Source: Verrucomicrobiota bacterium
GTDB taxonomy: Bacteria; Verrucomicrobiota; Verrucomicrobiia; Opitutales; Opitutaceae
Length of the DNA: 64,000 nucleotides
Assembly: GCA_963205455.1 (NCBI GenBank)
Contig: CAUJJL010000205.1
Location: 1 to 64,000, forward strand
Reading direction: 5' to 3'
The position numbers and the translations under genes are program-made. Below the pieces are notes generated by a model. The model was not told the origin of the DNA. It worked only from the letters and a program-made list of their open reading frames with translations, and made no database searches. Positions 1-64,000 of the stretch are shown in pieces; positions within the stretch are counted from its first letter, which is position 1, and every line of letters starts with the position of its first letter.

Positions 1-1
1 G

Positions 2-655
2 GAAGCATTCTCCGGTCTTGCGATCCAGGAATCCCCAAAGTCGGAAACGTTCTGCGATCTGCTCGTCGTCAGTCACGTCCTGAACGAGTTGACTGCCGAG
101 GCGGAGGGCTCCCTCCTCGCATGCATTGCACAGGCGCATGCTGTTCTCTGGGTAGAGCCAGGCACTCATTCGGTCGCGCGTGCGCTGCAGCGCCATCGAA
201 ACAACCTCCGATCCCTCTTTCGTATCGTCGCGCCCTGCACACACCAAGCCGACTGCGGACTTCTGTCTGCAGGCAATGAGCGTCACTGGTGTCACCATTT
301 CGCGGCCCCTCCCGCGGGCGTGCATGCCGACGGCAATTGGGTCAAATTTGCTCAACGCGCCGGCATCGATCTTCGCAGCCTTCCTTACTCCTTTCTCGTC
401 CTTGACCGGCAGACACACCCCACGCCCATCGACTGCGACGACGCGCCCACCGCACGCATCATCGGCAGGCCGGACGCCTTCAAGCCCTATGTGCGCCTGC
501 TCGGCTGCGAAAGCGATGGCGTTCATGAACTCACCGTCATGAAACGGGAATGTCCCGCGCTCTACAAACAGCTTGAACGAGCCCGCGGGCCGCTCCTCTA
601 CCGGTGGCAAAGGAACGGAGACCGCATCGCATCAGGCCAGCCATGCCAGCAGTAG
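2..655 (+). CDS. Rsm22-family small-subunit rRNA methyltransferase-like protein, 5' truncated
   Basis: The reading frame is open from base 2, so the gene starts upstream of the window; 217 residues are visible. It reads SHVLNEL followed by an EPGTHS motif, then VAPC and a Cys-rich block (C-x5-C about 12 residues before WCHH). This order of a post-SAM-motif segment, the EPGT loop and the VAPC-THQADC-WCHH cysteines is typical of Rsm22/METTL17-like proteins, class I methyltransferase-fold factors that act on the small ribosomal subunit. In the mitochondrial relatives these cysteines bind an Fe-S cluster. The SAM-binding N-terminal half lies outside the window. The next clear gene is about 530 bases downstream. 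The family call is by motif recognition; enzymatic activity is inferred. Confidence 0.8.
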   Translation, partial: EAFSGLAIQESPKSETFCDLLVVSHVLNELTAEAEGSLLACIAQAHAVLWVEPGTHSVARALQRHRNNLRSLFRIVAPCTHQADCGLLSAGNERHWCHHFAAPPAGVHADGNWVKFAQRAGIDLRSLPYSFLVLDRQTHPTPIDCDDAPTARIIGRPDAFKPYVRLLGCESDGVHELTVMKRECPALYKQLERARGPLLYRWQRNGDRIASGQPCQQ

Positions 656-1186
656 CGCGGCAGGAACGGAAAATGTTCTGCGCAGGACGTCACCGGTATT
701 GCATCCGGCGAAGAAAGAGCCCATGCTCCCCTCCGGCTGGATACGAGCGATATAGTCATGGCGAACAAGAAGATCTTTCTGCTCCGACTTCGATCGCACT
801 CACTGTGGAGTGCCTGCGCACTGGCGTTTGTAATCGTTGCAAGCGCGCTTGGAGCAACGCCACAAAAGGCGCCCATTCCGGACAAACCGGGTCATGGTGA
901 ACGTCACACTCGCGAAGAAGTCGCCACCAAGCGCACAGGCAGGACCGAAACGGCAGATAGCGAGCGGCGCTCGGATTCCCAGAAAAAGTCGCCTGAAGGC
1001 CCCACCGCATCGCGGGCGCGCGTCTGGCTCACCTGAACCTTCGTCCTGTAGAAATTTCCAGCGCGTCGGCGCGCTTGAGTGGTGTGATTATTCGGGCGCA
1101 GCGAAATCTCGGCTTGTTGCTCCCGTTTCAAGAGCTTGACTCAGATGCGCGAATCAGAGAAACGTAAACGCTTATCACTTCCAACC
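656..1186. other. Gene-poor stretch, one doubtful small ORF
   Basis: These 531 bases separate the Rsm22-like gene from the 33-residue basic protein. Several short frames cross it on both strands, but none matches a family I recognise. The only one with gene-like character is 758-1036, listed separately. The promoter for the small basic protein at 1187 should lie in the last 100 bases; I see no convincing -35/-10 pair. Confidence 0.5.
758..1036 (+). CDS. Hypothetical small secreted protein (doubtful)
   Basis: This 92-residue frame begins MANKKIFLLRLR, followed by a hydrophobic stretch (roughly residues 15-32, ending ASALGA) that could be a signal peptide with cleavage near residue 33. The rest is charged and Lys/Arg/Glu-rich with no recognisable domain. 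There is no good ribosome binding site before the ATG, and overlapping frames of similar length exist. It is listed only because the N-terminus looks like an export signal and the stretch is otherwise empty. Confidence 0.3.
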   Translation: MANKKIFLLRLRSHSLWSACALAFVIVASALGATPQKAPIPDKPGHGERHTREEVATKRTGRTETADSERRSDSQKKSPEGPTASRARVWLT

Positions 1187-1288
1187 ATGGGTCGACAATC
1201 CAACAAGATCATCAAGAGAAAACGGCGTCTTGCACGCATCAAGCGCAGGAAAGAGGCTGCCAAGAAAACCGCGAAGGCCAAGAAGTAG
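1187..1288 (+). CDS. 33-residue Arg/Lys-rich basic protein
   Basis: The ATG at 1187 opens a frame of 33 residues beginning MGRQSNKIIKRKRR and ending in KAKK. More than half of the residues are Lys or Arg, and the C-terminus is Ala/Lys-rich. A strong intrinsic terminator begins 11 bases after the stop, so this looks like a self-contained small gene. The size and charge pattern recall the tiny ribosomal-subunit proteins of the AURKAIP1/COX24 type (mS38, mycobacterial bS22). I cannot show homology from sequence alone, so a ribosome- or RNA-associated role is inference. It lies 118 bases upstream of rimO, which modifies ribosomal protein uS12 in other bacteria. Confidence 0.7.
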   Translation: MGRQSNKIIKRKRRLARIKRRKEAAKKTAKAKK

Positions 1289-1298
1289 CCCCCCCTTT

Positions 1299-1327
1299 AC
1301 CGCGGCCCTGGTGCCGCGGTTTTTTTA
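1299..1327 (+). terminator. Intrinsic terminator of the 33-residue protein gene
   Basis: A perfect 8-bp stem (ACCGCGGC at 1299-1306 with GCCGCGGT at 1313-1320) closes a 6-base loop and runs into a tract of seven T residues (1320-1326). Confidence 0.9.
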
Positions 1328-1406
1328 TCGTCCGATGTAGGCGCCTGGTCTCCCTGGCGATACTGAGGCGAACCAATTTCCGGGTCATCCACCCGGCTTT
1401 GAAGCC

Positions 1407-2822
1407 ATGATCAAGGTCAGTCTCATTTCCCTCGGTTGCGCCAAGAATCTTGTCGATAGCGAAATCATGGTCGGGCACCTGCACAAGGCCGGCATGACGG
1501 TCATTCCGGAAGCGGAAAAGGCGGATGTCGTCATCGTCAACACGTGCTCCTTCATTGATTCCTCAAAGGAGGAATCAATCGGACACATTCTCGAGGTCCA
1601 CCAGAACCGGGGCCTGCGCAAGCGTCGGAAGGAACAGAAGCTGATCGTCGCAGGCTGCATGTCGCAACGCTTCTCCAAGGAGCTCTCCGGAGAACTTTCG
1701 AACGAGGTCGATGCTTTCATCGGTCTGGACCAGGTGACCAAGGTCGCACCGATCATTGAGTCGATCTACGAAAAGGAGCGGACCGCGAATCCCACCCCTG
1801 AGAATTTTGTCACCCGGCACTCGACCTACATCCCGGATTACGACACGCCTCGGTTCCGGCTTACGCCCAAACACTTTGCCTACATCAAGATCGCGGAAGG
1901 CTGCAATCATCCGTGCACCTTCTGCATCATCCCCCAGATTCGCGGTCGCCACCGCAGCCGCACCGTCGACAGTGTCGTGGCGGAGGCCAGGGGGCTCGTC
2001 GCCGAAGGCGTGCGCGAACTCGATCTGATATCGCAGGACACGACGTTTTTCGGGATGGACACCTGGGAGCAGCGACCGAATCCACGTACGCCCGTAGATT
2101 CCTCGCGCGGGACAGCACTGACCACCCTGCTGCGCCAGTTGAATTCGATTGAAGGGGATTTCTGGATACGCCTGCTTTACACTCACCCGGCGCACTGGAG
2201 CGACGAACTCATTCAAACGATCGCGGATTGCCCAAAGGTCGCGAGGTACATCGATATTCCGCTCCAGCACATCAGCAATCACATGCTCGGACTGATGCAG
2301 CGCGAAACGAGCGGTGACTACATTCGCGACCTGATCCGGCGCATCCGGGCGGGCATTCCCGGCATTGCGATTCGCACCACCTTCATCGTGGGTTTCCCGG
2401 GAGAGACCGAGGCGGATGTCGATGAGTTGTGCGAGTTCATCCGTGAAACGCGCTTTGAAAGGCTCGGCGTATTCCGCTACTCCCAGGAGGAGGGAACGCG
2501 GGCCGCCAAGATGGAGGCTCAGATTCCCGCCAAGGTAAAAGAGGCGCGCTGGCACCGCGTCATGGCGCTCCAGAAGGAGATCGCCGCACAGGTCAGCGCC
2601 GCACAGGTCGGACGCACACTCAAGGTCCTGGTCGAGGAGCCCGGAGTCGCCCGGGGAGAGGCCGATGCGCCCGACATCGATGGCCGTGTCTATGTCCCAC
2701 GCGAGTTGCCGGTTGGCGAATTCGCCTGGGTAAGGATCAATGCCTGCCGCGACTACGATCTCCTGGCGTTGCCGCTAGGACAGCAGCCCACCGCCTACAA
2801 GGTCGCGAAGCAGGCCCAATAG
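1407..2822 (+). CDS. rimO: Ribosomal protein uS12 Asp methylthiotransferase RimO
   Basis: This 471-residue radical-SAM methylthiotransferase adds a methylthio group to a conserved aspartate of uS12. The N-terminal MTTase domain carries the three auxiliary-cluster cysteines C11 (SLGCAKN), C47 (NTCSF) and C84 (GCMSQ). The radical-SAM cluster motif is C166-x3-C170-x2-C173 (CNHPCTFC), followed by IIPQIRGRHRSR. A C-terminal TRAM-like region ends the protein. Length and the NTCSFIDSSKEES signature fit RimO rather than MiaB. cutA follows after 18 bases on the same strand, so the two are probably cotranscribed. No clear Shine-Dalgarno precedes the ATG. Confidence 0.95.
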   Translation: MIKVSLISLGCAKNLVDSEIMVGHLHKAGMTVIPEAEKADVVIVNTCSFIDSSKEESIGHILEVHQNRGLRKRRKEQKLIVAGCMSQRFSKELSGELSNEVDAFIGLDQVTKVAPIIESIYEKERTANPTPENFVTRHSTYIPDYDTPRFRLTPKHFAYIKIAEGCNHPCTFCIIPQIRGRHRSRTVDSVVAEARGLVAEGVRELDLISQDTTFFGMDTWEQRPNPRTPVDSSRGTALTTLLRQLNSIEGDFWIRLLYTHPAHWSDELIQTIADCPKVARYIDIPLQHISNHMLGLMQRETSGDYIRDLIRRIRAGIPGIAIRTTFIVGFPGETEADVDELCEFIRETRFERLGVFRYSQEEGTRAAKMEAQIPAKVKEARWHRVMALQKEIAAQVSAAQVGRTLKVLVEEPGVARGEADAPDIDGRVYVPRELPVGEFAWVRINACRDYDLLALPLGQQPTAYKVAKQAQ

Positions 2823-2840
2823 CATTCGGCCCCTCGCTCC

Positions 2841-3167
2841 ATGCCCTCCGCACAGCTCAAGATCGGTTGGACAACACTCGCGTCATCAGCGGAAGCGGAA
2901 GCCCTCGCCCGCGATCTCGTTGCCCGCGGTCTGGCCGTCTGCTGCCAGGTCGACCGACCCATTCAATCCATCTATCAGTGGGAGGGAAAAATCGAATCGG
3001 CGCCGGAGGTCCGACTTACCATTAAGTTCCTGTCCGACAGGCAGTCCCGCATGGAGGCGGTCCTGTTGGCTCAGCATCCCTACGATACCCCGGAGTGGGT
3101 GGTGGTCGACGCCACGGCCGTCAGTGAAAAATACTTGTCATGGGCGCAGTCCGTGCCTCACTCTTGA
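2841..3167 (+). CDS. cutA: Divalent-cation tolerance protein CutA1
   Basis: This 108-residue protein has the trimeric ferredoxin-like fold signature of CutA1: the SIYQWEGKIE strand-turn motif, where most members have YxWxGKI, and HPYDTPEW near the C-terminus in place of the usual HPYEVPE. Two adjacent cysteines (near residues 34-35, AVCCQVD) could bind metal. CutA is linked to copper and other divalent-cation tolerance, but its biochemical role is not settled. It follows rimO closely and probably shares its transcript. Confidence 0.92.
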   Translation: MPSAQLKIGWTTLASSAEAEALARDLVARGLAVCCQVDRPIQSIYQWEGKIESAPEVRLTIKFLSDRQSRMEAVLLAQHPYDTPEWVVVDATAVSEKYLSWAQSVPHS

Positions 3168-3200
3168 CCCTTTCATTCGAATCAGACCTCCCTTAACGTC

Positions 3201-3356
3201 ATGTCACAGCACAAAAGTCTCCAAGGCGCCTCAGGTATCGTTGTGAAGCGCAATGTCCTCAAGCGCTTCGAGCGTGTGGACCTCCTCAAGAAGCGCGGCC
3301 AGTGGAAAGCGGGGGACCGCATTCTCGGTCTGAAGAAGACCAAGCCCGACGTCTGA
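3201..3356 (+). CDS. Small basic protein, Verrucomicrobia/Chlamydiae family
   Basis: The ATG at 3201 opens a 51-residue protein beginning MSQHKSLQGASG, with a KRNVLKRFERVDLL core, then GQWKAGDRILGL and a KTKPDV end. I recognise this as the small basic protein family restricted to Verrucomicrobia and Chlamydiae (TIGR04137 type), whose function is unknown. It has its own strong terminator 28 bases after the stop and begins 34 bases after cutA. Conservation, size and charge suggest association with RNA or the ribosome, but that is inference. It supports the taxonomic placement of the window. Confidence 0.85.
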   Translation: MSQHKSLQGASGIVVKRNVLKRFERVDLLKKRGQWKAGDRILGLKKTKPDV

Positions 3357-3383
3357 GCCCCGTTCATCGTTTTTTATGTTTTG

Positions 3384-3415
3384 AGGCAGGTCGACCACGA
3401 CCTGCCTTTTTCTTT
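3384..3415 (+). terminator. Intrinsic terminator after the small basic protein gene
   Basis: A perfect 10-bp stem (3384-3393 with 3398-3407, AGGCAGGTCG/CGACCTGCCT) closes a 4-base loop (ACCA) and is followed by a T-rich tract from 3407. Confidence 0.92.
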
Positions 3416-3529
3416 TCCGCCTTAGAACCTCGCTCGCTCCCCCTCACACAACAAAGTCGCATTGCAAGTCCCTGCATTTCACCGCGCTTGACGAATGGGA
3501 ACGAGCCCGTTTCCTTGGCCCTTCGTGCT

Positions 3530-3604
3530 GCGGGCGTAGCACAATGGATAGTGTAGCGGTCTCCGAAGCCGTTGATGTGGGTTCGATTCCCGCCGCTCGC
3601 ACCA
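3530..3604 (+). tRNA. tRNA-Arg (anticodon CCG)
   Basis: The cloverleaf is complete. The acceptor stem is GCGGGCG paired with CGCTCGC (one G-U pair), the anticodon loop CTCCGAA reads CGG codons, and the T arm contains GGTTCGATTCC. The discriminator is A3601 and the CCA end is encoded (3602-3604). The anticodon stem carries G-U pairs at both ends. The gene sits alone between the small basic protein and the DegP-like protease. Confidence 0.93.
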
Positions 3605-3633
3605 GTTTCCGATGGTTCTGTTGGAAACTCTCC

Positions 3634-3655
3634 AAAATGACATTTCTGTCATTTT
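3634..3655. repeat. Perfect inverted repeat in the htrA leader
   Basis: AAAATGACA at 3634-3642 pairs exactly with TGTCATTTT at 3647-3655 around the loop TTTC. A weaker hairpin (GTTTCC 3605-3610 with GGAAAC 3623-3628) precedes it. It could terminate the tRNA-Arg transcript or act as an operator for the protease gene, whose ATG is 55 bases downstream. Confidence 0.6.
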
Positions 3656-3710
3656 CGCGAAAGGAGCACGAAAACTCTGTGTGGCATGGTGGGCTCATCT
3701 CGAACCCACT

Positions 3711-5228
3711 ATGAATACCAATCCATCCCTCCGCCCGCTCCTGACTCGCCCCAAGGCCATCATCGCTGCGGCAACCCTTGCCCTTGCCGGCGTGATCGTC
3801 GGCGTTCATGCGGCGTCAAACAACGCCAGCGCCCGCATCGAGGTCAAACGCGACACCCAGCCGATCGACCGCACGCAGCTCGAACCCGCAAGTTTCTCCA
3901 AGGTCGTCAAGCGCGTCTCTCCCAGCGTCGTAAAAATCACGACTGAAACGAAGGCCCGCCGTGTTGGAGTCACTGAAAGCGACGGACTCGATTTCGACAA
4001 TCCCCTCTTCCGCCAGTTCTTTGGCGGCCGCATCCCGGAAATGCAACGTCCGCCCCAGAGCGGATTGGGCTCCGGTGTCATCATCAGCGAGGACGGCTAT
4101 ATCGCGACCAACAATCACGTCGTGCAGGATGCCGACACTCTGCGCGTGACCCTCGGCGATGGCCGTGAACTCACTGCCAAGGTGGTCGGCCGCGATCCGC
4201 AGACCGATATCGCGGTGATCAAGGTCGATGCCGACAACCTTCCCGCCATCACCCTCGCCGACAGTGACAAGGTCGAGGTAGGCGACCGGGTCCTTGCCCT
4301 CGGCAATCCCTTCGGCATCGGAGAAACGGTCACCACAGGCATCATCAGCGCCAAAGGGCGCCGCCCCGGCCTGGGGCTCGCCTATGAGGACTTCATTCAG
4401 ACCGATGCGGCCATCAATCCGGGCAACTCGGGAGGTGCACTCGTCGACATCAATGGCCGCCTCATCGGAATCAACACTGCCATTCTCAGTCGCAGCGGCG
4501 GATTCCAAGGGGTCGGACTCGCGGTGCCCGCGAATCTCGTCGGTCATGTTACCGATAGCCTCGTCAAGACCGGCAAGGTCGTTCGCGGTTTTCTCGGTGT
4601 CGGCGCGCAGGATATCACGCCAGCCCTGGCTGATTCGCTTGGCCTCAGCAGTCACTCCGGAGCCCTCGTTTCCGACGTGCAGCCAAACAGTCCCGCCGCG
4701 AAGGCCGGCCTTCTCAGCGGCGACGTCATCACCGCCGTGAACGGCAAGTCGATCGACGACGCCAACCGGCTCACCTTCACAATCGGCGCCATTGCCCCGG
4801 GCACAAAGACCACCCTTAGCGTGCTGCGCGACGGCAAGTCCCAGGAAATCACGGTGGTCACCGGAGAACGTCCGAAGAATGGTCGCATGGGCCAGGGCAC
4901 TCGCTCTGACAACGACAATGCGAATGGTTCCGACGTCGGCGTCCTCAATGGCGTCGCGGTCAGTGATCTCGACCAGGAATCGCGCCGCACCATGAACGTT
5001 CCGGGCCGCATCAAGGGAGCCTTGATTACAAACGTTGACCAGGATTCGGCCGCTGCCCGCGCAGGTCTTCGCCCCGGGGATGTCATCCTTGAAATCAACC
5101 GTCAGCCGGTGGCTTCCGCGGAGGAGGCTGTCGACCTCAGTGAAAAGGCCGAGGGGAAGAAGACCTTGGTCAAGCTCTGGTCGCGCGGCAACACGGTGTT
5201 TGTCGTCGTCGACGAAAGCGGAAACTGA
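3711..5228 (+). CDS. degP: DegP/HtrA-family periplasmic serine endoprotease
   Basis: I chose the ATG at 3711, not the upstream in-frame start at 3612, because it puts a signal sequence (basic start, then IIAAATLALAGVIVGVHA) at the N-terminus. The 505-residue protein has a trypsin-like domain with the triad H136 (TNNHVV), D166 (QTDIAVI) and S240 (PGNSGGAL), then two PDZ domains (roughly 300-390 and 415-500). This is the Do-family layout: protein quality control of misfolded envelope proteins. A linker rich in Asp/Asn (DNDNANGSD) separates the PDZ domains. The gene is monocistronic, with a terminator after it, and may be controlled by the inverted repeat at 3634-3655. Assignment to DegP rather than DegQ is not possible from sequence. 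Confidence 0.92.
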   Translation: MNTNPSLRPLLTRPKAIIAAATLALAGVIVGVHAASNNASARIEVKRDTQPIDRTQLEPASFSKVVKRVSPSVVKITTETKARRVGVTESDGLDFDNPLFRQFFGGRIPEMQRPPQSGLGSGVIISEDGYIATNNHVVQDADTLRVTLGDGRELTAKVVGRDPQTDIAVIKVDADNLPAITLADSDKVEVGDRVLALGNPFGIGETVTTGIISAKGRRPGLGLAYEDFIQTDAAINPGNSGGALVDINGRLIGINTAILSRSGGFQGVGLAVPANLVGHVTDSLVKTGKVVRGFLGVGAQDITPALADSLGLSSHSGALVSDVQPNSPAAKAGLLSGDVITAVNGKSIDDANRLTFTIGAIAPGTKTTLSVLRDGKSQEITVVTGERPKNGRMGQGTRSDNDNANGSDVGVLNGVAVSDLDQESRRTMNVPGRIKGALITNVDQDSAAARAGLRPGDVILEINRQPVASAEEAVDLSEKAEGKKTLVKLWSRGNTVFVVVDESGN

Positions 5229-5269
5229 TCTGCCCTCCCCTTTTCCCATCGCAGCGGAGTCTGCTTAAC

Positions 5270-5311
5270 CCGGCATCGCCTTCCCCGATGGGAGCGGTGC
5301 CGGTTTTCTTT
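5270..5311 (+). terminator. Intrinsic terminator after the degP-like gene
   Basis: A 10-bp stem (5270-5279 with 5294-5303, one G-U pair) closes a 14-base loop and is followed by a T-rich tract (5304-5311). Confidence 0.8.
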
Positions 5312-5354
5312 CCACACTTTCCAACGCGCCTCGGCTCGCCCACACTGGAACCTG

Positions 5355-6026
5355 ATGAGAATCCTCGTCGTCGAAGATGATGCCAAGATCGCATCGTTTG
5401 TGGTGCGCGGGCTGAAACAGGCAGCCTATGCGGTCGATCACGCACCCGACGGCGACACCGCACTCATGCTGGCGCAGTCCACAACCTACGATGCCGCTAT
5501 CGTGGATGTGATGCTTCCCGGTCTTGACGGCCTGAGCCTCGTCCGTCGCCTGCGGGCTGCCCGGAACGTCCTGCCCGTGCTGTTTCTCAGCGCGCGGAGC
5601 TCGGTCGATGATCGTGTCAAGGGACTGCAAAGCGGAGGAGACGACTATCTCACCAAACCCTTCGCGTTCTCCGAACTGCTTGCGCGCGTGCAGGCGCTGA
5701 TTCGGCGGGCGACGCAGGCACCGGAAACGACACGCCTTGCGGCGGGCGATGTGACACTCGATCTCGCGAGCAGGGAAGTTACCTGCGCAGGTCAACGCGT
5801 GGATCTTCAGCCGCGTGAGTTTGCTCTTCTGGCATTCCTGCTGCGCCATGCCGGACGCACCGTGAGCAAGGCGATGATCCTCGAACATGTGTGGGACTAC
5901 AGTTTCGACCCACAGACCAACGTCGTGGATGTGGTCATGCACCGCCTGCGCTCAAAGATCGATCCCGATCACACGCGGATCGAAACGGTGAGGAATGTGG
6001 GTTACCAGTTTCGCCGCCATGCTTGA
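5355..6026 (+). CDS. OmpR-family response regulator
   Basis: This 223-residue regulator has a receiver domain with acidic residues near positions 8-9 (VEDD), the phospho-acceptor D51 (VDVMLPG) and K101 (LTKPF), and a C-terminal winged-helix OmpR/PhoB domain (DLASREVTCAGQRVDLQPREFALL, ending in NVGYQF). It overlaps the following histidine kinase gene by 8 bases, so the two form a classic pair. The kinase looks CusS/QseC-like, so a metal or envelope-stress signal is plausible, but no target genes can be named. The degP-like gene upstream is separated by a terminator. Confidence 0.93.
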   Translation: MRILVVEDDAKIASFVVRGLKQAAYAVDHAPDGDTALMLAQSTTYDAAIVDVMLPGLDGLSLVRRLRAARNVLPVLFLSARSSVDDRVKGLQSGGDDYLTKPFAFSELLARVQALIRRATQAPETTRLAAGDVTLDLASREVTCAGQRVDLQPREFALLAFLLRHAGRTVSKAMILEHVWDYSFDPQTNVVDVVMHRLRSKIDPDHTRIETVRNVGYQFRRHA

Positions 6027-7449
6027 CCGCCTCCGCCAATCCCTCGCGCTGCGGCTGGCAATCCAATATGCCCTGGTTTTCGCAATAGGTGCCGCGGTGC
6101 TTTTTTCCGCGCTCTACCTCTTTCTGGCCGATGCGCTCGAATCGCGAGAACGCGCAGCGGTTGAACGCCGGGCGGGCATTCTCGCGGAGACGTATGAATT
6201 GGGCGGCCTGTCCGCCCTGCGCGCTGATCTCACCCAGGACACCTCTCCGGAGGTCCGCTCCTATTTTGTGCGCCTTCTCGGACCCGAGAACGAAACCCTC
6301 TTCGCCTCGGTGCCGCCCGATTGGATTGAAACATCCATCCAACAGGTCCCCCTGCCCTCCGTTCCCGGCCTGACCGCCACCCAGGAGGTTCACACGATCC
6401 GGATCCCTCAGACTGCACTCCGCGACTATGCCATTGCATCGCGTCCCTTGCCTGCCGGGCGGCTGCTTCAAGTGGGCCGGAGCACTGACAGTCGCGCGGT
6501 ACTCCTGGCGCCGCTGCGACGCACGTTTCTCGGTCTCGGGTCCGGCGCAATTGTGCTTTCTCTCCTCGTCGGAACGCTTCTCGCGTGGCGGGCGACGCGC
6601 CCCCTGCGGGCCGTTTCCGAAACGACGAGGCGCATCATTGAAACCGGCGATCTGGCCGCACGTGTTCCGGGTGCAGGCGGACGAGGGGAACTCGCGGTGC
6701 TCGTGACCCAACTCAATGCCCTTCTCGCAAAAAACGCCACACATGTCCAGGTCCTGCGAGATACACTCGACAATCTTGCACACGATCTCCGCACGCCACT
6801 CACGCGCCTTCGGGGCACCGCCGAACTCGCGTTGCACGACACTGGAAATCCGGAGGAGGCGCAGGCCGCACTCGCGGATTGCATCAACGAATCCGATCGC
6901 GTCCTGCACCTTTTGGAAGCCTTGCTCGACGTCTCGGCCGCGGAAGCCGGTGCGCTCAAACTCAATCGGGACACGCTGGACGCCCGCACGCTCCTTGAGC
7001 GCGCTGCTGATCTCTACCGCGAGGTCGCCGAGGAGAAGAGGATCACGCTGACGCTCCATCTTCCGGATACGCCGGTTGAAATCGATGCCGACGCAGTCCG
7101 CCTCAATCAGGCAATCGGCAATCTGGTCGACAATGCGCTGAAATACACACCGGGCGGTGGAAAGGTTCTGCTTTCACTCGAGGAGAAGAATGGCCAGGTC
7201 GTCATCGCCGTTGACGACTCGGGGCCAGGCGTGCCGGAGGATGAGCGGGAAGCCATATTCAGGCGCCTTTATCGAAGTGACGCCAGCCGTTCCCAGCGCG
7301 GACTGGGGCTGGGCTTGAGCCTCGCGCGGGCAATGATCGAGGCTCATGGAGGCACGATCGAGGTGTCACGCTCAACTCAAGGCGGAGCACGCTTCTCCGT
7401 TGCACTGCGCCGCGCGGTCCGGCCATCTGCAGCCCTGACAGCCACATGA
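6019..7449 (+). CDS. Membrane sensor histidine kinase
   Basis: The start at 6019 (ATG) overlaps the end of the response regulator by 8 bases and suits translational coupling better than the alternative GTG at 5995. The 476-residue protein has a first membrane helix (about residues 10-37), a periplasmic region of about 130 residues, a second helix (about 171-192) leading into HAMP (ATRPLRAVSETTRRI), then the dimerisation/phospho-acceptor helix with H255 (LAHDLRTPLTRLRG). The ATPase domain has an N box (NQAIGNLVDNALKY), a G1 box (DDSGPGV) and a G2 box (GLGLGLSLARAM). This is the layout of CusS-type kinases. The ligand is unknown. Confidence 0.93.
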   Translation: MLDRLRQSLALRLAIQYALVFAIGAAVLFSALYLFLADALESRERAAVERRAGILAETYELGGLSALRADLTQDTSPEVRSYFVRLLGPENETLFASVPPDWIETSIQQVPLPSVPGLTATQEVHTIRIPQTALRDYAIASRPLPAGRLLQVGRSTDSRAVLLAPLRRTFLGLGSGAIVLSLLVGTLLAWRATRPLRAVSETTRRIIETGDLAARVPGAGGRGELAVLVTQLNALLAKNATHVQVLRDTLDNLAHDLRTPLTRLRGTAELALHDTGNPEEAQAALADCINESDRVLHLLEALLDVSAAEAGALKLNRDTLDARTLLERAADLYREVAEEKRITLTLHLPDTPVEIDADAVRLNQAIGNLVDNALKYTPGGGKVLLSLEEKNGQVVIAVDDSGPGVPEDEREAIFRRLYRSDASRSQRGLGLGLSLARAMIEAHGGTIEVSRSTQGGARFSVALRRAVRPSAALTAT

Positions 7450-7519
7450 CATCCTTCGAAAAAGCGTGAACGTCGTCGGCTTGTAGCCGCAGGAATTCCT
7501 GGTTGCGTTGGGGTAAATC

Positions 7520-8053
7520 ATGGCAAAGCAAATCAAACGTCCACCCAAACGACGGGAAAAGGCGCAAGGACGAATCTCCATCCGAGTTCCTCCTTCAAAC
7601 ACGGCGCTGATCATTGTCGACGTTCAACAAGAATTTCCAATCCCGTCCGCTCTCGTCCGCAAGATTGAGGCCTACAGCCGACAATTCACCTGCAGGATCT
7701 TCACGCGCTTCGTGAATCCGTCAGATTCCTTTTTTCGAAGAAAGCTCAAGATTACATGCTGCGCTCCGGGCTCAATAGGAACCAAACTCCTGATTGCGCC
7801 GTCGAAGGACGACATCGTCCTTGACAAGGATACCTACGGATTGGCGCCCCGGCAAATTCGGCAAATCAAGGCGCGCGGAATCACGCGGGTAGTCGTGTGC
7901 GGGCTTGAGACGGACGCCTGCGTGTTGGGCATCATGTATTCGCTTTTCGACTCACAGATCCATGCGCGGGTGGAGCCGTCGCTGTGCTGGAGTTCAACAG
8001 GCCTTCACCGAGAGGCCCTTGAAATAATCGCCATGCAATTTGAACCCCCTTGA
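7520..8053 (+). CDS. Isochorismatase-like cysteine hydrolase
   Basis: This 177-residue protein has the cysteine-hydrolase triad of the isochorismatase/nicotinamidase superfamily: D34 (IIVDVQQEF), K103 (LDKDTYG) and C134 (GLETDACVLG). Members hydrolyse small amides or enol ethers. The substrate cannot be told here because the metal-binding residues of nicotinamidases are not evident. The first 25 residues are a basic extension. A GNAT acetyltransferase follows within 60 bases, suggesting cotranscription. The gene uses ATG at 7520 with a weak GGGG ribosome binding site. Confidence 0.85.
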   Translation: MAKQIKRPPKRREKAQGRISIRVPPSNTALIIVDVQQEFPIPSALVRKIEAYSRQFTCRIFTRFVNPSDSFFRRKLKITCCAPGSIGTKLLIAPSKDDIVLDKDTYGLAPRQIRQIKARGITRVVVCGLETDACVLGIMYSLFDSQIHARVEPSLCWSSTGLHREALEIIAMQFEPP

Positions 8054-8109
8054 CCCAAGCGCGATTCGTTCAACATGCAACGGCTCATCCGCTCGACATC
8101 CCGCAGCCC

Positions 8110-8583
8110 ATGGAAATACGCCTGAGGCAGGCAACACCCGAAGACAGCACCGCGCTTGCAACCTTGTTTCTCGAGGTTCGACGGGCGACCTTTGTGTGGA
8201 GGAACACCTCGGAATTCAAACTGGAGGATTTCGAGGCGCAAACTCTTGCTGAAACCATCACGATCGCGGAAAACGAGAACGGGGATTTGCTTGGATTTGT
8301 CTCCGTGTGGGAAGCCGATTCCTTCATCCACCACCTGTTTGTTGCGCAATCCTTTCAAGGCAGGGGCATCGGGCGCCGACTCCTGGAGAGCCTCACGTCG
8401 TGGCTGCCACCTCCGCATCGCCTCAAGTGTGCCGTGAACAACCCGCGCGCAGAATCGTTCTATCGAAGCCAGGGATGGACCGAGATTGGACGGGGTTTTT
8501 CCTCAGACGGACCTTACGTCCTGCTCCAGAAGAGCGCTCCTACGGACGTCCACCCGCCAAATGGGGAGAAAATTTCGCCATGA
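8110..8583 (+). CDS. GNAT-family N-acetyltransferase
   Basis: The ATG at 8110 gives a 157-residue protein beginning MEIRLRQATPED, the usual first strand of a GNAT domain. A TTG 60 bases upstream would add residues that do not fit the family. The acetyl-CoA pyrophosphate loop is QGRGIG (residues 83-88), followed by the helix RRLLESL, and the C-terminal AESFYRSQGWTEIGRG is the standard GNAT beta-bulge segment. The acceptor is unknown. It lies just after the isochorismatase-like gene. Confidence 0.88.
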   Translation: MEIRLRQATPEDSTALATLFLEVRRATFVWRNTSEFKLEDFEAQTLAETITIAENENGDLLGFVSVWEADSFIHHLFVAQSFQGRGIGRRLLESLTSWLPPPHRLKCAVNNPRAESFYRSQGWTEIGRGFSSDGPYVLLQKSAPTDVHPPNGEKISP

Positions 8584-8658
8584 GATGAATCCTTCCGGCG
8601 TTGATCGGCGTTTTATGGATAGAGGCCGCTCTGAACAGAGGGGCTCTTCGCAAACTCC

Positions 8659-9513
8659 ATGAAAACAAGATCACTCTCTCAAATTCTACTCGGCCTGGCG
8701 GCCGGCGCTTTCTCCCTCGTGCACGGTCAATCCATCGTTGCCGATGATGCGATTGCCCAATACACCCTTCCTCCCGGCATCACGCGACTTCTCCTGGCAA
8801 CCGACCTGCAGAACGGATTCGCACCTCCGGAATCCCCCGGCCGCGTACGTGTCCCTCCAGACGAACAGGTCTGGCTTGTGGCGCCTCAGAACTGGCCGCA
8901 TGCGATCCAATGGACCAAGGACGGTAAACCGATCACGGACGCTACCACGAGCCCCTTGATACTGCGTCAGGTGACGTTCTCCGACAGCGGCACCTATGGG
9001 TTGGCATCACCCAGCCCAAGCAACGGAAACTTTCCCGTCATATCAACGAAGGTTCAACTCGACGTCGTTCGCGACGGCCACTTTTGCAATATTTCCGCGC
9101 GCGTGGATCTCCGACCTAACCGCGACGTTCAGATCGTCGGTTTTGTCGTCGACGGGCACTCTGGCAAACGCGTCCTTATTCGTTCGGTCGGCCCGACGCT
9201 TGACCGCTTCGGCATCTCAAATCCCGCAAGGGAACCTCGCTTCCGGCTTTTCCGCGGTGATGGCACTGAAGTGATCATTGTCCGACCCGCGGTCGTGCTT
9301 CCTCCGGCATACTGGACGGCGATTTTTGATCAAGCCGGTGCGTTCCCGCTGAAGGCGGAGGGCGCGGAGCGTCCGCATATCGCCTACGATACGTTTGATC
9401 TGCCGCCTGGCGCCTATACAGTTCATGTTTCGGATGACGCAGGTTTGGGCGGTCTGGCGCTGGTCGAGGTGTACGAGTTCGACTCCTACCCGCCTATTTC
9501 TGGTGTGAAGTGA
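8659..9513 (+). CDS. Secreted Ig-like protein with a verrucomicrobial C-terminal module
   Basis: The 284-residue protein has a signal peptide (MKTRSLSQILLGLAAGAFSL, cleavage near 23), an Ig-like stretch (about 60-135: VAPQNWPHAIQWTKDG, then VTFSDSGTYGL, the classical immunoglobulin Y-corner) and a C-terminal module from about residue 148 (NISARVDL, IVGFVVDG, VLIRSVGPTL, GAFPL, then VEVYEF). The same module occurs twice at the end of the subtilase at 11652-15782. The domain is common in surface or extracellular proteins of Verrucomicrobia; its role is not established. An ECF sigma/anti-sigma pair follows. Function of this protein is unknown. Confidence 0.75.
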   Translation: MKTRSLSQILLGLAAGAFSLVHGQSIVADDAIAQYTLPPGITRLLLATDLQNGFAPPESPGRVRVPPDEQVWLVAPQNWPHAIQWTKDGKPITDATTSPLILRQVTFSDSGTYGLASPSPSNGNFPVISTKVQLDVVRDGHFCNISARVDLRPNRDVQIVGFVVDGHSGKRVLIRSVGPTLDRFGISNPAREPRFRLFRGDGTEVIIVRPAVVLPPAYWTAIFDQAGAFPLKAEGAERPHIAYDTFDLPPGAYTVHVSDDAGLGGLALVEVYEFDSYPPISGVK

Positions 9514-9685
9514 CATGGATGTCAGGCCGCTCGAGAAATGCATGATGCAATCGACAATGGGACCCTTCAGAGAAGTCCGATTGCGCTCGTGCAGTGCGCC
9601 ACCCCGGAAACTGCCCGAGAGGATGCTATCCTCGAGGTCGATGCTCACAGCATCCGCTCCACAATTTCCCAAGAGACCGGTACAG

Positions 9686-10357
9686 ATGGGTGATGGCGCA
9701 AGGATCCCCGCATTTCCAAAGCCCCCGCCTCCGGCGGAAGTCGCTGCCGGATTGAATTCTCCAGCGAAGGCCGGTACATTGCGGCGAAACACCAACGTGC
9801 CCATCTTCGACGAACAGGCTCACAAGCAGCACCGTCTCTGGATCGCGCAAATGGCCACGGGCGACACGCAAGCTCTGAACGCCCTGCACCGGGAATTCGC
9901 CCCTCTGCTCCACGGCATTGCGAAGCGAATCCTGGACAATAGTGAAGATGTGCGCGAAGTGGTCCAGGATTCCTTCGTGAAGGCGTGGCGCAGAGCCGCC
10001 GCCTATCGGCCCGAACGAGGGGAAGTCTACGGATGGATGGTTTTTATCACGCGCAACGAGGCCATCGATCGTCTCAGGCGAAGCAACCGGCGGGCTGCGA
10101 CGCTCGCACGGCTGCAAAACGAAGAGTCTGATCGGAATGGTGTGGAGCTCAATGAGGGGTTTGAGCAAAAGGAGCTGCTCGACCACAACATGGCCCAATT
10201 GTCCGCGGCCCAGAGGCAGGCGCTGGAGCTCGCCTTTTTCACCGGCTGCTCGCAGGCGGAAATTGCGACTGCCATGCGCACACCCGTCGGAAACGTCAAA
10301 AATCACCTGCGTCGCGGTCTCCTGAAGCTGCGCAAACTCGTCGATCGCCATGAATGA
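9686..10357 (+). CDS. ECF-subfamily RNA polymerase sigma factor
   Basis: With the ATG at 9686 the protein has 223 residues. Sigma region 2 lies at about 66-134 (LHREFAPLLHGIAKRI, then EVVQDSFVKAWRRA and GWMVFITRNEAIDRLR), and region 4 at about 172-218 (AQRQALELAFFTGCSQAEIA, then VGNVKNHLRRGLLKLRK). The start is uncertain: ATG 9515 would give a 280-residue protein with a low-complexity N-terminus, and GTG 9797 or ATG 9851 would give the compact ECF size. The anti-sigma gene overlaps its end by 8 bases, so production of the two is coupled. Likely targets are envelope genes, perhaps the flanking secreted proteins. Confidence 0.85.
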   Translation: MGDGARIPAFPKPPPPAEVAAGLNSPAKAGTLRRNTNVPIFDEQAHKQHRLWIAQMATGDTQALNALHREFAPLLHGIAKRILDNSEDVREVVQDSFVKAWRRAAAYRPERGEVYGWMVFITRNEAIDRLRRSNRRAATLARLQNEESDRNGVELNEGFEQKELLDHNMAQLSAAQRQALELAFFTGCSQAEIATAMRTPVGNVKNHLRRGLLKLRKLVDRHE

Positions 10358-11633
10358 GGATTTCACAACCGATGCACTCCAGTACCTGCTGGAGGAAATG
10401 GAGCCTGCCCGCCGTTCCGCTTTTGCCGAGCGGCTCACCAGCGATCCCGTGGCTGCCGCCGCTTTCAAGACATGCGCCGACAGTTTTGCCAGGTTTGCAC
10501 TCGAATCCGCGCCAGCCGCGGTTCTGTCAGATTCAGAGCAGCGTGCCAGCCTTGCCGCCGTACTGGCCCAGACCAGCGCCGCTTCGCCGGCACCGCGAGC
10601 CAGGATCTTCCACCTGCATCGCTGGTCCTGGCCGATCGCCGCCGCACTTCTGCTTGGTTTCAACATTTTCCAGGGCGTCAGGCTCATGCGTCTGTCAAAC
10701 ATCATTTCAGACACGAGCCTCGCATCGGCAAACTCTGGCACGACCCCTCACTCAACGGGACAATCCGGACTCCACGCGGGCAGAGCGGCAACACCCAGCG
10801 GCCCCAGTTCTGCGGATAACGACCACGCACGAATGGCATCGGCGCAAGGAGACGCGAAGATCGGGACATCATCCGCCAGTTCTTCATCCGACTCCGACAG
10901 CAGTCCGTCCGATCAGGTGGCAACGGACCTGGCCCATCTCAATGACCTGCGTCAGGAATATGCTCGACTCCAGCGCGCGAGAGAAGCCCTCAGCGAAGAG
11001 TACGACCTTGCGATCCATAAACTCGCTCGTCGCGCCTTGACCGAACAGGGCGTCGGTCGCCTGGCGACGATGGAGCTTGTCGATGCCGACAGCTACGCGC
11101 GCGGAGATCGACGGGGTTTGATGAATCTCGCAAAAGGCCTGTTGACCGAAGCCGGCGTCGTTTCAACCGAGCCGATTGGATCAACCAAACTGCCAGAAGT
11201 AGGATCCACTGCAGGCGACTCGCCCAAGTTTGCCTACGCTGATACCACGCCCTCCCTCACATTTCAGTCACTCGGCGTCGGTGACACCTCCGGAAGCAGG
11301 CCTGGGGATTTCGGCATCGCTGCAAAGCCCTCGGCATCCACCTACGCATGGTCGGTCTTCGACGAAAAACAGAATCAGGGTTATCTGAATCTCTACAACC
11401 TACCTACGGTATCAGCCTCCGAACGCCTTCAAGTCTGGGTAAAGCCGGTTGATTCATCCGACTTCCGCCCGGTGGCCGAGGTCCCAACGCAATATTACGG
11501 CAAGTCAGGCAGCCTTAACTACCAGCTTCCGCCCTCCGTTGCGACACCTTCAGAAATACTCATCACGCTCGAGCCGCGCACATCCTCGCCTCCAACAATC
11601 CCAACCGGCAAGGTGATCCTGCGAGGTCCCTGA
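10350..11633 (+). CDS. RskA-like transmembrane anti-sigma factor
   Basis: The 427-residue protein starts inside the sigma factor gene. Its N-terminal about 75 residues (ALQYLLEEMEPARRSAFAERL) resemble an anti-sigma domain, followed by one membrane helix (about 93-112, SWPIAAALLLGFNIF). The outer part has a Ser/Asp-rich linker (about 140-195), a coiled-coil stretch (NDLRQEYARLQRAREALSEE) and a C-terminal RskA-like beta domain (about 330-427: YAWSVFDEKQNQGYLNLYNLP, then LQVWVKP). This layout means the sigma factor is held at the membrane and freed by a periplasmic signal. The subtilase gene converges from the other side, leaving 18 bases between stops. Confidence 0.85.
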   Translation: MNEDFTTDALQYLLEEMEPARRSAFAERLTSDPVAAAAFKTCADSFARFALESAPAAVLSDSEQRASLAAVLAQTSAASPAPRARIFHLHRWSWPIAAALLLGFNIFQGVRLMRLSNIISDTSLASANSGTTPHSTGQSGLHAGRAATPSGPSSADNDHARMASAQGDAKIGTSSASSSSDSDSSPSDQVATDLAHLNDLRQEYARLQRAREALSEEYDLAIHKLARRALTEQGVGRLATMELVDADSYARGDRRGLMNLAKGLLTEAGVVSTEPIGSTKLPEVGSTAGDSPKFAYADTTPSLTFQSLGVGDTSGSRPGDFGIAAKPSASTYAWSVFDEKQNQGYLNLYNLPTVSASERLQVWVKPVDSSDFRPVAEVPTQYYGKSGSLNYQLPPSVATPSEILITLEPRTSSPPTIPTGKVILRGP

Positions 11634-11651
11634 CGCCCTGCCGTCACAGCC

Positions 11652-14600
11652 TCAGTGGAGCTCATAGACTTCCGCGAGTACAATCCCCGTACTCGCGCCA
11701 TTTCCGCGAACGATAACCGTGTAGCCGCCGGAATTGAGCTTCAAGACAACCCCGGCATCTCGCGAGCCCGGATGAAGGGAAAAGGCGCCCGTCCGAGTGG
11801 CCGCCTCCGAAACATCGGTGGCTCCCATCCAATTGTCATTCTGGCGGATGATCGTGTTGCCCTGGTAGATTTCCAAGTAAGGATCTGTGACCACGCCAGC
11901 CACCCCATAGGCCGTGAGAGACGGGCCGACTCCGCGGATCAGAACCGTCCTGGGTCCGCCCGCAATCGTAAATCCCGCAATGAGGACATCATCTCCCGGT
12001 GATGAGCGGGCGCGCACAGAGAGATTGATCAAGCGGGAGGCTGCCGTCCCACCCGATGATTGAGCGTCGTAGATTTCAGCCAGAACAACACCCGAATCCC
12101 CCGCCACGCCCTGCGACTTACCAGCGGCTGAAATCTGTGCGGTATAGAGCCCTGGCGCGACCGAAGCCAACATCGCGGCGTCCTTCGAACCAGGAAGCAA
12201 TGCAAACGCCCCCACGCCTGTGGCCGAATCCGCAATTGCGGTTCCTCCACCCCAATCATCGTTCAAGGCAAGCACACTTCCCTGTTCCGAGCGAAGCGTC
12301 AGTTCTGGGTCAGACATTACACCCGCGACGTTGAACCCTTGAAGCCCAGGCCCTACGCCACGCAACAGAAGGGTTTTGCCATCTCCGCCCGATCCCCCCG
12401 CAACGACAAAACCCATGATCAGGCTGGCCTCACCCGCAGATGCCACCGCACGAACAGAAAGATTCGTCAGGCGACCCGTGCCGAAATCCGGATCGAGCAC
12501 CACAGCGTTGTCGAACCCTTCCTCCGATCGCCCCAGGCGCCGAACATTGTGACGGAGCTGCGGCCAGGGTCCTGACTGTCCCGAAGCTGCCCTAAGCCCG
12601 ACGTCGTAGGCGTACAGCCGACCATCATTGTTTCCCACATAAAGCCGCCCGCCCGCCAGCAAGACGGACGAGCGGAACCAGTTTGCACCGGCATACGTTC
12701 GCCTTGGTGTTCCGTCGCTGTTCACTTGGTGCACGGTCTTGTCGTAGCTCCCAATGAATACTGACCCATCCTGCGCAATCGCGGGCGACGATGCCCGCAC
12801 TTCATCGTTCATCAGGTAAGACCAGCGCACCACACCTGAATCCATGTCCAGCGCGTAGAGCCGATGATCATAGCTGCCAAAATACGCGGTTCCGTTTGCA
12901 AGTGCCAAAGACGAAGAGACAAACCCTCCGGCACTGGCGCGCCAACGCTGAACGCCACCCGCTGACACCGAAATGATCGTCCCATTGATCGACGCGAAGT
13001 AGACATTGCCTGCCGTATCGATCGCAGGCGACGAATACACCTGGCCATCCGTGGCAAATCGCCATTTCCTGGAGCCCGCAGGAGTCACCGCATGGAGCGC
13101 GCTGTCTCCGCCTGCGACGTAGACCGTACCATCTGCCGCGATGCTGGGAGATGCGTAACTCGCTTCCGCCCCGAAAGTGTAACGCCACTTGACCGTACCC
13201 GATGATCCGTCCAGCGCGACAAGCTGCGCTTCTGCATTTGCGATGGCGGTCCCCTTGTCGATGCGAATGTAGATCGTACCATCGGCGGCTATCGCCGGCG
13301 CGTTTGTGATGGGACCGCCAAGCGCGGCGCTCCATTTCAGGGTCGCACTGCTTCCGGCGTCAACAAGGGCGTAGAGGTTTCCATTCGATGCCCCGAAATA
13401 GATGACTCCCTGCCCGTCGATCGCCGCAACGCAGGTGTCAATCAGGCTCACAGGCACGATCGAATACCGCCATTTGACGCTGCCGTCAGATCCGTTGAAT
13501 GCATAAAAGCTCCCGTCGTTGGAGCCAACGTAGACGGTCCCATCAGCACCGATCACGGGAGAACTGGTGATGCTGTCGTTCGTCGCCGCGATCCACGCCG
13601 CATCGGTAAGCGTAAGCGTAAATTCGCCGTTCACCTCGGTAGTTCCGATGACTGCCGAATCGACGGCGATCAGATAGGTCGTCCCCGCCAGAGCATCGAA
13701 CCCCGCAATCGCATTGTTCACCTCTGCATCCGTCGCCGTGGCAACAGCCGAAGCAACCGCAACCAGCGATGTCAGCGAACTCCCTGTGTAGACGGCAACG
13801 ACCGGATTGAGCTGCGCGCTCATGACGGCTGCCTGGTATCGCGTCGAGGCGGGGGCCGTCCATCGATACCACAACGATCGCCGGGGCGAACGCCCCGCGT
13901 GGGCGGGTTCATTCGCCTGCGTCGACGCTTTGGCATTTGTCGCCGTCACCATCGGATTCATGCCCGAAAGGATCGTGGCCGACGCAAAATCATCATTCGC
14001 CGGTGACGCTCCCAGATTGAGGAGCAGGAGCCCTCCGGTGGGTGATTTGCCCCCGGCAGCAATTTGATACGTGCTGCCCGCCTGCGCGGTGAACGTGACA
14101 CTGCTCGCGACACTGTTGGCTGCATTGTCGTTGGAGGCTACGGGAACAAGATTGCCCAATTCGTTACCGGTGTAGACAGCGAGTACCGTATCGAAGGCGC
14201 TGCCCTGCGTGTCGATATTGACCAGACCTGAAACGGGGGCCGTCCAACTCCACCAGAGTGTTGCCTGAGGAACAAAACCAGCATGGCCCGGCTCTCCTGT
14301 CTCTGCGCCCGCGCCTGCAGACGTCGCTCGCACCTGAACGAGTTCACCCTGGAGCCGCGCCCGGGAGACAAAATCATCGTTGAATGGCCGAGTATCCAAT
14401 CCCGACAGCGCATTCGCCAGATTGAGGCGACCCCCGGTCTGGACGCGTCCGCTGTATTTCGCCACAGGGTCCACCGAGCGCAGGATGCGATTGATGGCCT
14501 GCCTGTAGTTGAATTCCGGATACCGTGCCCGCACGAGGGCGACCGCACCGGACACCTGCGGCGCGGCCATCGATGTACCGCTCAGAACAGCGTAGGAGCT

Positions 14601-15782
14601 GTCGCTCGCCTGCGAAAGTGACAGGATCTCGCTGCCGGGTGCGAACAGATCGACCGCTCCTGATCCGGTGTTGGACGATGTGGCAATGTCCTCAAGGCGG
14701 GTCGAATTTCCCACCGTGATGATGTTCTCCAGCGCATAGGTTGCTGGAAAGGTGCGGGCGACGTCCAGGTTCAATCCGTCGTTTCCGGCTGCTGCGACAA
14801 AGACGATCCCCGCATCCCGCGCCCTCTGAATTGCGGCAATTTCCGTCTGCGACGGCCCCTGTCCGGTGCTGAGCGCGCCATAGCTCGCGTTGATGACCTT
14901 CGCTCCGTTCGCAATCGCGTAGTCAATGCATTCAGCCGCGTCGGAAATGGATCCGCGCCCATCGCTCCCCAGAAACTTGAGTGCCATGATCTGAACCCGC
15001 CAGGCCACCCCGCTGACTCCGCGTCCGTTGTTGCCCACGGCGCCGATGATTCCGGCCACATGCGTGCCGTGCCCATTGTCATCCGTCGGCGTACCACTGC
15101 CCGCGCTTCCGGACGTAACCATCGAATTGATGCCGTTCACATCGTCCACAAAACCGTTGCCATCGTCATCCCGGCCATTGCCGGCAATTTCCCGCGAGTT
15201 TCGCCACAGGTTGGCGGCGATGTCCTCGTGGCTCGCCCGCACGCCGCTGTCAATCACCGCTACGATTACCGCGGATGCGTCCGTGGTCGTGTCCCATGCC
15301 TCAGGGGCATCAATGTCCGCATCGGGCGTGCCCGAACTTTGCCCCGTGTTGTTGAGTGCCCACTGTTCAGGCAGACGCGGGTCATTCGGCAGTGTCTGGG
15401 CCACCCGGATGTAGTCCGGCTCAACGAATTCGTAAAGACCGCTGGCGCGCAGCGATCGGATCGCATCGCGGACGGATGCACCGGAATTCAATTCCATGAC
15501 CTGCTGACGCTCCAGGTGTCGAAAGATCCGCTTTGAACGTATTCCTGCCTGTAACTCAGCCTTTGCAAAGGCCCCATCGGGACTTGTGCCTGAAATGACC
15601 GCCCCATCCCGCGCCCTCGCAAGAACGCGATCAGATCGAAAGCCTTGGCGCAACTCCACTTCGGAGAACGAGGATTCCCGGCCGAGCGTGCTTTCAGCGC
15701 CAGGGGCAGAGAGCACGCATGCAATGAAGAGAAGAGACGCCAGTGCTGCTGGACGGGTTGGGGTCAAGGGGTGAAAATGCAC
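11652..15782 (-). CDS. Secreted subtilisin-family (S8) protease with beta-propeller and two C-terminal modules
   Basis: This 1376-residue protein starts with a signal peptide (about 1-29). A propeptide-like segment (about 35-130) precedes the S8 catalytic domain with D178 (VIDSGV), H238 (NGHGTHVAG) and S404 (SGTSMAAP). Two related beta domains follow, each with a PxNDDF entry, WxWTAP and VYTG (roughly 470-730). Next comes a PQQ-like propeller with repeated units such as SSPAIDTAGNVYFAS and DGTVYVGSNDGSFYAF (about 735-1090), and finally two copies of the verrucomicrobial module (about 1105-1241 and 1251-1376, the last ending in LAEVYELH). All catalytic residues are intact. The substrate is unknown; the architecture suggests a surface-displayed protease. 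It converges on the anti-sigma gene. Confidence 0.9.
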   Translation of the reverse strand: MHFHPLTPTRPAALASLLFIACVLSAPGAESTLGRESSFSEVELRQGFRSDRVLARARDGAVISGTSPDGAFAKAELQAGIRSKRIFRHLERQQVMELNSGASVRDAIRSLRASGLYEFVEPDYIRVAQTLPNDPRLPEQWALNNTGQSSGTPDADIDAPEAWDTTTDASAVIVAVIDSGVRASHEDIAANLWRNSREIAGNGRDDDGNGFVDDVNGINSMVTSGSAGSGTPTDDNGHGTHVAGIIGAVGNNGRGVSGVAWRVQIMALKFLGSDGRGSISDAAECIDYAIANGAKVINASYGALSTGQGPSQTEIAAIQRARDAGIVFVAAAGNDGLNLDVARTFPATYALENIITVGNSTRLEDIATSSNTGSGAVDLFAPGSEILSLSQASDSSYAVLSGTSMAAPQVSGAVALVRARYPEFNYRQAINRILRSVDPVAKYSGRVQTGGRLNLANALSGLDTRPFNDDFVSRARLQGELVQVRATSAGAGAETGEPGHAGFVPQATLWWSWTAPVSGLVNIDTQGSAFDTVLAVYTGNELGNLVPVASNDNAANSVASSVTFTAQAGSTYQIAAGGKSPTGGLLLLNLGASPANDDFASATILSGMNPMVTATNAKASTQANEPAHAGRSPRRSLWYRWTAPASTRYQAAVMSAQLNPVVAVYTGSSLTSLVAVASAVATATDAEVNNAIAGFDALAGTTYLIAVDSAVIGTTEVNGEFTLTLTDAAWIAATNDSITSSPVIGADGTVYVGSNDGSFYAFNGSDGSVKWRYSIVPVSLIDTCVAAIDGQGVIYFGASNGNLYALVDAGSSATLKWSAALGGPITNAPAIAADGTIYIRIDKGTAIANAEAQLVALDGSSGTVKWRYTFGAEASYASPSIAADGTVYVAGGDSALHAVTPAGSRKWRFATDGQVYSSPAIDTAGNVYFASINGTIISVSAGGVQRWRASAGGFVSSSLALANGTAYFGSYDHRLYALDMDSGVVRWSYLMNDEVRASSPAIAQDGSVFIGSYDKTVHQVNSDGTPRRTYAGANWFRSSVLLAGGRLYVGNNDGRLYAYDVGLRAASGQSGPWPQLRHNVRRLGRSEEGFDNAVVLDPDFGTGRLTNLSVRAVASAGEASLIMGFVVAGGSGGDGKTLLLRGVGPGLQGFNVAGVMSDPELTLRSEQGSVLALNDDWGGGTAIADSATGVGAFALLPGSKDAAMLASVAPGLYTAQISAAGKSQGVAGDSGVVLAEIYDAQSSGGTAASRLINLSVRARSSPGDDVLIAGFTIAGGPRTVLIRGVGPSLTAYGVAGVVTDPYLEIYQGNTIIRQNDNWMGATDVSEAATRTGAFSLHPGSRDAGVVLKLNSGGYTVIVRGNGASTGIVLAEVYELH

Positions 15783-15851
15783 GGAGTTGCGATCGGACTG
15801 CCCTCGCGAATGTTGCTGAAAAGTTCAGGTAGCCCGCCACTCTGGCTGAGC

Positions 15852-16316
15852 ATGCCAAAGAAAACTGCCTCGTCGAATTTGGGCAAACTTGAAAAGGCGG
15901 CCCGGATCGCAGCGCGTAAAGCCTACGCTCCGTACTCCCAGTTCCGCGTCGGCGCCGCCGTGCTTGCTTCGTCCGGTCGGATGTACACCGGCTGCAATAT
16001 TGAGAATGCCTCTTACGGGCTCTGCAATTGCGCGGAACGGACGGCCATTTTCACTGCAATCGCCGCGGGTGAATCGACGATCACCCACGTCGCGGTCTAT
16101 ACGCCGACACCTGCGCCATCGTCACCCTGCGGAGCGTGCCGCCAGGTCATCAATGAATTCGGACCCCATGCGCGTATCCTCTGCATTTGCGATTCGCGGG
16201 AGCGTATCGAGTCCACCTTGGATGCCCTGCTCCCAGATGCGTTCGGACCGGAAAGCCTTGCACCCTCGGTTCGGAGATCGGGGAAATCCACACGCGGGAC
16301 TCAGCCGCCAAAATAG
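15852..16316 (+). CDS. cdd: Cytidine deaminase
   Basis: The ATG at 15852 gives a 154-residue protein; the open frame upstream to 15645 runs through the subtilase leader and does not fit the family. The pyrimidine-binding segment is YAPYSQFRVGAAVL, then CNIENASYGLCNCAERTA. The zinc site is C60-A-E62 together with C93-x2-C96 (PCGACRQV). The enzyme deaminates cytidine and deoxycytidine to uridine forms in pyrimidine salvage. The last 16 bases overlap, tail to tail, the end of hisS on the other strand. The C-terminal about 20 residues are a variable basic tail. Confidence 0.93.
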   Translation: MPKKTASSNLGKLEKAARIAARKAYAPYSQFRVGAAVLASSGRMYTGCNIENASYGLCNCAERTAIFTAIAAGESTITHVAVYTPTPAPSSPCGACRQVINEFGPHARILCICDSRERIESTLDALLPDAFGPESLAPSVRRSGKSTRGTQPPK

Positions 16317-17611
16317 CTACGCACGTCTTCGAGCAGCCCCGCCTTGGCGACCTCGCGTTCACTGCGTTCCGTCAGATTGCGAATCTTCACAACCCCTTTT
16401 GCGAGTTCGTCACTGCCGTAAATCAATGCCAGTCTGGCGCCCGATTCGGCAGCGGCCTTGAACTGTTTGCCGAACGCGAGATCCCTCAGCGAAAAGTCCA
16501 CACGATAACCCGCGGCACGCAGCGCGCGTATATCGCCGAGCGCGGACAATCGCTCCTTTGGTCCCCCGATCACAACATAGACATCGGGTGCCTGCACGAG
16601 CGGCGGTGTGAGTCCTCGCTGCTCGAGGAGGAGCGCAAAAGTCATGTCGCCAATCGCAAATCCGACGGCGGGAAGTTCGGCGTATCCGAGTTTCCCCACA
16701 AGGTTGTCATACCGACCTCCCCCCGCGAGCGCACGCAACTCGCCCTTGCGATCAAAAGCCTCGAAGACAAAGCCCGTATAGTAGGCCAGGCCGCGCACGA
16801 CTCCCAGATCCACGCTCACAAATTCGCCAATCCCCATCGCCTCCAGATTCGCGAGCAGGCGACGCCACTCTTCAACTCTTGCCATCAGTTTCTCTCCTCC
16901 GAGAGGAGCGAGCATTTGCTCCAGAGCCTGAAGCGAACGGATGGATTGAAACGCAAGGACCTGCGATTTCACCGCAGGATCCAGCGGACCAAACTGGGAG
17001 ACATAGTCCTTGAATGCGTCGTCCCCGATCTTTTCGTATCGATCCACCGCGCCCAGGATCACGCGCGCTCGCGCATCATCCATCCCAATCGCCTCGAGGA
17101 AAAAGAACCAGAGATTGCGATCGCTCAGCCTCACGGTAAAGTCTTCCGCGCTCAGGCCAAAACCGGTCATGCACTGCACAAGCAGACTGATCAGCTCGGT
17201 TTCCGCTTCGATGCCGGGCTCTGCAAAGATGTCCGCATTGAACTGCGTAAAGCATCGCCCGCGTCCTTTTTGCATGCGTTCATACCGGTAGAACTCCGCA
17301 ATGCTGAACCACTTGATGGGCCGCTTCAGCGCATTGGCCTTTTCACCCACGAGTCGGCAGACGGTAGGAGTCATCTCCGGTCGCAAGGCCACCTCACGTC
17401 CGCCCTTATCGACAAAATTGAAGAGCTGCGCCTCGATTTCATCCCCCGATTTTGCGCGGTACAAATCCAGCGGCTCCAGGACGGGTGCATCGTATTCCGC
17501 AAAACCATGGGCATGCGCCGCCTGGCGCCAGAGTCGGAAGATGTGCGCACGCTGCGCGAACGCATCAGGATAAAACTCACGAAAACCGGGAAGCGTCTGA
17601 AACGATGCCAT
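16301..17611 (-). CDS. hisS: Histidyl-tRNA synthetase
   Basis: The 436-residue class II synthetase charges tRNA-His. Motif 1 is near the start (AEYDAPVLEPLDLY), motif 2 is RYERMQKGRGRCFTQFNADIF, and the histidine-specific signature GLAYYTGFVFEAFDR comes before motif 3 (GGGRYDNL, then VGFAIGDMTF). The anticodon-binding domain (about 330-430: DVYVVIGGPKERLSALGDIRALRAAGYRVD) ends the protein. ATG at 17611 is the natural start. It lies downstream of the HU gene on the same strand but behind a terminator. Confidence 0.95.
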   Translation of the reverse strand: MASFQTLPGFREFYPDAFAQRAHIFRLWRQAAHAHGFAEYDAPVLEPLDLYRAKSGDEIEAQLFNFVDKGGREVALRPEMTPTVCRLVGEKANALKRPIKWFSIAEFYRYERMQKGRGRCFTQFNADIFAEPGIEAETELISLLVQCMTGFGLSAEDFTVRLSDRNLWFFFLEAIGMDDARARVILGAVDRYEKIGDDAFKDYVSQFGPLDPAVKSQVLAFQSIRSLQALEQMLAPLGGEKLMARVEEWRRLLANLEAMGIGEFVSVDLGVVRGLAYYTGFVFEAFDRKGELRALAGGGRYDNLVGKLGYAELPAVGFAIGDMTFALLLEQRGLTPPLVQAPDVYVVIGGPKERLSALGDIRALRAAGYRVDFSLRDLAFGKQFKAAAESGARLALIYGSDELAKGVVKIRNLTERSEREVAKAGLLEDVRSYFGG

Positions 17612-17649
17612 GAAGCGCAGGAAATGGCCCGCCCGGCCTTTCGGTGCGA

Positions 17650-17678
17650 CAAAAAACCCGCGGAGAAAAATCCGCGGG
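17650..17678 (-). terminator. Intrinsic terminator between the HU gene and hisS
   Basis: Read on the minus strand, the stem CCCGCGGA (17678-17671) pairs with TCCGCGGG (17664-17657) around a 6-base loop and runs into six T residues (17656-17651). It ends HU transcription before hisS. Confidence 0.85.
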
Positions 17679-17741
17679 AGAAATTTCGCAAAATTGCGGC
17701 GAGTCCGGGATCACCGGCTTCGCAACGGTGGCCGCGATGCG

Positions 17742-18059
17742 TCAGAGCGCCTGAATGTCGAGCTTCTTGAGAAGTTGCTTCAGGATCTTGCCTGACTTGA
17801 ATTTGACGACCGCACGTTCCGGAATAACCACTTCGGTTTCTGGCTTGTTCGGATTCCGTCCAATGCGAGCCTTGCGCCTTTGAACTTCAAGAACGCCGAA
17901 ATTACGGAGCTCCACATTGCGTCCCTCAGCCAGGGCACGCATCACAATGTCCAATGTCATTTGAACCGTGTGCACGATCTCCTTTTGCGGAAAGCCGGTC
18001 TTCTCGTAGATTTCGAGAACGATTTCTCTCTTTGTGAGATTGGTAAGGGGCGTCGTCAT
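17742..18059 (-). CDS. HU/IHF-family DNA-binding protein
   Basis: The 105-residue protein has the HU fold: an N-terminal helical pair (LTKREIVLEIYEKTGFPQKEIVHTVQMTLD), the beta saddle (EGRNVELRNFGVLEVQRRKARIGRNPNKP) with the DNA-intercalating NP turn, and a basic C-terminal helix (VVKFKSGKILKQLL). The FGVLEVQRRKARIGRNP motif is closer to IHF than to classical HU. It bends and organises DNA. An AAGGA element sits 8 bases before the ATG. The gene is divergent from the clpX-like gene across 102 bases. Confidence 0.93.
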   Translation of the reverse strand: MTTPLTNLTKREIVLEIYEKTGFPQKEIVHTVQMTLDIVMRALAEGRNVELRNFGVLEVQRRKARIGRNPNKPETEVVIPERAVVKFKSGKILKQLLKKLDIQAL

Positions 18060-18067
18060 GGGAGTTA

Positions 18068-18072
18068 TCCTT
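18068..18072 (-). promoter_or_regulatory. Ribosome binding site of the HU gene
   Basis: AAGGA on the minus strand lies 8 bases before the ATG. It is one of the few clear Shine-Dalgarno elements in a window where most genes lack one, which fits high expression of this protein. Confidence 0.7.
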
Positions 18073-18161
18073 TTGTTTGTCTTCCGGTTATGTGAGATGT
18101 CCTAAAGAATTTTCCGTTCCATCGATTCGTCAACAACTAACACGTCTTTCCAGGAAAAATA

Positions 18162-19766
18162 ATGAGCGAAGGAGAACCGCAAAGTCCACTAGAACAACTG
18201 CCTAAGCAGATTCAGGATCTGCTGAAAGGTTCCCCTTTTCGTGCAGCTTTTACAAATTCTGCCCAATCGGGGGAACCTGCTCCCTCTTCGGGCAAGGCGA
18301 CTCACCCTGAGCCAGACTCCTCTGAAACCCTGGCGAAAATCCGAAATTTCAGTCTTCGACCGAAGGAAATCCGCGACTACCTGGACCGCTTTGTCATCCA
18401 GCAAAACGAAGCAAAAAAAGTGCTGTCGGTATCCATTTGCGATCATTACAACCATGTTCGCGCCTGTCTCGAAAACCCGGATCTGCGGGAAACCGATTAC
18501 GCGAAGCAGAATATCCTGCTACTCGGCCCAACCGGAGTAGGAAAAACCTACCTCATGCGTTGCATCGCGCGACTCATTGGCGTGCCTTTCGTCAAGGCGG
18601 ACGCCACCAAGTTTTCGGAAACCGGCTATGTTGGTGGTGATGTCGAGGACCTCATCCGCGATCTGGTCAAGGCCGCCAACGGCGACGCCGAGCTCGCCCA
18701 GTACGGCATCGTCTACATCGACGAAATCGACAAGATCGCAACCAGCACGGGTTCCACCACGGGTGGAAGCGGACGCGACGTTTCCGGGCGCGGCGTTCAG
18801 ATCAACCTCCTGAAGCTCATGGAGGAGACGGACGTCAACCTCGCGAGCCAGACCGATTTTGCCGCGCAGATGCAGGCGATGATGGATTTCCAACGCTCCG
18901 GGAAGCCACGAAAGCGCACGATCAATACTCGGCATATCCTCTTCATTGTCAGCGGGGCATTCGACAAGCTCGCCCTCTCCGTCAAACGTCGACTCCAAAG
19001 CAGCAATATCGGGTTCTCAGCGGCAATCTCCGCACTTGGCACCCAGACCTATGAACACGATTCCGACTACCTGCAGGTAGCTCAGTCCCGCGACATCATC
19101 GACTACGGCATGGAGCCCGAATTTGTGGGTCGCCTCCCAGTTCGTGTCGCCTGCCAGGGGCTGACTGCCGCTGACCTGGAAAAGATCCTGCTGACGAGCG
19201 AGGGGAGCATCCTCTCCCAATACCGCGCGGATTTTTCGGGCTACGGAATTGATTTCGAAATCACTCCCGACGCGATCACTGAAGTCGCCGAACGTGCGAG
19301 CCGGGAAAACACCGGAGCGCGCGGACTGATGACCGTGCTTGAACGCGTGTTTCGCGATTTCAAATTCGAACTGCCCTCGACTGCCATCAAGAGCTTCCGA
19401 ATCGATGCGGCTACCGTGGCGAAGCCGGTTGAGACGTTGCGCCAACTCCTCCGGGAAAACGCCGACCAGCAGCACGCAGTCTTCAAAGCGGAAGTCACGG
19501 CTTTTGCAGCACGCTTCAAGGCGGAATTCGGCTTCGAACTGGATTTCGACGAGTCCGCGGTGGCTGCATTGATCGACATGAGCCTTAAGCAGGACAAGAC
19601 CATCCGTGCTCTCTGCGAAGAGGGCTTTCGTGATTTTCAGCACGGTCTCAAGCTTCTGAGCAAGGAGGGGGAATCCCGGCGTTTCCCCATTTCCCAGGAG
19701 ACCATTCTCAATCCTCAGGGCACGCTGTCAAAATGGGTGGTTGAACATTTCAAGTCTGCCTCATGA
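18162..19766 (+). CDS. ClpX-like AAA+ unfoldase without zinc finger, C-terminally extended
   Basis: The 534-residue protein carries ClpX landmarks: Walker A (GPTGVGKT, 122-129), pore loop GYVG (155-158), Walker B (IVYIDEID, 183-190), the ClpP-docking IGF tripeptide (283-285), GRLP (323-326) and sensor 2 (TGARG, 384-388). Two features differ from ordinary ClpX. The N-terminal four-cysteine zinc domain is missing and replaced by about 60 residues with no cysteine. After the usual small domain there is an extra segment (about 420-534) whose AALIDMSLKQDKTIRALCEEGFRDF resembles the small domain's ITEVAERASRENTGARGLMTVLERVFRDF. An AGGA element precedes the ATG. The IGF loop implies partnership with ClpP, absent from this window. 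ubiE follows after 18 bases. Confidence 0.85.
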   Translation: MSEGEPQSPLEQLPKQIQDLLKGSPFRAAFTNSAQSGEPAPSSGKATHPEPDSSETLAKIRNFSLRPKEIRDYLDRFVIQQNEAKKVLSVSICDHYNHVRACLENPDLRETDYAKQNILLLGPTGVGKTYLMRCIARLIGVPFVKADATKFSETGYVGGDVEDLIRDLVKAANGDAELAQYGIVYIDEIDKIATSTGSTTGGSGRDVSGRGVQINLLKLMEETDVNLASQTDFAAQMQAMMDFQRSGKPRKRTINTRHILFIVSGAFDKLALSVKRRLQSSNIGFSAAISALGTQTYEHDSDYLQVAQSRDIIDYGMEPEFVGRLPVRVACQGLTAADLEKILLTSEGSILSQYRADFSGYGIDFEITPDAITEVAERASRENTGARGLMTVLERVFRDFKFELPSTAIKSFRIDAATVAKPVETLRQLLRENADQQHAVFKAEVTAFAARFKAEFGFELDFDESAVAALIDMSLKQDKTIRALCEEGFRDFQHGLKLLSKEGESRRFPISQETILNPQGTLSKWVVEHFKSAS

Positions 19767-19784
19767 CTCCCTCGATCCCGTGCG

Positions 19785-20537
19785 ATGAACGCCAACGGTT
19801 TCGCACGACTCGTGCGAGGAGATACGCCTGGGCCTTCCATGCCTGATCCTGTCGCAGTCAACTCCATGTTTGCACGCATCGCCCGGCGCTATGATGCGGC
19901 GAACCATCTTCTCAGCGTGGGCATCGACCGCTGGTGGCGGCGCCGCCTCGTGCGGATCGTCCGACAGGCGTCACCCGCGCACATCCTGGACCTCGCAACG
20001 GGAAGCGGAGATGTGGCGTTTGCGCTTGCGCGCGCCATGCCGGCATCGACGGCAATCACCGGCATGGATTTCTGCCTGCCCATGCTCGAGCAGGCTGAAC
20101 TCAAGAAAGCGTCCCATCCCGAGGGTACACAAAATGTCGTCTTCCGCCAGGGCGACGCCTTAAACCTTCCCATGCCGGACGGAAGCGTGGAGGCCGTGAC
20201 CATCTCGTTTGGACTTCGCAACCTGGTGGATCGCCACCGCGCGTTGAAGGAAATGCATCGTGTCCTTGCCAGGGGTGGCCATGTCCACGTGCTCGAATTC
20301 TCCCAACCGCACCGGTGGTTCCGGCCGCTCTACCGATTCTATCTGCGCCATGTCATGCCACGCGTGGCGAAGGCCGTCACCGGGGACAAGGCTGCCTACG
20401 ATTACCTTTGCGGATCCGTTGAAACATTTCCCTCCCACATCGAGCTTTCGACCGAGATAAAAGAAGCCGGATTTATTTCCGTAAGCGCTGTAAGAATGAC
20501 CTTCGGTATCGTCGCACTCCACACCGCGACAAAGTGA
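19785..20537 (+). CDS. ubiE: Demethylmenaquinone methyltransferase (UbiE/MenG family)
   Basis: This 250-residue class I SAM methyltransferase performs C-methylation of demethylmenaquinone, and of the ubiquinone precursor in species that make it. Family signatures are MFARIARRYDAANHLLSVGIDRWWRR near the N-terminus, motif I ILDLATGSGDVAFAL, the FRQGDALNLPMPDGSVEAVTISFGLRN block and the LEFSQP motif. In a Verrucomicrobium the quinone is probably menaquinone. It starts 18 bases after the clpX-like gene and is likely cotranscribed. It converges on the Fe-S carrier gene. Confidence 0.93.
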   Translation: MNANGFARLVRGDTPGPSMPDPVAVNSMFARIARRYDAANHLLSVGIDRWWRRRLVRIVRQASPAHILDLATGSGDVAFALARAMPASTAITGMDFCLPMLEQAELKKASHPEGTQNVVFRQGDALNLPMPDGSVEAVTISFGLRNLVDRHRALKEMHRVLARGGHVHVLEFSQPHRWFRPLYRFYLRHVMPRVAKAVTGDKAAYDYLCGSVETFPSHIELSTEIKEAGFISVSAVRMTFGIVALHTATK

Positions 20538-20583
20538 ATCCGGCATTCGTCCACGCGCCGCTTCTGGCGCATTCTTGGCGCGC

Positions 20584-20904
20584 TCAGGCGAACGACTTGC
20601 CACACCCGCAGGTACTCTGCGCATTCGGGTTCCTGATCTCGAAGCCCTTGCCCTGAAGCCCGTCGTCAAAATCGATGCTCGAACCGTCGAGATAGGCCAG
20701 GCTTGTCGCATCAATCAGGAATGCTACCCCTTCGCTCTCAAGAGTTTGGTCTCCTGGCTTCTCATCATCAAATGACATGCCATACTGAAAACCCGAGCAC
20801 CCCCCTGATTCGACAAATACACGGAGCTTCCTTGAACCGGAATTCACCTGTTCCGAGCGCATTGCCGTGACCTGGGCTGCCGCTCGCGGCGTGAGTGTAA
20901 TCAT
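20584..20904 (-). CDS. A-type iron-sulfur carrier protein (ErpA/IscA family)
   Basis: The 106-residue protein has the three conserved cluster cysteines C36 (ESGGCSGFQYGM), C99 and C101 (STCGCGKSF). It begins with the typical ITLTPRAAAQV and contains the LDGSSIDFDDGLQGKGFEIRNPNA segment. A-type carriers receive an Fe-S cluster from the scaffold and deliver it to apoproteins. Whether it is the IscA, ErpA or SufA equivalent cannot be decided without the neighbouring assembly genes, which are absent. Nearby Fe-S client candidates are RimO and the Rsm22-like protein. Confidence 0.92.
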   Translation of the reverse strand: MITLTPRAAAQVTAMRSEQVNSGSRKLRVFVESGGCSGFQYGMSFDDEKPGDQTLESEGVAFLIDATSLAYLDGSSIDFDDGLQGKGFEIRNPNAQSTCGCGKSFA

Positions 20905-21128
20905 CCTTAAACGCTATTCAAACGGGACGATGTGTCAACGTCGTCACCCGCTTGAAGCAGCTTTCATGCTAGAAATCCATTTCACCGCTTGCCTCAGACT
21001 TTCACGGCATCTTTCCTCACAAGACGTGCCTTCCGTCCTCCTTCAATCCCTGCCCGCTTTGCACCGCCCTGATCGCCCCCACGAAGTCCGACAGCATTCG
21101 GCGGCAGGCATCGCCTAATTGACGCACC

Positions 21129-22637
21129 ATGGCCGGCCCCGGATTCAGTCAGGATCTTCGTCTCCGTCAGACCCAATCTTTGGTTCTTGCGCCGCAATTG
21201 CGGCAATCCTTGAAGATCCTGCAGGTGGCCGCGCTCGACCTGCGCTCCGTTATCCAGGAGGAATTGCAGAACAATCCAACCCTCGAGGAATTGCCGATGG
21301 ACGGCATCAGTCTCGAAAAGGCAGCAGAGGATCGGGCGAACGAGGACCACGCGCAAAATGGTGACGGTGTCGGCGTCGAGCACACGACCTCTCCCAACGG
21401 GAACGAGCGGCCTGAGCGCGACCAAATGGATTTTTCGAAGGAGTACGAGATCCTGACCAAACTCGATGATGACTGGCGCGACTTCATGTCCAACGCGGGA
21501 GGCGCCCAGCCGTTCACGACCGATGACGCCGAAAGGCGCCAGCATTTCTTCGACTCGCTGGTCAGTGAGACATCCCTACAGGAGCACCTGATGCGGCAGG
21601 CAGAGATGACGGACCTTGATGAACCTGCCATGACTGCCATGCAGCACCTGATAGGCAGCCTCGATGACCGCGGATTTCTCACGGAGACACCGGCGGATGT
21701 CGCCCTTCAAACCGAGCTTCCGCTCGAGACCGTGCAGATCGCCCTTCAGACGCTTAAGACCTTCGAGCCCGCGGGCATCGGCGCAAAGGATCTCGGAGAA
21801 TGCCTTCTTCTCCAATTGAAGGCAAAAGGCCGGAGTGACTCCCTCGCGGCCCGCATCGTGCGCGACCATTTTGCCCTGCTCACCCGCCGCCGCATACCGG
21901 ACATTGCCCGGAAGCTTGGATCGGCGATGGATGATGTGCAGGTGGCGATCGAGGAGATCGGCACACTCGATCCGGCCCCCGGACGTCGCTTTGCTGACGA
22001 CAACAACCGTGTCGTGGTGCCGGATGTCACGGTGGAGGAAGACCACGGCGAGTGGAAGATCACCCTGAACAACGACTATATCCCGCGCCTGCGCATTTCC
22101 AATACCTACAAGGAAATGATCGCAAAGGGCTCGCTGTCGAAGGACGAGAGGGACTATGTGCGCGAACGCATGCGATCCGGGAAATTTCTCATCAACTCGA
22201 TCGAGCAGCGGCAGCAGACAATTGAGCGCATCACCCGTGAGATCATCCGGGCACAGGAGGATTTCTTCAAGGAGGGCGTGTCAAAGTTGAAGCCCCTGAC
22301 AATGACCCAGATCGCGGATGTCGTCGGCGTTCACGAGACGACTGTGAGTCGAGCGATCGCCAACAAATTCATAAAGACCCCGCATGGAGTCTTCGATTTC
22401 AAGTTTTTCTTCACCTCCGGATATCAGGCCGACAGCGGCGACGCCGTCTCCAACACGAGCGTTAAGGAAATGATCGGCGAGCTGATCAACCTCGAGGACA
22501 AGAGCCGTCCACTCAGCGACCAGGAGATCGTCGCGAAGCTCCAGGAAAAGGGAATCACCCTCGCCCGTCGAACCGTGGCCAAGTACCGCGAGGAACTCGG
22601 ACTCCTCCCGAGCAACCTTCGCCGAGACTTCACCTAA
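21129..22637 (+). CDS. rpoN: RNA polymerase sigma-54 factor
   Basis: The 502-residue protein has region I at the N-terminus (LRLRQTQSLVLAPQLRQSLKILQVAALDLRSVIQEELQNNPTLEE), an acidic linker (about 65-110), the core-binding region (about 115-250), the DNA-binding helix-turn-helix (MTQIADVVGVHETTVSRAIANKFIKTPHG) and the RpoN box ARRTVAKYRE (479-488), followed by LGLLPSNLRRDF. Region II is somewhat longer than in enterobacteria. Sigma-54 promoters need an AAA+ activator; none is encoded in this window. The preceding 224 bases hold no recognised gene. Confidence 0.96.
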   Translation: MAGPGFSQDLRLRQTQSLVLAPQLRQSLKILQVAALDLRSVIQEELQNNPTLEELPMDGISLEKAAEDRANEDHAQNGDGVGVEHTTSPNGNERPERDQMDFSKEYEILTKLDDDWRDFMSNAGGAQPFTTDDAERRQHFFDSLVSETSLQEHLMRQAEMTDLDEPAMTAMQHLIGSLDDRGFLTETPADVALQTELPLETVQIALQTLKTFEPAGIGAKDLGECLLLQLKAKGRSDSLAARIVRDHFALLTRRRIPDIARKLGSAMDDVQVAIEEIGTLDPAPGRRFADDNNRVVVPDVTVEEDHGEWKITLNNDYIPRLRISNTYKEMIAKGSLSKDERDYVRERMRSGKFLINSIEQRQQTIERITREIIRAQEDFFKEGVSKLKPLTMTQIADVVGVHETTVSRAIANKFIKTPHGVFDFKFFFTSGYQADSGDAVSNTSVKEMIGELINLEDKSRPLSDQEIVAKLQEKGITLARRTVAKYREELGLLPSNLRRDFT

Positions 22638-22653
22638 ATCGCCACGACGCTGT

Positions 22654-23688
22654 TCATCCCGTAAGCGGAAGGCTCGGTGAGATCCCGATCTCCGCGAATC
22701 CGGCCGGCTTGGCGTCTGGGTCTATCCATGCGGCAAATGCGATCATGGCTGCGTTGTCGCCCGTGTGCGCAGGTAGCGCGGCGAGCAGGGGCACACGCAC
22801 CCGTTTCGCTGAGGCCTCCATCTGCGACCTCAATGCACGGTTGTTTGCCACACCGCCAGAGAGACCCATGCTTCTACAGTCTGACTGGCGGAAAGCCGCC
22901 ATGGTCTTTCTCACCAGCGCATCAATCACCGCCTGCTGGTAGCTCGCCGCGAGATCAGGCAGTCGGGCGACAACCTCCTCAGGGGTCATCTTCTCGATGC
23001 GATAGCGCAGGCTCGTCTTCAGTCCGGAGAAACTGAAATCCAGATCGTCGCGGGGGCCGATGCCCCTCGGGAAATCAAAGGAGTCACTTCTGCCATCCTT
23101 CGCCACCTTTTCAATGAGCGGTCCTCCCGGGTAGCCGAGGCCCAGGAGTTTCGCGCCCTTGTCAAGGGCCTCCCCCGCAGCATCGTCCCGCGTCGAGGAA
23201 AGCAGGGCCAGACTCCTTTCACGATCAATCGTAAAGAGCAGCGTGTTTCCTCCTGAAACAATCAGGCCCAGGTGAGGAAGCAGGGCGTTGAGCCGTTCAT
23301 CAAACGAAGCCGGAGACTCCTGATGCAGGGCAATGAACGGCGAGAATGCGTGCCCTCGAAGATGGTTGACCCCAATGATCGGCAGTCCCCGTTCAAGGGC
23401 GAATGCCTTGGCGGCCGCCACACCGATCGCAAGGCACCCGGCAAGTCCCGGTCCATGGGTAACGGCCACCTGGGTGAGCTTTCGCCAGTCGTCAGAGGGA
23501 GATCTTGATTCCAACAGGAGTGGCCCCAGTGCCTGCAGGTGCTCCCGCGTGGCGAGATCCGGCACCACTCCGCCGTAGCGCTCATGCAGCGCGATCTGGC
23601 TGCGCACCCACTCTCCCAGCATTCCTGTTTTGGGATCAAACAACGCGACGGCTGTCTCGTCGCAGGAGCTCTCCACCGCGAGAATCAT
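22654..23688 (-). CDS. tsaD: tRNA threonylcarbamoyladenosine synthase TsaD
   Basis: The start at 23688 gives MILAVESSCDETAVALFD, the canonical N-terminus; the longer frame reaching 23823 lies inside the upstream protease gene. The 344-residue ASKHA-fold protein has the iron-binding histidines in NHLRGHAF, then GLIVSGGNT and DAAGEALDKGAKLLGLGYPGGP, and the C-terminal ALPAHTGDNAAMIAFAA. It transfers threonylcarbamoyl to A37 of ANN-decoding tRNAs. It follows the C-terminal processing protease by 16 bases on the same strand. The other TsaB/C/E partners are not in the window. Confidence 0.95.
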   Translation of the reverse strand: MILAVESSCDETAVALFDPKTGMLGEWVRSQIALHERYGGVVPDLATREHLQALGPLLLESRSPSDDWRKLTQVAVTHGPGLAGCLAIGVAAAKAFALERGLPIIGVNHLRGHAFSPFIALHQESPASFDERLNALLPHLGLIVSGGNTLLFTIDRERSLALLSSTRDDAAGEALDKGAKLLGLGYPGGPLIEKVAKDGRSDSFDFPRGIGPRDDLDFSFSGLKTSLRYRIEKMTPEEVVARLPDLAASYQQAVIDALVRKTMAAFRQSDCRSMGLSGGVANNRALRSQMEASAKRVRVPLLAALPAHTGDNAAMIAFAAWIDPDAKPAGFAEIGISPSLPLTG

Positions 23689-23704
23689 GTCACGACCGAC
23701 CGGC

Positions 23705-24997
23705 TCACTTTTCCTCTCCCCGCGCTTCCCAAGTCCGCAATCCCTGTATGACTTCGAGCGCCGTATCAAGCTGGCGGTCCTGAATGGGCTCGAAGCCAAA
23801 GCGCTCCTTGAAATCGACCGCATTCTGGACGTCGCTTCGGACGCGCTGGATCCTCAGTTGCCGGTCCTCCTCGGGCGACATCACCACCTCCACATTCGGT
23901 TCGATGCCCTTTTCGTGAATCGTGACTCCACTGGGGGTATAATAACGCGCCGTGGTCAGGCGCAGGCCCTCGCCGTTCTTCAGATTGAAGATGGTCTGAA
24001 CGGACCCTTTTCCGAATGAGCGCTCGCCTACAATTACGCCCTTATGCGTGTCCCTCAGCGCGCCAGCCACGATCTCAGCGGCGCTGGCGCTGCCCGCATT
24101 GATCAGCACAGCCATCGGCACCGTCAATGGCGGGTCATCGGACTCTCCCTTGAAATCCTCGCGATCCTTCGGATCGCGGCCCTGCGTATAGACGATGAGT
24201 TCGCCGCGCTTGAAAAACGGCTCCGCCACCTCGACCGCGGCATCAAGCAGACCACCGGGATTGTTGCGCAGGTCGATCACCAGCGCCTGCATGCCTTCTC
24301 CGATCAGTTTGTTCAACGCATCGATGAATTCCTTTCCGGTCCGTTCGGAAAACTGGGTCAGCTGAATGTACCCAACATCATTCTCGAGCAGGCGCACATC
24401 CCTCACGCTCTCGATCTTGATCACCTCCCGAACAAGGCCGACCTCGAATTCCTTCTTTGTCGACGGACGGAAAAACTTGACCATGACCCGCGTCTTCGGC
24501 TTTCCGCGAAGCCGTCCGATGACATCATTCATGGGCACCTTGTCCATGCCCTGCCCGTCCACGGACACAATCTCATCCCCACGCAGAATCCCCGCTCGGT
24601 CGCTCGGCGTGTTTGCGATCGGTGCAATCACGACCACGCGCCCGTTGCGCATTTCCACCTGGATACCCACTCCGCCGAATTCCGCATTCATGTCCTCCTC
24701 GAGTTCGCTGAAATCCTTTGCCTCCATGAATTCCGAATGGGGATCCAGCGACTGCACAAGCCCGTGCAGCGCCGATTTCGTCAACTGGCCGTACGAGGCA
24801 CGTGAGGCATCAACATAGTTTTCCGACACCAACTGCATCACCTGCCGCACGTAGGCCGAAGACTTATCGAGCTCGCGATTCGGGAAGAGTCCCCAGCCGG
24901 CCGCATAGTGCGCGGCCGAGTACGCAAGCAGTAAACCGGCAATGACCCCGCCGGCGGTCGTCAGAAAACGATTGAGCATCGCCCCCAGCGTGGGCAT
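23705..24997 (-). CDS. C-terminal processing protease (S41A family)
   Basis: The 430-residue protein has one N-terminal membrane or signal helix (about 8-34), a helical segment with QSLDPHSEFM, a PDZ domain (about 100-180, PSDRAGILRGDEIVSVDG) and the S41 catalytic domain. The nucleophile motif is GSASAAE (302-308) and the general-base lysine is K330 (SFGKGSVQT). LRNNPGGLLDAAVEVA is the standard core strand. It trims C-termini of envelope proteins. A second ATG at 24979 is possible. The gene is divergent from the MidA-like gene with only 16 bases between start codons, so its promoter must lie within that gene's coding region. Confidence 0.93.
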   Translation of the reverse strand: MPTLGAMLNRFLTTAGGVIAGLLLAYSAAHYAAGWGLFPNRELDKSSAYVRQVMQLVSENYVDASRASYGQLTKSALHGLVQSLDPHSEFMEAKDFSELEEDMNAEFGGVGIQVEMRNGRVVVIAPIANTPSDRAGILRGDEIVSVDGQGMDKVPMNDVIGRLRGKPKTRVMVKFFRPSTKKEFEVGLVREVIKIESVRDVRLLENDVGYIQLTQFSERTGKEFIDALNKLIGEGMQALVIDLRNNPGGLLDAAVEVAEPFFKRGELIVYTQGRDPKDREDFKGESDDPPLTVPMAVLINAGSASAAEIVAGALRDTHKGVIVGERSFGKGSVQTIFNLKNGEGLRLTTARYYTPSGVTIHEKGIEPNVEVVMSPEEDRQLRIQRVRSDVQNAVDFKERFGFEPIQDRQLDTALEVIQGLRTWEARGEEK

Positions 24998-25013
24998 CCG
25001 ATGCGTTTTGTAA

Positions 25014-26006
25014 ATGTCATCTCCCGCCCACCCTCCTTCGCCGGTTTCACCCTCGGTTGCAACAGCCTTCAGGCGGCGTGCAGGTGCTGGTCACGTGATG
25101 CGGTTCGATGAATTCGTCGACATGGCGCTCTACGACGTCGAAATCGGCTACTACCGCACGACCCGCAAGCGCGTCGGACGCGAGCCCGGAACCGATTTCC
25201 TCACTGCCAGCTCGATTGGACCGCTCTTCGGCCAACTCGTTGTGGCAGCGAGCGTTTCCCTGCTGGGACCGCTGAATCCCCGGACTACGACCTTTGTCGA
25301 AATCGGTGCAGAACCGGGTGCCAGTGTGCTAGACCCTGTCGATCACCCGTTCGAAGCCGTGCGCACCTTGAGACTTGGATCGCCTCTGGCCATCGCCGGG
25401 CAATGTATCGTTTTTTCCAACGAGTTGTTCGACGCACAGCCCTTCCGGCGGTTTCGTCGGAGGCGAGATGCGTGGCTGGAAATCGGTGTGAGACTGACGG
25501 ACGCCGGGCTTTCTGAGGTTGAGCTCGATGCCATCAGTGAACCCTGGCTCCCTGAAACGGCGGAGGAAGGCTACTGCTTCGATGCACCCTGGAGAGCGAC
25601 CGAACTGGCACGCGAAATTGCTCGCCAGCGGTGGTCCGGCCTCTTTCTGGCATTCGACTACGGCAAGTCTTTCGAGGAACTCGCCCACGCCACACCCCAG
25701 GGAACCGCTCGCGCCTACGTCGCGCATCGGCAATCCAATGACTTGCTTGCAGCGCCCGGAGAGCGGGATCTCACCTGCCACGTCTGCTGGGACTGGCTGA
25801 AAACTGCAATTGAACAAGAGGGATTTACCCGCGTTCTGGCGCAATCGCAGGAAAGTTTCTTCGTCCACCACGCAGGCGAGTCCCTTGCCCGGATGGTCGG
25901 TCCGGGCACCATGCTGCAGAGGACGGATAGGCTGGCTCTGATGCAACTCCTGCACCCGGGGAATATGGGCCAGAAATTTCAGGTGCTCCATGGCCTGCGC
26001 GCATGA
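25014..26006 (+). CDS. SAM-dependent methyltransferase, MidA/NDUFAF7 family
   Basis: The 330-residue protein shows the DUF185 pattern: MRFDEFVDMALYDVEIGYYRT near the N-terminus, TDFLTASSIGPLFGQLV, then VFSNELFDAQPFRRF and FDYGKSFEEL. The mitochondrial member methylates an arginine of complex I subunit NDUFS2; bacterial substrates are mostly unknown. The glycine motif reads EIGAEPGAS, which is less glycine-rich than usual, so SAM binding may be weaker or altered. The start at 25014 keeps the usual leader of about 28 residues before the conserved domain. It shares a 16-base divergent start region with the ctp gene. Confidence 0.82.
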   Translation: MSSPAHPPSPVSPSVATAFRRRAGAGHVMRFDEFVDMALYDVEIGYYRTTRKRVGREPGTDFLTASSIGPLFGQLVVAASVSLLGPLNPRTTTFVEIGAEPGASVLDPVDHPFEAVRTLRLGSPLAIAGQCIVFSNELFDAQPFRRFRRRRDAWLEIGVRLTDAGLSEVELDAISEPWLPETAEEGYCFDAPWRATELAREIARQRWSGLFLAFDYGKSFEELAHATPQGTARAYVAHRQSNDLLAAPGERDLTCHVCWDWLKTAIEQEGFTRVLAQSQESFFVHHAGESLARMVGPGTMLQRTDRLALMQLLHPGNMGQKFQVLHGLRA

Positions 26007-26075
26007 CAAAGACAAGAATGGCCTTGCACTGGAGTACCCGTCCCATTTTATCGTGACCCTTTAACCACTTCGAAT

Positions 26076-26306
26076 ATGGCCCGCATTTGCGCAATCACTG
26101 GTCGTCGTCCCACGAAAGGCTCTAGCATCAACCGTAAAGGTCAGAGCAAGAAAAGCGGGGGCATCGGCACCCACGTGACAAGCATCACGCCCCGCAAATT
26201 CCGCCCCAACCTGCAACGCATCCGCATTCGCACGGCAAATGGCGGAACGAAGCGTGTTTGGGTATCTGTCAAGGCCATCAAGGCCGGATTGGTCCAGAAG
26301 GTCTGA
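26076..26306 (+). CDS. rpmB: Large-subunit ribosomal protein bL28
   Basis: This 76-residue protein begins MARICAITGRRPTKGSSINR, which matches the bL28 N-terminus (usually xCxxTGKxPxxGN), and continues with TPRKFRPNLQRIRI and a C-terminal VSVKAIKAGLVQKV. It binds 23S rRNA in the large subunit. The usual bL28 cysteines are reduced to one (C5), so it is the zinc-independent form. It is monocistronic and ends at a strong terminator. No Shine-Dalgarno is visible. Confidence 0.95.
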   Translation: MARICAITGRRPTKGSSINRKGQSKKSGGIGTHVTSITPRKFRPNLQRIRIRTANGGTKRVWVSVKAIKAGLVQKV

Positions 26307-26332
26307 TCATCGCCAATCACCGCCTGTTTTGA

Positions 26333-26361
26333 AACCACGGCTCACGCGCCGTGGTTTTTTT
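26333..26361 (+). terminator. Intrinsic terminator of rpmB
   Basis: A perfect 9-bp stem (AACCACGGC 26333-26341 with GCCGTGGTT 26348-26356) closes a 6-base loop and is followed by a run of T residues (26355-26361). Confidence 0.92.
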
Positions 26362-26398
26362 GTTGTTCAACGCTGGAGCCTGGCGGGGCTCCGGCTCC

Positions 26399-27649
26399 TC
26401 AAATCGCGCGAAAAACCATCGCTGCGTTCTGTCCGCCAAAGCCGAGATTGTTGCTCAGTACCGTGCGGATCCGCGCCTCGCGGGCATGGTTCGGAACATA
26501 ATCGAGGTCACACTCAGGGTCCAATTCATGCAAATTGATGGTGGGAGGCATCAATCCGGTCTGAATCGCCTTCACGCACGCCACGCTTTCGATGCCCCCC
26601 GCCGCGCCCAGGAGGTGCCCGGTCATCGACTTGGTCGAGCTTACCGCCAGCCGCCGTGCATGCTCTCCGAATACGTGTTTGATCGCAAGGGTTTCAAACT
26701 TGTCATTGTACGGCGTACTCGTGCCGTGGGCATTGATGTAGTCGACCTCACCTGGGGCGATCTTCGCACTTGCGAGCGCCCGGCGCATCGCCATCGAGAG
26801 CCCCTTGCCTTCGGGATCGGGCTGCGTGATGTGGTACGCATCTGCCGTCGCCGCATACCCGAGCAGCTCGCAATGAATGCGTGCGCCACGCTTCAACGCA
26901 TGTGAGAGCGACTCAATCACGAGGACTCCAGCCCCCTCCCCCATGATGAATCCATCCCGCCCCATCGAAAATGGTCGGCTCGCAGTCTCCGGGTCGTCGT
27001 TGCGGGAACTCATTGCCTTCATCGAGCAGAAACTCGCATAGGCAAACGGAGTGATTGCCGCTTCAGCACCGCCGGCGACCATCACATCGGCATCACCGCG
27101 CCGTATCATGTGCATCGCTTCCCCAATGGCATGTGTCGCCGTGGCGCAGGCGGAAACCACTCCGAAGTTGGGTCCACGCGCACCGATCTCAATCGCAACC
27201 AGGCCCGAGCACATGTTTCCAATCAGCGCCGGGATCGTGAACGGGGAGACCTTCCTCGGCCCCCCCTCCATCAAGCGCTTGTGCTGGGTCTCAAAGGTCG
27301 CCATCCCGCCGATTCCAGAACCAATGAGTACGCCGACGCGGTCCGCATTGCTCTCGTCGACGGTCAGCGAGGCGTCCTGCACGGCCTGCTTCGCCGCGAC
27401 AAAACCAAAATGGGTGTAACGGTCGTTGCGACGCACCTCCTTCGGATCCATGTGCACCTCAGGCTCCCAATCGCGAACCTCCGCACCGATCTGGCTGGCG
27501 AAGTTGGAGGGATCAAACTGGGTGACACGATGAATGCCGCTCCGTCCCTCCACCAGGCTCGACCAGAAGGCCTCCACCTGGTGACCAAGGCCATGAACGA
27601 CACCGAGGCCGGTGACGACCACACGTTGCGAGGCTGAAGGGGAATCCAT
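26399..27649 (-). CDS. fabF: Beta-ketoacyl-ACP synthase II
   Basis: The start at 27649 (MDSPSASQRVVVTGLGVV) fits the family; the longer frame to 27736 crosses the acpP terminator. The 416-residue condensing enzyme has C168 (VVSACATATHAIGEA) and two histidines in NAHGTSTPYND and SMTGHLLGAAGG, the Cys-His-His triad of FabF/FabB. It elongates acyl-ACP with malonyl-ACP. It is the last gene of the minus-strand fatty-acid cluster, after acpP. The terminator at 27714-27747 between acpP and fabF probably sets a high acpP to fabF ratio. Confidence 0.95.
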   Translation of the reverse strand: MDSPSASQRVVVTGLGVVHGLGHQVEAFWSSLVEGRSGIHRVTQFDPSNFASQIGAEVRDWEPEVHMDPKEVRRNDRYTHFGFVAAKQAVQDASLTVDESNADRVGVLIGSGIGGMATFETQHKRLMEGGPRKVSPFTIPALIGNMCSGLVAIEIGARGPNFGVVSACATATHAIGEAMHMIRRGDADVMVAGGAEAAITPFAYASFCSMKAMSSRNDDPETASRPFSMGRDGFIMGEGAGVLVIESLSHALKRGARIHCELLGYAATADAYHITQPDPEGKGLSMAMRRALASAKIAPGEVDYINAHGTSTPYNDKFETLAIKHVFGEHARRLAVSSTKSMTGHLLGAAGGIESVACVKAIQTGLMPPTINLHELDPECDLDYVPNHAREARIRTVLSNNLGFGGQNAAMVFRAI

Positions 27650-27713
27650 AGACGCTCGAAGGGAAACGAGTGAGAGTCCCCAATTCAAGGCCGGGGTTGG
27701 CTCATCCTGAAAG

Positions 27714-27747
27714 CAAAAAAGCGCCCTCCCGGACATCGGGAGAGCGC
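27714..27747 (-). terminator. Terminator or attenuator between acpP and fabF
   Basis: On the minus strand an 11-bp stem (27747-27737 with 27731-27721, one G-U pair) closes a 5-base loop and runs into six T residues (27720-27715). It lies 21 bases after the acpP stop. Confidence 0.85.
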
Positions 27748-27767
27748 CTCAAAGGGACAGTGGGCTG

Positions 27768-28028
27768 TTACTTGCCCGCCTTCTTGTTGATATATTCAAT
27801 CACCTGGCCGACGGTCTGGAGTTTCTCCGCATCCGCCTCCGGGATCTCTCCCTTGATCTCATCCTTGAACTCTTCTTCAAACGCCATGATCAGCTCGACC
27901 GTGTCGAGGGAGTCCGCTCCGAGATCGTCGAGAAACGAGGCCTGAGGCGTGATCTGCTCCTCGTTAACATTGAGCTGGTTGACGATGATCTCTTTTACGC
28001 GTTGTTCGATGGTTTTTTGATCAGCCAT
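27768..28028 (-). CDS. acpP: Acyl carrier protein
   Basis: This 86-residue acidic protein has the phosphopantetheine site S40 in [11 protein letters not shown] and the helix pattern [31 protein letters not shown]. It carries the growing acyl chain. It sits between fabG (27 bases upstream) and fabF, the usual order in many bacteria, and is followed by a hairpin that should let it be made in excess over fabF. The C-terminal KKAGK is slightly longer and more basic than in E. coli AcpP. Confidence 0.97.
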
Positions 28029-28055
28029 ATGGGTTAAATCGCAGGTTTGCAGGCT

Positions 28056-28796
28056 TCACATCGCCATGCCGCCGTCAACGGTAAAAACTTGGCCCGTTAC
28101 ATATCCAGCCTCTTCCGAGGCAAGAAAAGCCGCCATGTGTGCAATGTCCGCCACTTCGCCGAACCGCTGCATCGGGATCAGTTGCTGAGCGGCCTTCTGA
28201 ACGTCCTCGGAAAGCGTGGCCGTCATGTCGGTCTTGATGAAACCAGGCGCAACCACATTGGCGGTCACGGATCGCCTGGCGAACTCCTTGGCGACCGATT
28301 TCGTAAACGAGATCATCCCTCCCTTGGCCGCCGCATAGTTGGCCTGGCCGGCATTGCCCACCAGGCCCACAACCGAGGCAATATTGACGATGCGTCCGTA
28401 ACGCGCCCGGCACATCGGCCAGCCGATCGCCTTCGTCCAGTGAAAACAACTGGTGAGGTTGGTCTGAATGACGAGATTCCAATCCTCCTCGGACATGCGC
28501 GCGAGCAGCCCATCGCGGGTGATGCCGGCGTTGTTCACCAGGATATCGATCTTCCCGAACTCCTTGAGCAGGGTCTCCGCTGCCGCGGAAATGGCAGCGC
28601 CGTCGGAGACATCCACCGCCATCGCCCGGGCCTTGCCGCCCGCCGCCGTTATGGCGGCCGCAACCGCCCCGCATGAGGACTCCGATTTGGAGACGCAGAT
28701 GACGCTGACGCCATTGGCGGCCAGCACCTCGGCAATACCTTTTCCGATGCCTCTGCCTGCGCCGGTCACAATCGCTGTTCTTTCCTTGAAGGTCAT
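28056..28796 (-). CDS. fabG: 3-oxoacyl-ACP reductase
   Basis: The 246-residue short-chain dehydrogenase has the NADPH site TGAGRGIGKG, NNAG and the catalytic Ser-Tyr-Lys set (NIASVVG, then YAAAKGG), followed by VAPGFIKTDMTATL and the C-terminal VTGQVFTVDGGMAM that characterises FabG. It reduces 3-oxoacyl-ACP in chain elongation. The next gene, acpP, follows after 27 bases; a flavoprotein reductase gene lies 18 bases upstream on the same strand, so four genes may form one transcript. Confidence 0.94.
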   Translation of the reverse strand: MTFKERTAIVTGAGRGIGKGIAEVLAANGVSVICVSKSESSCGAVAAAITAAGGKARAMAVDVSDGAAISAAAETLLKEFGKIDILVNNAGITRDGLLARMSEEDWNLVIQTNLTSCFHWTKAIGWPMCRARYGRIVNIASVVGLVGNAGQANYAAAKGGMISFTKSVAKEFARRSVTANVVAPGFIKTDMTATLSEDVQKAAQQLIPMQRFGEVADIAHMAAFLASEEAGYVTGQVFTVDGGMAM

Positions 28797-28814
28797 GTTC
28801 TTGTATTGAAATTC

Positions 28815-29981
28815 CTAATACACGTCGCGCTGATACCTCTTGTCCTTTTTCATCTGCTTCACGTACTCCGCGGCACCCTCGAGGGTCATGCCTCCCTTGT
28901 CGGCGATGATCGAATGGAGCATCTGGTCCACATCCTTCGCCATGCGTTTGGCGTCTCCGCAGACGTAGAAATGTGCCCCTGCTTCGATCCATGCCCACAG
29001 TTCCGACGCATTCTCACGCATGCGATCCTGGACATAGATTTTTGTAGCCTGATCCCGAGACCAGGCCAGGTCCAGACGGTGAAGTTGCTTTCGATCCTTC
29101 CACCCCTGCCACTCCTCCTCATAGAGGAAATCCGTGGCCGCATGCTGATCGCCAAAGAAGATCCAGTTCCTCCCCGCCCCCTTCTCCGCAGACCGGTCCT
29201 GCACAAACGCACGGAAAGGTGCTATGCCTGTCCCAGGCCCGACCATGATGCAATCCTTGGAATGATCTTCGGGAGGGCGGAAATGTGAATGGGAAATGAA
29301 CACAGGAATTTCTGTTCGGCCGACCTGCACACGATCCGCCAGAAAGGTGGTGCACACACCGTGGCGTTCCCTGCGATTGGATTCATAGCGCACGACCGCG
29401 ACAGTCAGATGGATTTCGGTGGGATGAATCTTCGGAGAGGACGCAATCGAATACAGGCGCGGCATCAGCCTGCGAAGCTGCTCCACCAGTTCCTGCGGGG
29501 AAAGGTGCGCGCTGGGAAACTCAATCAGGAGGTCTATGAATTCGCGCTCCGCGAGAAAGGCCGCAAGTACCTCCTTCGACTCGGGCGCAAGCAGCCCTCC
29601 CAACCTCGCCCGTTCGTCCGCGTTTGTGGCCTTGCCGTGCAGGACTTCCACAATCTTTCTCGTTGGATCCGAGAGCGAGAGTCTCGCATGTAATGCCTCG
29701 CGCAATGGCATCGGCTCCGTGGCTTTCGGGAGCATGATGGGCTCTTCACCCGTCGCTCCCAGTGCCTTCAGTATCGCCTCCACTTCCGACGGGCGGTTCA
29801 TGGGGTAAATGCCGAGGGAGTCCCCCGCCTTGTAATGCAGGCCACTGCCAGCGAGGCTGACGACAAAATGGCGCGTTTCCTTGGAGGATCCGGGGCGGCT
29901 CAGGAGTCTGTTCTCCGTGATCCGTGCAGGAAACGGATGATCCTTGTTGTACGTGGAAGAGGCGACGGCGGATGCGGACAT
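28815..29981 (-). CDS. CysJ-like FAD/NADPH reductase without flavodoxin domain
   Basis: The 388-residue protein matches the FAD- and NADPH-binding modules of sulfite reductase flavoprotein and related diflavin reductases: RLYSIASS (FAD), [25 protein letters not shown] (NADP) and the C-terminal [14 protein letters not shown], ending in RYQRDVY with the aromatic residue that stacks on FAD. The N-terminal flavodoxin (FMN) domain of CysJ is absent, so electrons must go to a separate flavodoxin or ferredoxin, or to another acceptor. It lies 18 bases before fabG, in an unusual position. The physiological partner is unknown. Confidence 0.88.
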
Positions 29982-30105
29982 GCGCGCATACAGTCAGTTC
30001 GCGGCGGGTTGGGCGCGCAAGGCCCAATTTTGGCCCCCAACCGGCACCCAGCCCCCCCGAGCGTCATTGACAAATGGCTTCACGTGCCCGTCGTTTCGCA
30101 CGCAA

Positions 30106-31209
30106 ATGTCAATCAGGTCCGGTGAACGCATCCTTGTCGCCCTTTCCGGAGGCGTCGACAGCTCCGTTGCTGCCCTCCTGCTGAAGCAGCAGGGCCACGA
30201 CGTGGTCGGTGCCTACATGAAGAACTGGATCAATGAGGACAACATTGTCGGGGACTGCCCATGGCAGCAGGATATTGCCGATGCACGCTCGGTCGCCGAT
30301 CGGATCGGCATTGAGTTTCACGTGATCAACCTCATGCGCGACTACCGGGAGCGGGTGGTAAACTACCTGCTCGACGGATATTCGCGTGGCCTGACGCCGA
30401 ATCCCGACGTCATGTGCAACCGGGAAATCAAGTTCGGCATTTTCCTGTCGTGGGCGAGGGAGCACGGTTTTTCCGCAGTGGCCACAGGTCACTACGCGCA
30501 ACGGATTGCCCTCGATATCCCTTCTGCTTCCGGCGAACAATTTGCCCTCGTTGAAGGAGCCGACCCGAACAAGGATCAGTCCTATTTTCTGGCACTGCTG
30601 AATCAGGAGCAGGTCCGCGCTGCGCGATTTCCCATTGGTCATCTTCTCAAATCCGAACTCCGGGCATTGGCGCGCGATGCGGGATTCGTGACAGCCGACA
30701 AGAAGGACAGCCAGGGCATCTGTTTCATCGGAGAAGTGAAAATGCAGGACTTCCTGCGGGCTTATGTTCCGGAAAAACCCGGCCCCATTCTGCGTGCCTC
30801 GGATGAACGGAAACTCGGCACGCACAAGGGGCTCCACTACTACACCCTTGGCCAACGCAAGGGCATTGGTGTGCCCTCCAATACGGACCATCAAGCCTAC
30901 GTTGTAGTAGGTAAACGCTCCTCGGACAACGCCCTGCTGGTGTCCTTTGATTCGCCATCCGCGCTCGGGCTGTTCCAAACCGAGTGCCGGGTTCACTCGC
31001 TTCAATGGAATACCGCCGCACCGGGTGCATCCATTGCGCTCGAAGGACGCGTGCGCTACAGGGATCCCAGGGTCTCGCTCGATTTCATCCCGGAAGGCAA
31101 TGACGCAGCACTCGTGCGTTTTCACACCCCCCAGCGCGCACTGGCGAGCGGGCAGGTCCTGGCACTCTACGACGGCCCTCGCCTGCTTGGCGGCGGTATC
31201 TATGTGTAG
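30106..31209 (+). CDS. mnmA: tRNA-specific 2-thiouridylase MnmA
   Basis: The ATG at 30106 gives a 367-residue protein; the frame further upstream overlaps the divergent reductase gene. The ATP pyrophosphatase P-loop is SGGVDSS (14-20). The two catalytic cysteines are C104 ([12 protein letters not shown]) and C206 (SQGICFIGE). TGHYA and [11 protein letters not shown] are further family motifs. It thiolates U34 of tRNA for Glu, Gln and Lys. The divergent reductase start is 124 bases away. A tricorn protease gene follows. Confidence 0.96.
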
Positions 31210-31252
31210 CCATTGATCCCCTTTTCACTGGCGCATGCCTCCTCTCACGGGT

Positions 31253-31257
31253 AGGAG
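31253..31257 (+). promoter_or_regulatory. Ribosome binding site deciding the tricorn start
   Basis: AGGAG lies 7 bases before the ATG at 31265, which is the first of two tandem ATGs. It supports 31265 over the in-frame ATG at 31235 and places the signal peptide at the very N-terminus. Confidence 0.7.
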
Positions 31258-31264
31258 CTTGGCG

Positions 31265-34200
31265 ATGATGAATCGGCTATCTCTTGTTTCTTTCTTCGCC
31301 CTCACACTCGCCACACTGCACGCAGCTCCGCCCCAGTTGACAGAAACGAGGCTGCTGCGTTTCCCCACCACCAATGGTGAGCAGATTGTGTTTTCCTACG
31401 CAGGTCAGCTCTACACGGTCGGCATGGCAGGAGGTACGGCGAGAAGGCTGACTGATGGCCCAGGCTACGCGATCTTCCCACGCTTCTCCAACGACGGTCG
31501 TCAGCTCGCATTCACCGCACAATACGACGGCAACACTGAAGTCTACGTCATGCCCTCCACCGGCGGGGTACCCCAGCGCCTCACCTATTCCGCCACACTT
31601 TCGCGCGACGACCTCGCCGACCGCATGGGACCAAACAACATCGTGATGACGTGGAAGAACAAATCTTCGGAGGTAGTCTTTCGCTCACGCTGGCGTTCCT
31701 TCAATCCCTTCATCGGGGAACTCTTCTCGGTCAAGCTAGACGCCGACATTCCCACTCAGCTTCCGGTTCCGCGCGGGGGTTTCGTCTCCTTCTCACCGGA
31801 TGACAGAAAAATCGCCTACAACCGCGTCTTCCGCGAATTTCGCACCTGGAAGAACTACAGGGGGGGCATGGCCGACGACATCTGGATCTACGACCTCAAG
31901 TCGGGCGAGATCGAGAACATCACCCAGAACGAGGCCCAGGACCTGTTCCCCATGTGGGCGCCCAACGGAAAGATCTACTTCGTTTCAGAGCGAACCGGAC
32001 GCGGAAATATCTTTGCGTACGAGATCAGCACCAGGAAAACCACGCAGATCACCCGCTTCACCGATTACGATGTGAAGTTCCCTTCGCTCGGCCGGGGTGG
32101 CATTGCTTTCGAACAGGCGGGGCGCATCTGGCTCCTGGATCTCACGAATGAACGCGTCACACCCGTGCCCATTCTCATCAAGGAGGATTTTGTCGGCGCC
32201 CGCGACAGCCAGATCAGTGTCGCTCGGATGCTTCAGGATGTCGACCTCTCGCCTGATGCGCAACGGCTAGCCGTCACTGCCCGCGGGGACATCTTTACAG
32301 CGCCAGCCAAGAACGGCCCCACGCGCAACCTCTCCCAAACATCAGGCGTTCATGAACGTGGTGCGGCTTGGTCACCTGACGGCAAGTGGATCGCCTATGT
32401 CTCGGACGCAACCGGTGAAACGGAACTCTACATCCGTCCCCAGGATGGAAGCGGTTCACCCACTCAATTGACCAACGGCGCCGACACCTATTACTACAAC
32501 CCAAGCTGGTCACCCGACTCCCGGAAGCTTGCCTGGTCCGATCGAAAACAACGGCTCCGCTCAGTGGATATCGAAACCAAGGTGGTCACTCTGGTTGCCG
32601 AAAATCCCGATGTGCCAATCCGGGATTTCAAGTGGTCTCCGGATTCGAAATGGATCGCCTGGACGCGCTCGACGCGATCCCACATCAGCCAGATCATGCT
32701 CAGCAACCTGACCGATGGCAGCGCGCTGGAGGCAACGGATGCCTGGTTCGATGCCAATTCCCCTGAGTTCTCCTCAGACGGAAAGTGGCTCGCCTTTGCC
32801 TCATCCCGCGATTTCAACCCCGTGTATTCCGCCACCGAGTGGAATCACGCGTACATGAACATGGAGCGCGTTTACCTGCTGGCACTGGCCAAATCCACCC
32901 TCTCGCCTTTTGCGCCCAGGAGTGATGAGGTGGCCATCGCCACCCAGGGGGAAAAGCCGGCAGCGGAATCGTCCGCGAAATCGAATGCTGACAAATCCAG
33001 CAACGGGAAAACGCCCGCCGACGGAGGCGAAGGCAGGAAGGATCCGCCCGCCCTTGTCATTGACGTCGACGGGCTGAAGCAGCGGGTCATCGGACTGCCG
33101 GTCCAGCCGTCAAACTACGGATCGATCCGCATCGTGGGAGACAAGGTCTACTACCGCCGAGTCCCATCCGGCCCTGTCACAGGCGGAGGCGGTGGAGAGG
33201 GCTTTGGCGCCGGCAGCCGCTCACGCGGCGTTGTTGCAATGTATAACCTGAAGGACCGCAAGGAAACCGAACTCGGTAATGCCGATGTTTTCGCCATCAG
33301 CCGTAACGAGAAAAAAATGCTCCTCCGCGTCGGACAGGACTGGTCGTTGATCGACACGCCGTCCGGCAAGTGGGATCTCAAGCCCGACAACCGGATCGAT
33401 TTCAGCGGGCTCGAAGTGAAGCTGGATCGCCACGCGGAATGGTCCCAGATCTTCAACGAGAGTTGGCGACAGATGCGCGACTTTTTCTACGCACCCAACA
33501 TGCACGGGGTCGATTGGTCGGCACAGCGCGAGAAGTACGGCGCCCTGCTGCCCTACGTCTCCACGCGGAACGATCTGACCTACATCATTGGAGAAATGAT
33601 TTCCGAACTCCACGTGGGCCACGCCTACGTCGGCGGTGGCGACCGAACCGAGGCTCCGCGCAAGCCCACCGGCCTTCTCGGCGCCCAGATATCACGCGAC
33701 GGAGAGAGCCGCGCCTATCGTATCGATCACATCCTTCCCGGTGAGAACTGGCAGACTTCCACCCGGTCCCCACTCACGGAAATGGGCGTCAATGTCAACG
33801 AGGGTGACTACATCCTCGCCGTCAACGGACAGCCCACCCGGGAGATGTCCAACCTCTACGCCGCCCTCACAGGCACCGTCGGCAAACAAGTCGTACTCCG
33901 CGTAAACGAGTTGCCATCGGATGAGGGCGCGCGCGACGTCACGGTCGTTCCCATCGCCGATGAGGCCCCGCTCTATTACGAAAGCTGGGTTCAGAAGAAC
34001 ATCGCCCAAGCCACAGAAAGGAGCAACGGCAAGGTTGGCTACCTGCACATCCCGGACATGGGTGTCGAGGGGCTCAATGAATTTGTGCGGCGTTTCTATC
34101 CGCAGTTGCGACGCGAGGCGCTGATCGTCGATGTCCGCGGAAACGGAGGTGGAAATGTCTCACCGATGATCGCGGAAAGACTCAACCGCGAACTGGTCAT

Positions 34201-34633
34201 GATCAACATCTCCCGAAATGGCAGCCCCTCGCCCAATCCGCCGGACCAACTTGTCGGGCCCAAGGTCACACTGATGAACGAATACTCAGCGTCGGATGGT
34301 GATATTTTCCCCTTCCGCTTCCGCAGCATGGGCATTGGCAAACTGATCGGCAAACGTTCATGGGGCGGCGTTGTCGGGATCAGCGGATCACTTCCCTTCG
34401 TCGACAATGGCACACTCATGCGCCCTGAGTTCGCCCCGTATTCCAAAGACGGAAAGACTTGGATCATTGAAGGACACGGCGTCGATCCCGACATCGTTGT
34501 CGACAATGATCCAGCCCGAGAATTCAAGGGGGAGGATCAACAATTGGACAAGGCCATTGACGTCATCCTCGAAGAACTCAGGTCAAAGCCCCAGGCGCTC
34601 CCGCAACCGCCGCCGTTCCCTGTCAAGAATTGA
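31265..34633 (+). CDS. Tricorn-like protease (S41B family), secreted
   Basis: The 1122-residue protein begins with a signal peptide (MMNRLSLVSFFALTLATLHA). Two beta-propellers follow, built from repeats such as YAIFPRFSNDGRQLAFTA and GAAWSPDGKWIAYVSD (about 25-560). A Ser/Lys/Asp linker (about 570-605), a helical C1 domain (NESWRQMRDFFYAPNMHGVDW), a histidine-bearing ELHVGHAYVGGGD segment, a PDZ domain (about 820-905) and the S41 catalytic core complete it. The core has VRGNGGGN and the nucleophile motif NEYSASDGDIF. Tricorn proteases degrade peptides released by larger proteases; bacterial forms are often periplasmic. The end overlaps hisC by 11 bases, tail to tail. Confidence 0.9.
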   Translation: MMNRLSLVSFFALTLATLHAAPPQLTETRLLRFPTTNGEQIVFSYAGQLYTVGMAGGTARRLTDGPGYAIFPRFSNDGRQLAFTAQYDGNTEVYVMPSTGGVPQRLTYSATLSRDDLADRMGPNNIVMTWKNKSSEVVFRSRWRSFNPFIGELFSVKLDADIPTQLPVPRGGFVSFSPDDRKIAYNRVFREFRTWKNYRGGMADDIWIYDLKSGEIENITQNEAQDLFPMWAPNGKIYFVSERTGRGNIFAYEISTRKTTQITRFTDYDVKFPSLGRGGIAFEQAGRIWLLDLTNERVTPVPILIKEDFVGARDSQISVARMLQDVDLSPDAQRLAVTARGDIFTAPAKNGPTRNLSQTSGVHERGAAWSPDGKWIAYVSDATGETELYIRPQDGSGSPTQLTNGADTYYYNPSWSPDSRKLAWSDRKQRLRSVDIETKVVTLVAENPDVPIRDFKWSPDSKWIAWTRSTRSHISQIMLSNLTDGSALEATDAWFDANSPEFSSDGKWLAFASSRDFNPVYSATEWNHAYMNMERVYLLALAKSTLSPFAPRSDEVAIATQGEKPAAESSAKSNADKSSNGKTPADGGEGRKDPPALVIDVDGLKQRVIGLPVQPSNYGSIRIVGDKVYYRRVPSGPVTGGGGGEGFGAGSRSRGVVAMYNLKDRKETELGNADVFAISRNEKKMLLRVGQDWSLIDTPSGKWDLKPDNRIDFSGLEVKLDRHAEWSQIFNESWRQMRDFFYAPNMHGVDWSAQREKYGALLPYVSTRNDLTYIIGEMISELHVGHAYVGGGDRTEAPRKPTGLLGAQISRDGESRAYRIDHILPGENWQTSTRSPLTEMGVNVNEGDYILAVNGQPTREMSNLYAALTGTVGKQVVLRVNELPSDEGARDVTVVPIADEAPLYYESWVQKNIAQATERSNGKVGYLHIPDMGVEGLNEFVRRFYPQLRREALIVDVRGNGGGNVSPMIAERLNRELVMINISRNGSPSPNPPDQLVGPKVTLMNEYSASDGDIFPFRFRSMGIGKLIGKRSWGGVVGISGSLPFVDNGTLMRPEFAPYSKDGKTWIIEGHGVDPDIVVDNDPAREFKGEDQQLDKAIDVILEELRSKPQALPQPPPFPVKN

Positions 34634-35756
34634 CGCGGCCGGAGGTCCACCCCGGCGCGCCGGACATGGATATCCATGCGCCAAGTTCAGTCAGCACGCG
34701 CTCGTTCTGCGGCCGCGTGCCCACCGTCACTCGCACCCACTCCGCGAGTCCATAGGACTTCACAGGCCGGACTATGACACCCCTCCGCTGAAGCGCCTCG
34801 AAACACTCCGTACCGAGTCCGACCTTCACCAGGATGAAATTTGCCGTACTCGGCACATAGGAAAGCCCCAGCCGTTTGAACCCCTCCTCAAGTTGCACAA
34901 GGCCCGCGCGGTTTTCACGCACACATCGCGCCGCAAACTCATCATCATCGAGGGCTCCCATCGCGGCCGCCTGGGCAATCGAGTTCACGTTGAACGGCTG
35001 CCTCACCCGCCCCAAAAGCGCCGCAATCTCCGCGCTGGAGTATGCGTATCCAATCCGCAATGACGCCAGCCCGAACACCTTCGAAAAGGTACGCAGGGCG
35101 ATGATCTTCCTGCCCTTCCGGATCAGCGGTCGAACGTCCGGAGCATCCGCCACAAAATCGGCGTAAGCCTCATCAAAAACCAAAATGACGTGATCGGGAA
35201 GCGATTCCGCGAATGCGAGGAACTCACCCGAGGGATTTGCCACGCCCGTCGGGTTGTTGGGGCTGGCCACGAATACCAGCTTGGTCCGCGGAGTGATCGC
35301 GGCCTTCATGGCGTTCAGATCATGGCCAAAGTCGCGGGTAGGCACCTCGACCGCCTTCGAACCAAACAGGAGGGTCACCAGCTTGTAGACCACAAATGCC
35401 GGGGCCCCCATCACCGCTTCGTCGCCGGGCCGCAGGAAGACATGCCCGATCAGCTCAAGCAGTTCATTGGAGCCGTTGCCCACGGAAAACTGTTCAGGAG
35501 CCAGCGACCATTTCTTGGCCAGCTTCTGACGCAGCGCGAAGCAGCCCCCATCCGGATAAAGTTCCGCATGGGAGAGTGCGGCCTGCGCCGCTGCAATTGC
35601 CTTAGGCGAGGGGCCATAGGGATTCTCGTTTGACGCGAGCTTGATGATTCCGGCCGGATCGAGACCCAATTCGCGCGCGACGTCCTCGATCGGCTTGCCA
35701 GGCTCATAGACGGGCTGTGACAGAACGGAGGGATTCACCAGATCCTTGAGTTGCAT
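34623..35756 (-). CDS. hisC: Histidinol-phosphate aminotransferase
   Basis: The start at 35756 (MQLKDLVNPSVLSQPVYEPGKP) is the normal HisC N-terminus; the longer frame to 35876 enters the divergent gene. The 377-residue fold-type I PLP enzyme has LASNENPYGPSPKA, VASPNNPTG, DEAYADF and the PLP lysine in RTFSKVFGLASLRIGYAY. It converts imidazole acetol phosphate to histidinol phosphate in histidine synthesis. No other his biosynthesis gene is nearby. Its 3' end overlaps the tricorn gene. Starts of this gene and the hydrolase gene are 52 bases apart. Confidence 0.93.
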   Translation of the reverse strand: MQLKDLVNPSVLSQPVYEPGKPIEDVARELGLDPAGIIKLASNENPYGPSPKAIAAAQAALSHAELYPDGGCFALRQKLAKKWSLAPEQFSVGNGSNELLELIGHVFLRPGDEAVMGAPAFVVYKLVTLLFGSKAVEVPTRDFGHDLNAMKAAITPRTKLVFVASPNNPTGVANPSGEFLAFAESLPDHVILVFDEAYADFVADAPDVRPLIRKGRKIIALRTFSKVFGLASLRIGYAYSSAEIAALLGRVRQPFNVNSIAQAAAMGALDDDEFAARCVRENRAGLVQLEEGFKRLGLSYVPSTANFILVKVGLGTECFEALQRRGVIVRPVKSYGLAEWVRVTVGTRPQNERVLTELGAWISMSGAPGWTSGRVNS

Positions 35757-35808
35757 CCGAAAAGCGAACACCATTGGACACGCGCACAAAAGCCAGAAAT
35801 CATTCCGC

Positions 35809-36969
35809 ATGCGCTCAATCCGGCTCACACTCCTGTCGTTCGGCGTCGCCCTCCTCGCACTTCCTCTCCCGGGCATCTGCTCGCAATCACCGACGCCATC
35901 AGTGCTGACCGGTGAAATCGGACAGGCAAAGTACCTGATCGCCCGCCCACGCGTCCCATGGAACGGCCGTCTCCTGATTCACGCACATGGATACCGAAAT
36001 CCAGATGAGCCGCTGATTGCCAATTTGTCCATCGACCGTTTCGCCTATGCCACGCTGCTCAATGAAGGCTGGATGCTGGCAACCACCAGTTATCGGAGAA
36101 ATGGAATGATTCTGGGCGACGCTGTCAGCGACATCGATGCCTTGCGCGAGCACATCGCCACGCAGTTCGGCGAGCCGACATGTGTCATTCTCGAAGGTGA
36201 ATCCATGGGGGGCACCATTGTCACCCTCATCGCCGAACGCGGAAGCGGATCCTATCAGGGCGCAGTCGCAATCGACGCCGCACTTCAAGCGAGGGAGGAC
36301 AACGGCACCGGGGGCGTCAGTCTCCAACCGCGAGTGCCTATGATTTTCCTGACCAATCAAAGCGAATGGGAAGGCCCTCGAAACTACGTAATGCGCGCTT
36401 CAAACGAGGCGCGGAGCAACCACGAGATCGTTGCCCCCGCACTCTTTCGGATCTCGCGAAGCGGGCACGTGAATGTCAATCAGGCGGAGAGGCTCGTCGC
36501 CCTGCGAGCATTGCTCGCATGGATCGAAAGGGGACGCGATGCCCTGCCACGGCCGCAACCGCAATCCGTCGACGGACTAACCGTGCACGGCTCCGATGTG
36601 TTCTTTGACGCCACGGTTGTGCCATCCGCTCAGCCATCGCGTGTCACCTTCGACTCCAACGGAGAAGGCTTTGCCGCAACCGTCACGGAAGTCTCCCTAG
36701 GTCATGGCAATATCTTCATCGAAGCGCAGGCATCCGACTTCGAGAAGATCGAAGTGAAACCGGGAGGCTACTTTCAGGTGAAGGTGGGAGAGAAAACCTA
36801 CCGAGTCCGTTACGGAAGGGATTTCAGCAGCGTACCCATTGGCCAGTGGGTGATGTTTCCTAACGCTGACGGCTATTTCTGGCTCGCCAGGAATCATCAG
36901 AATGCGGCGCGGACCTCCGGTCTGTCGAAAGGACAAACCGTCCACATCTCCCGGTATCCCAGGCAGTGA
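35809..36969 (+). CDS. Secreted alpha/beta hydrolase fused to a SAM-hydroxide-adenosyltransferase-like C domain
   Basis: The ATG at 35809 places a signal peptide (about 1-25) at the start; 386 residues. The hydrolase half has HAHGYR (58-63), the nucleophile elbow GESMGG with S132, and a candidate catalytic H220 (SRSGHVNVNQAERL). From about residue 255 a second domain begins (VDGLTVHGSDVFFDATVV). Its C-terminal part, GRDFSSVPIGQWVMF, then NADGYFWLARNHQNAART and GLSKGQTVHI, matches the pattern of the beta-barrel C domain of SAM-hydroxide adenosyltransferases (DUF62). The N domain of that family is absent, so adenosyl transfer is not expected. The family call for the second half is by pattern and moderately sure. 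Confidence 0.75.
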   Translation: MRSIRLTLLSFGVALLALPLPGICSQSPTPSVLTGEIGQAKYLIARPRVPWNGRLLIHAHGYRNPDEPLIANLSIDRFAYATLLNEGWMLATTSYRRNGMILGDAVSDIDALREHIATQFGEPTCVILEGESMGGTIVTLIAERGSGSYQGAVAIDAALQAREDNGTGGVSLQPRVPMIFLTNQSEWEGPRNYVMRASNEARSNHEIVAPALFRISRSGHVNVNQAERLVALRALLAWIERGRDALPRPQPQSVDGLTVHGSDVFFDATVVPSAQPSRVTFDSNGEGFAATVTEVSLGHGNIFIEAQASDFEKIEVKPGGYFQVKVGEKTYRVRYGRDFSSVPIGQWVMFPNADGYFWLARNHQNAARTSGLSKGQTVHISRYPRQ

Positions 36970-36975
36970 TCCGAT

Positions 36976-39000
36976 TCACTGAGCAGCCTTCTGTGCGGAC
37001 TGTATCCTCCTCCAGAATCCGGCCTTGGGACCGTTCTCAAAATCGTGGGCGAATATCTCCACCCACAGATAGTCAGGTCCCATCTCCGCATTGATCTTCT
37101 GCCAGAGGGCTAGCGTGTCCTGTTCCTGATACCAGAGGACATAATCGATGTCGTTCGCGAGCAGCCACTCGCGGGGTTTTGCCATCTCGCCATTGAAGAA
37201 CTTGAAGAGCGCAGCCTGTCGCTGCGGCAAATCCTCCCGATAGCCGCGCCACAACTGCTCGTGATTCAACCAGCCGAGCCAAAGGCTGTGCCCCGCAAAA
37301 AGGGGAAGACATGCCGAATTCGTGAACGCATCCTTGTTCGGCCGCTCGATGACAACCCCGCGTTTCTCCTGTTTGAGGCGATCCAGCATGAGTCGCGGAA
37401 ACATGTCCTTTGTGAGGAAGGCGTGCCCCTCCATCTTTCCCATCGCCTCCTTGGATCCATTCTTCCAATTCACTGCAAGGTCCCAGGCAAAGCTGCAGGG
37501 GTAGAGACAAAGAAACAGACCGAAATAGCGGACCCATCGACGCTCACTGCGATCAATCACGATGGGGCCAAGCGTGACGAGAATTCCTGCTGCAATCCAA
37601 GGCCACCACTTAAGCGTCGTGTTGAAGCGGTTGAAGTTTCCGCTGTAGATGTCGTCGACAAAGAAAAATTCAGAAAAGATGATCATCAGAATCCACAGGT
37701 GGGCGAGCCAGCGGCCCGCGCGTACGCCTGAGAGGTAGCCCATGACTATAAATCCTAGGCTCGGAAGCAGGAATAGCAGCAGCAGCAGTGGAGGAGTGTG
37801 CTCATCCCACCGGACCATTCGGATGGCGGTGCCATAGCCGCCCGCAGCGCTAGTGAACACCGACAGGTAAACCCAGGCTGCCATCCAGACAGCGGCCGCA
37901 CCCGCGGCGGTCCACAGAAGTGCACGGGGCGCTCGCCTGCCCAGATAGGCCAGCCAGCCTGCGATCACCAGCGCCTGGAGAGGCAGGCTCCAGGTGTTTG
38001 CCAGAACCGTCCATGTCAGGGTCGCCCCCACGACAATCAACAGGCGGCGGAGCGGCTCACGATGCCAGAGGATCACGGATATGGCCGCGAGGCCGAGCAG
38101 GAGATAGCTCGCCAGCGGCGCGTGGTAGTCGCCGAGAAAAATCGAGTAGGAGAACGGTTCTCCGGGCAGATCGAGTTTGGGAAACTTGTCCTGATATGCC
38201 TTCAGCATCACTCCCAGGGGCGCGCGATCCAGCGGCGCGCTTCCGATGAAGCGCATGCTGCTCCAGGGCGTGGGATTCTTGTCGACCAAATGAATGACCC
38301 CCGACATGCCGGAGCCTCCGATCACGAGTCCCACAAGCACCACGATCCGCACCCAAAGGCGACGACACACGAGCCAGATGACTCCAGCGAATGTCAGACC
38401 TCCGAGCCCGATCAGCACGCAGAATCCGAGATTGTAGACGGTCCCGGGAGGCAGCCCAAGCAACCGTCCCATGAGGGCCGCGGCGTAGTGCTGAAAGCTA
38501 TAGTATTGATTCGATGGATACGGATGAAGCCAGACGTCCGGCACCGGAAGGGTCTGGCCGCTCAGGTAGCTGCAGATGTACGAAAAGTCCGCCAGCTTTT
38601 CCGATGATCCGTCGACATTCGGATAGGCGAAGCGCCAAAGCATCGCGTATCCGAACACCGTCGCAAAGATGATGCCGCAATCGAGCATCCGGCGGGGTGA
38701 AAATTCCGCCCGCCATACCTCCAGGCGCCTCACTCCAGTTGCACCCAGCCAGGACGGATTCCAAGCCGAGGCGCTCAATAAAATGAGAGACAGAGAGGTA
38801 ATTGACCCTATGAAACCGACGCCTCGGAGACTCCCTAGCCCATGATAAGATTCGACGGCGTAAAATAGGGTCGTGAGAAGCCAGGGACCCAACGCGCAGG
38901 CGAGCCAGCGGTTCCGCCATATCAAGCCGGTCACCAAGGCGATGCCCCAAAGATTGATGAAAATGAGCAGGAGCGTGAAGAGGAGTCCTAGGTGTTGCAT
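36976..39000 (-). CDS. DUF2298-family polytopic membrane protein
   Basis: The 674-residue protein has about a dozen membrane helices and the motifs of DUF2298 proteins: NVDGSSEKLADFSYICSYL, the VWLHPYPSNQYYSFQHY loop, LGDYHAPL and FFFVDDIYSGNFNRFNTTLKWW. It resembles GT-C type glycosyltransferases in layout (a large loop with acidic residues, then many helices and a soluble C-terminal domain about 520-674), so it may move or transfer lipid-linked sugars. That is inference. Its gene is convergent with the hydrolase (6 bases between stops) and divergent from the prepilin operon. Confidence 0.75.
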   Translation of the reverse strand: MQHLGLLFTLLLIFINLWGIALVTGLIWRNRWLACALGPWLLTTLFYAVESYHGLGSLRGVGFIGSITSLSLILLSASAWNPSWLGATGVRRLEVWRAEFSPRRMLDCGIIFATVFGYAMLWRFAYPNVDGSSEKLADFSYICSYLSGQTLPVPDVWLHPYPSNQYYSFQHYAAALMGRLLGLPPGTVYNLGFCVLIGLGGLTFAGVIWLVCRRLWVRIVVLVGLVIGGSGMSGVIHLVDKNPTPWSSMRFIGSAPLDRAPLGVMLKAYQDKFPKLDLPGEPFSYSIFLGDYHAPLASYLLLGLAAISVILWHREPLRRLLIVVGATLTWTVLANTWSLPLQALVIAGWLAYLGRRAPRALLWTAAGAAAVWMAAWVYLSVFTSAAGGYGTAIRMVRWDEHTPPLLLLLFLLPSLGFIVMGYLSGVRAGRWLAHLWILMIIFSEFFFVDDIYSGNFNRFNTTLKWWPWIAAGILVTLGPIVIDRSERRWVRYFGLFLCLYPCSFAWDLAVNWKNGSKEAMGKMEGHAFLTKDMFPRLMLDRLKQEKRGVVIERPNKDAFTNSACLPLFAGHSLWLGWLNHEQLWRGYREDLPQRQAALFKFFNGEMAKPREWLLANDIDYVLWYQEQDTLALWQKINAEMGPDYLWVEIFAHDFENGPKAGFWRRIQSAQKAAQ

Positions 39001-39303
39001 TTAATTTTTCGCGGCGTGTGCCGTAGGTAGATTTCCCAAGGCCAGACGTCAATCGACACACAAAGCCACGCATCGACACAAGATGTTTAAGTAGCGAATC
39101 ACCCTAGAGTTGCGGAGATCAGTCTTACAAAGTTTTGACCCCCTTTGACGTTGTAAGGGGTTTGGTCGCCACGCAAAAAACCGATGGAGACAACGAGCTC
39201 CCGTCCACGTTTGAACACCCATTCAAATTTTCCGAATCCCTTTTCGATCGATTCCGGTCGCCCGCGGCGCGTCTCAACGCCGAAAGGCAGATTGAGGACG
39301 CCG
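39001..39303. other. Intergenic leader of the prepilin operon
   Basis: These 303 bases separate the DUF2298 gene from the prepilins and must hold both promoters. I see a small hairpin (CCCCTT 39140-39145 with AAGGGG 39155-39160) and two TTGAC elements (39135 and 39145), but no matching -10 box and no clear sigma-54 motif. The open frame from 39184 reads as random sequence until the ATG at 39304. Confidence 0.5.
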
Positions 39304-39813
39304 ATGCCGCATGCCTCAGAGGCATTCACGCTTGTGGAGGCCATGATCGCGATGCTCGTGCTTGCCCTGGTTTCCATGTCGATTCTTTCGGGTCTGATCC
39401 TGGCCTATCGCACAGCGGCCAACACCCGCTACCGCGACCACGCCCGTTATGTCCTCAAGTCGGTTGGAGACCAGTTTCTCACGCGGCAGGCTGAGAACGC
39501 CGGCGTCTTCAATCCTCTCTTCAAGGTCACCACTGCTCCAACGGGCGAGGGCCTGGTCTGGCAGGGAGTCATCGGCACGTCCGCCAACGCAGCCGCCGGC
39601 CTGAATGTCAGCCTCGGCGATACCACCGGAGCCGTGATTTCCGATGCCGTGATCACACGCGAGGTCCGCCTTCTCAACAGCACGGGAGACGTCGACAGCG
39701 TGGGCATGGCCTCATCAGCGGGAATCCTCCTCCGGGGAAAATTCAAGATTACCTACACGTTCAACAACGTGCCGTATGAGCAGACCCTGAGCCTCGTCCG
39801 CCGAGTCCCATGA
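39304..39813 (+). CDS. Prepilin-like protein 1 (type II/IV pseudopilin)
   Basis: The start at 39304 gives MPHASEA, then [21 protein letters not shown]: a short leader, a prepilin peptidase site after A7, and Glu at mature position 5, followed by the hydrophobic assembly helix. The 169-residue protein has a C-terminal beta-rich domain with no recognised family. The residue before the cut is Ala in place of Gly, which the peptidase tolerates. Its stop overlaps the next prepilin by 4 bases (ATGA). It is probably a minor pseudopilin of a type II secretion or type IV pilus system. Confidence 0.85.
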
Positions 39814-42065
39814 GCAAATTATTCAAGCAATGGAAAAAACGGCATACCCGGCGCAAGTCGGGTGCTGCTGCGTTTACCCTCGGCGAAATACTGGTGACCC
39901 TCGCAGTCGCCAGCATTGTGCTGCTTGCGGCCGGCTCAATTTTTATCAGCGGCAACGTCACTGCAAAGAAGATCACTACGCTCAACAAGGTTACCGTCAC
40001 CGGCCGTTTCTCGTTTGATCACCTCAGCAGGGAGATGTCCCTGGCGGATGACCTCAAGGTCGACAATTTTGTCAACGAAAGCTCCACGGAAACCGGCACC
40101 TACAGCCGCCTGACCTACCGCATCAACCTCGGCCTGCCGGGCGTCACCCAGTTCACAAGCACGGGCAGCAATACCCTCGTAGTCGACAATCTCCACCCGG
40201 ACACGCACCCTCAAGCGGGCGACTTCGTTTCGGTGGGTTCCCCACAGCTCAACGGAGGCAAGGGTGCACGCATCGTCAGCATCACCGACGACCGCCCTTC
40301 AGGTCCGGTCACGCTGACTTTTGCCAGCACGATCCAGGCGATGGCCGGCGCCGCAGTGGACATCCAGGCGCTGCAGATCGCGACCTTTCAGCGCGAGCGG
40401 GCTTACGAAGCCATGGATGTCAATGGCGAACCTTCGTTTGTCTGGTACGAGAACTACGATGCGAGTGCTCCCGGCACGCCAAAGGTTCTCGTGGCACCCA
40501 TCGTTGCGAACCAGTTTCCATTCCGCCGCGTCGCTTCAGGTTCAACCACCAACACCACTTTCTACGCAGACTTCAACCTGGAACTGCACAGCCGCAAAGA
40601 AGACGAGGTCGCCATCCAAAAAGGTCAGGCGGACTTCTATAACAACAATGTTGTGGCCGGGTTGCTGGTAAACAAGTCGGGAGCGTCGTTTGCACTGAAC
40701 TACATCCCGACTCCAAGCCCGACGCCAACCATCGCGCCAACTGCCGAACCGTCACCCACCCCCACACCGTCGCCGACACCCACGGTGGAGCCCACCCCTT
40801 CACCCACACCCTCTCCGAGCCCCACGCCGACACCTTCTCCGTCACCCACCCCCACACCAACCTCGGTGCCTCCCACGCCCACTCCCACGCCGTCACCGAC
40901 TCCGTCGCCCACCCCCACGCCATCGCCGACGCCTTCACCGACGCCAACGCCTTCTCCCACACCTTCGCCCACCCCCTCGCCCACGCCGACCCCCACCGCG
41001 CGCCCCACACCCTCGCCAACGCCAACACCGACGCCAACCGCGCGCCCGACTCCCTCACCCACGCCCACGCCAACCGCGCGCCCGACTCCTTCACCCACGC
41101 CGTCGCCTACACCGACGCCCACCGCACGACCGACACCCTCTCCCACGCCGTCGCCTACACCGACGCCCACCGCACGGCCCACACCCTCTCCCACGCCTTC
41201 ACCGACGCCAACCCCGACGCCCTCTCCCACGCCCACAGCGCGCCCGACGCCAACTCCGACACCCACGCCGTCGCCGACCCCAACGCCAACTCCCACTGCA
41301 CGGCCCACGGTGACGCCCACGCCAACCGCACGCCCAACCGCAACTCCGACGCCGACCCCCACGCCCACAGCGCGCCCAACCGCTCGGCCCACGGCCACTC
41401 CAACACCCACGCCGACCCCCACCGCACGGCCCACACCCTCGCCTACGCCGACACCTACGCCGACGGCTCGGCCCACACCCACACCAACCGCCCGACCGAC
41501 GCCAACCCCAACACCGACTCCGACCGCTCGACCCACGCCGACGCCGACACCTTCGCCGACGCCCACGCCGACCGCTCGACCCACACCTACGCCGACACCT
41601 TCGCCGACGCCAACGCCGACCGCTCGACCCACGCCTACGCCCACTCCTTCGCCGACGCCTACTCCCACCGCTCGACCCACGCCAACGCCGACACCTTCGC
41701 CGACGCCTACGCCCACCGCTCGACCCACGCCGACGCCGACTCCGACGCCGACGCCAACTCCGACCGCTCGACCCACGCCGACGCCGACTCCGTCGCCCAC
41801 ACCAACACCCACACCATCGCCAACGCCGACTCCGACACCTTCGCCGACACCGTCGCCTACACCGTCACCGACACCCACTCCGTCGCCAACGCCGACTCCG
41901 TCGCCCACACCCACGCCCACACCGACACCAACGCCGACTCCGTCGCCGACACCGACACCCACACCTACACCGACTCCTTCGCCGACACCAACGCCGTCGC
42001 CCACACCCACGCCGACACCGACCAATCGTCCGACGCCAACGCCGACACGTCCGCCTGATTCCTGA
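39810..42065 (+). CDS. Prepilin-like protein 2 with a giant Pro-Thr-Ser repeat tail
   Basis: The 751-residue protein starts with a basic leader and a prepilin site after A21 (AA, then [22 protein letters not shown], Glu at mature position 5). A globular domain follows (about 55-300: [16 protein letters not shown], then [10 protein letters not shown]), resembling minor pseudopilins of the PilW/GspJ kind. From about residue 301 to 748 it is almost purely Thr, Pro, Ser with scattered Ala-Arg pairs. It is translated from the ATGA overlap with gene 1. The tail should be extended and could be O-glycosylated, making a stalk or surface coat; this is inference. A neighbour with the same prepilin start follows. 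Confidence 0.85.
40700..42057 (+). repeat. Low-complexity tandem repeat coding for Pro-Thr-Ser
   Basis: About 1.35 kb of imperfect 6-base units (ACN CCN) are arranged in higher-order blocks. Between about 41515 and 41800 a 48-base period is visible, coding for [16 protein letters not shown]. The plus strand is C-rich and nearly free of G runs. Copies differ by synonymous third-base changes, which suggests selection on the protein more than very recent expansion. Confidence 0.9.
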
Positions 42066-42097
42066 TCCGGTCACCAACGATTCTAAAACTCATCTCC

Positions 42098-44059
42098 ATG
42101 CGCTCGCCTCGTCTTCTTCAAGCCAACAAGGGCAGCACGCTCATCGCCGTTGTCATTGTTGTGGTAGTTCTCTCGATCGTCCTGGGAAGCGTGTTGAAAT
42201 TCAGCGCCAACACGCAGCGCAACTCCGTGCGCGAAACGCGCCTGGAGAAAGCCAAACTCATCGCGGAAAGTGAAATGGAATACCTGTTCTTCCGATGGAT
42301 CGCGGAGATCAATCGCGGAACGAGCTCCACCAACCTCGAAGCGGAAATGATCTCGGATGGCATTGTGCAGAGCAGGCCCATCTCAACCCCTGCTGCAGTT
42401 CCCTTTTCAAAGGACCTCCAGTCAAACAACTGGTCCGTCGCCCGCACGATCGAATACCACAAGGTCAATCCGGGCGGAGATGGAAGCGCCATCGGCCTCA
42501 AGCCAGGCACCACCGAGCGCATCGGCCGCAACTACTATTTCATTGCCAGGATCCTGGTGACTCGCACCGACCCCACGTTCGGTACGATCGAATACCATGC
42601 CGGAAGGCGCTTCGTCCGCTCGGAAACCTCCCTGCTTCAGTATGCGGTGTTCTATCAGGACGATCTCGAAATCGCGAATTCTCAGGAAATGATCATCAAG
42701 GGTCCGATCTCCACCAACGGAAACGCCTATGTCGGCGCCCAGACTGGCAGCGGCAACAACCTTCTGATCACGGACAAGCTCTACTTTGTGGACAGCGTGA
42801 ACGGTGCAACCGACAACTCCGGCACCACGTACCGGAAACCCGGCGCATGGGGCACCTCCACACTCAAGCCGCCGATCTTCGACCCGAACCTGGATGACGG
42901 TTATGCAAACGATACCGAATCGCTTGCCAATATGACCCAGCAGGCTCGTAAACTGGCTGCTCCCGAAAACTTTGTCGGCGGTGTGAATGTCGCAAAGGCG
43001 GTCTCCGATTATCCTGACGCCTATCCGACCGACAACGACGTCTATCGCTCCGTAATCGCTCCCCCGCCACTGAAGAACGGATCCCCACTTGCGGACAACG
43101 AAATGGAACCAACTATCGAGTCACGCCGCATGTACAACCGCGCAGGAATCATCGTGACGATCAATATCGACGGCAACGGCGATCCCGTCGTCAATGTCGG
43201 CACCAAGGCAGATCCCAGTGCCTTCAATGCGGACATTGGAACCACCAAGATGGCCGAGATCTTCCCAGAGCAACGCAAGCCCGTCTTCGATCGTCGGGAG
43301 AGTACCAACATCAACATGACGACCGTGGACATCGCCAAATTGAAACAGACCCTGGAATCCACTCCGTCTCTCACTGGCGCGTTTAACGGAGTGCTCTACA
43401 TCCATGACAACACCAACGACACGGGCCTCGGAAACGGAATCCGCCTGACAAATGGCGCAAGCACCCCCCAGTTGAACGATGCCGATGGACATCCCAAGGG
43501 CTTCGCCGTGGTTTCCAACAATGGCGTCTACATCCAAGGCAACTACAACACGACCGAGATTTCCTCCGGCGTGACCAATCCTTGCGCCGTGATGGGCGAT
43601 GCCGTCACCGTTCTCTCCGAAGGGTGGAACGATGCCAACGCTGACAAGATCCTCGACGACCGGCTTGCTTCCATGCCGAGCGACGTCTCGACAAATCCGG
43701 TAAAACTAATGAAGGTCAATTCTGCCATTCTCACCGGCAACACGGCTTCAACCTCTGATCCAAACCTGCCCATGGACAACACGCAGCGCACAAACAGCGG
43801 CGGCGTGCAGAATCTTGTCCGCATGCTTGAGGATTGGGACTACGGTGCCGTGGATCTGGAAATCAAGGGTTCCCTCGTCCAGCTCTTTGAATCCGAGTAC
43901 ATGACTGGAGTCTTCCGCGACTATGACTACCAGGGCAACCGGACCTACTACCAGCCGCAGACCCGTACACTCGACTTCGATCAGCAACTCGCGAACAACC
44001 CACCCTCCTGGACTCCGTCAACCACGGAGTTCCACCGCGGCGACCTGTTTACCTGGTAG
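42098..44059 (+). CDS. Prepilin-like protein 3 (PilX/GspK-like, large)
   Basis: The 653-residue protein begins MRSPRLLQANKG, then STLIAVVIVVVVLSIVLGSVL. The prepilin site falls after G12, but Ala, not Glu, is at mature position 5, as in the tip proteins GspK/PilX that do not need that residue. The large outer domain (about 60-653) is rich in Asn, Thr and Asp with GPISTNGNAYVG and SNNGVYIQGNYN segments that look like a right-handed beta structure. No known enzymatic motif is seen. It closes the three-gene operon, 32 bases after prepilin 2. It probably caps or initiates the pseudopilus. Its end overlaps the endonuclease gene by 11 bases, tail to tail. Confidence 0.8.
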   Translation: MRSPRLLQANKGSTLIAVVIVVVVLSIVLGSVLKFSANTQRNSVRETRLEKAKLIAESEMEYLFFRWIAEINRGTSSTNLEAEMISDGIVQSRPISTPAAVPFSKDLQSNNWSVARTIEYHKVNPGGDGSAIGLKPGTTERIGRNYYFIARILVTRTDPTFGTIEYHAGRRFVRSETSLLQYAVFYQDDLEIANSQEMIIKGPISTNGNAYVGAQTGSGNNLLITDKLYFVDSVNGATDNSGTTYRKPGAWGTSTLKPPIFDPNLDDGYANDTESLANMTQQARKLAAPENFVGGVNVAKAVSDYPDAYPTDNDVYRSVIAPPPLKNGSPLADNEMEPTIESRRMYNRAGIIVTINIDGNGDPVVNVGTKADPSAFNADIGTTKMAEIFPEQRKPVFDRRESTNINMTTVDIAKLKQTLESTPSLTGAFNGVLYIHDNTNDTGLGNGIRLTNGASTPQLNDADGHPKGFAVVSNNGVYIQGNYNTTEISSGVTNPCAVMGDAVTVLSEGWNDANADKILDDRLASMPSDVSTNPVKLMKVNSAILTGNTASTSDPNLPMDNTQRTNSGGVQNLVRMLEDWDYGAVDLEIKGSLVQLFESEYMTGVFRDYDYQGNRTYYQPQTRTLDFDQQLANNPPSWTPSTTEFHRGDLFTW

Positions 44060-44852
44060 CCGTCGCGGGCCGCCTGTCCGGAAGAGTGAATTCCACAAGT
44101 ACCGGCCGGTGGTCGGACAGTACCGACTTGATCACCTCGCTCTGCACATCGTTGCATCCAGGGGGCAGGAAAACAAAATCGAGCTGTCGGCTGGGAAGCG
44201 GCGACGGAAACGTACGCCCTTCGCGAGGATAAAGCGTGTAGTCATCGAAGTCATACAAGTGGCTCAGCAACGACGACGTTGCGTCCCCCCTGTTTGAACC
44301 GGGGTTGTTGAAGTCGCCGCAGACAATCGGCGACACGTCCCAGCGATCCGGTCGCAGGCGTTCCTTCTCCCTGAGATAGGCGAGCAGGCGGTCCATCTGC
44401 CGGAAGCGACGCAGCCGAGAGGCGTAGTGGAGGTGCAGGTTGACAATGGGCACGCCGTACCCGTTCACCTCAAACTCCGAGAAGAGAAAACCTTTTTCGC
44501 CCACCCTGCTGCGCCCAAACACAACGGCCTCCGAATCGACGATGGGGTGCTGGGAAAGAAAGGCGTTTCCATACGCAAGGTTAATCAGGCCCTCCCTGCG
44601 GTTGTTGATACCAAAAACCGCATGGGGGAAGTCCGTGAAATCCCTGAGGTACTCCAGATGATCGAAATTGCCGGCCCAACGCGAAAATTCATCGATCTCC
44701 TGGATAGCTACAATGTCCGGCTTCAGTTCAGTCAGCAGGCTGGCGATCTTCCGCAGGTTGGACCGGATCTTTCGCGCTGTCGTTAATCCCTGGATAGGCA
44801 TCAACCCACGCCCATGGGCGATGTTAAAGGTAACGAGCCTTATCCGCTGCAT
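44049..44852 (-). CDS. Endonuclease/exonuclease/phosphatase family protein
   Basis: The start at 44852 (MQRIRLVTFNIAHGRG) is the normal beginning of an EEP domain; the frame to 45014 has no family support upstream. The 267-residue protein has the metal and catalytic motifs QEIDEF, HLHYASRLRR, GDFNNPGSN and SDHRPVLVEF. The fold hydrolyses phosphodiesters or phosphomonoesters of nucleic acid, lipid or inositol substrates; the substrate cannot be read from sequence. It is a single gene, convergent with the prepilin operon. Confidence 0.88.
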   Translation of the reverse strand: MQRIRLVTFNIAHGRGLMPIQGLTTARKIRSNLRKIASLLTELKPDIVAIQEIDEFSRWAGNFDHLEYLRDFTDFPHAVFGINNRREGLINLAYGNAFLSQHPIVDSEAVVFGRSRVGEKGFLFSEFEVNGYGVPIVNLHLHYASRLRRFRQMDRLLAYLREKERLRPDRWDVSPIVCGDFNNPGSNRGDATSSLLSHLYDFDDYTLYPREGRTFPSPLPSRQLDFVFLPPGCNDVQSEVIKSVLSDHRPVLVEFTLPDRRPATATR

Positions 44853-45199
44853 CGCCACACGGTGCACCCCAAGCCATCGGGAGAAAAGTAAAACCGCGGG
44901 ACTTTCAGTTCCGGCTCTGCTTCGATCCCCGCGATAGTCGTGAGAATCCAAAGTCAAACGCCCTCCCCGGCCTCTACCCATGGCACGCGTTGTCAGGTTA
45001 CACCGTGGTTGCACGAAATCATCTTTCGATTGACGCCTGTGCGCGCCGCCGCCTAGGTACTCCCCTTTCGTCGGTTCGTTTTCCTTGAAAGTCAGATTGT
45101 TGCAGGCAACCCGCAGTTTCCAGCATTTCTAGAAACACAGGTTGCCATCCTGCGGCAAACGCTCACTCAATAGGTTTCAACTGACGCAAGTCAGGACCA
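44853..45199. other. Intergenic stretch before tRNA-Cys
   Basis: No gene is supported in these 347 bases. They contain the promoter of the endonuclease/phosphatase gene and an imperfect inverted repeat (45102-45153) just upstream of tRNA-Cys. No start codon here leads to a family-like frame. Confidence 0.5.
45102..45153. repeat. Imperfect inverted repeat upstream of tRNA-Cys
   Basis: GCAGG and CAACC (45102-45111) pair with GGTTG (45140-45144) and CCTGC (45149-45153), with a 4-base bulge on the 3' side. The loop itself contains TTTC and GAAA elements. The hairpin ends about 45 bases before the tRNA. Confidence 0.5.
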
Positions 45200-45274
45200 G
45201 GCGCGGTAGCCAAGTGGTAAGGCCGAGCTCTGCAAAAGCTCTATGCGACGGTTCGATTCCGTCCCGCGCCTCCA
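45200..45274 (+). tRNA. tRNA-Cys (anticodon GCA)
   Basis: The acceptor stem GGCGCGG pairs with CCGCGCC, the anticodon stem GAGCT/AGCTC closes the loop CTGCAAA, and the T arm contains GGTTCGATTCC. The discriminator is T45271, as expected for tRNA-Cys, and CCA is encoded (45272-45274). Confidence 0.95.
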
Positions 45275-45328
45275 GGATTTCATCGGATTGCGAGTCAGCC
45301 AATACTCGCCACGTCAGGTCGACATGCA

Positions 45329-46186
45329 CTATGTTCCGGCCGAGCTTCGTGCCTCCCGACCCCGCTCGCGGTATTGGGACGGCGACAGGCCCACCGAGCG
45401 TGTAAAGGCTCGAATGAAGACATCCGCCGTATGGTAGCCCACTTGCGGCGCAATGGCATCAAGTTTGTCGTCCGTTCCGTGCAGCAACTCCTGCGCACGC
45501 TGGACCCGCATATAGGCGACCTGCGCCATCGGGGTCCTGCCCAATTCCCTCCGACACATGCGACGAAGATGCTCGGCACTCACGCCCGCCTCCGCGGCGA
45601 GCGAGCCCAGCTTCCAACCTTCGGCAATAGCCAAGGATACCCTCTCCCAAAGTGATGACAATCGAGATTTCGCCCGAGCAGGCTGAGCCACCCGCAGATT
45701 CAACCCGTGCAGAAGACTGATCCAATGGTGGATCATCGCGGCATTCCTGACACCCTCCCACTCCGCCTTGAGACCCGAGACTACCCGCCCGATTTCCTGC
45801 GCACCCTCCGCAACTCGCAAAGGAGAACGCGAATGCACGAGCGGCTGGACAGCTAAGGGCTCTTCGTAGCGGATCCACGCAAACGTCCACTGGCGGCGCG
45901 CCACCGCATGAAAGGCATTGAGGATTCGCGGTGGCGCCAGGCAAAGCTGTCCCGGCCTCACCACCTGCCAGCGTCCCTCCAAAAAGATGCGCCCCTCCCC
46001 CTCAAGACAGGCCAGCAGAAAACTCCCCGAGGGTGCCAGCCGCACACGGCGATACGGCGCAGCCACGGTGTCCAGCCCCAGCCATGCAATGCGATGGGTC
46101 GCCAATTCTGCACACTGGGCCCGGTCGAGACTCCACCGACGGGTGCGCGGGCCATCAACGGTTGTCTCTTTCCACTCGGGAATCAT
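45329..46186 (-). CDS. AraC-family transcriptional regulator
   Basis: The 285-residue protein has an N-terminal cupin-like sensing domain (about 30-130: GSFLLACLEGEGRIFLEGRWQVVRPGQLCLAPP) and a C-terminal AraC DNA-binding domain with two helix-turn-helices (WKLGSLAAEAGVSAEHLRRMCRRELGRTP and AIAPQVGYHTADVFIRAFTRSVGLSPSQYR). It is divergent from the operon starting at 46339, with 152 bases between starts, so it most likely controls that operon in response to a small molecule, perhaps a sugar. The inducer is unknown. Confidence 0.92.
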   Translation of the reverse strand: MIPEWKETTVDGPRTRRWSLDRAQCAELATHRIAWLGLDTVAAPYRRVRLAPSGSFLLACLEGEGRIFLEGRWQVVRPGQLCLAPPRILNAFHAVARRQWTFAWIRYEEPLAVQPLVHSRSPLRVAEGAQEIGRVVSGLKAEWEGVRNAAMIHHWISLLHGLNLRVAQPARAKSRLSSLWERVSLAIAEGWKLGSLAAEAGVSAEHLRRMCRRELGRTPMAQVAYMRVQRAQELLHGTDDKLDAIAPQVGYHTADVFIRAFTRSVGLSPSQYRERGREARSSAGT

Positions 46187-46338
46187 TTCGCGTTCGGGTG
46201 CAAAATCGTCGGTTGAATGTGTGACGCCCGCTCTTTTCCTTTGCGGGCATTCGCTGCAGGCTCAGGTGCTCACTGGCTCCCCGCAACGTCAAGCCGACAA
46301 GCGACACTCACCTCATTTTCCTTCATCTCTTTTTTCAC

Positions 46339-47214
46339 ATGCCCAATCCCTGGACTGGCAAAGGCAATCCCTACACGCGCGATGAAGTGCGCGCCCGTCT
46401 CGATGCCGTACTCGCGCGTCGCGAAGCCATCATCGCGGCCGGCGCCGGCACCGGAATCAGCGCCAAATTCATAGAGAAGGGAGGCGCTGACTTGATCATC
46501 ATCTACAACAGCGGACGCTTCCGCATGATGGGTCACGGTTCAACCTGCGGGCTGATGGCCTACGGCGATGCCAATGCCATCGCCATGGAGATCGGCGAAC
46601 ATGAGGTCCTCCCCGTTGTCGAGGAAGTGCCCGTCATTTGCGGCGTGCACGCATCGGATCCCCGCCGCCGCATGTGGCACTGGCTCGGCAGGATCAAGGA
46701 GATGGGTTTCTCCGGAGTGAACAATTTTCCGACCCACACGATTGTCGACGGACACTTTCGCCAGGTCCTCGAAGAGACAGGCATGAGCGTACAGAAGGAA
46801 TACGAAATGGTCTCTCTCGCCCGACGTATGGACCTTTTTTCAATCGTCTATGTCGCCACACCGGAGGAAGCGGTTGAAATGGCCAAGGCCGGAGCCGACG
46901 CCATCATCGCCCATGTCGGCACAACCGTGGGTGGCAGCATCGGAGTCACAAACGCAGTCGTCAGTTGGGACCACACGCTTGCCGTCACGCAGGACATCAT
47001 CCGTGCCGCGCGACAGGTGAGAAATGACATCTTTTTCCTCTGCCACGGCGGGCCTATCAACACCCCGCAGGATGCGGCGCGAGTCCTCCAGGGAACAGAC
47101 TGCGTCGGTTTCGTCGGGGCCAGCAGTCTTGAGCGCATGGGCGTGGAGGCATCCCTCACGGATCTGACGCGACGCTTCAAGTCAATCGCAGCCCCCGCGA
47201 TTGGAAAGCACTGA
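46339..47214 (+). CDS. Phosphoenolpyruvate hydrolase-family TIM barrel (Tm-1 C-terminal type)
   Basis: The 291-residue protein matches the TIM-barrel family annotated as PEP hydrolase-like (PF09370 type): IIAAGAGTGISAKFIEKGGADLIIIYNSGRFRMMGHGS, then GVHASDPRR, GFSGVNNFPT and HVGTTVGGSIG. In plants and fungi the same domain forms the C-terminal part of Tm-1-like proteins, fused to the UPF0261 domain. Here the UPF0261 partner is the fourth gene of the operon (52731). The reaction is not established for most members; it may act on a 2-oxo acid or enol phosphate. It is the first gene of the operon, divergent from the AraC regulator. Confidence 0.85.
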   Translation: MPNPWTGKGNPYTRDEVRARLDAVLARREAIIAAGAGTGISAKFIEKGGADLIIIYNSGRFRMMGHGSTCGLMAYGDANAIAMEIGEHEVLPVVEEVPVICGVHASDPRRRMWHWLGRIKEMGFSGVNNFPTHTIVDGHFRQVLEETGMSVQKEYEMVSLARRMDLFSIVYVATPEEAVEMAKAGADAIIAHVGTTVGGSIGVTNAVVSWDHTLAVTQDIIRAARQVRNDIFFLCHGGPINTPQDAARVLQGTDCVGFVGASSLERMGVEASLTDLTRRFKSIAAPAIGKH

Positions 47215-47223
47215 ACTCTCCAC

Positions 47224-47679
47224 ATGCCCACCACGGACCGATACTTTATCCAGAAATCGGATACACCGCGCGAGCCCAACGCGTGGACCGTGAACGAATG
47301 GCTCTGCAGGCCGGACCTTGTCGCCGCAGACAAACTGCTCCTGGTGCGGGCTAACATGGACCCCATGCACTGCCACCCGTTCCACATTCATCCGCACCGG
47401 GAGGAGATCATTTATGTGGTGAGCGGGCGGGCTGAACAATGGGTAGGCGGAGAATACCGGATCCTTCAGGCCGGCGAGATTGCGCACATCCCTCCGGGTA
47501 CGGTGCATGCAACCTACAATCCCCACGCGGAGCCTCTCGTCTTTCTCGCCATCCTCTCACCCGCCAACCTCCCTCCGACATTGGCGGCAGCGCCGGACCC
47601 TCAGGACATCTCCTCGGAGGAACCCTGGCACTCCCTGCGTCAAGAGCACGGCTTGCCCGCCTGCCGGATGCGCACGTGA
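47224..47679 (+). CDS. Cupin-domain protein
   Basis: The 151-residue single-domain cupin has metal-ligand candidates in HPFHIHPHREEIIYVV (cupin motif 1) and in IPPGTVHATYNP (motif 2, final His). The gene begins 10 bases after the TIM-barrel gene, so cotranscription is near certain. It may isomerise or bind a sugar-derived metabolite or serve as a sensor; the sequence does not say which. The C-terminal 25 residues are a variable tail. Confidence 0.85.
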   Translation: MPTTDRYFIQKSDTPREPNAWTVNEWLCRPDLVAADKLLLVRANMDPMHCHPFHIHPHREEIIYVVSGRAEQWVGGEYRILQAGEIAHIPPGTVHATYNPHAEPLVFLAILSPANLPPTLAAAPDPQDISSEEPWHSLRQEHGLPACRMRT

Positions 47680-47713
47680 TGCCTTGAGTCAAATCTCACC
47701 CATTTCATCCCTC

Positions 47714-50700
47714 ATGCCACGCCCTGTCGCCCTACTCCTCGCCGCTTTCCTCGCCATTGCCAGCCTTGTCGCCACGGCAGCCGAGGCACCGCTTCGCATC
47801 TTCATTCGGTCCGGACCAAAAACTCACGGTCCGGGCGCGCATGACTACCCGCGCTTCCTCAAGGAATGGGTTCCGCTGCTCAATGAGCGCGGTGCGCGTG
47901 CGACCGGAGCCAACGCCTTCCCGACAGCGGATCAACTCGCTGAAACCGATGTGTTGATCCTCCACGCCCAGGACGCTGGCACGATTGCTGCCGCGGATCG
48001 CCGCAATCTCGATGCGTTCCTGAAACGCGGCGGCGGATTGGTGGTGATTCACGCCGGCGTGGTTTCCAACGATCCCGATTGGTTCAAATCCATCGTCGGC
48101 GGTTCCTGGCGCAACGGAACCACACGCTGGCTCGAGGGGCCCATGCACCTGTACTTCATCGATCGCTTCGGGCCCATCACCCGAGATGTCTCGAATTGGG
48201 CGATGGACGATGAACTCTACTATGACCTCGACCTCTCCCCAGATGCCCACGTGCTGGCGACCGCCTATACGCCAAAACCGGGTGCCAGCTCAAACCCAAG
48301 GGTGCAGCAACGGGTAAGTGAACTGACCGCGGGCGGAAAAAGAGTCAGTATCTATGATATCCAGCCGCAAATGTGGACCTATGAGCGCCGCGTCGAAGGA
48401 GCGCTCAAACCGTATCGCGCATTCGTTTCCATTCCGGGACACTACTACGAGAATTTCAACCGGCCCAACTACCGCGCCATCCTGCTTCGCGGGATAGCCT
48501 GGGCGGGGCAGCGATCCAACGCTGACGAGCTCTGCCGCCCCGATGAGTTGGGCGACGCTCTTCGCTACGTCGAAGGCGGCCCCACACGCCCGGAAAAGGC
48601 GGCCGCCAAAATCGAGGTGCATCCCGATTTCAATCTGTCGCTCGTCGCCTCGGAGCCGCTGATCACCAAGGTGATGAATCTCGAATGGGACGAGAAAGGC
48701 AGGCTCTGGGTGTGCGAAACGCCCGAATACCCCAATGGACGCCGAAATGTGAACACGGCTCCATGGAAGGACAGCGGTTCACTCCATCCGGGCAATACCC
48801 AGCGCGATCCGGAAGACCGCATCTCGATCCTGACGGACACTGATGGCGACGGTGTAATGGACAAGCGCCAGGTCTTCGCCGACAAACTGGAACTCGCAAC
48901 AAGCTTCGTCCTCTATCGCAACGGGGTGATTGTGTCCGCCGCTCCCAACATCTGGTACCTACAGGACACCGACAATGACGGCGTCGCGGATCGTCGCACC
49001 CGGCTCTACACAGGCCTCGGAACGTTCGATGCCCATGCAGTGATCAACAACCTGCGCTGGGGGCTCGATGGGTGGATCTATGCGACACACGGATACAGCC
49101 GGGGCGAAGTGAAGACCGACGACGGGAAACATTCCTTTGGTTTCATCGGAAGCGGTGTCGTGAGATTCAAGCCCGATGGCACGGGTTTCGAACAGGTCAG
49201 CAGTCGCGGCGGAAACACCTGGGGACTCGCCACCACCTGGGATGGCCAGATATTCTGGACACAGCCGACGTCGGGAACAGTCCTGTTTCACACGGTCCTT
49301 CCGGAGCGGATCCTTGCGCTGGGGAAGGTGCCGGGAACGCCGTCCGCCAAGGGCATGATCGTCGGACAAAAAACCTATCCAGCGATTTCATGGCCCGAGC
49401 AGGCCTACGTCCAGATCGACCTGGTCGGCCAGTTCACCGCGGCGGCAGGCTGCGCGATCTACGAGGGGGGCGCCTGGCCTGACAAGTGGAACTACAGCTA
49501 CTTCACCACGGAGCCCACGATCAACATCGTGCACCACGAATTCCTCAAACCGGACGGGGTCAGCTACACGAGCGCCAAGGAAAAAGGCCGCGAGGAAACG
49601 GAGTTCGTTCGCAGCACAGACCTGTGGTTTCGTCCGATCGATACCCGCATCGGACCGGACGGCGCTCTCTACGTGATCGATTTCTACAATCAGGCCGTCA
49701 TTCACAATGATACCCGCGGCCCCACCCATGGCCCCACCAATGCGGCTGTTCGTCCGGATCGGGATCACTATTTTTCACGCATCTGGCGCATCCAGCACAA
49801 AGAGGCCCGCACTCTCACGCGTCCTGCTCTCGACCGAAATGACGTCGCAGGACTCATTCGCGTGATCCAGACGCATCCCAATTCGCAGGTGAAAAAAACA
49901 GCCTGGCGGCTCGCCCAGGAAACTCCTGAGGGAAACGCAGCCCTTGCCGCGCTTCACAAGCCCATCGGAAGCCTTGCTGAAGCCGAGTACTCAAAGGCAC
50001 TGGAAGCAACCTCGAGCACGGCACGCCGGGAATTCCTCAAGACTTTTGTCGCCGCCTCCGATGCGTGGACGCAATCGGCCGTCATCGCAGCCGCAACACA
50101 GCACGCAGCCCCCTACCTGATCGATGCCTTTGCGGTCTCCGCGAATGCCGGCCTGGATGTCCTCGTAACCGCGGTTGCTCCCTCGCTTCATTCTGATGAC
50201 CTTGTGGCCGTGCTTTCGGCGGCATCCTCCGCGAATTCCCCAGGCTCCCGACCGCTGAAACTCGCGCTGTTGCGATCGCTCGCCCAATCGCCCAAACTCA
50301 AGCCAAAGCCCGATCCCTCCCTCCTGGCCAGCCTCGGACACTTTCTCGAGGATGACGCCACGGCCTCCGCCGCCCTCCCGTTGGCCGAGTTGTGGGACAC
50401 CAACGACACTCTCGCCGCAATCCGTGGGCACGTCAGCAACACCCTGCAAAAAGCGCTCTCCGATTCCTCCCTATCAGATGAAGTGAGATCCGAGGCAGCA
50501 ATCAGCCTGCTGTCCATGCAACAGACCCAGGCCACTGCGATTTCCAGAATCCGCGATCTCCTCAGCTCGGACACGCTGTCGACAAAACTGCGTTCCGATT
50601 TCATCGATGCCATTGGAAATGTTTCGGGCGATATCGCCGCCTCCGCACTCGTTGAAGTATTCTCCAAGAACCACGCACCCGAGGCATTTGAACAGATTCT

Positions 50701-52714
50701 GAAGCGCCCGAAATTCGCGCTGGCGCTGCTCGCAGCCATCAAATCGGGATCGGTCGATGCAGGCGCGCTCGGGACCGTCAACGCATCACGGTTGCGTCGG
50801 CATCCCAATGCCCGTGTTTCCCGGGAGGCAACCAGCCTGCTCGCAACGCTGACTCCCGAGATCAAGGAGAAGAATCTACTCATCGCCCAACTGGCTCCCG
50901 AGGTTGAAAAACCGGGCGACCCGGTCAAGGGCCGTGCCATCTTCATGGCCGCCTGCTCGGTCTGTCATGCTCACGGTGACATTGTAGGCCGTCCTGTCGG
51001 CCCATCACTCACGGGCATGGGATCACATGGGCCCGCCGAATTGCTCACCCACATCATCGATCCCAATCGCGAGGTCGATCCAAGCTACCATCAATGGAAT
51101 GTCACAACCACGAAAGGAGAGAACTACGTCGGCGTGATCGTCTCGGAGAACTACCGCTCCATCACGCTGCGCAACCAGGGCAGCGATCATGAAATCCTGA
51201 AGGCTGACATCAGTCGTCGCGAAAATACCCACCGCTCCCTGATGCCGGAAGGATTCGAAGGCATCGGCGCCGAGGGACTTCGTGATCTGCTCGCCTACAT
51301 GTGCGGCAGCGACCGGAATTTTCGAGTGCTTGATCTCCGCAGTGCCTTCACTGCCGACAGTCGGCGCGGCATGTTCAAACGTGAGGATCTCGAAGACGAT
51401 GGTGTCACTCTCTCCCGTTTCGGTGATGTCTCCGTGGGCGGTCTGCCGTTTTCCGTTGTCGATCCGGCAAAATCCCCGACCGGACGCAATGTCATCGCCC
51501 TCAAGGGAGGAGCAGAGCCCGGAGATTTCTCGCAGGAATTCCCCCGCCGCGTGGAGATTCCCCTCTCGGTTGAGGCGAGCAGCCTGTACTTCCTCGGAGG
51601 AATTGGAGGAAATGCATGGCCAGCGGGTGGAGAAACCGCCCTCGGCATGCCCGTGATGAAGGTTACCGTGAGATTCGCGGATGGCAGCAACGAGGAATAC
51701 ATCCTCAGGAACGGCATCCAATTTTCAGATGCTGTCTCCAGAGTCGACGTCTCTGGTAGCATTGATGCTGGTCCCTTCACTCGAAGAGGTCAGCTCCGCT
51801 GCTTCGGCATCACGCTCTCAAAAAAGGCGCAACTTCGGGGCATTGTCCTTGAGAGCTATGACAACAAGGTGGTCCCATGTACGGTCGCCATCACTGTGAG
51901 TAACGAGGCCATTGCCTCCATTCCCTCCCTCAAGGAGAATGCCGTCACGTCCAAACACGTGCCCGCCTCCACAACCTGGATTGCCGGACCAAAGGAAGGC
52001 TGGAAGGGTGACGCGCCGCTTCCTCCATTGACCCCGGTGCAGTGGGAGTCGGGCAAGACGCGTGTCCTGCTGATCGGAGGAGGAAGCTCGCATGATTTCA
52101 GACGCTTCTTTGACAGGACCGACAGCGCCATCCTTCGCGCGGCAGGATTCACAACACATTACACGGAGGATCGCGATCAGGCAGCGCAGGCACTTTCGTC
52201 CGCGGACGTCGCAATCATCAGTGTCAATCGCCGCTTCTTTGATTTTCCCGCCTATCGGGAAGCACTGTGGCGATTTGCCGATGCGGGAAAGGGTATGGTC
52301 ATGCTGCATCCCGGGACCTGGTACGGCTATCCGCAATGGCCGGAGTTGAATGCCACCATCGTGGGCGGAGGGGCACGCGGCCATGACAAGATCGCACGTT
52401 TCTCGGTCAATTCAATCGTGCCGGACCATCCGGTCATGAAGTCCGTGTCCGCGTCCTTCAGCGTGGAGGACGAACTCTACTATTTCAATGCGGACAAGGA
52501 AAAGATTCCCGCGGGTACGGCATCCATCACGGTGCTGGCGGAGACTTCTCCATCAGTGAAATTTGGGAGACCCCATCCCGCCGTTTGGATCACCGCGCAT
52601 GACCATGCCCGCATTGTCGGGATCACCCTCGGCCACGATCAGCGCACCCACGATCATCCGGCATTTCAGCAACTTCTCATCAACGCAGTTCGCTGGACTT
52701 CCGGGAAACCGTAG
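47714..52714 (+). CDS. ThuA-dehydrogenase-HEAT-cytochrome c-ThuA multidomain protein (PVC type)
   Basis: The start at 47714 gives a signal peptide (about 1-22, ending ATAAEA); the frame upstream runs through the cupin gene. The 1666-residue protein comprises a ThuA-like domain (about 25-240, GGGLVVIHAGVVSNDPDWFKSIVGG), a PVC-type quinoprotein-like dehydrogenase propeller (about 300-740, LVASEPLITKVMNLEWD, then LWVCETPEYPNGRR), HEAT-like helices (about 740-1060), a cytochrome c domain with C1081-x2-C1084-H1085 and candidate axial M1177, a beta domain (about 1210-1420) and a second ThuA-like domain (about 1446-1666). It should be periplasmic, oxidise a sugar-type substrate and pass electrons to the haem. 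The substrate is unknown. Confidence 0.85.
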   Translation: MPRPVALLLAAFLAIASLVATAAEAPLRIFIRSGPKTHGPGAHDYPRFLKEWVPLLNERGARATGANAFPTADQLAETDVLILHAQDAGTIAAADRRNLDAFLKRGGGLVVIHAGVVSNDPDWFKSIVGGSWRNGTTRWLEGPMHLYFIDRFGPITRDVSNWAMDDELYYDLDLSPDAHVLATAYTPKPGASSNPRVQQRVSELTAGGKRVSIYDIQPQMWTYERRVEGALKPYRAFVSIPGHYYENFNRPNYRAILLRGIAWAGQRSNADELCRPDELGDALRYVEGGPTRPEKAAAKIEVHPDFNLSLVASEPLITKVMNLEWDEKGRLWVCETPEYPNGRRNVNTAPWKDSGSLHPGNTQRDPEDRISILTDTDGDGVMDKRQVFADKLELATSFVLYRNGVIVSAAPNIWYLQDTDNDGVADRRTRLYTGLGTFDAHAVINNLRWGLDGWIYATHGYSRGEVKTDDGKHSFGFIGSGVVRFKPDGTGFEQVSSRGGNTWGLATTWDGQIFWTQPTSGTVLFHTVLPERILALGKVPGTPSAKGMIVGQKTYPAISWPEQAYVQIDLVGQFTAAAGCAIYEGGAWPDKWNYSYFTTEPTINIVHHEFLKPDGVSYTSAKEKGREETEFVRSTDLWFRPIDTRIGPDGALYVIDFYNQAVIHNDTRGPTHGPTNAAVRPDRDHYFSRIWRIQHKEARTLTRPALDRNDVAGLIRVIQTHPNSQVKKTAWRLAQETPEGNAALAALHKPIGSLAEAEYSKALEATSSTARREFLKTFVAASDAWTQSAVIAAATQHAAPYLIDAFAVSANAGLDVLVTAVAPSLHSDDLVAVLSAASSANSPGSRPLKLALLRSLAQSPKLKPKPDPSLLASLGHFLEDDATASAALPLAELWDTNDTLAAIRGHVSNTLQKALSDSSLSDEVRSEAAISLLSMQQTQATAISRIRDLLSSDTLSTKLRSDFIDAIGNVSGDIAASALVEVFSKNHAPEAFEQILKRPKFALALLAAIKSGSVDAGALGTVNASRLRRHPNARVSREATSLLATLTPEIKEKNLLIAQLAPEVEKPGDPVKGRAIFMAACSVCHAHGDIVGRPVGPSLTGMGSHGPAELLTHIIDPNREVDPSYHQWNVTTTKGENYVGVIVSENYRSITLRNQGSDHEILKADISRRENTHRSLMPEGFEGIGAEGLRDLLAYMCGSDRNFRVLDLRSAFTADSRRGMFKREDLEDDGVTLSRFGDVSVGGLPFSVVDPAKSPTGRNVIALKGGAEPGDFSQEFPRRVEIPLSVEASSLYFLGGIGGNAWPAGGETALGMPVMKVTVRFADGSNEEYILRNGIQFSDAVSRVDVSGSIDAGPFTRRGQLRCFGITLSKKAQLRGIVLESYDNKVVPCTVAITVSNEAIASIPSLKENAVTSKHVPASTTWIAGPKEGWKGDAPLPPLTPVQWESGKTRVLLIGGGSSHDFRRFFDRTDSAILRAAGFTTHYTEDRDQAAQALSSADVAIISVNRRFFDFPAYREALWRFADAGKGMVMLHPGTWYGYPQWPELNATIVGGGARGHDKIARFSVNSIVPDHPVMKSVSASFSVEDELYYFNADKEKIPAGTASITVLAETSPSVKFGRPHPAVWITAHDHARIVGITLGHDQRTHDHPAFQQLLINAVRWTSGKP

Positions 52715-52730
52715 GCTCGCACAATTCCCA

Positions 52731-53963
52731 ATGCCAACGATCGCAGTGCTTGGCACCTACGACACCAAGGGCCAGGAATTGACCTTCCTGGGCGCGGAGA
52801 TCCGTCGGCAGGGATTATCAGTCATATCCATCGATGTCTCAACCCTGGCACACGACGGGCCTGGCGCTGATTTTCCATCCGATGCTGTTGCCGCCAGATC
52901 GAGTGTCGCGGAATGGAAGAAGGTTCTGGACCGCAGGGATCGCGGAGCATCCATCGCTCTCATGGGCGACGGAGCGGCCCGACTGCTGTCAGAACTCGCC
53001 ACCTCGGGCAGGATTCAGGGAGCCATTTCCATGGGCGGCGGAGGAGGAACCTCAATCGGCTCCACCGCGATGCACGCGCTTCCGTTCGGTTTCCCCAAAA
53101 TCATGGTGACCACGCTGGCGAGCGGAAACACCGCACCCTACATCGGCACCTCAGACCTCGTGCTATTTCCCGCTGTCGTCGATATAGCGGGATTAAATCG
53201 CATTTCGCGGATCACCTTCGAAAATGCCGCAGGTGCAATCTGCGGCATGGTCAATGCCGTCGGGCGCAGGACGAAGGCGACCTCGACGGACAAGCCGATC
53301 GTGGCAGCAAGCATGTTCGGCAACACCACAGCCTGCATCACCGAGGCAAAACGGTTTCTCGAGGAGGCAGGATACGAAGTGCTCGTCTTTCATGCAACAG
53401 GCACCGGGGGACGAAACATGGAGGCTCTTATCGATTCGGGACTGGTCTCCGCTGTGCTTGATCTGACTACCACCGAATGGGCTGACGAGCTTGTCGGAGG
53501 CATACTTTCCGCCGGCCCCACCCGACTCGATGCCGCGGCGAAACGCGGAGTACCGACGATCCTCGCGCCGGGGTGTCTCGACATGGTGAACTTCGGGGAG
53601 CCCAACACCGTGCCGCCCCGCTTCGCTGGAAGGCGTTTCTATCAGCACAATCCCCAGGCCACCCTCCTTCGCACGAACGCCGAGGAGTCCTCACGTCTCG
53701 GACGCATCCTTGCGGAAAAGGCGAACGCGCACAAAGGTCCTGTCCAGCTCTACCTGCCGCTGAAGGGCCTCAGCGCGATTGGAGAGCCAGGTCAGCCCTT
53801 TCACGATGCACAAGCCGACGCGGCGCTGTTCTCGGCGATTCGCGAGCATCTCAGACCCGGCATACCCTTGTTCGAACTGGACGCAGGCATCAACGATCGA
53901 TCCTTCGCCCAGGCATGCGCTCACGGGCTTCTGGAACTGCTCCATAAAACGTCATCTGCTTGA
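52731..53963 (+). CDS. Tm-1-like ATP-binding protein (UPF0261)
   Basis: The start at 52731 gives MPTIAVLGTYDTKGQE, the standard N-terminus; the open frame to 52563 lies in the upstream gene. The 410-residue protein has GTYDTKG (8-14), MGGGGGTSIGSTAM, the ALPFGFPKIMVTTLASGN block, then GMVNAVGRR and SMFGNTTACI, all typical of UPF0261. In the plant protein Tm-1 this domain binds ATP. Bacterial members commonly sit next to the PEP-hydrolase-type TIM barrel, as in this operon (first gene). The reaction is not known. It is 16 bases after the giant gene and ends the operon. Confidence 0.9.
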   Translation: MPTIAVLGTYDTKGQELTFLGAEIRRQGLSVISIDVSTLAHDGPGADFPSDAVAARSSVAEWKKVLDRRDRGASIALMGDGAARLLSELATSGRIQGAISMGGGGGTSIGSTAMHALPFGFPKIMVTTLASGNTAPYIGTSDLVLFPAVVDIAGLNRISRITFENAAGAICGMVNAVGRRTKATSTDKPIVAASMFGNTTACITEAKRFLEEAGYEVLVFHATGTGGRNMEALIDSGLVSAVLDLTTTEWADELVGGILSAGPTRLDAAAKRGVPTILAPGCLDMVNFGEPNTVPPRFAGRRFYQHNPQATLLRTNAEESSRLGRILAEKANAHKGPVQLYLPLKGLSAIGEPGQPFHDAQADAALFSAIREHLRPGIPLFELDAGINDRSFAQACAHGLLELLHKTSSA

Positions 53964-53982
53964 GCGAGGCTCCCGTTAGTTT

Positions 53983-54384
53983 TCATGATCGATCGCTTTG
54001 CGCGAGGTGTTCGACCAGGACATGCGCTGTCGAAAGGTTGGTTGCAAGCGGGACATCATAGACGTCACACACCTTCATCAGCGCCGCGATATCGGGCTCA
54101 TGGGGGTGGGCGGTGAGCGGGTCTCGAAGGAAAATCACCGCGCGCACCTCGCCCGTTGCAACGAGCGCACCAATCTGAAGGTCGCCCCCGAGCGGACCCG
54201 AAAGCATGGCCGTCACCTTTATGCCCGTCTTCTCCTGCACAAGCGAACCCGTCGTCCGTGTACCGACGAGCCGCTGTCCCTCCAGAAAAGTGCGGTGTCG
54301 CTCAACGAAGGCAACCATCGCCTCCTTCCTTGCATCGTGAGCAATGAGTGCGACGTAGCGTGGCGGCTTGCCGGGCGCGTTCAT
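53983..54384 (-). CDS. mgsA: Methylglyoxal synthase
   Basis: This 133-residue protein carries the family motifs [24 protein letters not shown] (phosphate loop), [16 protein letters not shown] with the catalytic aspartate, and [15 protein letters not shown]. It converts dihydroxyacetone phosphate to methylglyoxal and phosphate, a bypass when glycolysis is phosphate-limited. The start codon overlaps the gltX stop by 4 bases (ATGA), so its translation is coupled to gltX, an unusual pairing. It converges on the UPF0261 gene. Confidence 0.94.
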
Positions 54385-55718
54385 TGAGCAGAAAGGGATG
54401 GTCCCATGATCCCAAGGAAACGCCGGATGCGCCGTCCGGCACGTTCGGGGCCAATGACCCGCAGAACCCCATAGAACGTCGGCCCCGCGCTGCCGCCGGA
54501 AAACGCGAAGCGCCCGGGGTGAATGTAGTCGGAGGTGCTCATTCCCTTTGATGCCGCCAGACCTTGCAACCAGGTCTCAAGCGAGGCATCCGATGAAAAA
54601 TCTGCTGACGTGAGTGCATCCAGAAACTCCTGCAGACGGGCGCAGGGATCTCCCTTGGACCGGATCTTTTCCGCGGACTTTGCATCGTAGGGGAAATCTT
54701 CCGTGAAGAAGTAGCCGATTGCCGCGGGCAATTCCTCTAGCGAGCGTACTTTGACCTGACAGAGCGCAAGCACAGATCGCAGGTATTCCTCCTCCGGGCG
54801 GTGGAGCGCGAGGAAACCTGTTCCACCGAGGTACTTTGCAGCCACGGCGTAGTACTGGTCGGGCGTCATGGCGTGCAGGTACGCCATGTTCATGTGCGCC
54901 ATCTTCTTCTCATCAAATCGCGCATTCCCCTGATGCACCGCGGGCAGATCAAAGAGGCGGATGATCTCCTCAATCGGCATCTTCTCCTGATCGTTCTTTG
55001 GAGACCAGCCCAGCAGACAGAGAAAATTCACCAGAGCCTCAGGCTGAAACCCTCGCCTCTGGTATTCTTCGATCAGCGCGCCCTGATCGCGTTTCGACAT
55101 CTTTCCTGGGCCATGCTGCTTCAGGATCAACGGAATGTGCGCATACACCGGCATGGGCGCACCGAATGCCTGAAACAACTCCGTGTGTTTGCTCGTGTTC
55201 GAAAGATGGTCCTCACCTCGGATCACGTGGGTGATCTTCATGGCGATGTCATCGACCACATTCACAAAGTGGAAGACGGGATTACCGTCGGATCGAATGA
55301 TGACAAAATCTTTTTCTTCGGTTCTTTCCACCCGACCCCGAATCGCATCGTCGATGATCTGCGGTTTACCTGAAATCCGGAAAAACGTAGCCCCTTCACG
55401 TTCATAGGTGCGCCCGGCGTCACTGAGCTTGTCGAGATAGGCACGATAAATGTCGGCGCGTTCGCTCTGGCGATATGGACCGAATCCTCCGCCAACAAGC
55501 GGTCCTTCGTCCCAGTTCAACCCCAGCCAGCGCAGGCTGTCATAGATCACCTGCAGGAATTCATCGCTGTTCCGCTCCTTGTCGGTATCCTCAATGCGCA
55601 GGACAAAGGTTCCCCCGGTGTGGCGGGCATAGAGCCAGTTGAAAAGTGCAGTCCGGGCGCTGCCGATATGGAAGAATCCGGTGGGACTGGGTGCGAAACG
55701 AACGCGGACGGGTGACAT
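54381..55718 (-). CDS. gltX: Glutamyl-tRNA synthetase
   Basis: This 445-residue class I synthetase has the HIGH-type motif [28 protein letters not shown], the KMSKS-type motif [12 protein letters not shown] and a helical anticodon-binding end. It is a little shorter than the usual 470-500. The zinc-binding cysteine set between the two halves of the catalytic domain is missing ([17 protein letters not shown]). Many bacterial GltX lack it. It overlaps mgsA by 4 bases. Start at 55718 is 50 bases from the divergent peptidase gene. Confidence 0.94.
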
Positions 55719-55768
55719 GACGAGAGTTGCGCTTGAGATGCGGCGAAAGGAAGAGCAAGAAGCAGTCG

Positions 55769-56539
55769 ATGGAAACTGTCAAAGCCGCACCGTTTGATCC
55801 CCGCGAGTTCGTCAATCGTTTTGCTGAAACCGCCAGTCGCGATGGGTTTCGTGCTGAAACCATGACGGAAATCGACGGATGCCCTTTGATTGCACTGACC
55901 AAACGCACCGCGGGGTCGCGTCCGCGGATCTACCTGTCAAGCGGAGTCCACGGCGACGAACCCGCCGCGCCTCTTGCACTGCTCGAATTGCTGGAGCGAG
56001 GTGTGTTCGACGCGCGGGCGGTCTGGTTCCTCGTCCCCATGCTCAACCCGAGCGGCTTTCCCAGGGGAGTAAGGGAAAACCTCGCGGGCGTCGACTTGAA
56101 CCGCGACTACCGTAATCCGACGAGCACCGAGGTTTTGGCCCACGTGAAATGGCTCGAATATCAACCCCGGTTTGACCTGTGTTTCTGCCTGCATGAGGAC
56201 TGGGAATCGACGGGCTACTACCTCTACGAATTGAATCCTCTGGCAAGAACCTCCCTCGCCGAACTCATGATCCAGACGGTCGGATCCGCCCACGCGATCG
56301 ACCATTCATCTGAAATCGATGGCCGCCCCGCCATGGGTGGCATCATCCGACCCGATGGTGATCCGGCATTGCGCGATCGCTGGCCGGAAGCACTCTACCT
56401 GCGCGCCTATCATACGAGCCTCTCCTACACGCTGGAAGCCCCCTCGGGGTTTCCCCTCCCGGAGCGTGTCGCCATGCACACGCTCGCCGTCGAGACGGCC
56501 CTGAATCACTATCTGCGCGGATCGAGTTCCGCGAAATAG
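55769..56539 (+). CDS. M14-family zinc carboxypeptidase/deacylase-like protein
   Basis: The ATG at 55769 gives a 256-residue protein with zinc ligands H61 and E64 ([18 protein letters not shown]), LNRDYRN as substrate-binding motif, a third ligand H142 (LHEDWE) and the catalytic glutamate E223 ([13 protein letters not shown]). The layout fits the small M14 branch that includes succinylglutamate desuccinylase, aspartoacylase and cytosolic peptidase-like forms. There is no signal peptide, so it should be cytoplasmic. The substrate is unknown. It lies divergent to gltX. Confidence 0.85.
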
Positions 56540-56585
56540 TTGACGGCGAACAATCCGCGGGTTTCGCGCGCGGTTCTCCTGACGA

Positions 56586-59021
56586 TCAGTGCTGGCGACG
56601 TCCCCACCTATGGAAAATCGCTTCCAGCACACCAAACTGATCGGTCAGCAGTCCTTCGTAACCGCAGGGGCGATCATCCCAATGGCGCCAGTCAACGCCA
56701 CTTTGATTCCCGCCAAAAACCCGCGCTCCAGCCAGCCCGTGGCAGAGCCTTGCGAGCATGCGGTCGGCCTCGCGCTTGAGGCCGCAGCGATACAGCGCCA
56801 TCACAAAATGGCGTGTCTGCGAATGGGTGCGCCCGCCATTCTGGTAATAGCCCAGGGGATACCCGAGGATGATGTCCGAAAGATCGCAGTCAGGGATGTG
56901 CCAGAGGTTCCCAGGCAAGCCCAACGCGGCATCGGGCATGCCGACCCTGCGTGACTCCTCCAGCAACCGCTCCAGGATCGCCCGCGCTTCAACGTCATCG
57001 ATCAGGCCCTCAGCAATCGCTGCCCCATTGACCGCGAGAAACGCGTAGTCATGCAGCTTGTCTTCCCGGCATCTCCATCCGGCAAGCCATCCCGTTTCCT
57101 TGTTCCAAAAGGTGTCCCGATAGTTCGACCGCAGGCGTCGTGCCCATTCGGAAACCCGCGCCGCCTCCTCCTTCTCGCCGAATCGTACCAGACCGCGCTC
57201 AAGTTCGAGCAGGGCGCCATACATGATCGCATTGGAGAAGGCGTCCTTCCAGCCAAACGAAATCACGTCGAACCAGCACGTGCTCCATTGCCTGCTTCCG
57301 CTTTCGCCCGTGCGGTGCAGACTCTCAATCAAACCATCACCGTCAAGATCGCGTCCTCGAGCCGCATGAATCTTCCCCAGGATGCTTGATCGATAGTTGC
57401 GCCACCAAGCCCGTGTGGCTCCATGACACAAAAACTCACCCACTCCGCGCAGTGCCGAAGCACCCGTTTGCAGGTATTCGTCATCCGCATCATGGGAGGT
57501 ACCGTCCTGAAGCAGCCGACCGGCCGCGTACCCAGGCCCACCCGTCAGCCAACGCTCAAGCGAATAGCGGAGAAAATCCATTGCCGGAAGTCCTGGCAGA
57601 ATATCCCCCTGCGGACGTATCACGGCCGCCCAGGTATCCATGCAAACCGGGCAATGCATCGACGCGCCATTGTTGCTGAGCGTACCGGTATCCGCCCGGA
57701 ATGTCAGCGCTGTCCACTGCGTGCGCGCGAGCGCCCGCTGGACGACCGCAGGCGCATCCCGCCTCAGGATCATCTTCGGCCGCCTGGGTGTCAGCGTGAA
57801 CGTCACCCGATGCCTGCCCGCGCGGAGCCGATGCAGCCCCTCCGCAGTGGGCTCCTCCCCTACTTTCAATTCGAGAATATTGAGATCCTGGGATCGGCGG
57901 CAATCACTTCTGACCCATCCGAGCGATGAGGAACTTGCGATTTCCCAGCTTCCGAATGCCGGGATCGTCACTAGTGCCGGCAGAATGACTCCCCCTGCCT
58001 CCCCTCTTTCGGAAAGGCGTCCGAGCACATGCGATGGTGACACACTGTTTCTAAGGCCAATCATCCAGGCGGCACTGTGCCACGCCAGTTCACTGCGCCT
58101 CGCAGAACGTTCAGCCTCAAGTGAAATTCCTTCGGGTGTGACCGTCCATTTCAGACAATAGTGCTGGTTTCCGGCAGAGAAGGTATACGTGACGCAATTT
58201 CCAGCAACCGCAGTAGTTCCCTCTATGTCGCAACGGACCGAAGAAGCCACGAGCGGCGCGGCACCGACAGGATGAAGCTGGGGCCCCTGGGAAAAAACCG
58301 GCGGACGCGTCGACAGGATGCTTCTCCCTTCATTCTTCCTGTCCTCGATATGCAGCCCAAGATGTGAGAAACCCGGACGGCCCAGTGTGAATCCAACCTC
58401 GAAGTCCTTTGTGCGATAATGCACGGCGCCGTCGTTTCGGCGTGCCCTCACACCCGAGGGCAGGCCGCTGAGGTCCACCTTGGATATCCGTAGAAGCTTC
58501 TCGTTTCTCGGAGCGATCGGATCCAGCAGCTCGCCTTCCAGAATAAACGCGGACATTGCCAGGTTCCATGGTGACCAGCCGCCATCAATGCCTGACTTTC
58601 TGATCTCAATGATCACCCCGGACACCACGGTGGGTGGAAGTCGAAACCAGCGGATCAGTGTTGGAATCTCCTGAGGCAGATTCTCCTTCTTCCAGATCAC
58701 CTGCCATTTTCCGGCTGCCCACCCAAGCAGCCGAATGCTCGTGATCCAGTCGAGATCCTGGCGGCTGCCACACTTGTGGTATCCCTGACCGCGACGTATG
58801 CCCAGCCGATGCAGACGGGCACGGCCATGAAGCCGTACCACACGCTGGTGAATCAGTCGCTTCTCCGGAACATCTCGCTCTCCGGCAAGCGGACGGGTCC
58901 ACACCGCGCGTCCGGCATCCAACCGCGAGTTGGTAAACAGGTCCCCCATGGGAGGCTCATAGTCTGCTAGCGTCAGCAAATCCTGAATCATGAAAGGAAG
59001 GCGTTGGGTGACGCATTTCAT
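56586..59021 (-). CDS. Six-hairpin glycosidase-like protein
   Basis: The start at 59021 is favoured by AGGA 8 bases upstream on the minus strand and by the match of the N-terminus (MKCVTQRLPFMIQDLL); the frame reaching 59279 overlaps glgA. The 811-residue protein has an N-terminal beta-sandwich half and a C-terminal alpha/alpha-barrel (about 400-811) with hairpin motifs such as FSNAIMYGALLELERGL, LHDYAFLAVNGAAIAEG, GYPLGYYQNGGRTHSQTRHFVMAL and RPCGYEGLLTDQFGVLEAIF. This is the fold of GH15, GH63 and GH78-like enzymes; I cannot name a GH family. Convergent or operon relation: same strand, downstream of glgA by 206 bases, hinting at glucan metabolism. Confidence 0.75.
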   Translation of the reverse strand: MKCVTQRLPFMIQDLLTLADYEPPMGDLFTNSRLDAGRAVWTRPLAGERDVPEKRLIHQRVVRLHGRARLHRLGIRRGQGYHKCGSRQDLDWITSIRLLGWAAGKWQVIWKKENLPQEIPTLIRWFRLPPTVVSGVIIEIRKSGIDGGWSPWNLAMSAFILEGELLDPIAPRNEKLLRISKVDLSGLPSGVRARRNDGAVHYRTKDFEVGFTLGRPGFSHLGLHIEDRKNEGRSILSTRPPVFSQGPQLHPVGAAPLVASSVRCDIEGTTAVAGNCVTYTFSAGNQHYCLKWTVTPEGISLEAERSARRSELAWHSAAWMIGLRNSVSPSHVLGRLSERGEAGGVILPALVTIPAFGSWEIASSSSLGWVRSDCRRSQDLNILELKVGEEPTAEGLHRLRAGRHRVTFTLTPRRPKMILRRDAPAVVQRALARTQWTALTFRADTGTLSNNGASMHCPVCMDTWAAVIRPQGDILPGLPAMDFLRYSLERWLTGGPGYAAGRLLQDGTSHDADDEYLQTGASALRGVGEFLCHGATRAWWRNYRSSILGKIHAARGRDLDGDGLIESLHRTGESGSRQWSTCWFDVISFGWKDAFSNAIMYGALLELERGLVRFGEKEEAARVSEWARRLRSNYRDTFWNKETGWLAGWRCREDKLHDYAFLAVNGAAIAEGLIDDVEARAILERLLEESRRVGMPDAALGLPGNLWHIPDCDLSDIILGYPLGYYQNGGRTHSQTRHFVMALYRCGLKREADRMLARLCHGLAGARVFGGNQSGVDWRHWDDRPCGYEGLLTDQFGVLEAIFHRWGRRQH

Positions 59022-59029
59022 CAAAACAA

Positions 59030-59033
59030 TCCT
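59030..59033 (-). promoter_or_regulatory. Ribosome binding site choosing the glycosidase start
   Basis: AGGA on the minus strand lies 8 bases before the ATG at 59021. It supports that start over the longer frame, which would overlap glgA. Confidence 0.6.
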
Positions 59034-59227
59034 GCCCCGCCGAGTGAGCGCTGATGAAGATTCTGGTATAAATTTGGTGCAGGCAGGGACCGCCAAAACA
59101 CGGTCGTGATTCCGCGATGACTCAGGTGACCAAGGGACTCTGGGTGCTTCGATGGAGGAACACCGTTCGACGAACCACCTCCCGGGTGGCAATTCCTGAC
59201 AAACACCTCGGATCCCCGCAGGTCCCG

Positions 59228-60670
59228 TCAGACGACGTTCTCGTAAAGCTGCTCGTAGAGCGCGGCCGCACGATTCCATCCGAAATCGCGCCTCATTCCA
59301 CGCTTCTGAATCGCACGGAATCTCGCCGGATTCTTGAATAGATCCATAGCCCGGGCCAGCCCCTTGCCCAGTCCTAGGGCGGTGGGAGCAAACATGATTC
59401 CCGAGCCTCCTGCCGGATCGTCATCGATGTCCACGACGGTGTCGATCAGACCGCCCACGCGGGAAACAATGGGAATCGTACCGTAGGCCTGCGAATACAT
59501 CTGATTCAGGCCGCAAGGTTCAAAGAGAGACGGCATCACAAAAAAATCGCTTCCTGCTTCGACCAGATGACTCATCGACTCATCCAGTTGCAGGGAAAGC
59601 TTCACCTTGTCCGAAGCCCCATCCGCCCATTCGGTGAGAGCCTTCACCAGCGCCCCTTCACCTGTGCCCAGTACAACCAGCTTGACATCCTGAGTGAGGA
59701 AAAAATTCCGATTGGCGAGAAGGAGCGAGATTCCCTTCTGCTCGGTGAGCCGCGCCACGACACCAAAAATCGGGCCCGCAAATGATGCTGGCCAGTTCAT
59801 GCGCTTCAGGAGTTCGGTCCGACATGCACCTTTCCCGGAAAGATCATCAGCCGAATACCGCGCAGGCAGCAACGGATCGATTGCGGGATTCCACACAGTG
59901 GTGTCGATCCCGTTGAGCAGTCCCACCAGATCATCGGCCCGTGTATGCAGGACTCCCTCAAGCCCGCAGCCGAATTCCGAAGTCTGAATCTCCCGGGCAT
60001 ATTGCGGGCTCACCGTGGTCACCTGGTCGGCAAAGAGGATGCCCGCCTTCATGAAACTGACCTGACCGTAGAACTCGAGGCCGTCGATGCTCATGAATTC
60101 GTCGGGAAGATTCATCCGCGCAAACGCGGTTCGCGGAAACACGCCCTGGAATGCAAGGTTGTGGATCGTGAACACCGTCTTCAACGCAAGCGTCACTCCA
60201 TGGCGGCGCTCTGCATAACGGAGAAAGATCGGCAGGAGGGCGGTCGGCCAGTCGTGAGCGTGCAGGATGTCGGCACGAAGTTCCAGAACCCTCAAAGTCT
60301 CCACTACGGCCTTTGTGAAGAGGATGTAGCGGTTGTCGTTGTCCTCGTAGTCCCTCTCACCGTTTCCATAGACACCGGCGCGATCGAAGAACTCCTCGCG
60401 CGAGACCAGGAACACCGACAAGTTTCTTTTCGGCGAAAATTCGAGGATGTCGCAGGAGGCAAAACGATCCCCCATCTCGATTTTCAGCCTGAGACGGCGA
60501 CGGGCCGTGCCCGCATCCGGGTGGGCCAGCGCGACGCGATATCCGGGAAGGAAAACAATCACCTCGTGCCCCCGATCCGCAAATGTCGAGGCAAGGGCTC
60601 CCACAGCATCGGCCAGACCACCAGTCTTGACGTAGGGAAACAACTCGCTTGCGACATGTACGATCTTCAT
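59228..60670 (-). CDS. glgA: Glycogen (starch) synthase
   Basis: This 480-residue GT5 enzyme uses ADP-glucose to extend alpha-1,4-glucan. The N-terminal YVKTGGLADAVGALA is the ADP-glucose-binding motif. TIHNLAFQGVFPR, LLNGIDTTVWNP and the C-terminal FEPCGLNQMYSQAYGTIPIVSRVGGLIDTV are the usual GlgA landmarks. In the donor-binding end the pattern E-x7-E is represented by the EPCGLNQMYSQAYG segment. The gene is followed by the six-hairpin glycosidase and is divergent from parA. Confidence 0.95.
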   Translation of the reverse strand: MKIVHVASELFPYVKTGGLADAVGALASTFADRGHEVIVFLPGYRVALAHPDAGTARRRLRLKIEMGDRFASCDILEFSPKRNLSVFLVSREEFFDRAGVYGNGERDYEDNDNRYILFTKAVVETLRVLELRADILHAHDWPTALLPIFLRYAERRHGVTLALKTVFTIHNLAFQGVFPRTAFARMNLPDEFMSIDGLEFYGQVSFMKAGILFADQVTTVSPQYAREIQTSEFGCGLEGVLHTRADDLVGLLNGIDTTVWNPAIDPLLPARYSADDLSGKGACRTELLKRMNWPASFAGPIFGVVARLTEQKGISLLLANRNFFLTQDVKLVVLGTGEGALVKALTEWADGASDKVKLSLQLDESMSHLVEAGSDFFVMPSLFEPCGLNQMYSQAYGTIPIVSRVGGLIDTVVDIDDDPAGGSGIMFAPTALGLGKGLARAMDLFKNPARFRAIQKRGMRRDFGWNRAAALYEQLYENVV

Positions 60671-60941
60671 CGGGGCGGAGATTGGGAGTTGAATACGCTG
60701 TTCAGGTACAATGCGTCCGGAGTTCGCCCTGCGCCAAGCCGTAAATCGACAGACTGCACGCCCCCTTGTTCATCGTGCCAATGCCCTGCGCTTCGGAAAC
60801 CAATACAACCCAAAAGGTATGCCTCGACCGCTCGTCCCCACCGATCCATCCCTGAGGAGCAACGTCATTTTGTCATTGCCGGGTATGGACAATGCAACCC
60901 GGGTGCCCGACAGTGCGGTCTCCACTTTTCTCACGCTTTTC

Positions 60942-61730
60942 ATGCGCACCGTCACTTTCACGATCGCCAATCAAAAGGGCGGCGTCGGCAAGACCACCAC
61001 CGCCGTCAACCTCGCCGCTGCTCTTGCCGAAAAGAAGATTCCCACCCTGCTGATCGACCTCGATCCGCAGGCGAATGCCACCAGCGCTCTGGGTGTGGAA
61101 AAAAAGGAAGGGTTGAGCCTCTACGGTCCGCTTCGAGGAGAAGGAAAGGCAGGCGACATGGTGGTGAGCACCGCCTATGCCAATCTGGAATTGATCCCGA
61201 GTGAGGAGGACCTCGCCGCGGCCGAAATCGAGATCGCCCAGTCCGACAATTATCTCAACAAGCTTCGCACAGTGCTGCAGCCGCTCAAGGATGCGGGCAA
61301 GCACCGCGTCATCATCATCGATTGCCCGCCGTCCATGGGTATGCTTTCCATGAACAGCCTTGCCGCCGCGGACTTCCTCCTCATCGCGCTCCAATGCGAG
61401 TACCTCGCCCTCGAGGGACTCGGCCAGATCATGCGCAACGTGGAGCGCATTCGCGAAGCAGGAGTCAACCGCTCGCTCGAGCTCGGGGGCGTCGTGATGA
61501 CGATGTTTGACATCCGCACCAATCTCGCGCGTCAGGTCGTGGAGGAGGTGAGAAAACACCTGCCCGAAAAGCCCTTCGACACTGTGATCCCGCGTACTGT
61601 CCGTCTCAGCGAAGCCCCCAGCTTTGGAAAAACCATTTTCGCCTACGATCCGCTATCGCCAGGAGCGACCGCCTACCGGAATCTGGCGAAAGAAGTGATC
61701 GCCCGTTTCAAGCTCAAGGAGTCCGCCTAG
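60942..61730 (+). CDS. parA: ParA/Soj-family ATPase
   Basis: The start at 60942 gives MRTVTFTIANQKGGVGKTT, with the signature lysine K12 and the Walker lysine K17. LIDLDPQANAT, VIIIDCPPSMGML and TVIPRTVRLSEAPSFGKTIF are the usual chromosomal Soj motifs. The 262-residue protein drives segregation of the origin region with ParB at parS sites. No parB follows; two ABC-2 permease genes come next after 6 bases, which is unusual since parB is normally adjacent. I see no parS-like site in the flanks. The family call is firm, the segregation role less so. Confidence 0.9.
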   Translation: MRTVTFTIANQKGGVGKTTTAVNLAAALAEKKIPTLLIDLDPQANATSALGVEKKEGLSLYGPLRGEGKAGDMVVSTAYANLELIPSEEDLAAAEIEIAQSDNYLNKLRTVLQPLKDAGKHRVIIIDCPPSMGMLSMNSLAAADFLLIALQCEYLALEGLGQIMRNVERIREAGVNRSLELGGVVMTMFDIRTNLARQVVEEVRKHLPEKPFDTVIPRTVRLSEAPSFGKTIFAYDPLSPGATAYRNLAKEVIARFKLKESA

Positions 61731-61736
61731 GCCCGC

Positions 61737-62543
61737 ATGTCACTCGCCAAATATCGTCACGCGTTCCTGATCGGCCTTCAGAGCAACCTGGTGTACCGCT
61801 GGAATTTCGCGGTGCGCGCGAGCTTTTCGTTCATCCATCTCGCCTATGTCTTCATCCTCTGGGGCGCGGCCTTTCAGGGGAGAACACAGGTAGGAGGATT
61901 CGACCTGAGTCAGACCCTGACCTATTTCGTTGTGGTCCTCATCCTCCAGTTTTTCATCAGCGCAATGCATGAGGACTACGAGATCTCCGAGGAGATTCGC
62001 AACGGTCTCATCAATCAGTTTCTCCTGAAACCCATCAACTATTTCGCCTACAGGTTCAGCATCTTCACTGCAGCGCGGACCGTCTCCGGAGGCCTCGCGC
62101 TCGTCCCGATCCTGATCGTCCTGCCTTTCCTTTCCGGACATCTCGCACTTCCGGAATGGGGTTGGTCCTACGCCTTGGCCCTGCCCGCTCTGATCCTCTC
62201 GGCTCTGATCCAGTTCACCCTCGCCTACTGCTTTGGTCTCCTCACCTTCTGGTTCCTCGAAATCCAGTCATTCGTCATTCTCTCGCTCGCGATCGAATCC
62301 GTATTGGGAGGCCAGGTCTTCCCGCTCGATCTCTTTCCTCGCTGGCTCTACGAACTCTCCACCTGGCTCCCATACTACTACCAGATGTACTTTCCCGCGG
62401 CGATCCTGACCGGACGCATCGCGGATCCTGCCCTGGTGCTCCGGGGACTCGGCATCCAGGTATTCTGGGCAATCGCACTGTACGGCATTGCCCATCTTCT
62501 CTGGATGCGCGGTCTGCGGCGTCACACTGCCGTTGGAGGATGA
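61737..62543 (+). CDS. ABC-2 type permease subunit 1
   Basis: The 268-residue protein has about six membrane helices and the pattern of the ABC-2 family of PF06182 type: NLVYRWNFAVRASFSFIHLAYVFILWGAAF, then EISEEIRNGLINQFLLKPINYFAYRFS and the VLGGQVFPLDLFPRWLYELSTWLPYYYQMYFPA segment. The ATG lies 6 bases after parA. A second permease follows 3 bases later. Such pairs need an ATPase encoded elsewhere, since none is here. The substrate is unknown; relatives export lipid or drug-like compounds. Confidence 0.85.
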   Translation: MSLAKYRHAFLIGLQSNLVYRWNFAVRASFSFIHLAYVFILWGAAFQGRTQVGGFDLSQTLTYFVVVLILQFFISAMHEDYEISEEIRNGLINQFLLKPINYFAYRFSIFTAARTVSGGLALVPILIVLPFLSGHLALPEWGWSYALALPALILSALIQFTLAYCFGLLTFWFLEIQSFVILSLAIESVLGGQVFPLDLFPRWLYELSTWLPYYYQMYFPAAILTGRIADPALVLRGLGIQVFWAIALYGIAHLLWMRGLRRHTAVGG

Positions 62544-62546
62544 AGC

Positions 62547-63344
62547 ATGAGTGGACTCCTGCACTACGCAAAGCTCTGGCTCGCCTGCGTGCGCTATTCG
62601 ATTGTTCGCACGATGATGTTTCGCGGCGACTTTTTCATGTGGTCGCTCGTCGAGCTCTTCTGGATGAGCGTGAATCTGCTTCTCATAGGTGTGATCTACC
62701 GGCATACGGACAGCATCGCCGGCTGGAACCAGTGGGAAATGACCCTGCTGGTCGGCACCTCGCTCCTCATCCAGCGGCTTCTGATGGGATTCTTCTGGAG
62801 CAATCTTTTCGAAATGGGACGCAATGTCCGGTCGGGCGCGTTCGACTTTTTCATCGCCCAGCCCGGGCACCTGCTGTTCATGGTCTCCACGCGAAAAATC
62901 GATCTGGATGGATTCCTGAATGTGCCCATTGCCCTCGGCGTGATTGTCTATTCGCTGCGTCAGCTCGGGCTCGATCCGTCCGCGCTGCAGATCCTGAGCT
63001 ACGCACTGTTCATCCTGTGCGGACTCTTCATCCATTACGCGACCCTGCTCATCTTCATTTCATTGGTGTTCTGGCTGCAAAGCGCGAAAGGAGTCGAAGG
63101 CGGCTATTTCATGCTCAATGAATTCTCACGCCTTCCCCGCACAGCGCTGCGCGGGGTGGCTTCAATTGTTTTCGTCTACACCCTGCCGGTGGCGATCGTG
63201 ACCAACATCCCCTCGCAAACGCTGCTCCATGGGGTGGGCATCTCTGAATCGCTATGGATGCTCGGAGTCACCGCTTTCTGGCTGGCGGTGAGCATCACGG
63301 TTTTTCACCGGGGGATACGCCGCTATACCAGCGCAAGTTCATGA
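62547..63344 (+). CDS. ABC-2 type permease subunit 2
   Basis: The 265-residue protein has six predicted membrane helices and is a diverged relative of the preceding permease: it opens with CVRYSIVRTMMFRGDFFMWSLVELFWMSVNLLLIGVIY, then NVRSGAFDFFIAQPGHLLFM. It is probably the partner half of a heteromeric channel. The preceding gene ends 3 bases before its ATG and its own stop overlaps the rnc start by 4 bases (ATGA), so parA, both permeases and rnc may form one transcript. Confidence 0.85.
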   Translation: MSGLLHYAKLWLACVRYSIVRTMMFRGDFFMWSLVELFWMSVNLLLIGVIYRHTDSIAGWNQWEMTLLVGTSLLIQRLLMGFFWSNLFEMGRNVRSGAFDFFIAQPGHLLFMVSTRKIDLDGFLNVPIALGVIVYSLRQLGLDPSALQILSYALFILCGLFIHYATLLIFISLVFWLQSAKGVEGGYFMLNEFSRLPRTALRGVASIVFVYTLPVAIVTNIPSQTLLHGVGISESLWMLGVTAFWLAVSITVFHRGIRRYTSASS

Positions 63345-64000
63345 CCAGGGATCTTGAAAAGCTTCAGAACGACATCGGTTACCGGTTTCGCTCACCTGCC
63401 CTGCTTGAGGAGGCGATGACGCACGCTTCATTCCTTGCAGACAATCCTGAGGCAAAGACAAACAATCAGAGGCTCGAATTTCTAGGGGATGCGGTCCTGC
63501 ACTTCGTGTTGACCGATGCGCTTTTCAGGCTCTTCCCCAACGATCGTGAAGGCCGACTATCCCAACGCCGCGCCATGCTGACGCAGGGAGGCTTTCTTGT
63601 AGAAATGGCCCGTCGTTTCAATATCGAGCGTCATCTGAAGCTGAGCACAAGCGAGGAATCCACTGGCGGACGACTCCGGGGAGCTGCAATTGAGGACGCA
63701 TGGGAGGCCCTGATCGGCGCGATCTATCTCGATTCAGGGCTGCCCGCCGTTCGCGAGCGGATACTAGCCTGGTGGGGCGATCTCAACGCGCACATCGACT
63801 CGCGTGAGACGAGCGACAACCCGAAGGGTCGGCTCCAGGAACTGGTCCAGCCCGCGCTGGGCAATGATGCACTCCGTTACGACGTCGCCGCAATCGTCGG
63901 CAAGGATCACGCACGCACCTATAACGTGGCCGTCTTCCTCAACCAAACGCTCATCGGACACGGGTCAGGTTCATCGAAGAAAAAGGCAGAGTCGGCGGCG
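63341..64000 (+). CDS. rnc: Ribonuclease III, 3' end beyond the window
   Basis: The ATG at 63341 overlaps the permease stop (ATGA). 220 residues are visible. The catalytic signature is RLEFLGD (44-50, with E46 and D50), and the second acidic pair is D119 and E122 (EDAWEALIGAIYLDSG). The dsRNA-binding domain begins about residue 160 (NPKGRLQELVQ) and is cut by the window edge at a basic stretch (SSKKKAESAA). RNase III processes rRNA precursors and other double-stranded RNA. Catalytic residues are intact. Confidence 0.95.
   Translation, partial: MTRDLEKLQNDIGYRFRSPALLEEAMTHASFLADNPEAKTNNQRLEFLGDAVLHFVLTDALFRLFPNDREGRLSQRRAMLTQGGFLVEMARRFNIERHLKLSTSEESTGGRLRGAAIEDAWEALIGAIYLDSGLPAVRERILAWWGDLNAHIDSRETSDNPKGRLQELVQPALGNDALRYDVAAIVGKDHARTYNVAVFLNQTLIGHGSGSSKKKAESAA

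Follow-up and report, generated by a model that had tools for sequence, protein, structure and literature searches.

The UPF0261 and TIM-barrel proteins that are the source of a plant antiviral protein, Tm-1, form a pair found widely among bacteria, archaea and fungi, and its ordinary function is at most just emerging. What the pair might do became a more tractable question at a locus of a Verrucomicrobiota bacterium, where its two genes enclose a small cupin gene and a gene for a very large protein. Here we describe this locus within a stretch of 64,000 nucleotides (contig CAUJJL010000205.1, hereafter the window), follow its gene set through related genomes, and weigh what the assembled parts could be for.

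Organization of the cassette

The open reading frame list and translations, together with Pfam and NCBIfam matches, place a divergent AraC-family gene next to four plus-strand genes in the order TIM (the PF09370 TIM-barrel gene and its protein), cupin, giant (the 1666-aa ThuA-cytochrome protein) and UPF0261 (the PF06792 protein), with gaps of 9, 34 and 16 bp between the four. Genes, order and domains agree with the first-pass annotation of this DNA, and are listed below with the features of the intergenic region.

45329..46186, minus strand: AraC-family regulator, divergent from the operon (Pfam HTH_18 and AraC_binding; orthologs divergent from TIM in relatives)
46195..46240, no strand: conserved intergenic block, the strongest footprint in the DNA alignment of five genus members
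46207..46223, plus strand: candidate AraC operator CRTC-N8-GTGKG, here CGTCGGTTGAATGTGTG (13/13 versus 0/20 intergenic regions, a descriptive count)
46339..47214, plus strand: TIM, a PF09370 TIM barrel ('PEP hydrolase-like'; Pfam; nearest solved structure 2p10)
47224..47679, plus strand: small cupin (Cupin_2; Pfam; conserved H54, H56, E61 and H95)
47714..52714, plus strand: giant, putatively secreted, 1666 aa, with the order ThuA, DUF7133, HEAT-like, CxxCH heme domain, ThuA (Pfam, NCBIfam)
47714..47785, plus strand: signal-peptide-like leader of the giant (read by eye from the sequence)
48590..49804, plus strand: DUF7133/TIGR02604 domain of the giant (Pfam, NCBIfam)
50915..51301, plus strand: TIGR02603 putative heme-binding domain of the giant, with CSVCH at residue 1081
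52127..52699, plus strand: C-terminal ThuA domain of the giant (Pfam)
52731..53963, plus strand: UPF0261 (Tm-1-like ATP-binding) protein (Pfam PF06792 and PF23189, NCBIfam, fold match)

The giant passes the Pfam cut-off of the ThuA family (PF06283) in two stretches (E 6e-49), matches DUF7133 (E 2e-131), and passes the cut-offs of both NCBIfam models for 'PVC-type heme-binding CxxCH' proteins (TIGR02604 and TIGR02603), its only heme motif being the CSVCH listed above. Its earlier description as a ThuA-dehydrogenase-cytochrome protein fits the ThuA and CxxCH parts, though there are two ThuA domains, and 'dehydrogenase' overstates a central domain that is DUF7133/TIGR02604. The two ThuA domains distinguish the giant from other PVC-type CxxCH proteins, as does the finding of its orthologs only in TIM-bearing genomes. 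Heme proteins of the PVC type number dozens per genome and, to our knowledge, have almost no known partners. The N-terminus of the giant, MPRPVALLLAAFLAIASLVATAAEA, is signal-peptide-like, and no other cassette protein has a leader of this type (both read by eye, not by a predictor), which supports the original suggestion that the giant would be periplasmic and TIM, cupin and UPF0261 cytosolic. In the cupin, the conserved residues correspond to a 3-His-1-Glu set and would fit a metal site.

Several other genes of the window deserve mention. Convergent with the end of the operon lies a methylglyoxal-synthase-like gene (PF02142; 53983-54384, minus strand), which shares 4 bases with the end of the gene for glutamyl-tRNA synthetase (54381-55718, minus strand). 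Elsewhere, a gene at 11652-15782 (minus strand) encodes a protein of 1376 aa in which a subtilase domain precedes PQQ-type propeller repeats, and one at 31235-34633 (plus strand) encodes a tricorn-protease-like protein that combines a PD40 propeller with PDZ and S41 peptidase domains.

Conservation of gene order and of the regulatory region

By tblastn of the individual parts we found the order TIM-cupin-giant-UPF0261 across the whole genus, some copies being cut by contig ends, and again in two other genomes (G034 and G051); elsewhere pairs occurred without the giant. UPF0261 is present in 10/10 genomes of the genus, where a contig end truncates one copy, and also in some of the family's other genera. 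In one genome (G026) the C-terminal ThuA domain of the giant and UPF0261 lie at a contig end, and a different contig carries both TIM and giant. Absence of the cupin or the giant from the neighbourhood of the Tm-1 pair in close relatives had been named as evidence that would speak against the unit, and both genes are present throughout the genus.

The operon also recurs across the phylum Verrucomicrobiota. Our relatives sample consisted of 80 loci with the TIM clade, kept from a scan of GTDB genomes and placed in the phylum by their titles and layouts, and the same-order co-occurrence that we looked for appears in exact form, on one strand, at 20 of the 80, with further loci cut by contig ends. 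Variants include loci where the cupin is missing or where UPF0261 stands ahead of the giant. Two isolates, Verrucomicrobium sp. BvORR034 (L137) and Luteolibacter marinus (L135), are among the bearers of these genes. The titles of four loci (L107, L115, L067 and L074; Klebsiella pneumoniae, Proteobacteria, Akkermansia muciniphila) are unlike their Verrucomicrobiota-type TIM and neighbours, and these are probably misnamed metagenome bins. Five other loci (L077, L089, L094, L100 and L110) have TIM followed by two small cupins, with neither a window-type giant nor UPF0261 close by, and in these lineages the cupin may be the more constant partner. In one genus member (L029, G002:C241, 8054-9058) the TIM and cupin genes are each broken by a frame change, reflecting either draft sequencing error or decay.

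Between the AraC and TIM genes, DNA alignment of five genus members revealed a strongly conserved block. Within it lies the 17-base motif CRTC-N8-GTGKG, which we propose as a candidate AraC operator. All 13 intergenic regions that adjoin an orthologous AraC (over 58% identity) contain it, against none of the 20 with a non-orthologous AraC and roughly 0.9% of shuffled intergenics; the 13/13 is descriptive because the motif was set after inspecting the same loci. Scans of the sequence for sigma-70 promoters and terminators gave results no richer than shuffles. Kept order, short gaps and the AraC footprint together bear out the view of the cassette as one regulated unit.

Distribution of TIM, UPF0261 and the giant

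In the genus and family, TIM and UPF0261 occupy an identical set of 17 out of 61 genomes, the remaining 44 having neither. UPF0261 was likewise found in 41/41 selected genomes, in 2 or 3 copies where TIM has 2 or 3 (G311, G314). The giant is nested within this distribution, since its ortholog (here DUF7133 at 64% identity or more) occurs in 14/61 genus-plus-family genomes, always with TIM and UPF0261. At the level of the phylum 22/384 genomes have a match to the giant (E 1e-120 or better), and all 22 have TIM, linked or not, against a baseline of 23/289 sampled phylum genomes with PF09370 (about 8%). In three genomes (G261, G264 and G273) the giant lies away from TIM, so that the association is more than physical linkage. 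As the genomes are related, these co-occurrence counts are not independent samples.

The wider DUF7133 family was found within 7 kb of PF09370 at 16 of 20 phylum-sample loci, on the same strand at 15, against 1.36 expected from genomic density, and counted by genus at 9/11; on this excess we reject chance adjacency. On the other hand, two findings count against the catabolic reading proposed below. DUF7133 genes number 13-41 per genome where present (there are none in G211), so that the family itself is not specific, and about one third of TIM loci are without a DUF7133 gene nearby. We distinguished type A neighbours, which are window-like giants, from type B, which are more distant DUF7133 proteins; on a tree of 99 TIM proteins type A neighbours change at least 16 times and type B 8 times, indicating that the association arose or changed repeatedly.

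Relationship to Tm-1 and to other ATP-dependent systems

TIM matches PF09370 over its full length (E 1e-103), and the UPF0261 protein carries both the N-domain (PF06792) and UPF0261_C across its whole length (E 2e-57 and 6e-88). The predicted UPF0261 model (mean pLDDT 84.8) matches the folds of tomato Tm-1, to which the protein is about 40% identical over its length, and of 9mpy, which is Saro_1862 with bound acetovanillone (34% identity). The TIM model is weaker (mean pLDDT 66.5) and has a TIM fold. Among solved structures 2p10, which has no known activity, matches it best, and beyond this our search for an enzyme relative by sequence and fold returned generic TIM barrels.

Plant Tm-1 and Tm-1-like proteins are fusions of UPF0261 with a 'TBST' TIM domain. 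Both domains are present in the cassette, but as separate genes with TIM first, with the cupin and the giant between them, and outside any antiviral context. The first-pass annotation had pictured two halves of a Tm-1 protein split around other genes and had placed the fusion in plants and fungi. The fusion, however, is a feature of charophytes and land plants, while bacteria, archaea and fungi generally have separate, co-evolving genes (PMC5028733), so that the plant part of that statement holds and the fungal part does not. We reject a broken fusion, and the 'split protein' picture is misleading, because separate genes are the usual state.

Pairs without the giant are widespread in rhizobia, haloarchaea and other Verrucomicrobiota. 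A UPF0261-TIM-cupin trio adjoins sugar ABC transporters on pRL12 of Rhizobium johnstonii, and the archaeon Halostagnicola has the trio in the order TIM-cupin-UPF0261, which matches that of the cassette. These relatives thus share the two families, and often a small cupin, but lack the ThuA-cytochrome giant, with ABC transporters in its stead in Rhizobium. In G001 one gene joins a PF09370 TIM barrel to a sigma-54 activator and an HTH (L035:4311-5990, plus strand). It is divergent from a second TIM/UPF0261 pair and could possibly encode a ligand-sensing paralog of the enzyme.

A comparison with small-molecule kinases was also made. HpeHI/AcvAB resemble the pair as two-component, ATP-dependent kinases encoded in catabolic operons. 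HpeI, however, is an ATP-grasp and HpeH a swivel-type protein (PMC12167813), Pfam found neither kind of domain in TIM or UPF0261, and we reject the identification of the pair with this aromatic kinase since it is built from unrelated protein families. A closer relative may be MarK, the single-component kinase with which acetovanillone catabolism in Novosphingobium (N. aromaticivorans) is reported to begin (PMC13101465). From the ligand, the organism and the authorship we infer that MarK is Saro_1862, which as a UPF0261 homolog has the same fold as the cassette protein; the latter differs in having TIM as an obligate partner.

A proposed route and its alternatives

The operon is probably a sugar- or glycoside-oxidation pathway. 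At six related loci (L116, L090, L139, L141, L143 and L144) the giant neighbouring TIM has PF06439 (3keto-disac_hyd) before DUF7133, followed by HEAT, laminin-G and cytochrome domains, and in L141 and L143 ThuA precedes PF06439. Near these loci are also genes for a sulfatase, TonB receptor, Gfo/Idh/MocA protein, xylose-isomerase-like protein, aldose epimerase, SSF symporter, FMN dehydrogenase and Dabb protein. Among the members of PF06439 are BT2157, which hydrolyses 3-ketotrehalose, and a proposed 3'-ketolactose hydrolase; what becomes of 3-keto-sugars in the periplasmic 3-keto pathway has been described as unknown (PMC9007349). It is mainly the presence of PF06439 in these neighbouring giants that leads us to favour 3-keto-glycoside chemistry.

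We tentatively propose, at a confidence that falls a little short of even, that the cassette is an AraC-switched catabolic unit with activities inside and outside the inner membrane. In the order of steps that we infer, the giant, with its two ThuA domains, propeller-like DUF7133 and heme c, would be secreted and would oxidise or open a glycoside outside the cell, most likely via 3-keto-sugar chemistry, and would pass the electrons to its own heme. The resulting keto-compound would enter the cell, where the metal cupin may tautomerise or isomerise it, UPF0261, most likely a small-molecule kinase, would use ATP to act on it, and TIM would finish the conversion, for example by C-C cleavage.

Several observations count against this proposal. 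Pfam found no PF06439 in the window giant or elsewhere in the cassette, neither a dehydrogenase of the Gfo/Idh or LacABC type nor a transporter is encoded there, and the ligand of the solved UPF0261 structure is an aromatic ketone rather than a sugar. With the periplasmic 3-keto-glycoside pathway (LacABC/DUF1080; BT2157) the system shares ThuA, a secreted redox protein and, in the giants of related loci, PF06439, but it differs in lacking PF06439 and LacABC at the window and in bringing a cytosolic Tm-1 pair that is new to the pathway. Because PF06439 is absent from the window cassette we do not claim its membership in that pathway. The original suggestion of sugar or keto-sugar chemistry accordingly remains the leading reading through PF06439 in the giants of several relatives, although the window giant itself does not carry the domain.

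The same acetovanillone ligand makes an aromatic or aryl-glycoside substrate possible, and the giant might instead strip the sugar from a plant phenolic glycoside via a 3-keto intermediate, leaving UPF0261 and TIM to phosphorylate and process the aglycone inside. The presumed role of Saro_1862 as MarK would suit such a route, as would the small A/B-barrel Dabb proteins adjoining some pairs and the 3-keto beta-elimination known for flavonoid glucosides (PMC10628242). We nevertheless consider it rather unlikely, given that the cassette and scanned neighbours hold no carboxylase, CoA ligase, dioxygenase or ring-cleavage gene, that the neighbours are mostly of sugar type, and that identity to Saro_1862 is just 34%.

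That PF09370 and UPF0261 form an ATP-dependent metabolite sensor module with the giant as its regulated target is suggested by the sigma-54 activator fusion in L035 and by an older annotation of PF09370 as a 'TIM-barrel signal transduction protein'. Yet TIM and UPF0261, as stand-alone proteins, carry no output domain, the cassette already includes a regulator, AraC, which has a footprint of its own, and such strict association with cupins and transporters suggests metabolism, all of which makes sensing improbable. Least credible, and in our judgement highly improbable, is linkage without function, whereby abundant PVC heme proteins simply came to lie beside an inherited Tm-1 pair. DUF7133 genes are indeed numerous and descent within clades accounts for much of the linkage, but the excess over the roughly 1.4 loci expected, several independent gains on the TIM tree, and co-occurrence that persists where giant and TIM are unlinked all argue otherwise.

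Implications

All parts of the cassette come from known families, and their conserved combination and nested distribution are absent from the literature we searched, where, as first surmised, no pathway or gene set of this composition was found. Returning to the sugar-oxidation reading, its most specific form is a route so far undescribed in Verrucomicrobiota, in which a secreted ThuA-cytochrome would make and split 3-keto-glycosides and an obligate two-protein, ATP-dependent Tm-1 pair would consume the 3-keto-sugar or aglycone. We hold this form to be doubtful. The cassette is nonetheless a concrete candidate for the missing fate of 3-keto-sugars, and it links one orthologous group of PVC-type heme proteins to specific cytosolic enzymes. 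Its association of the UPF0261/TIM pair with a putatively secreted redox protein, a metal cupin and a specific candidate AraC site also narrows the substrates to a small, testable set. If true, the proposed route would show what becomes of 3-keto-sugars and, at the same time, which biochemical function was ancestral to Tm-1, the virus-resistance protein of plants.
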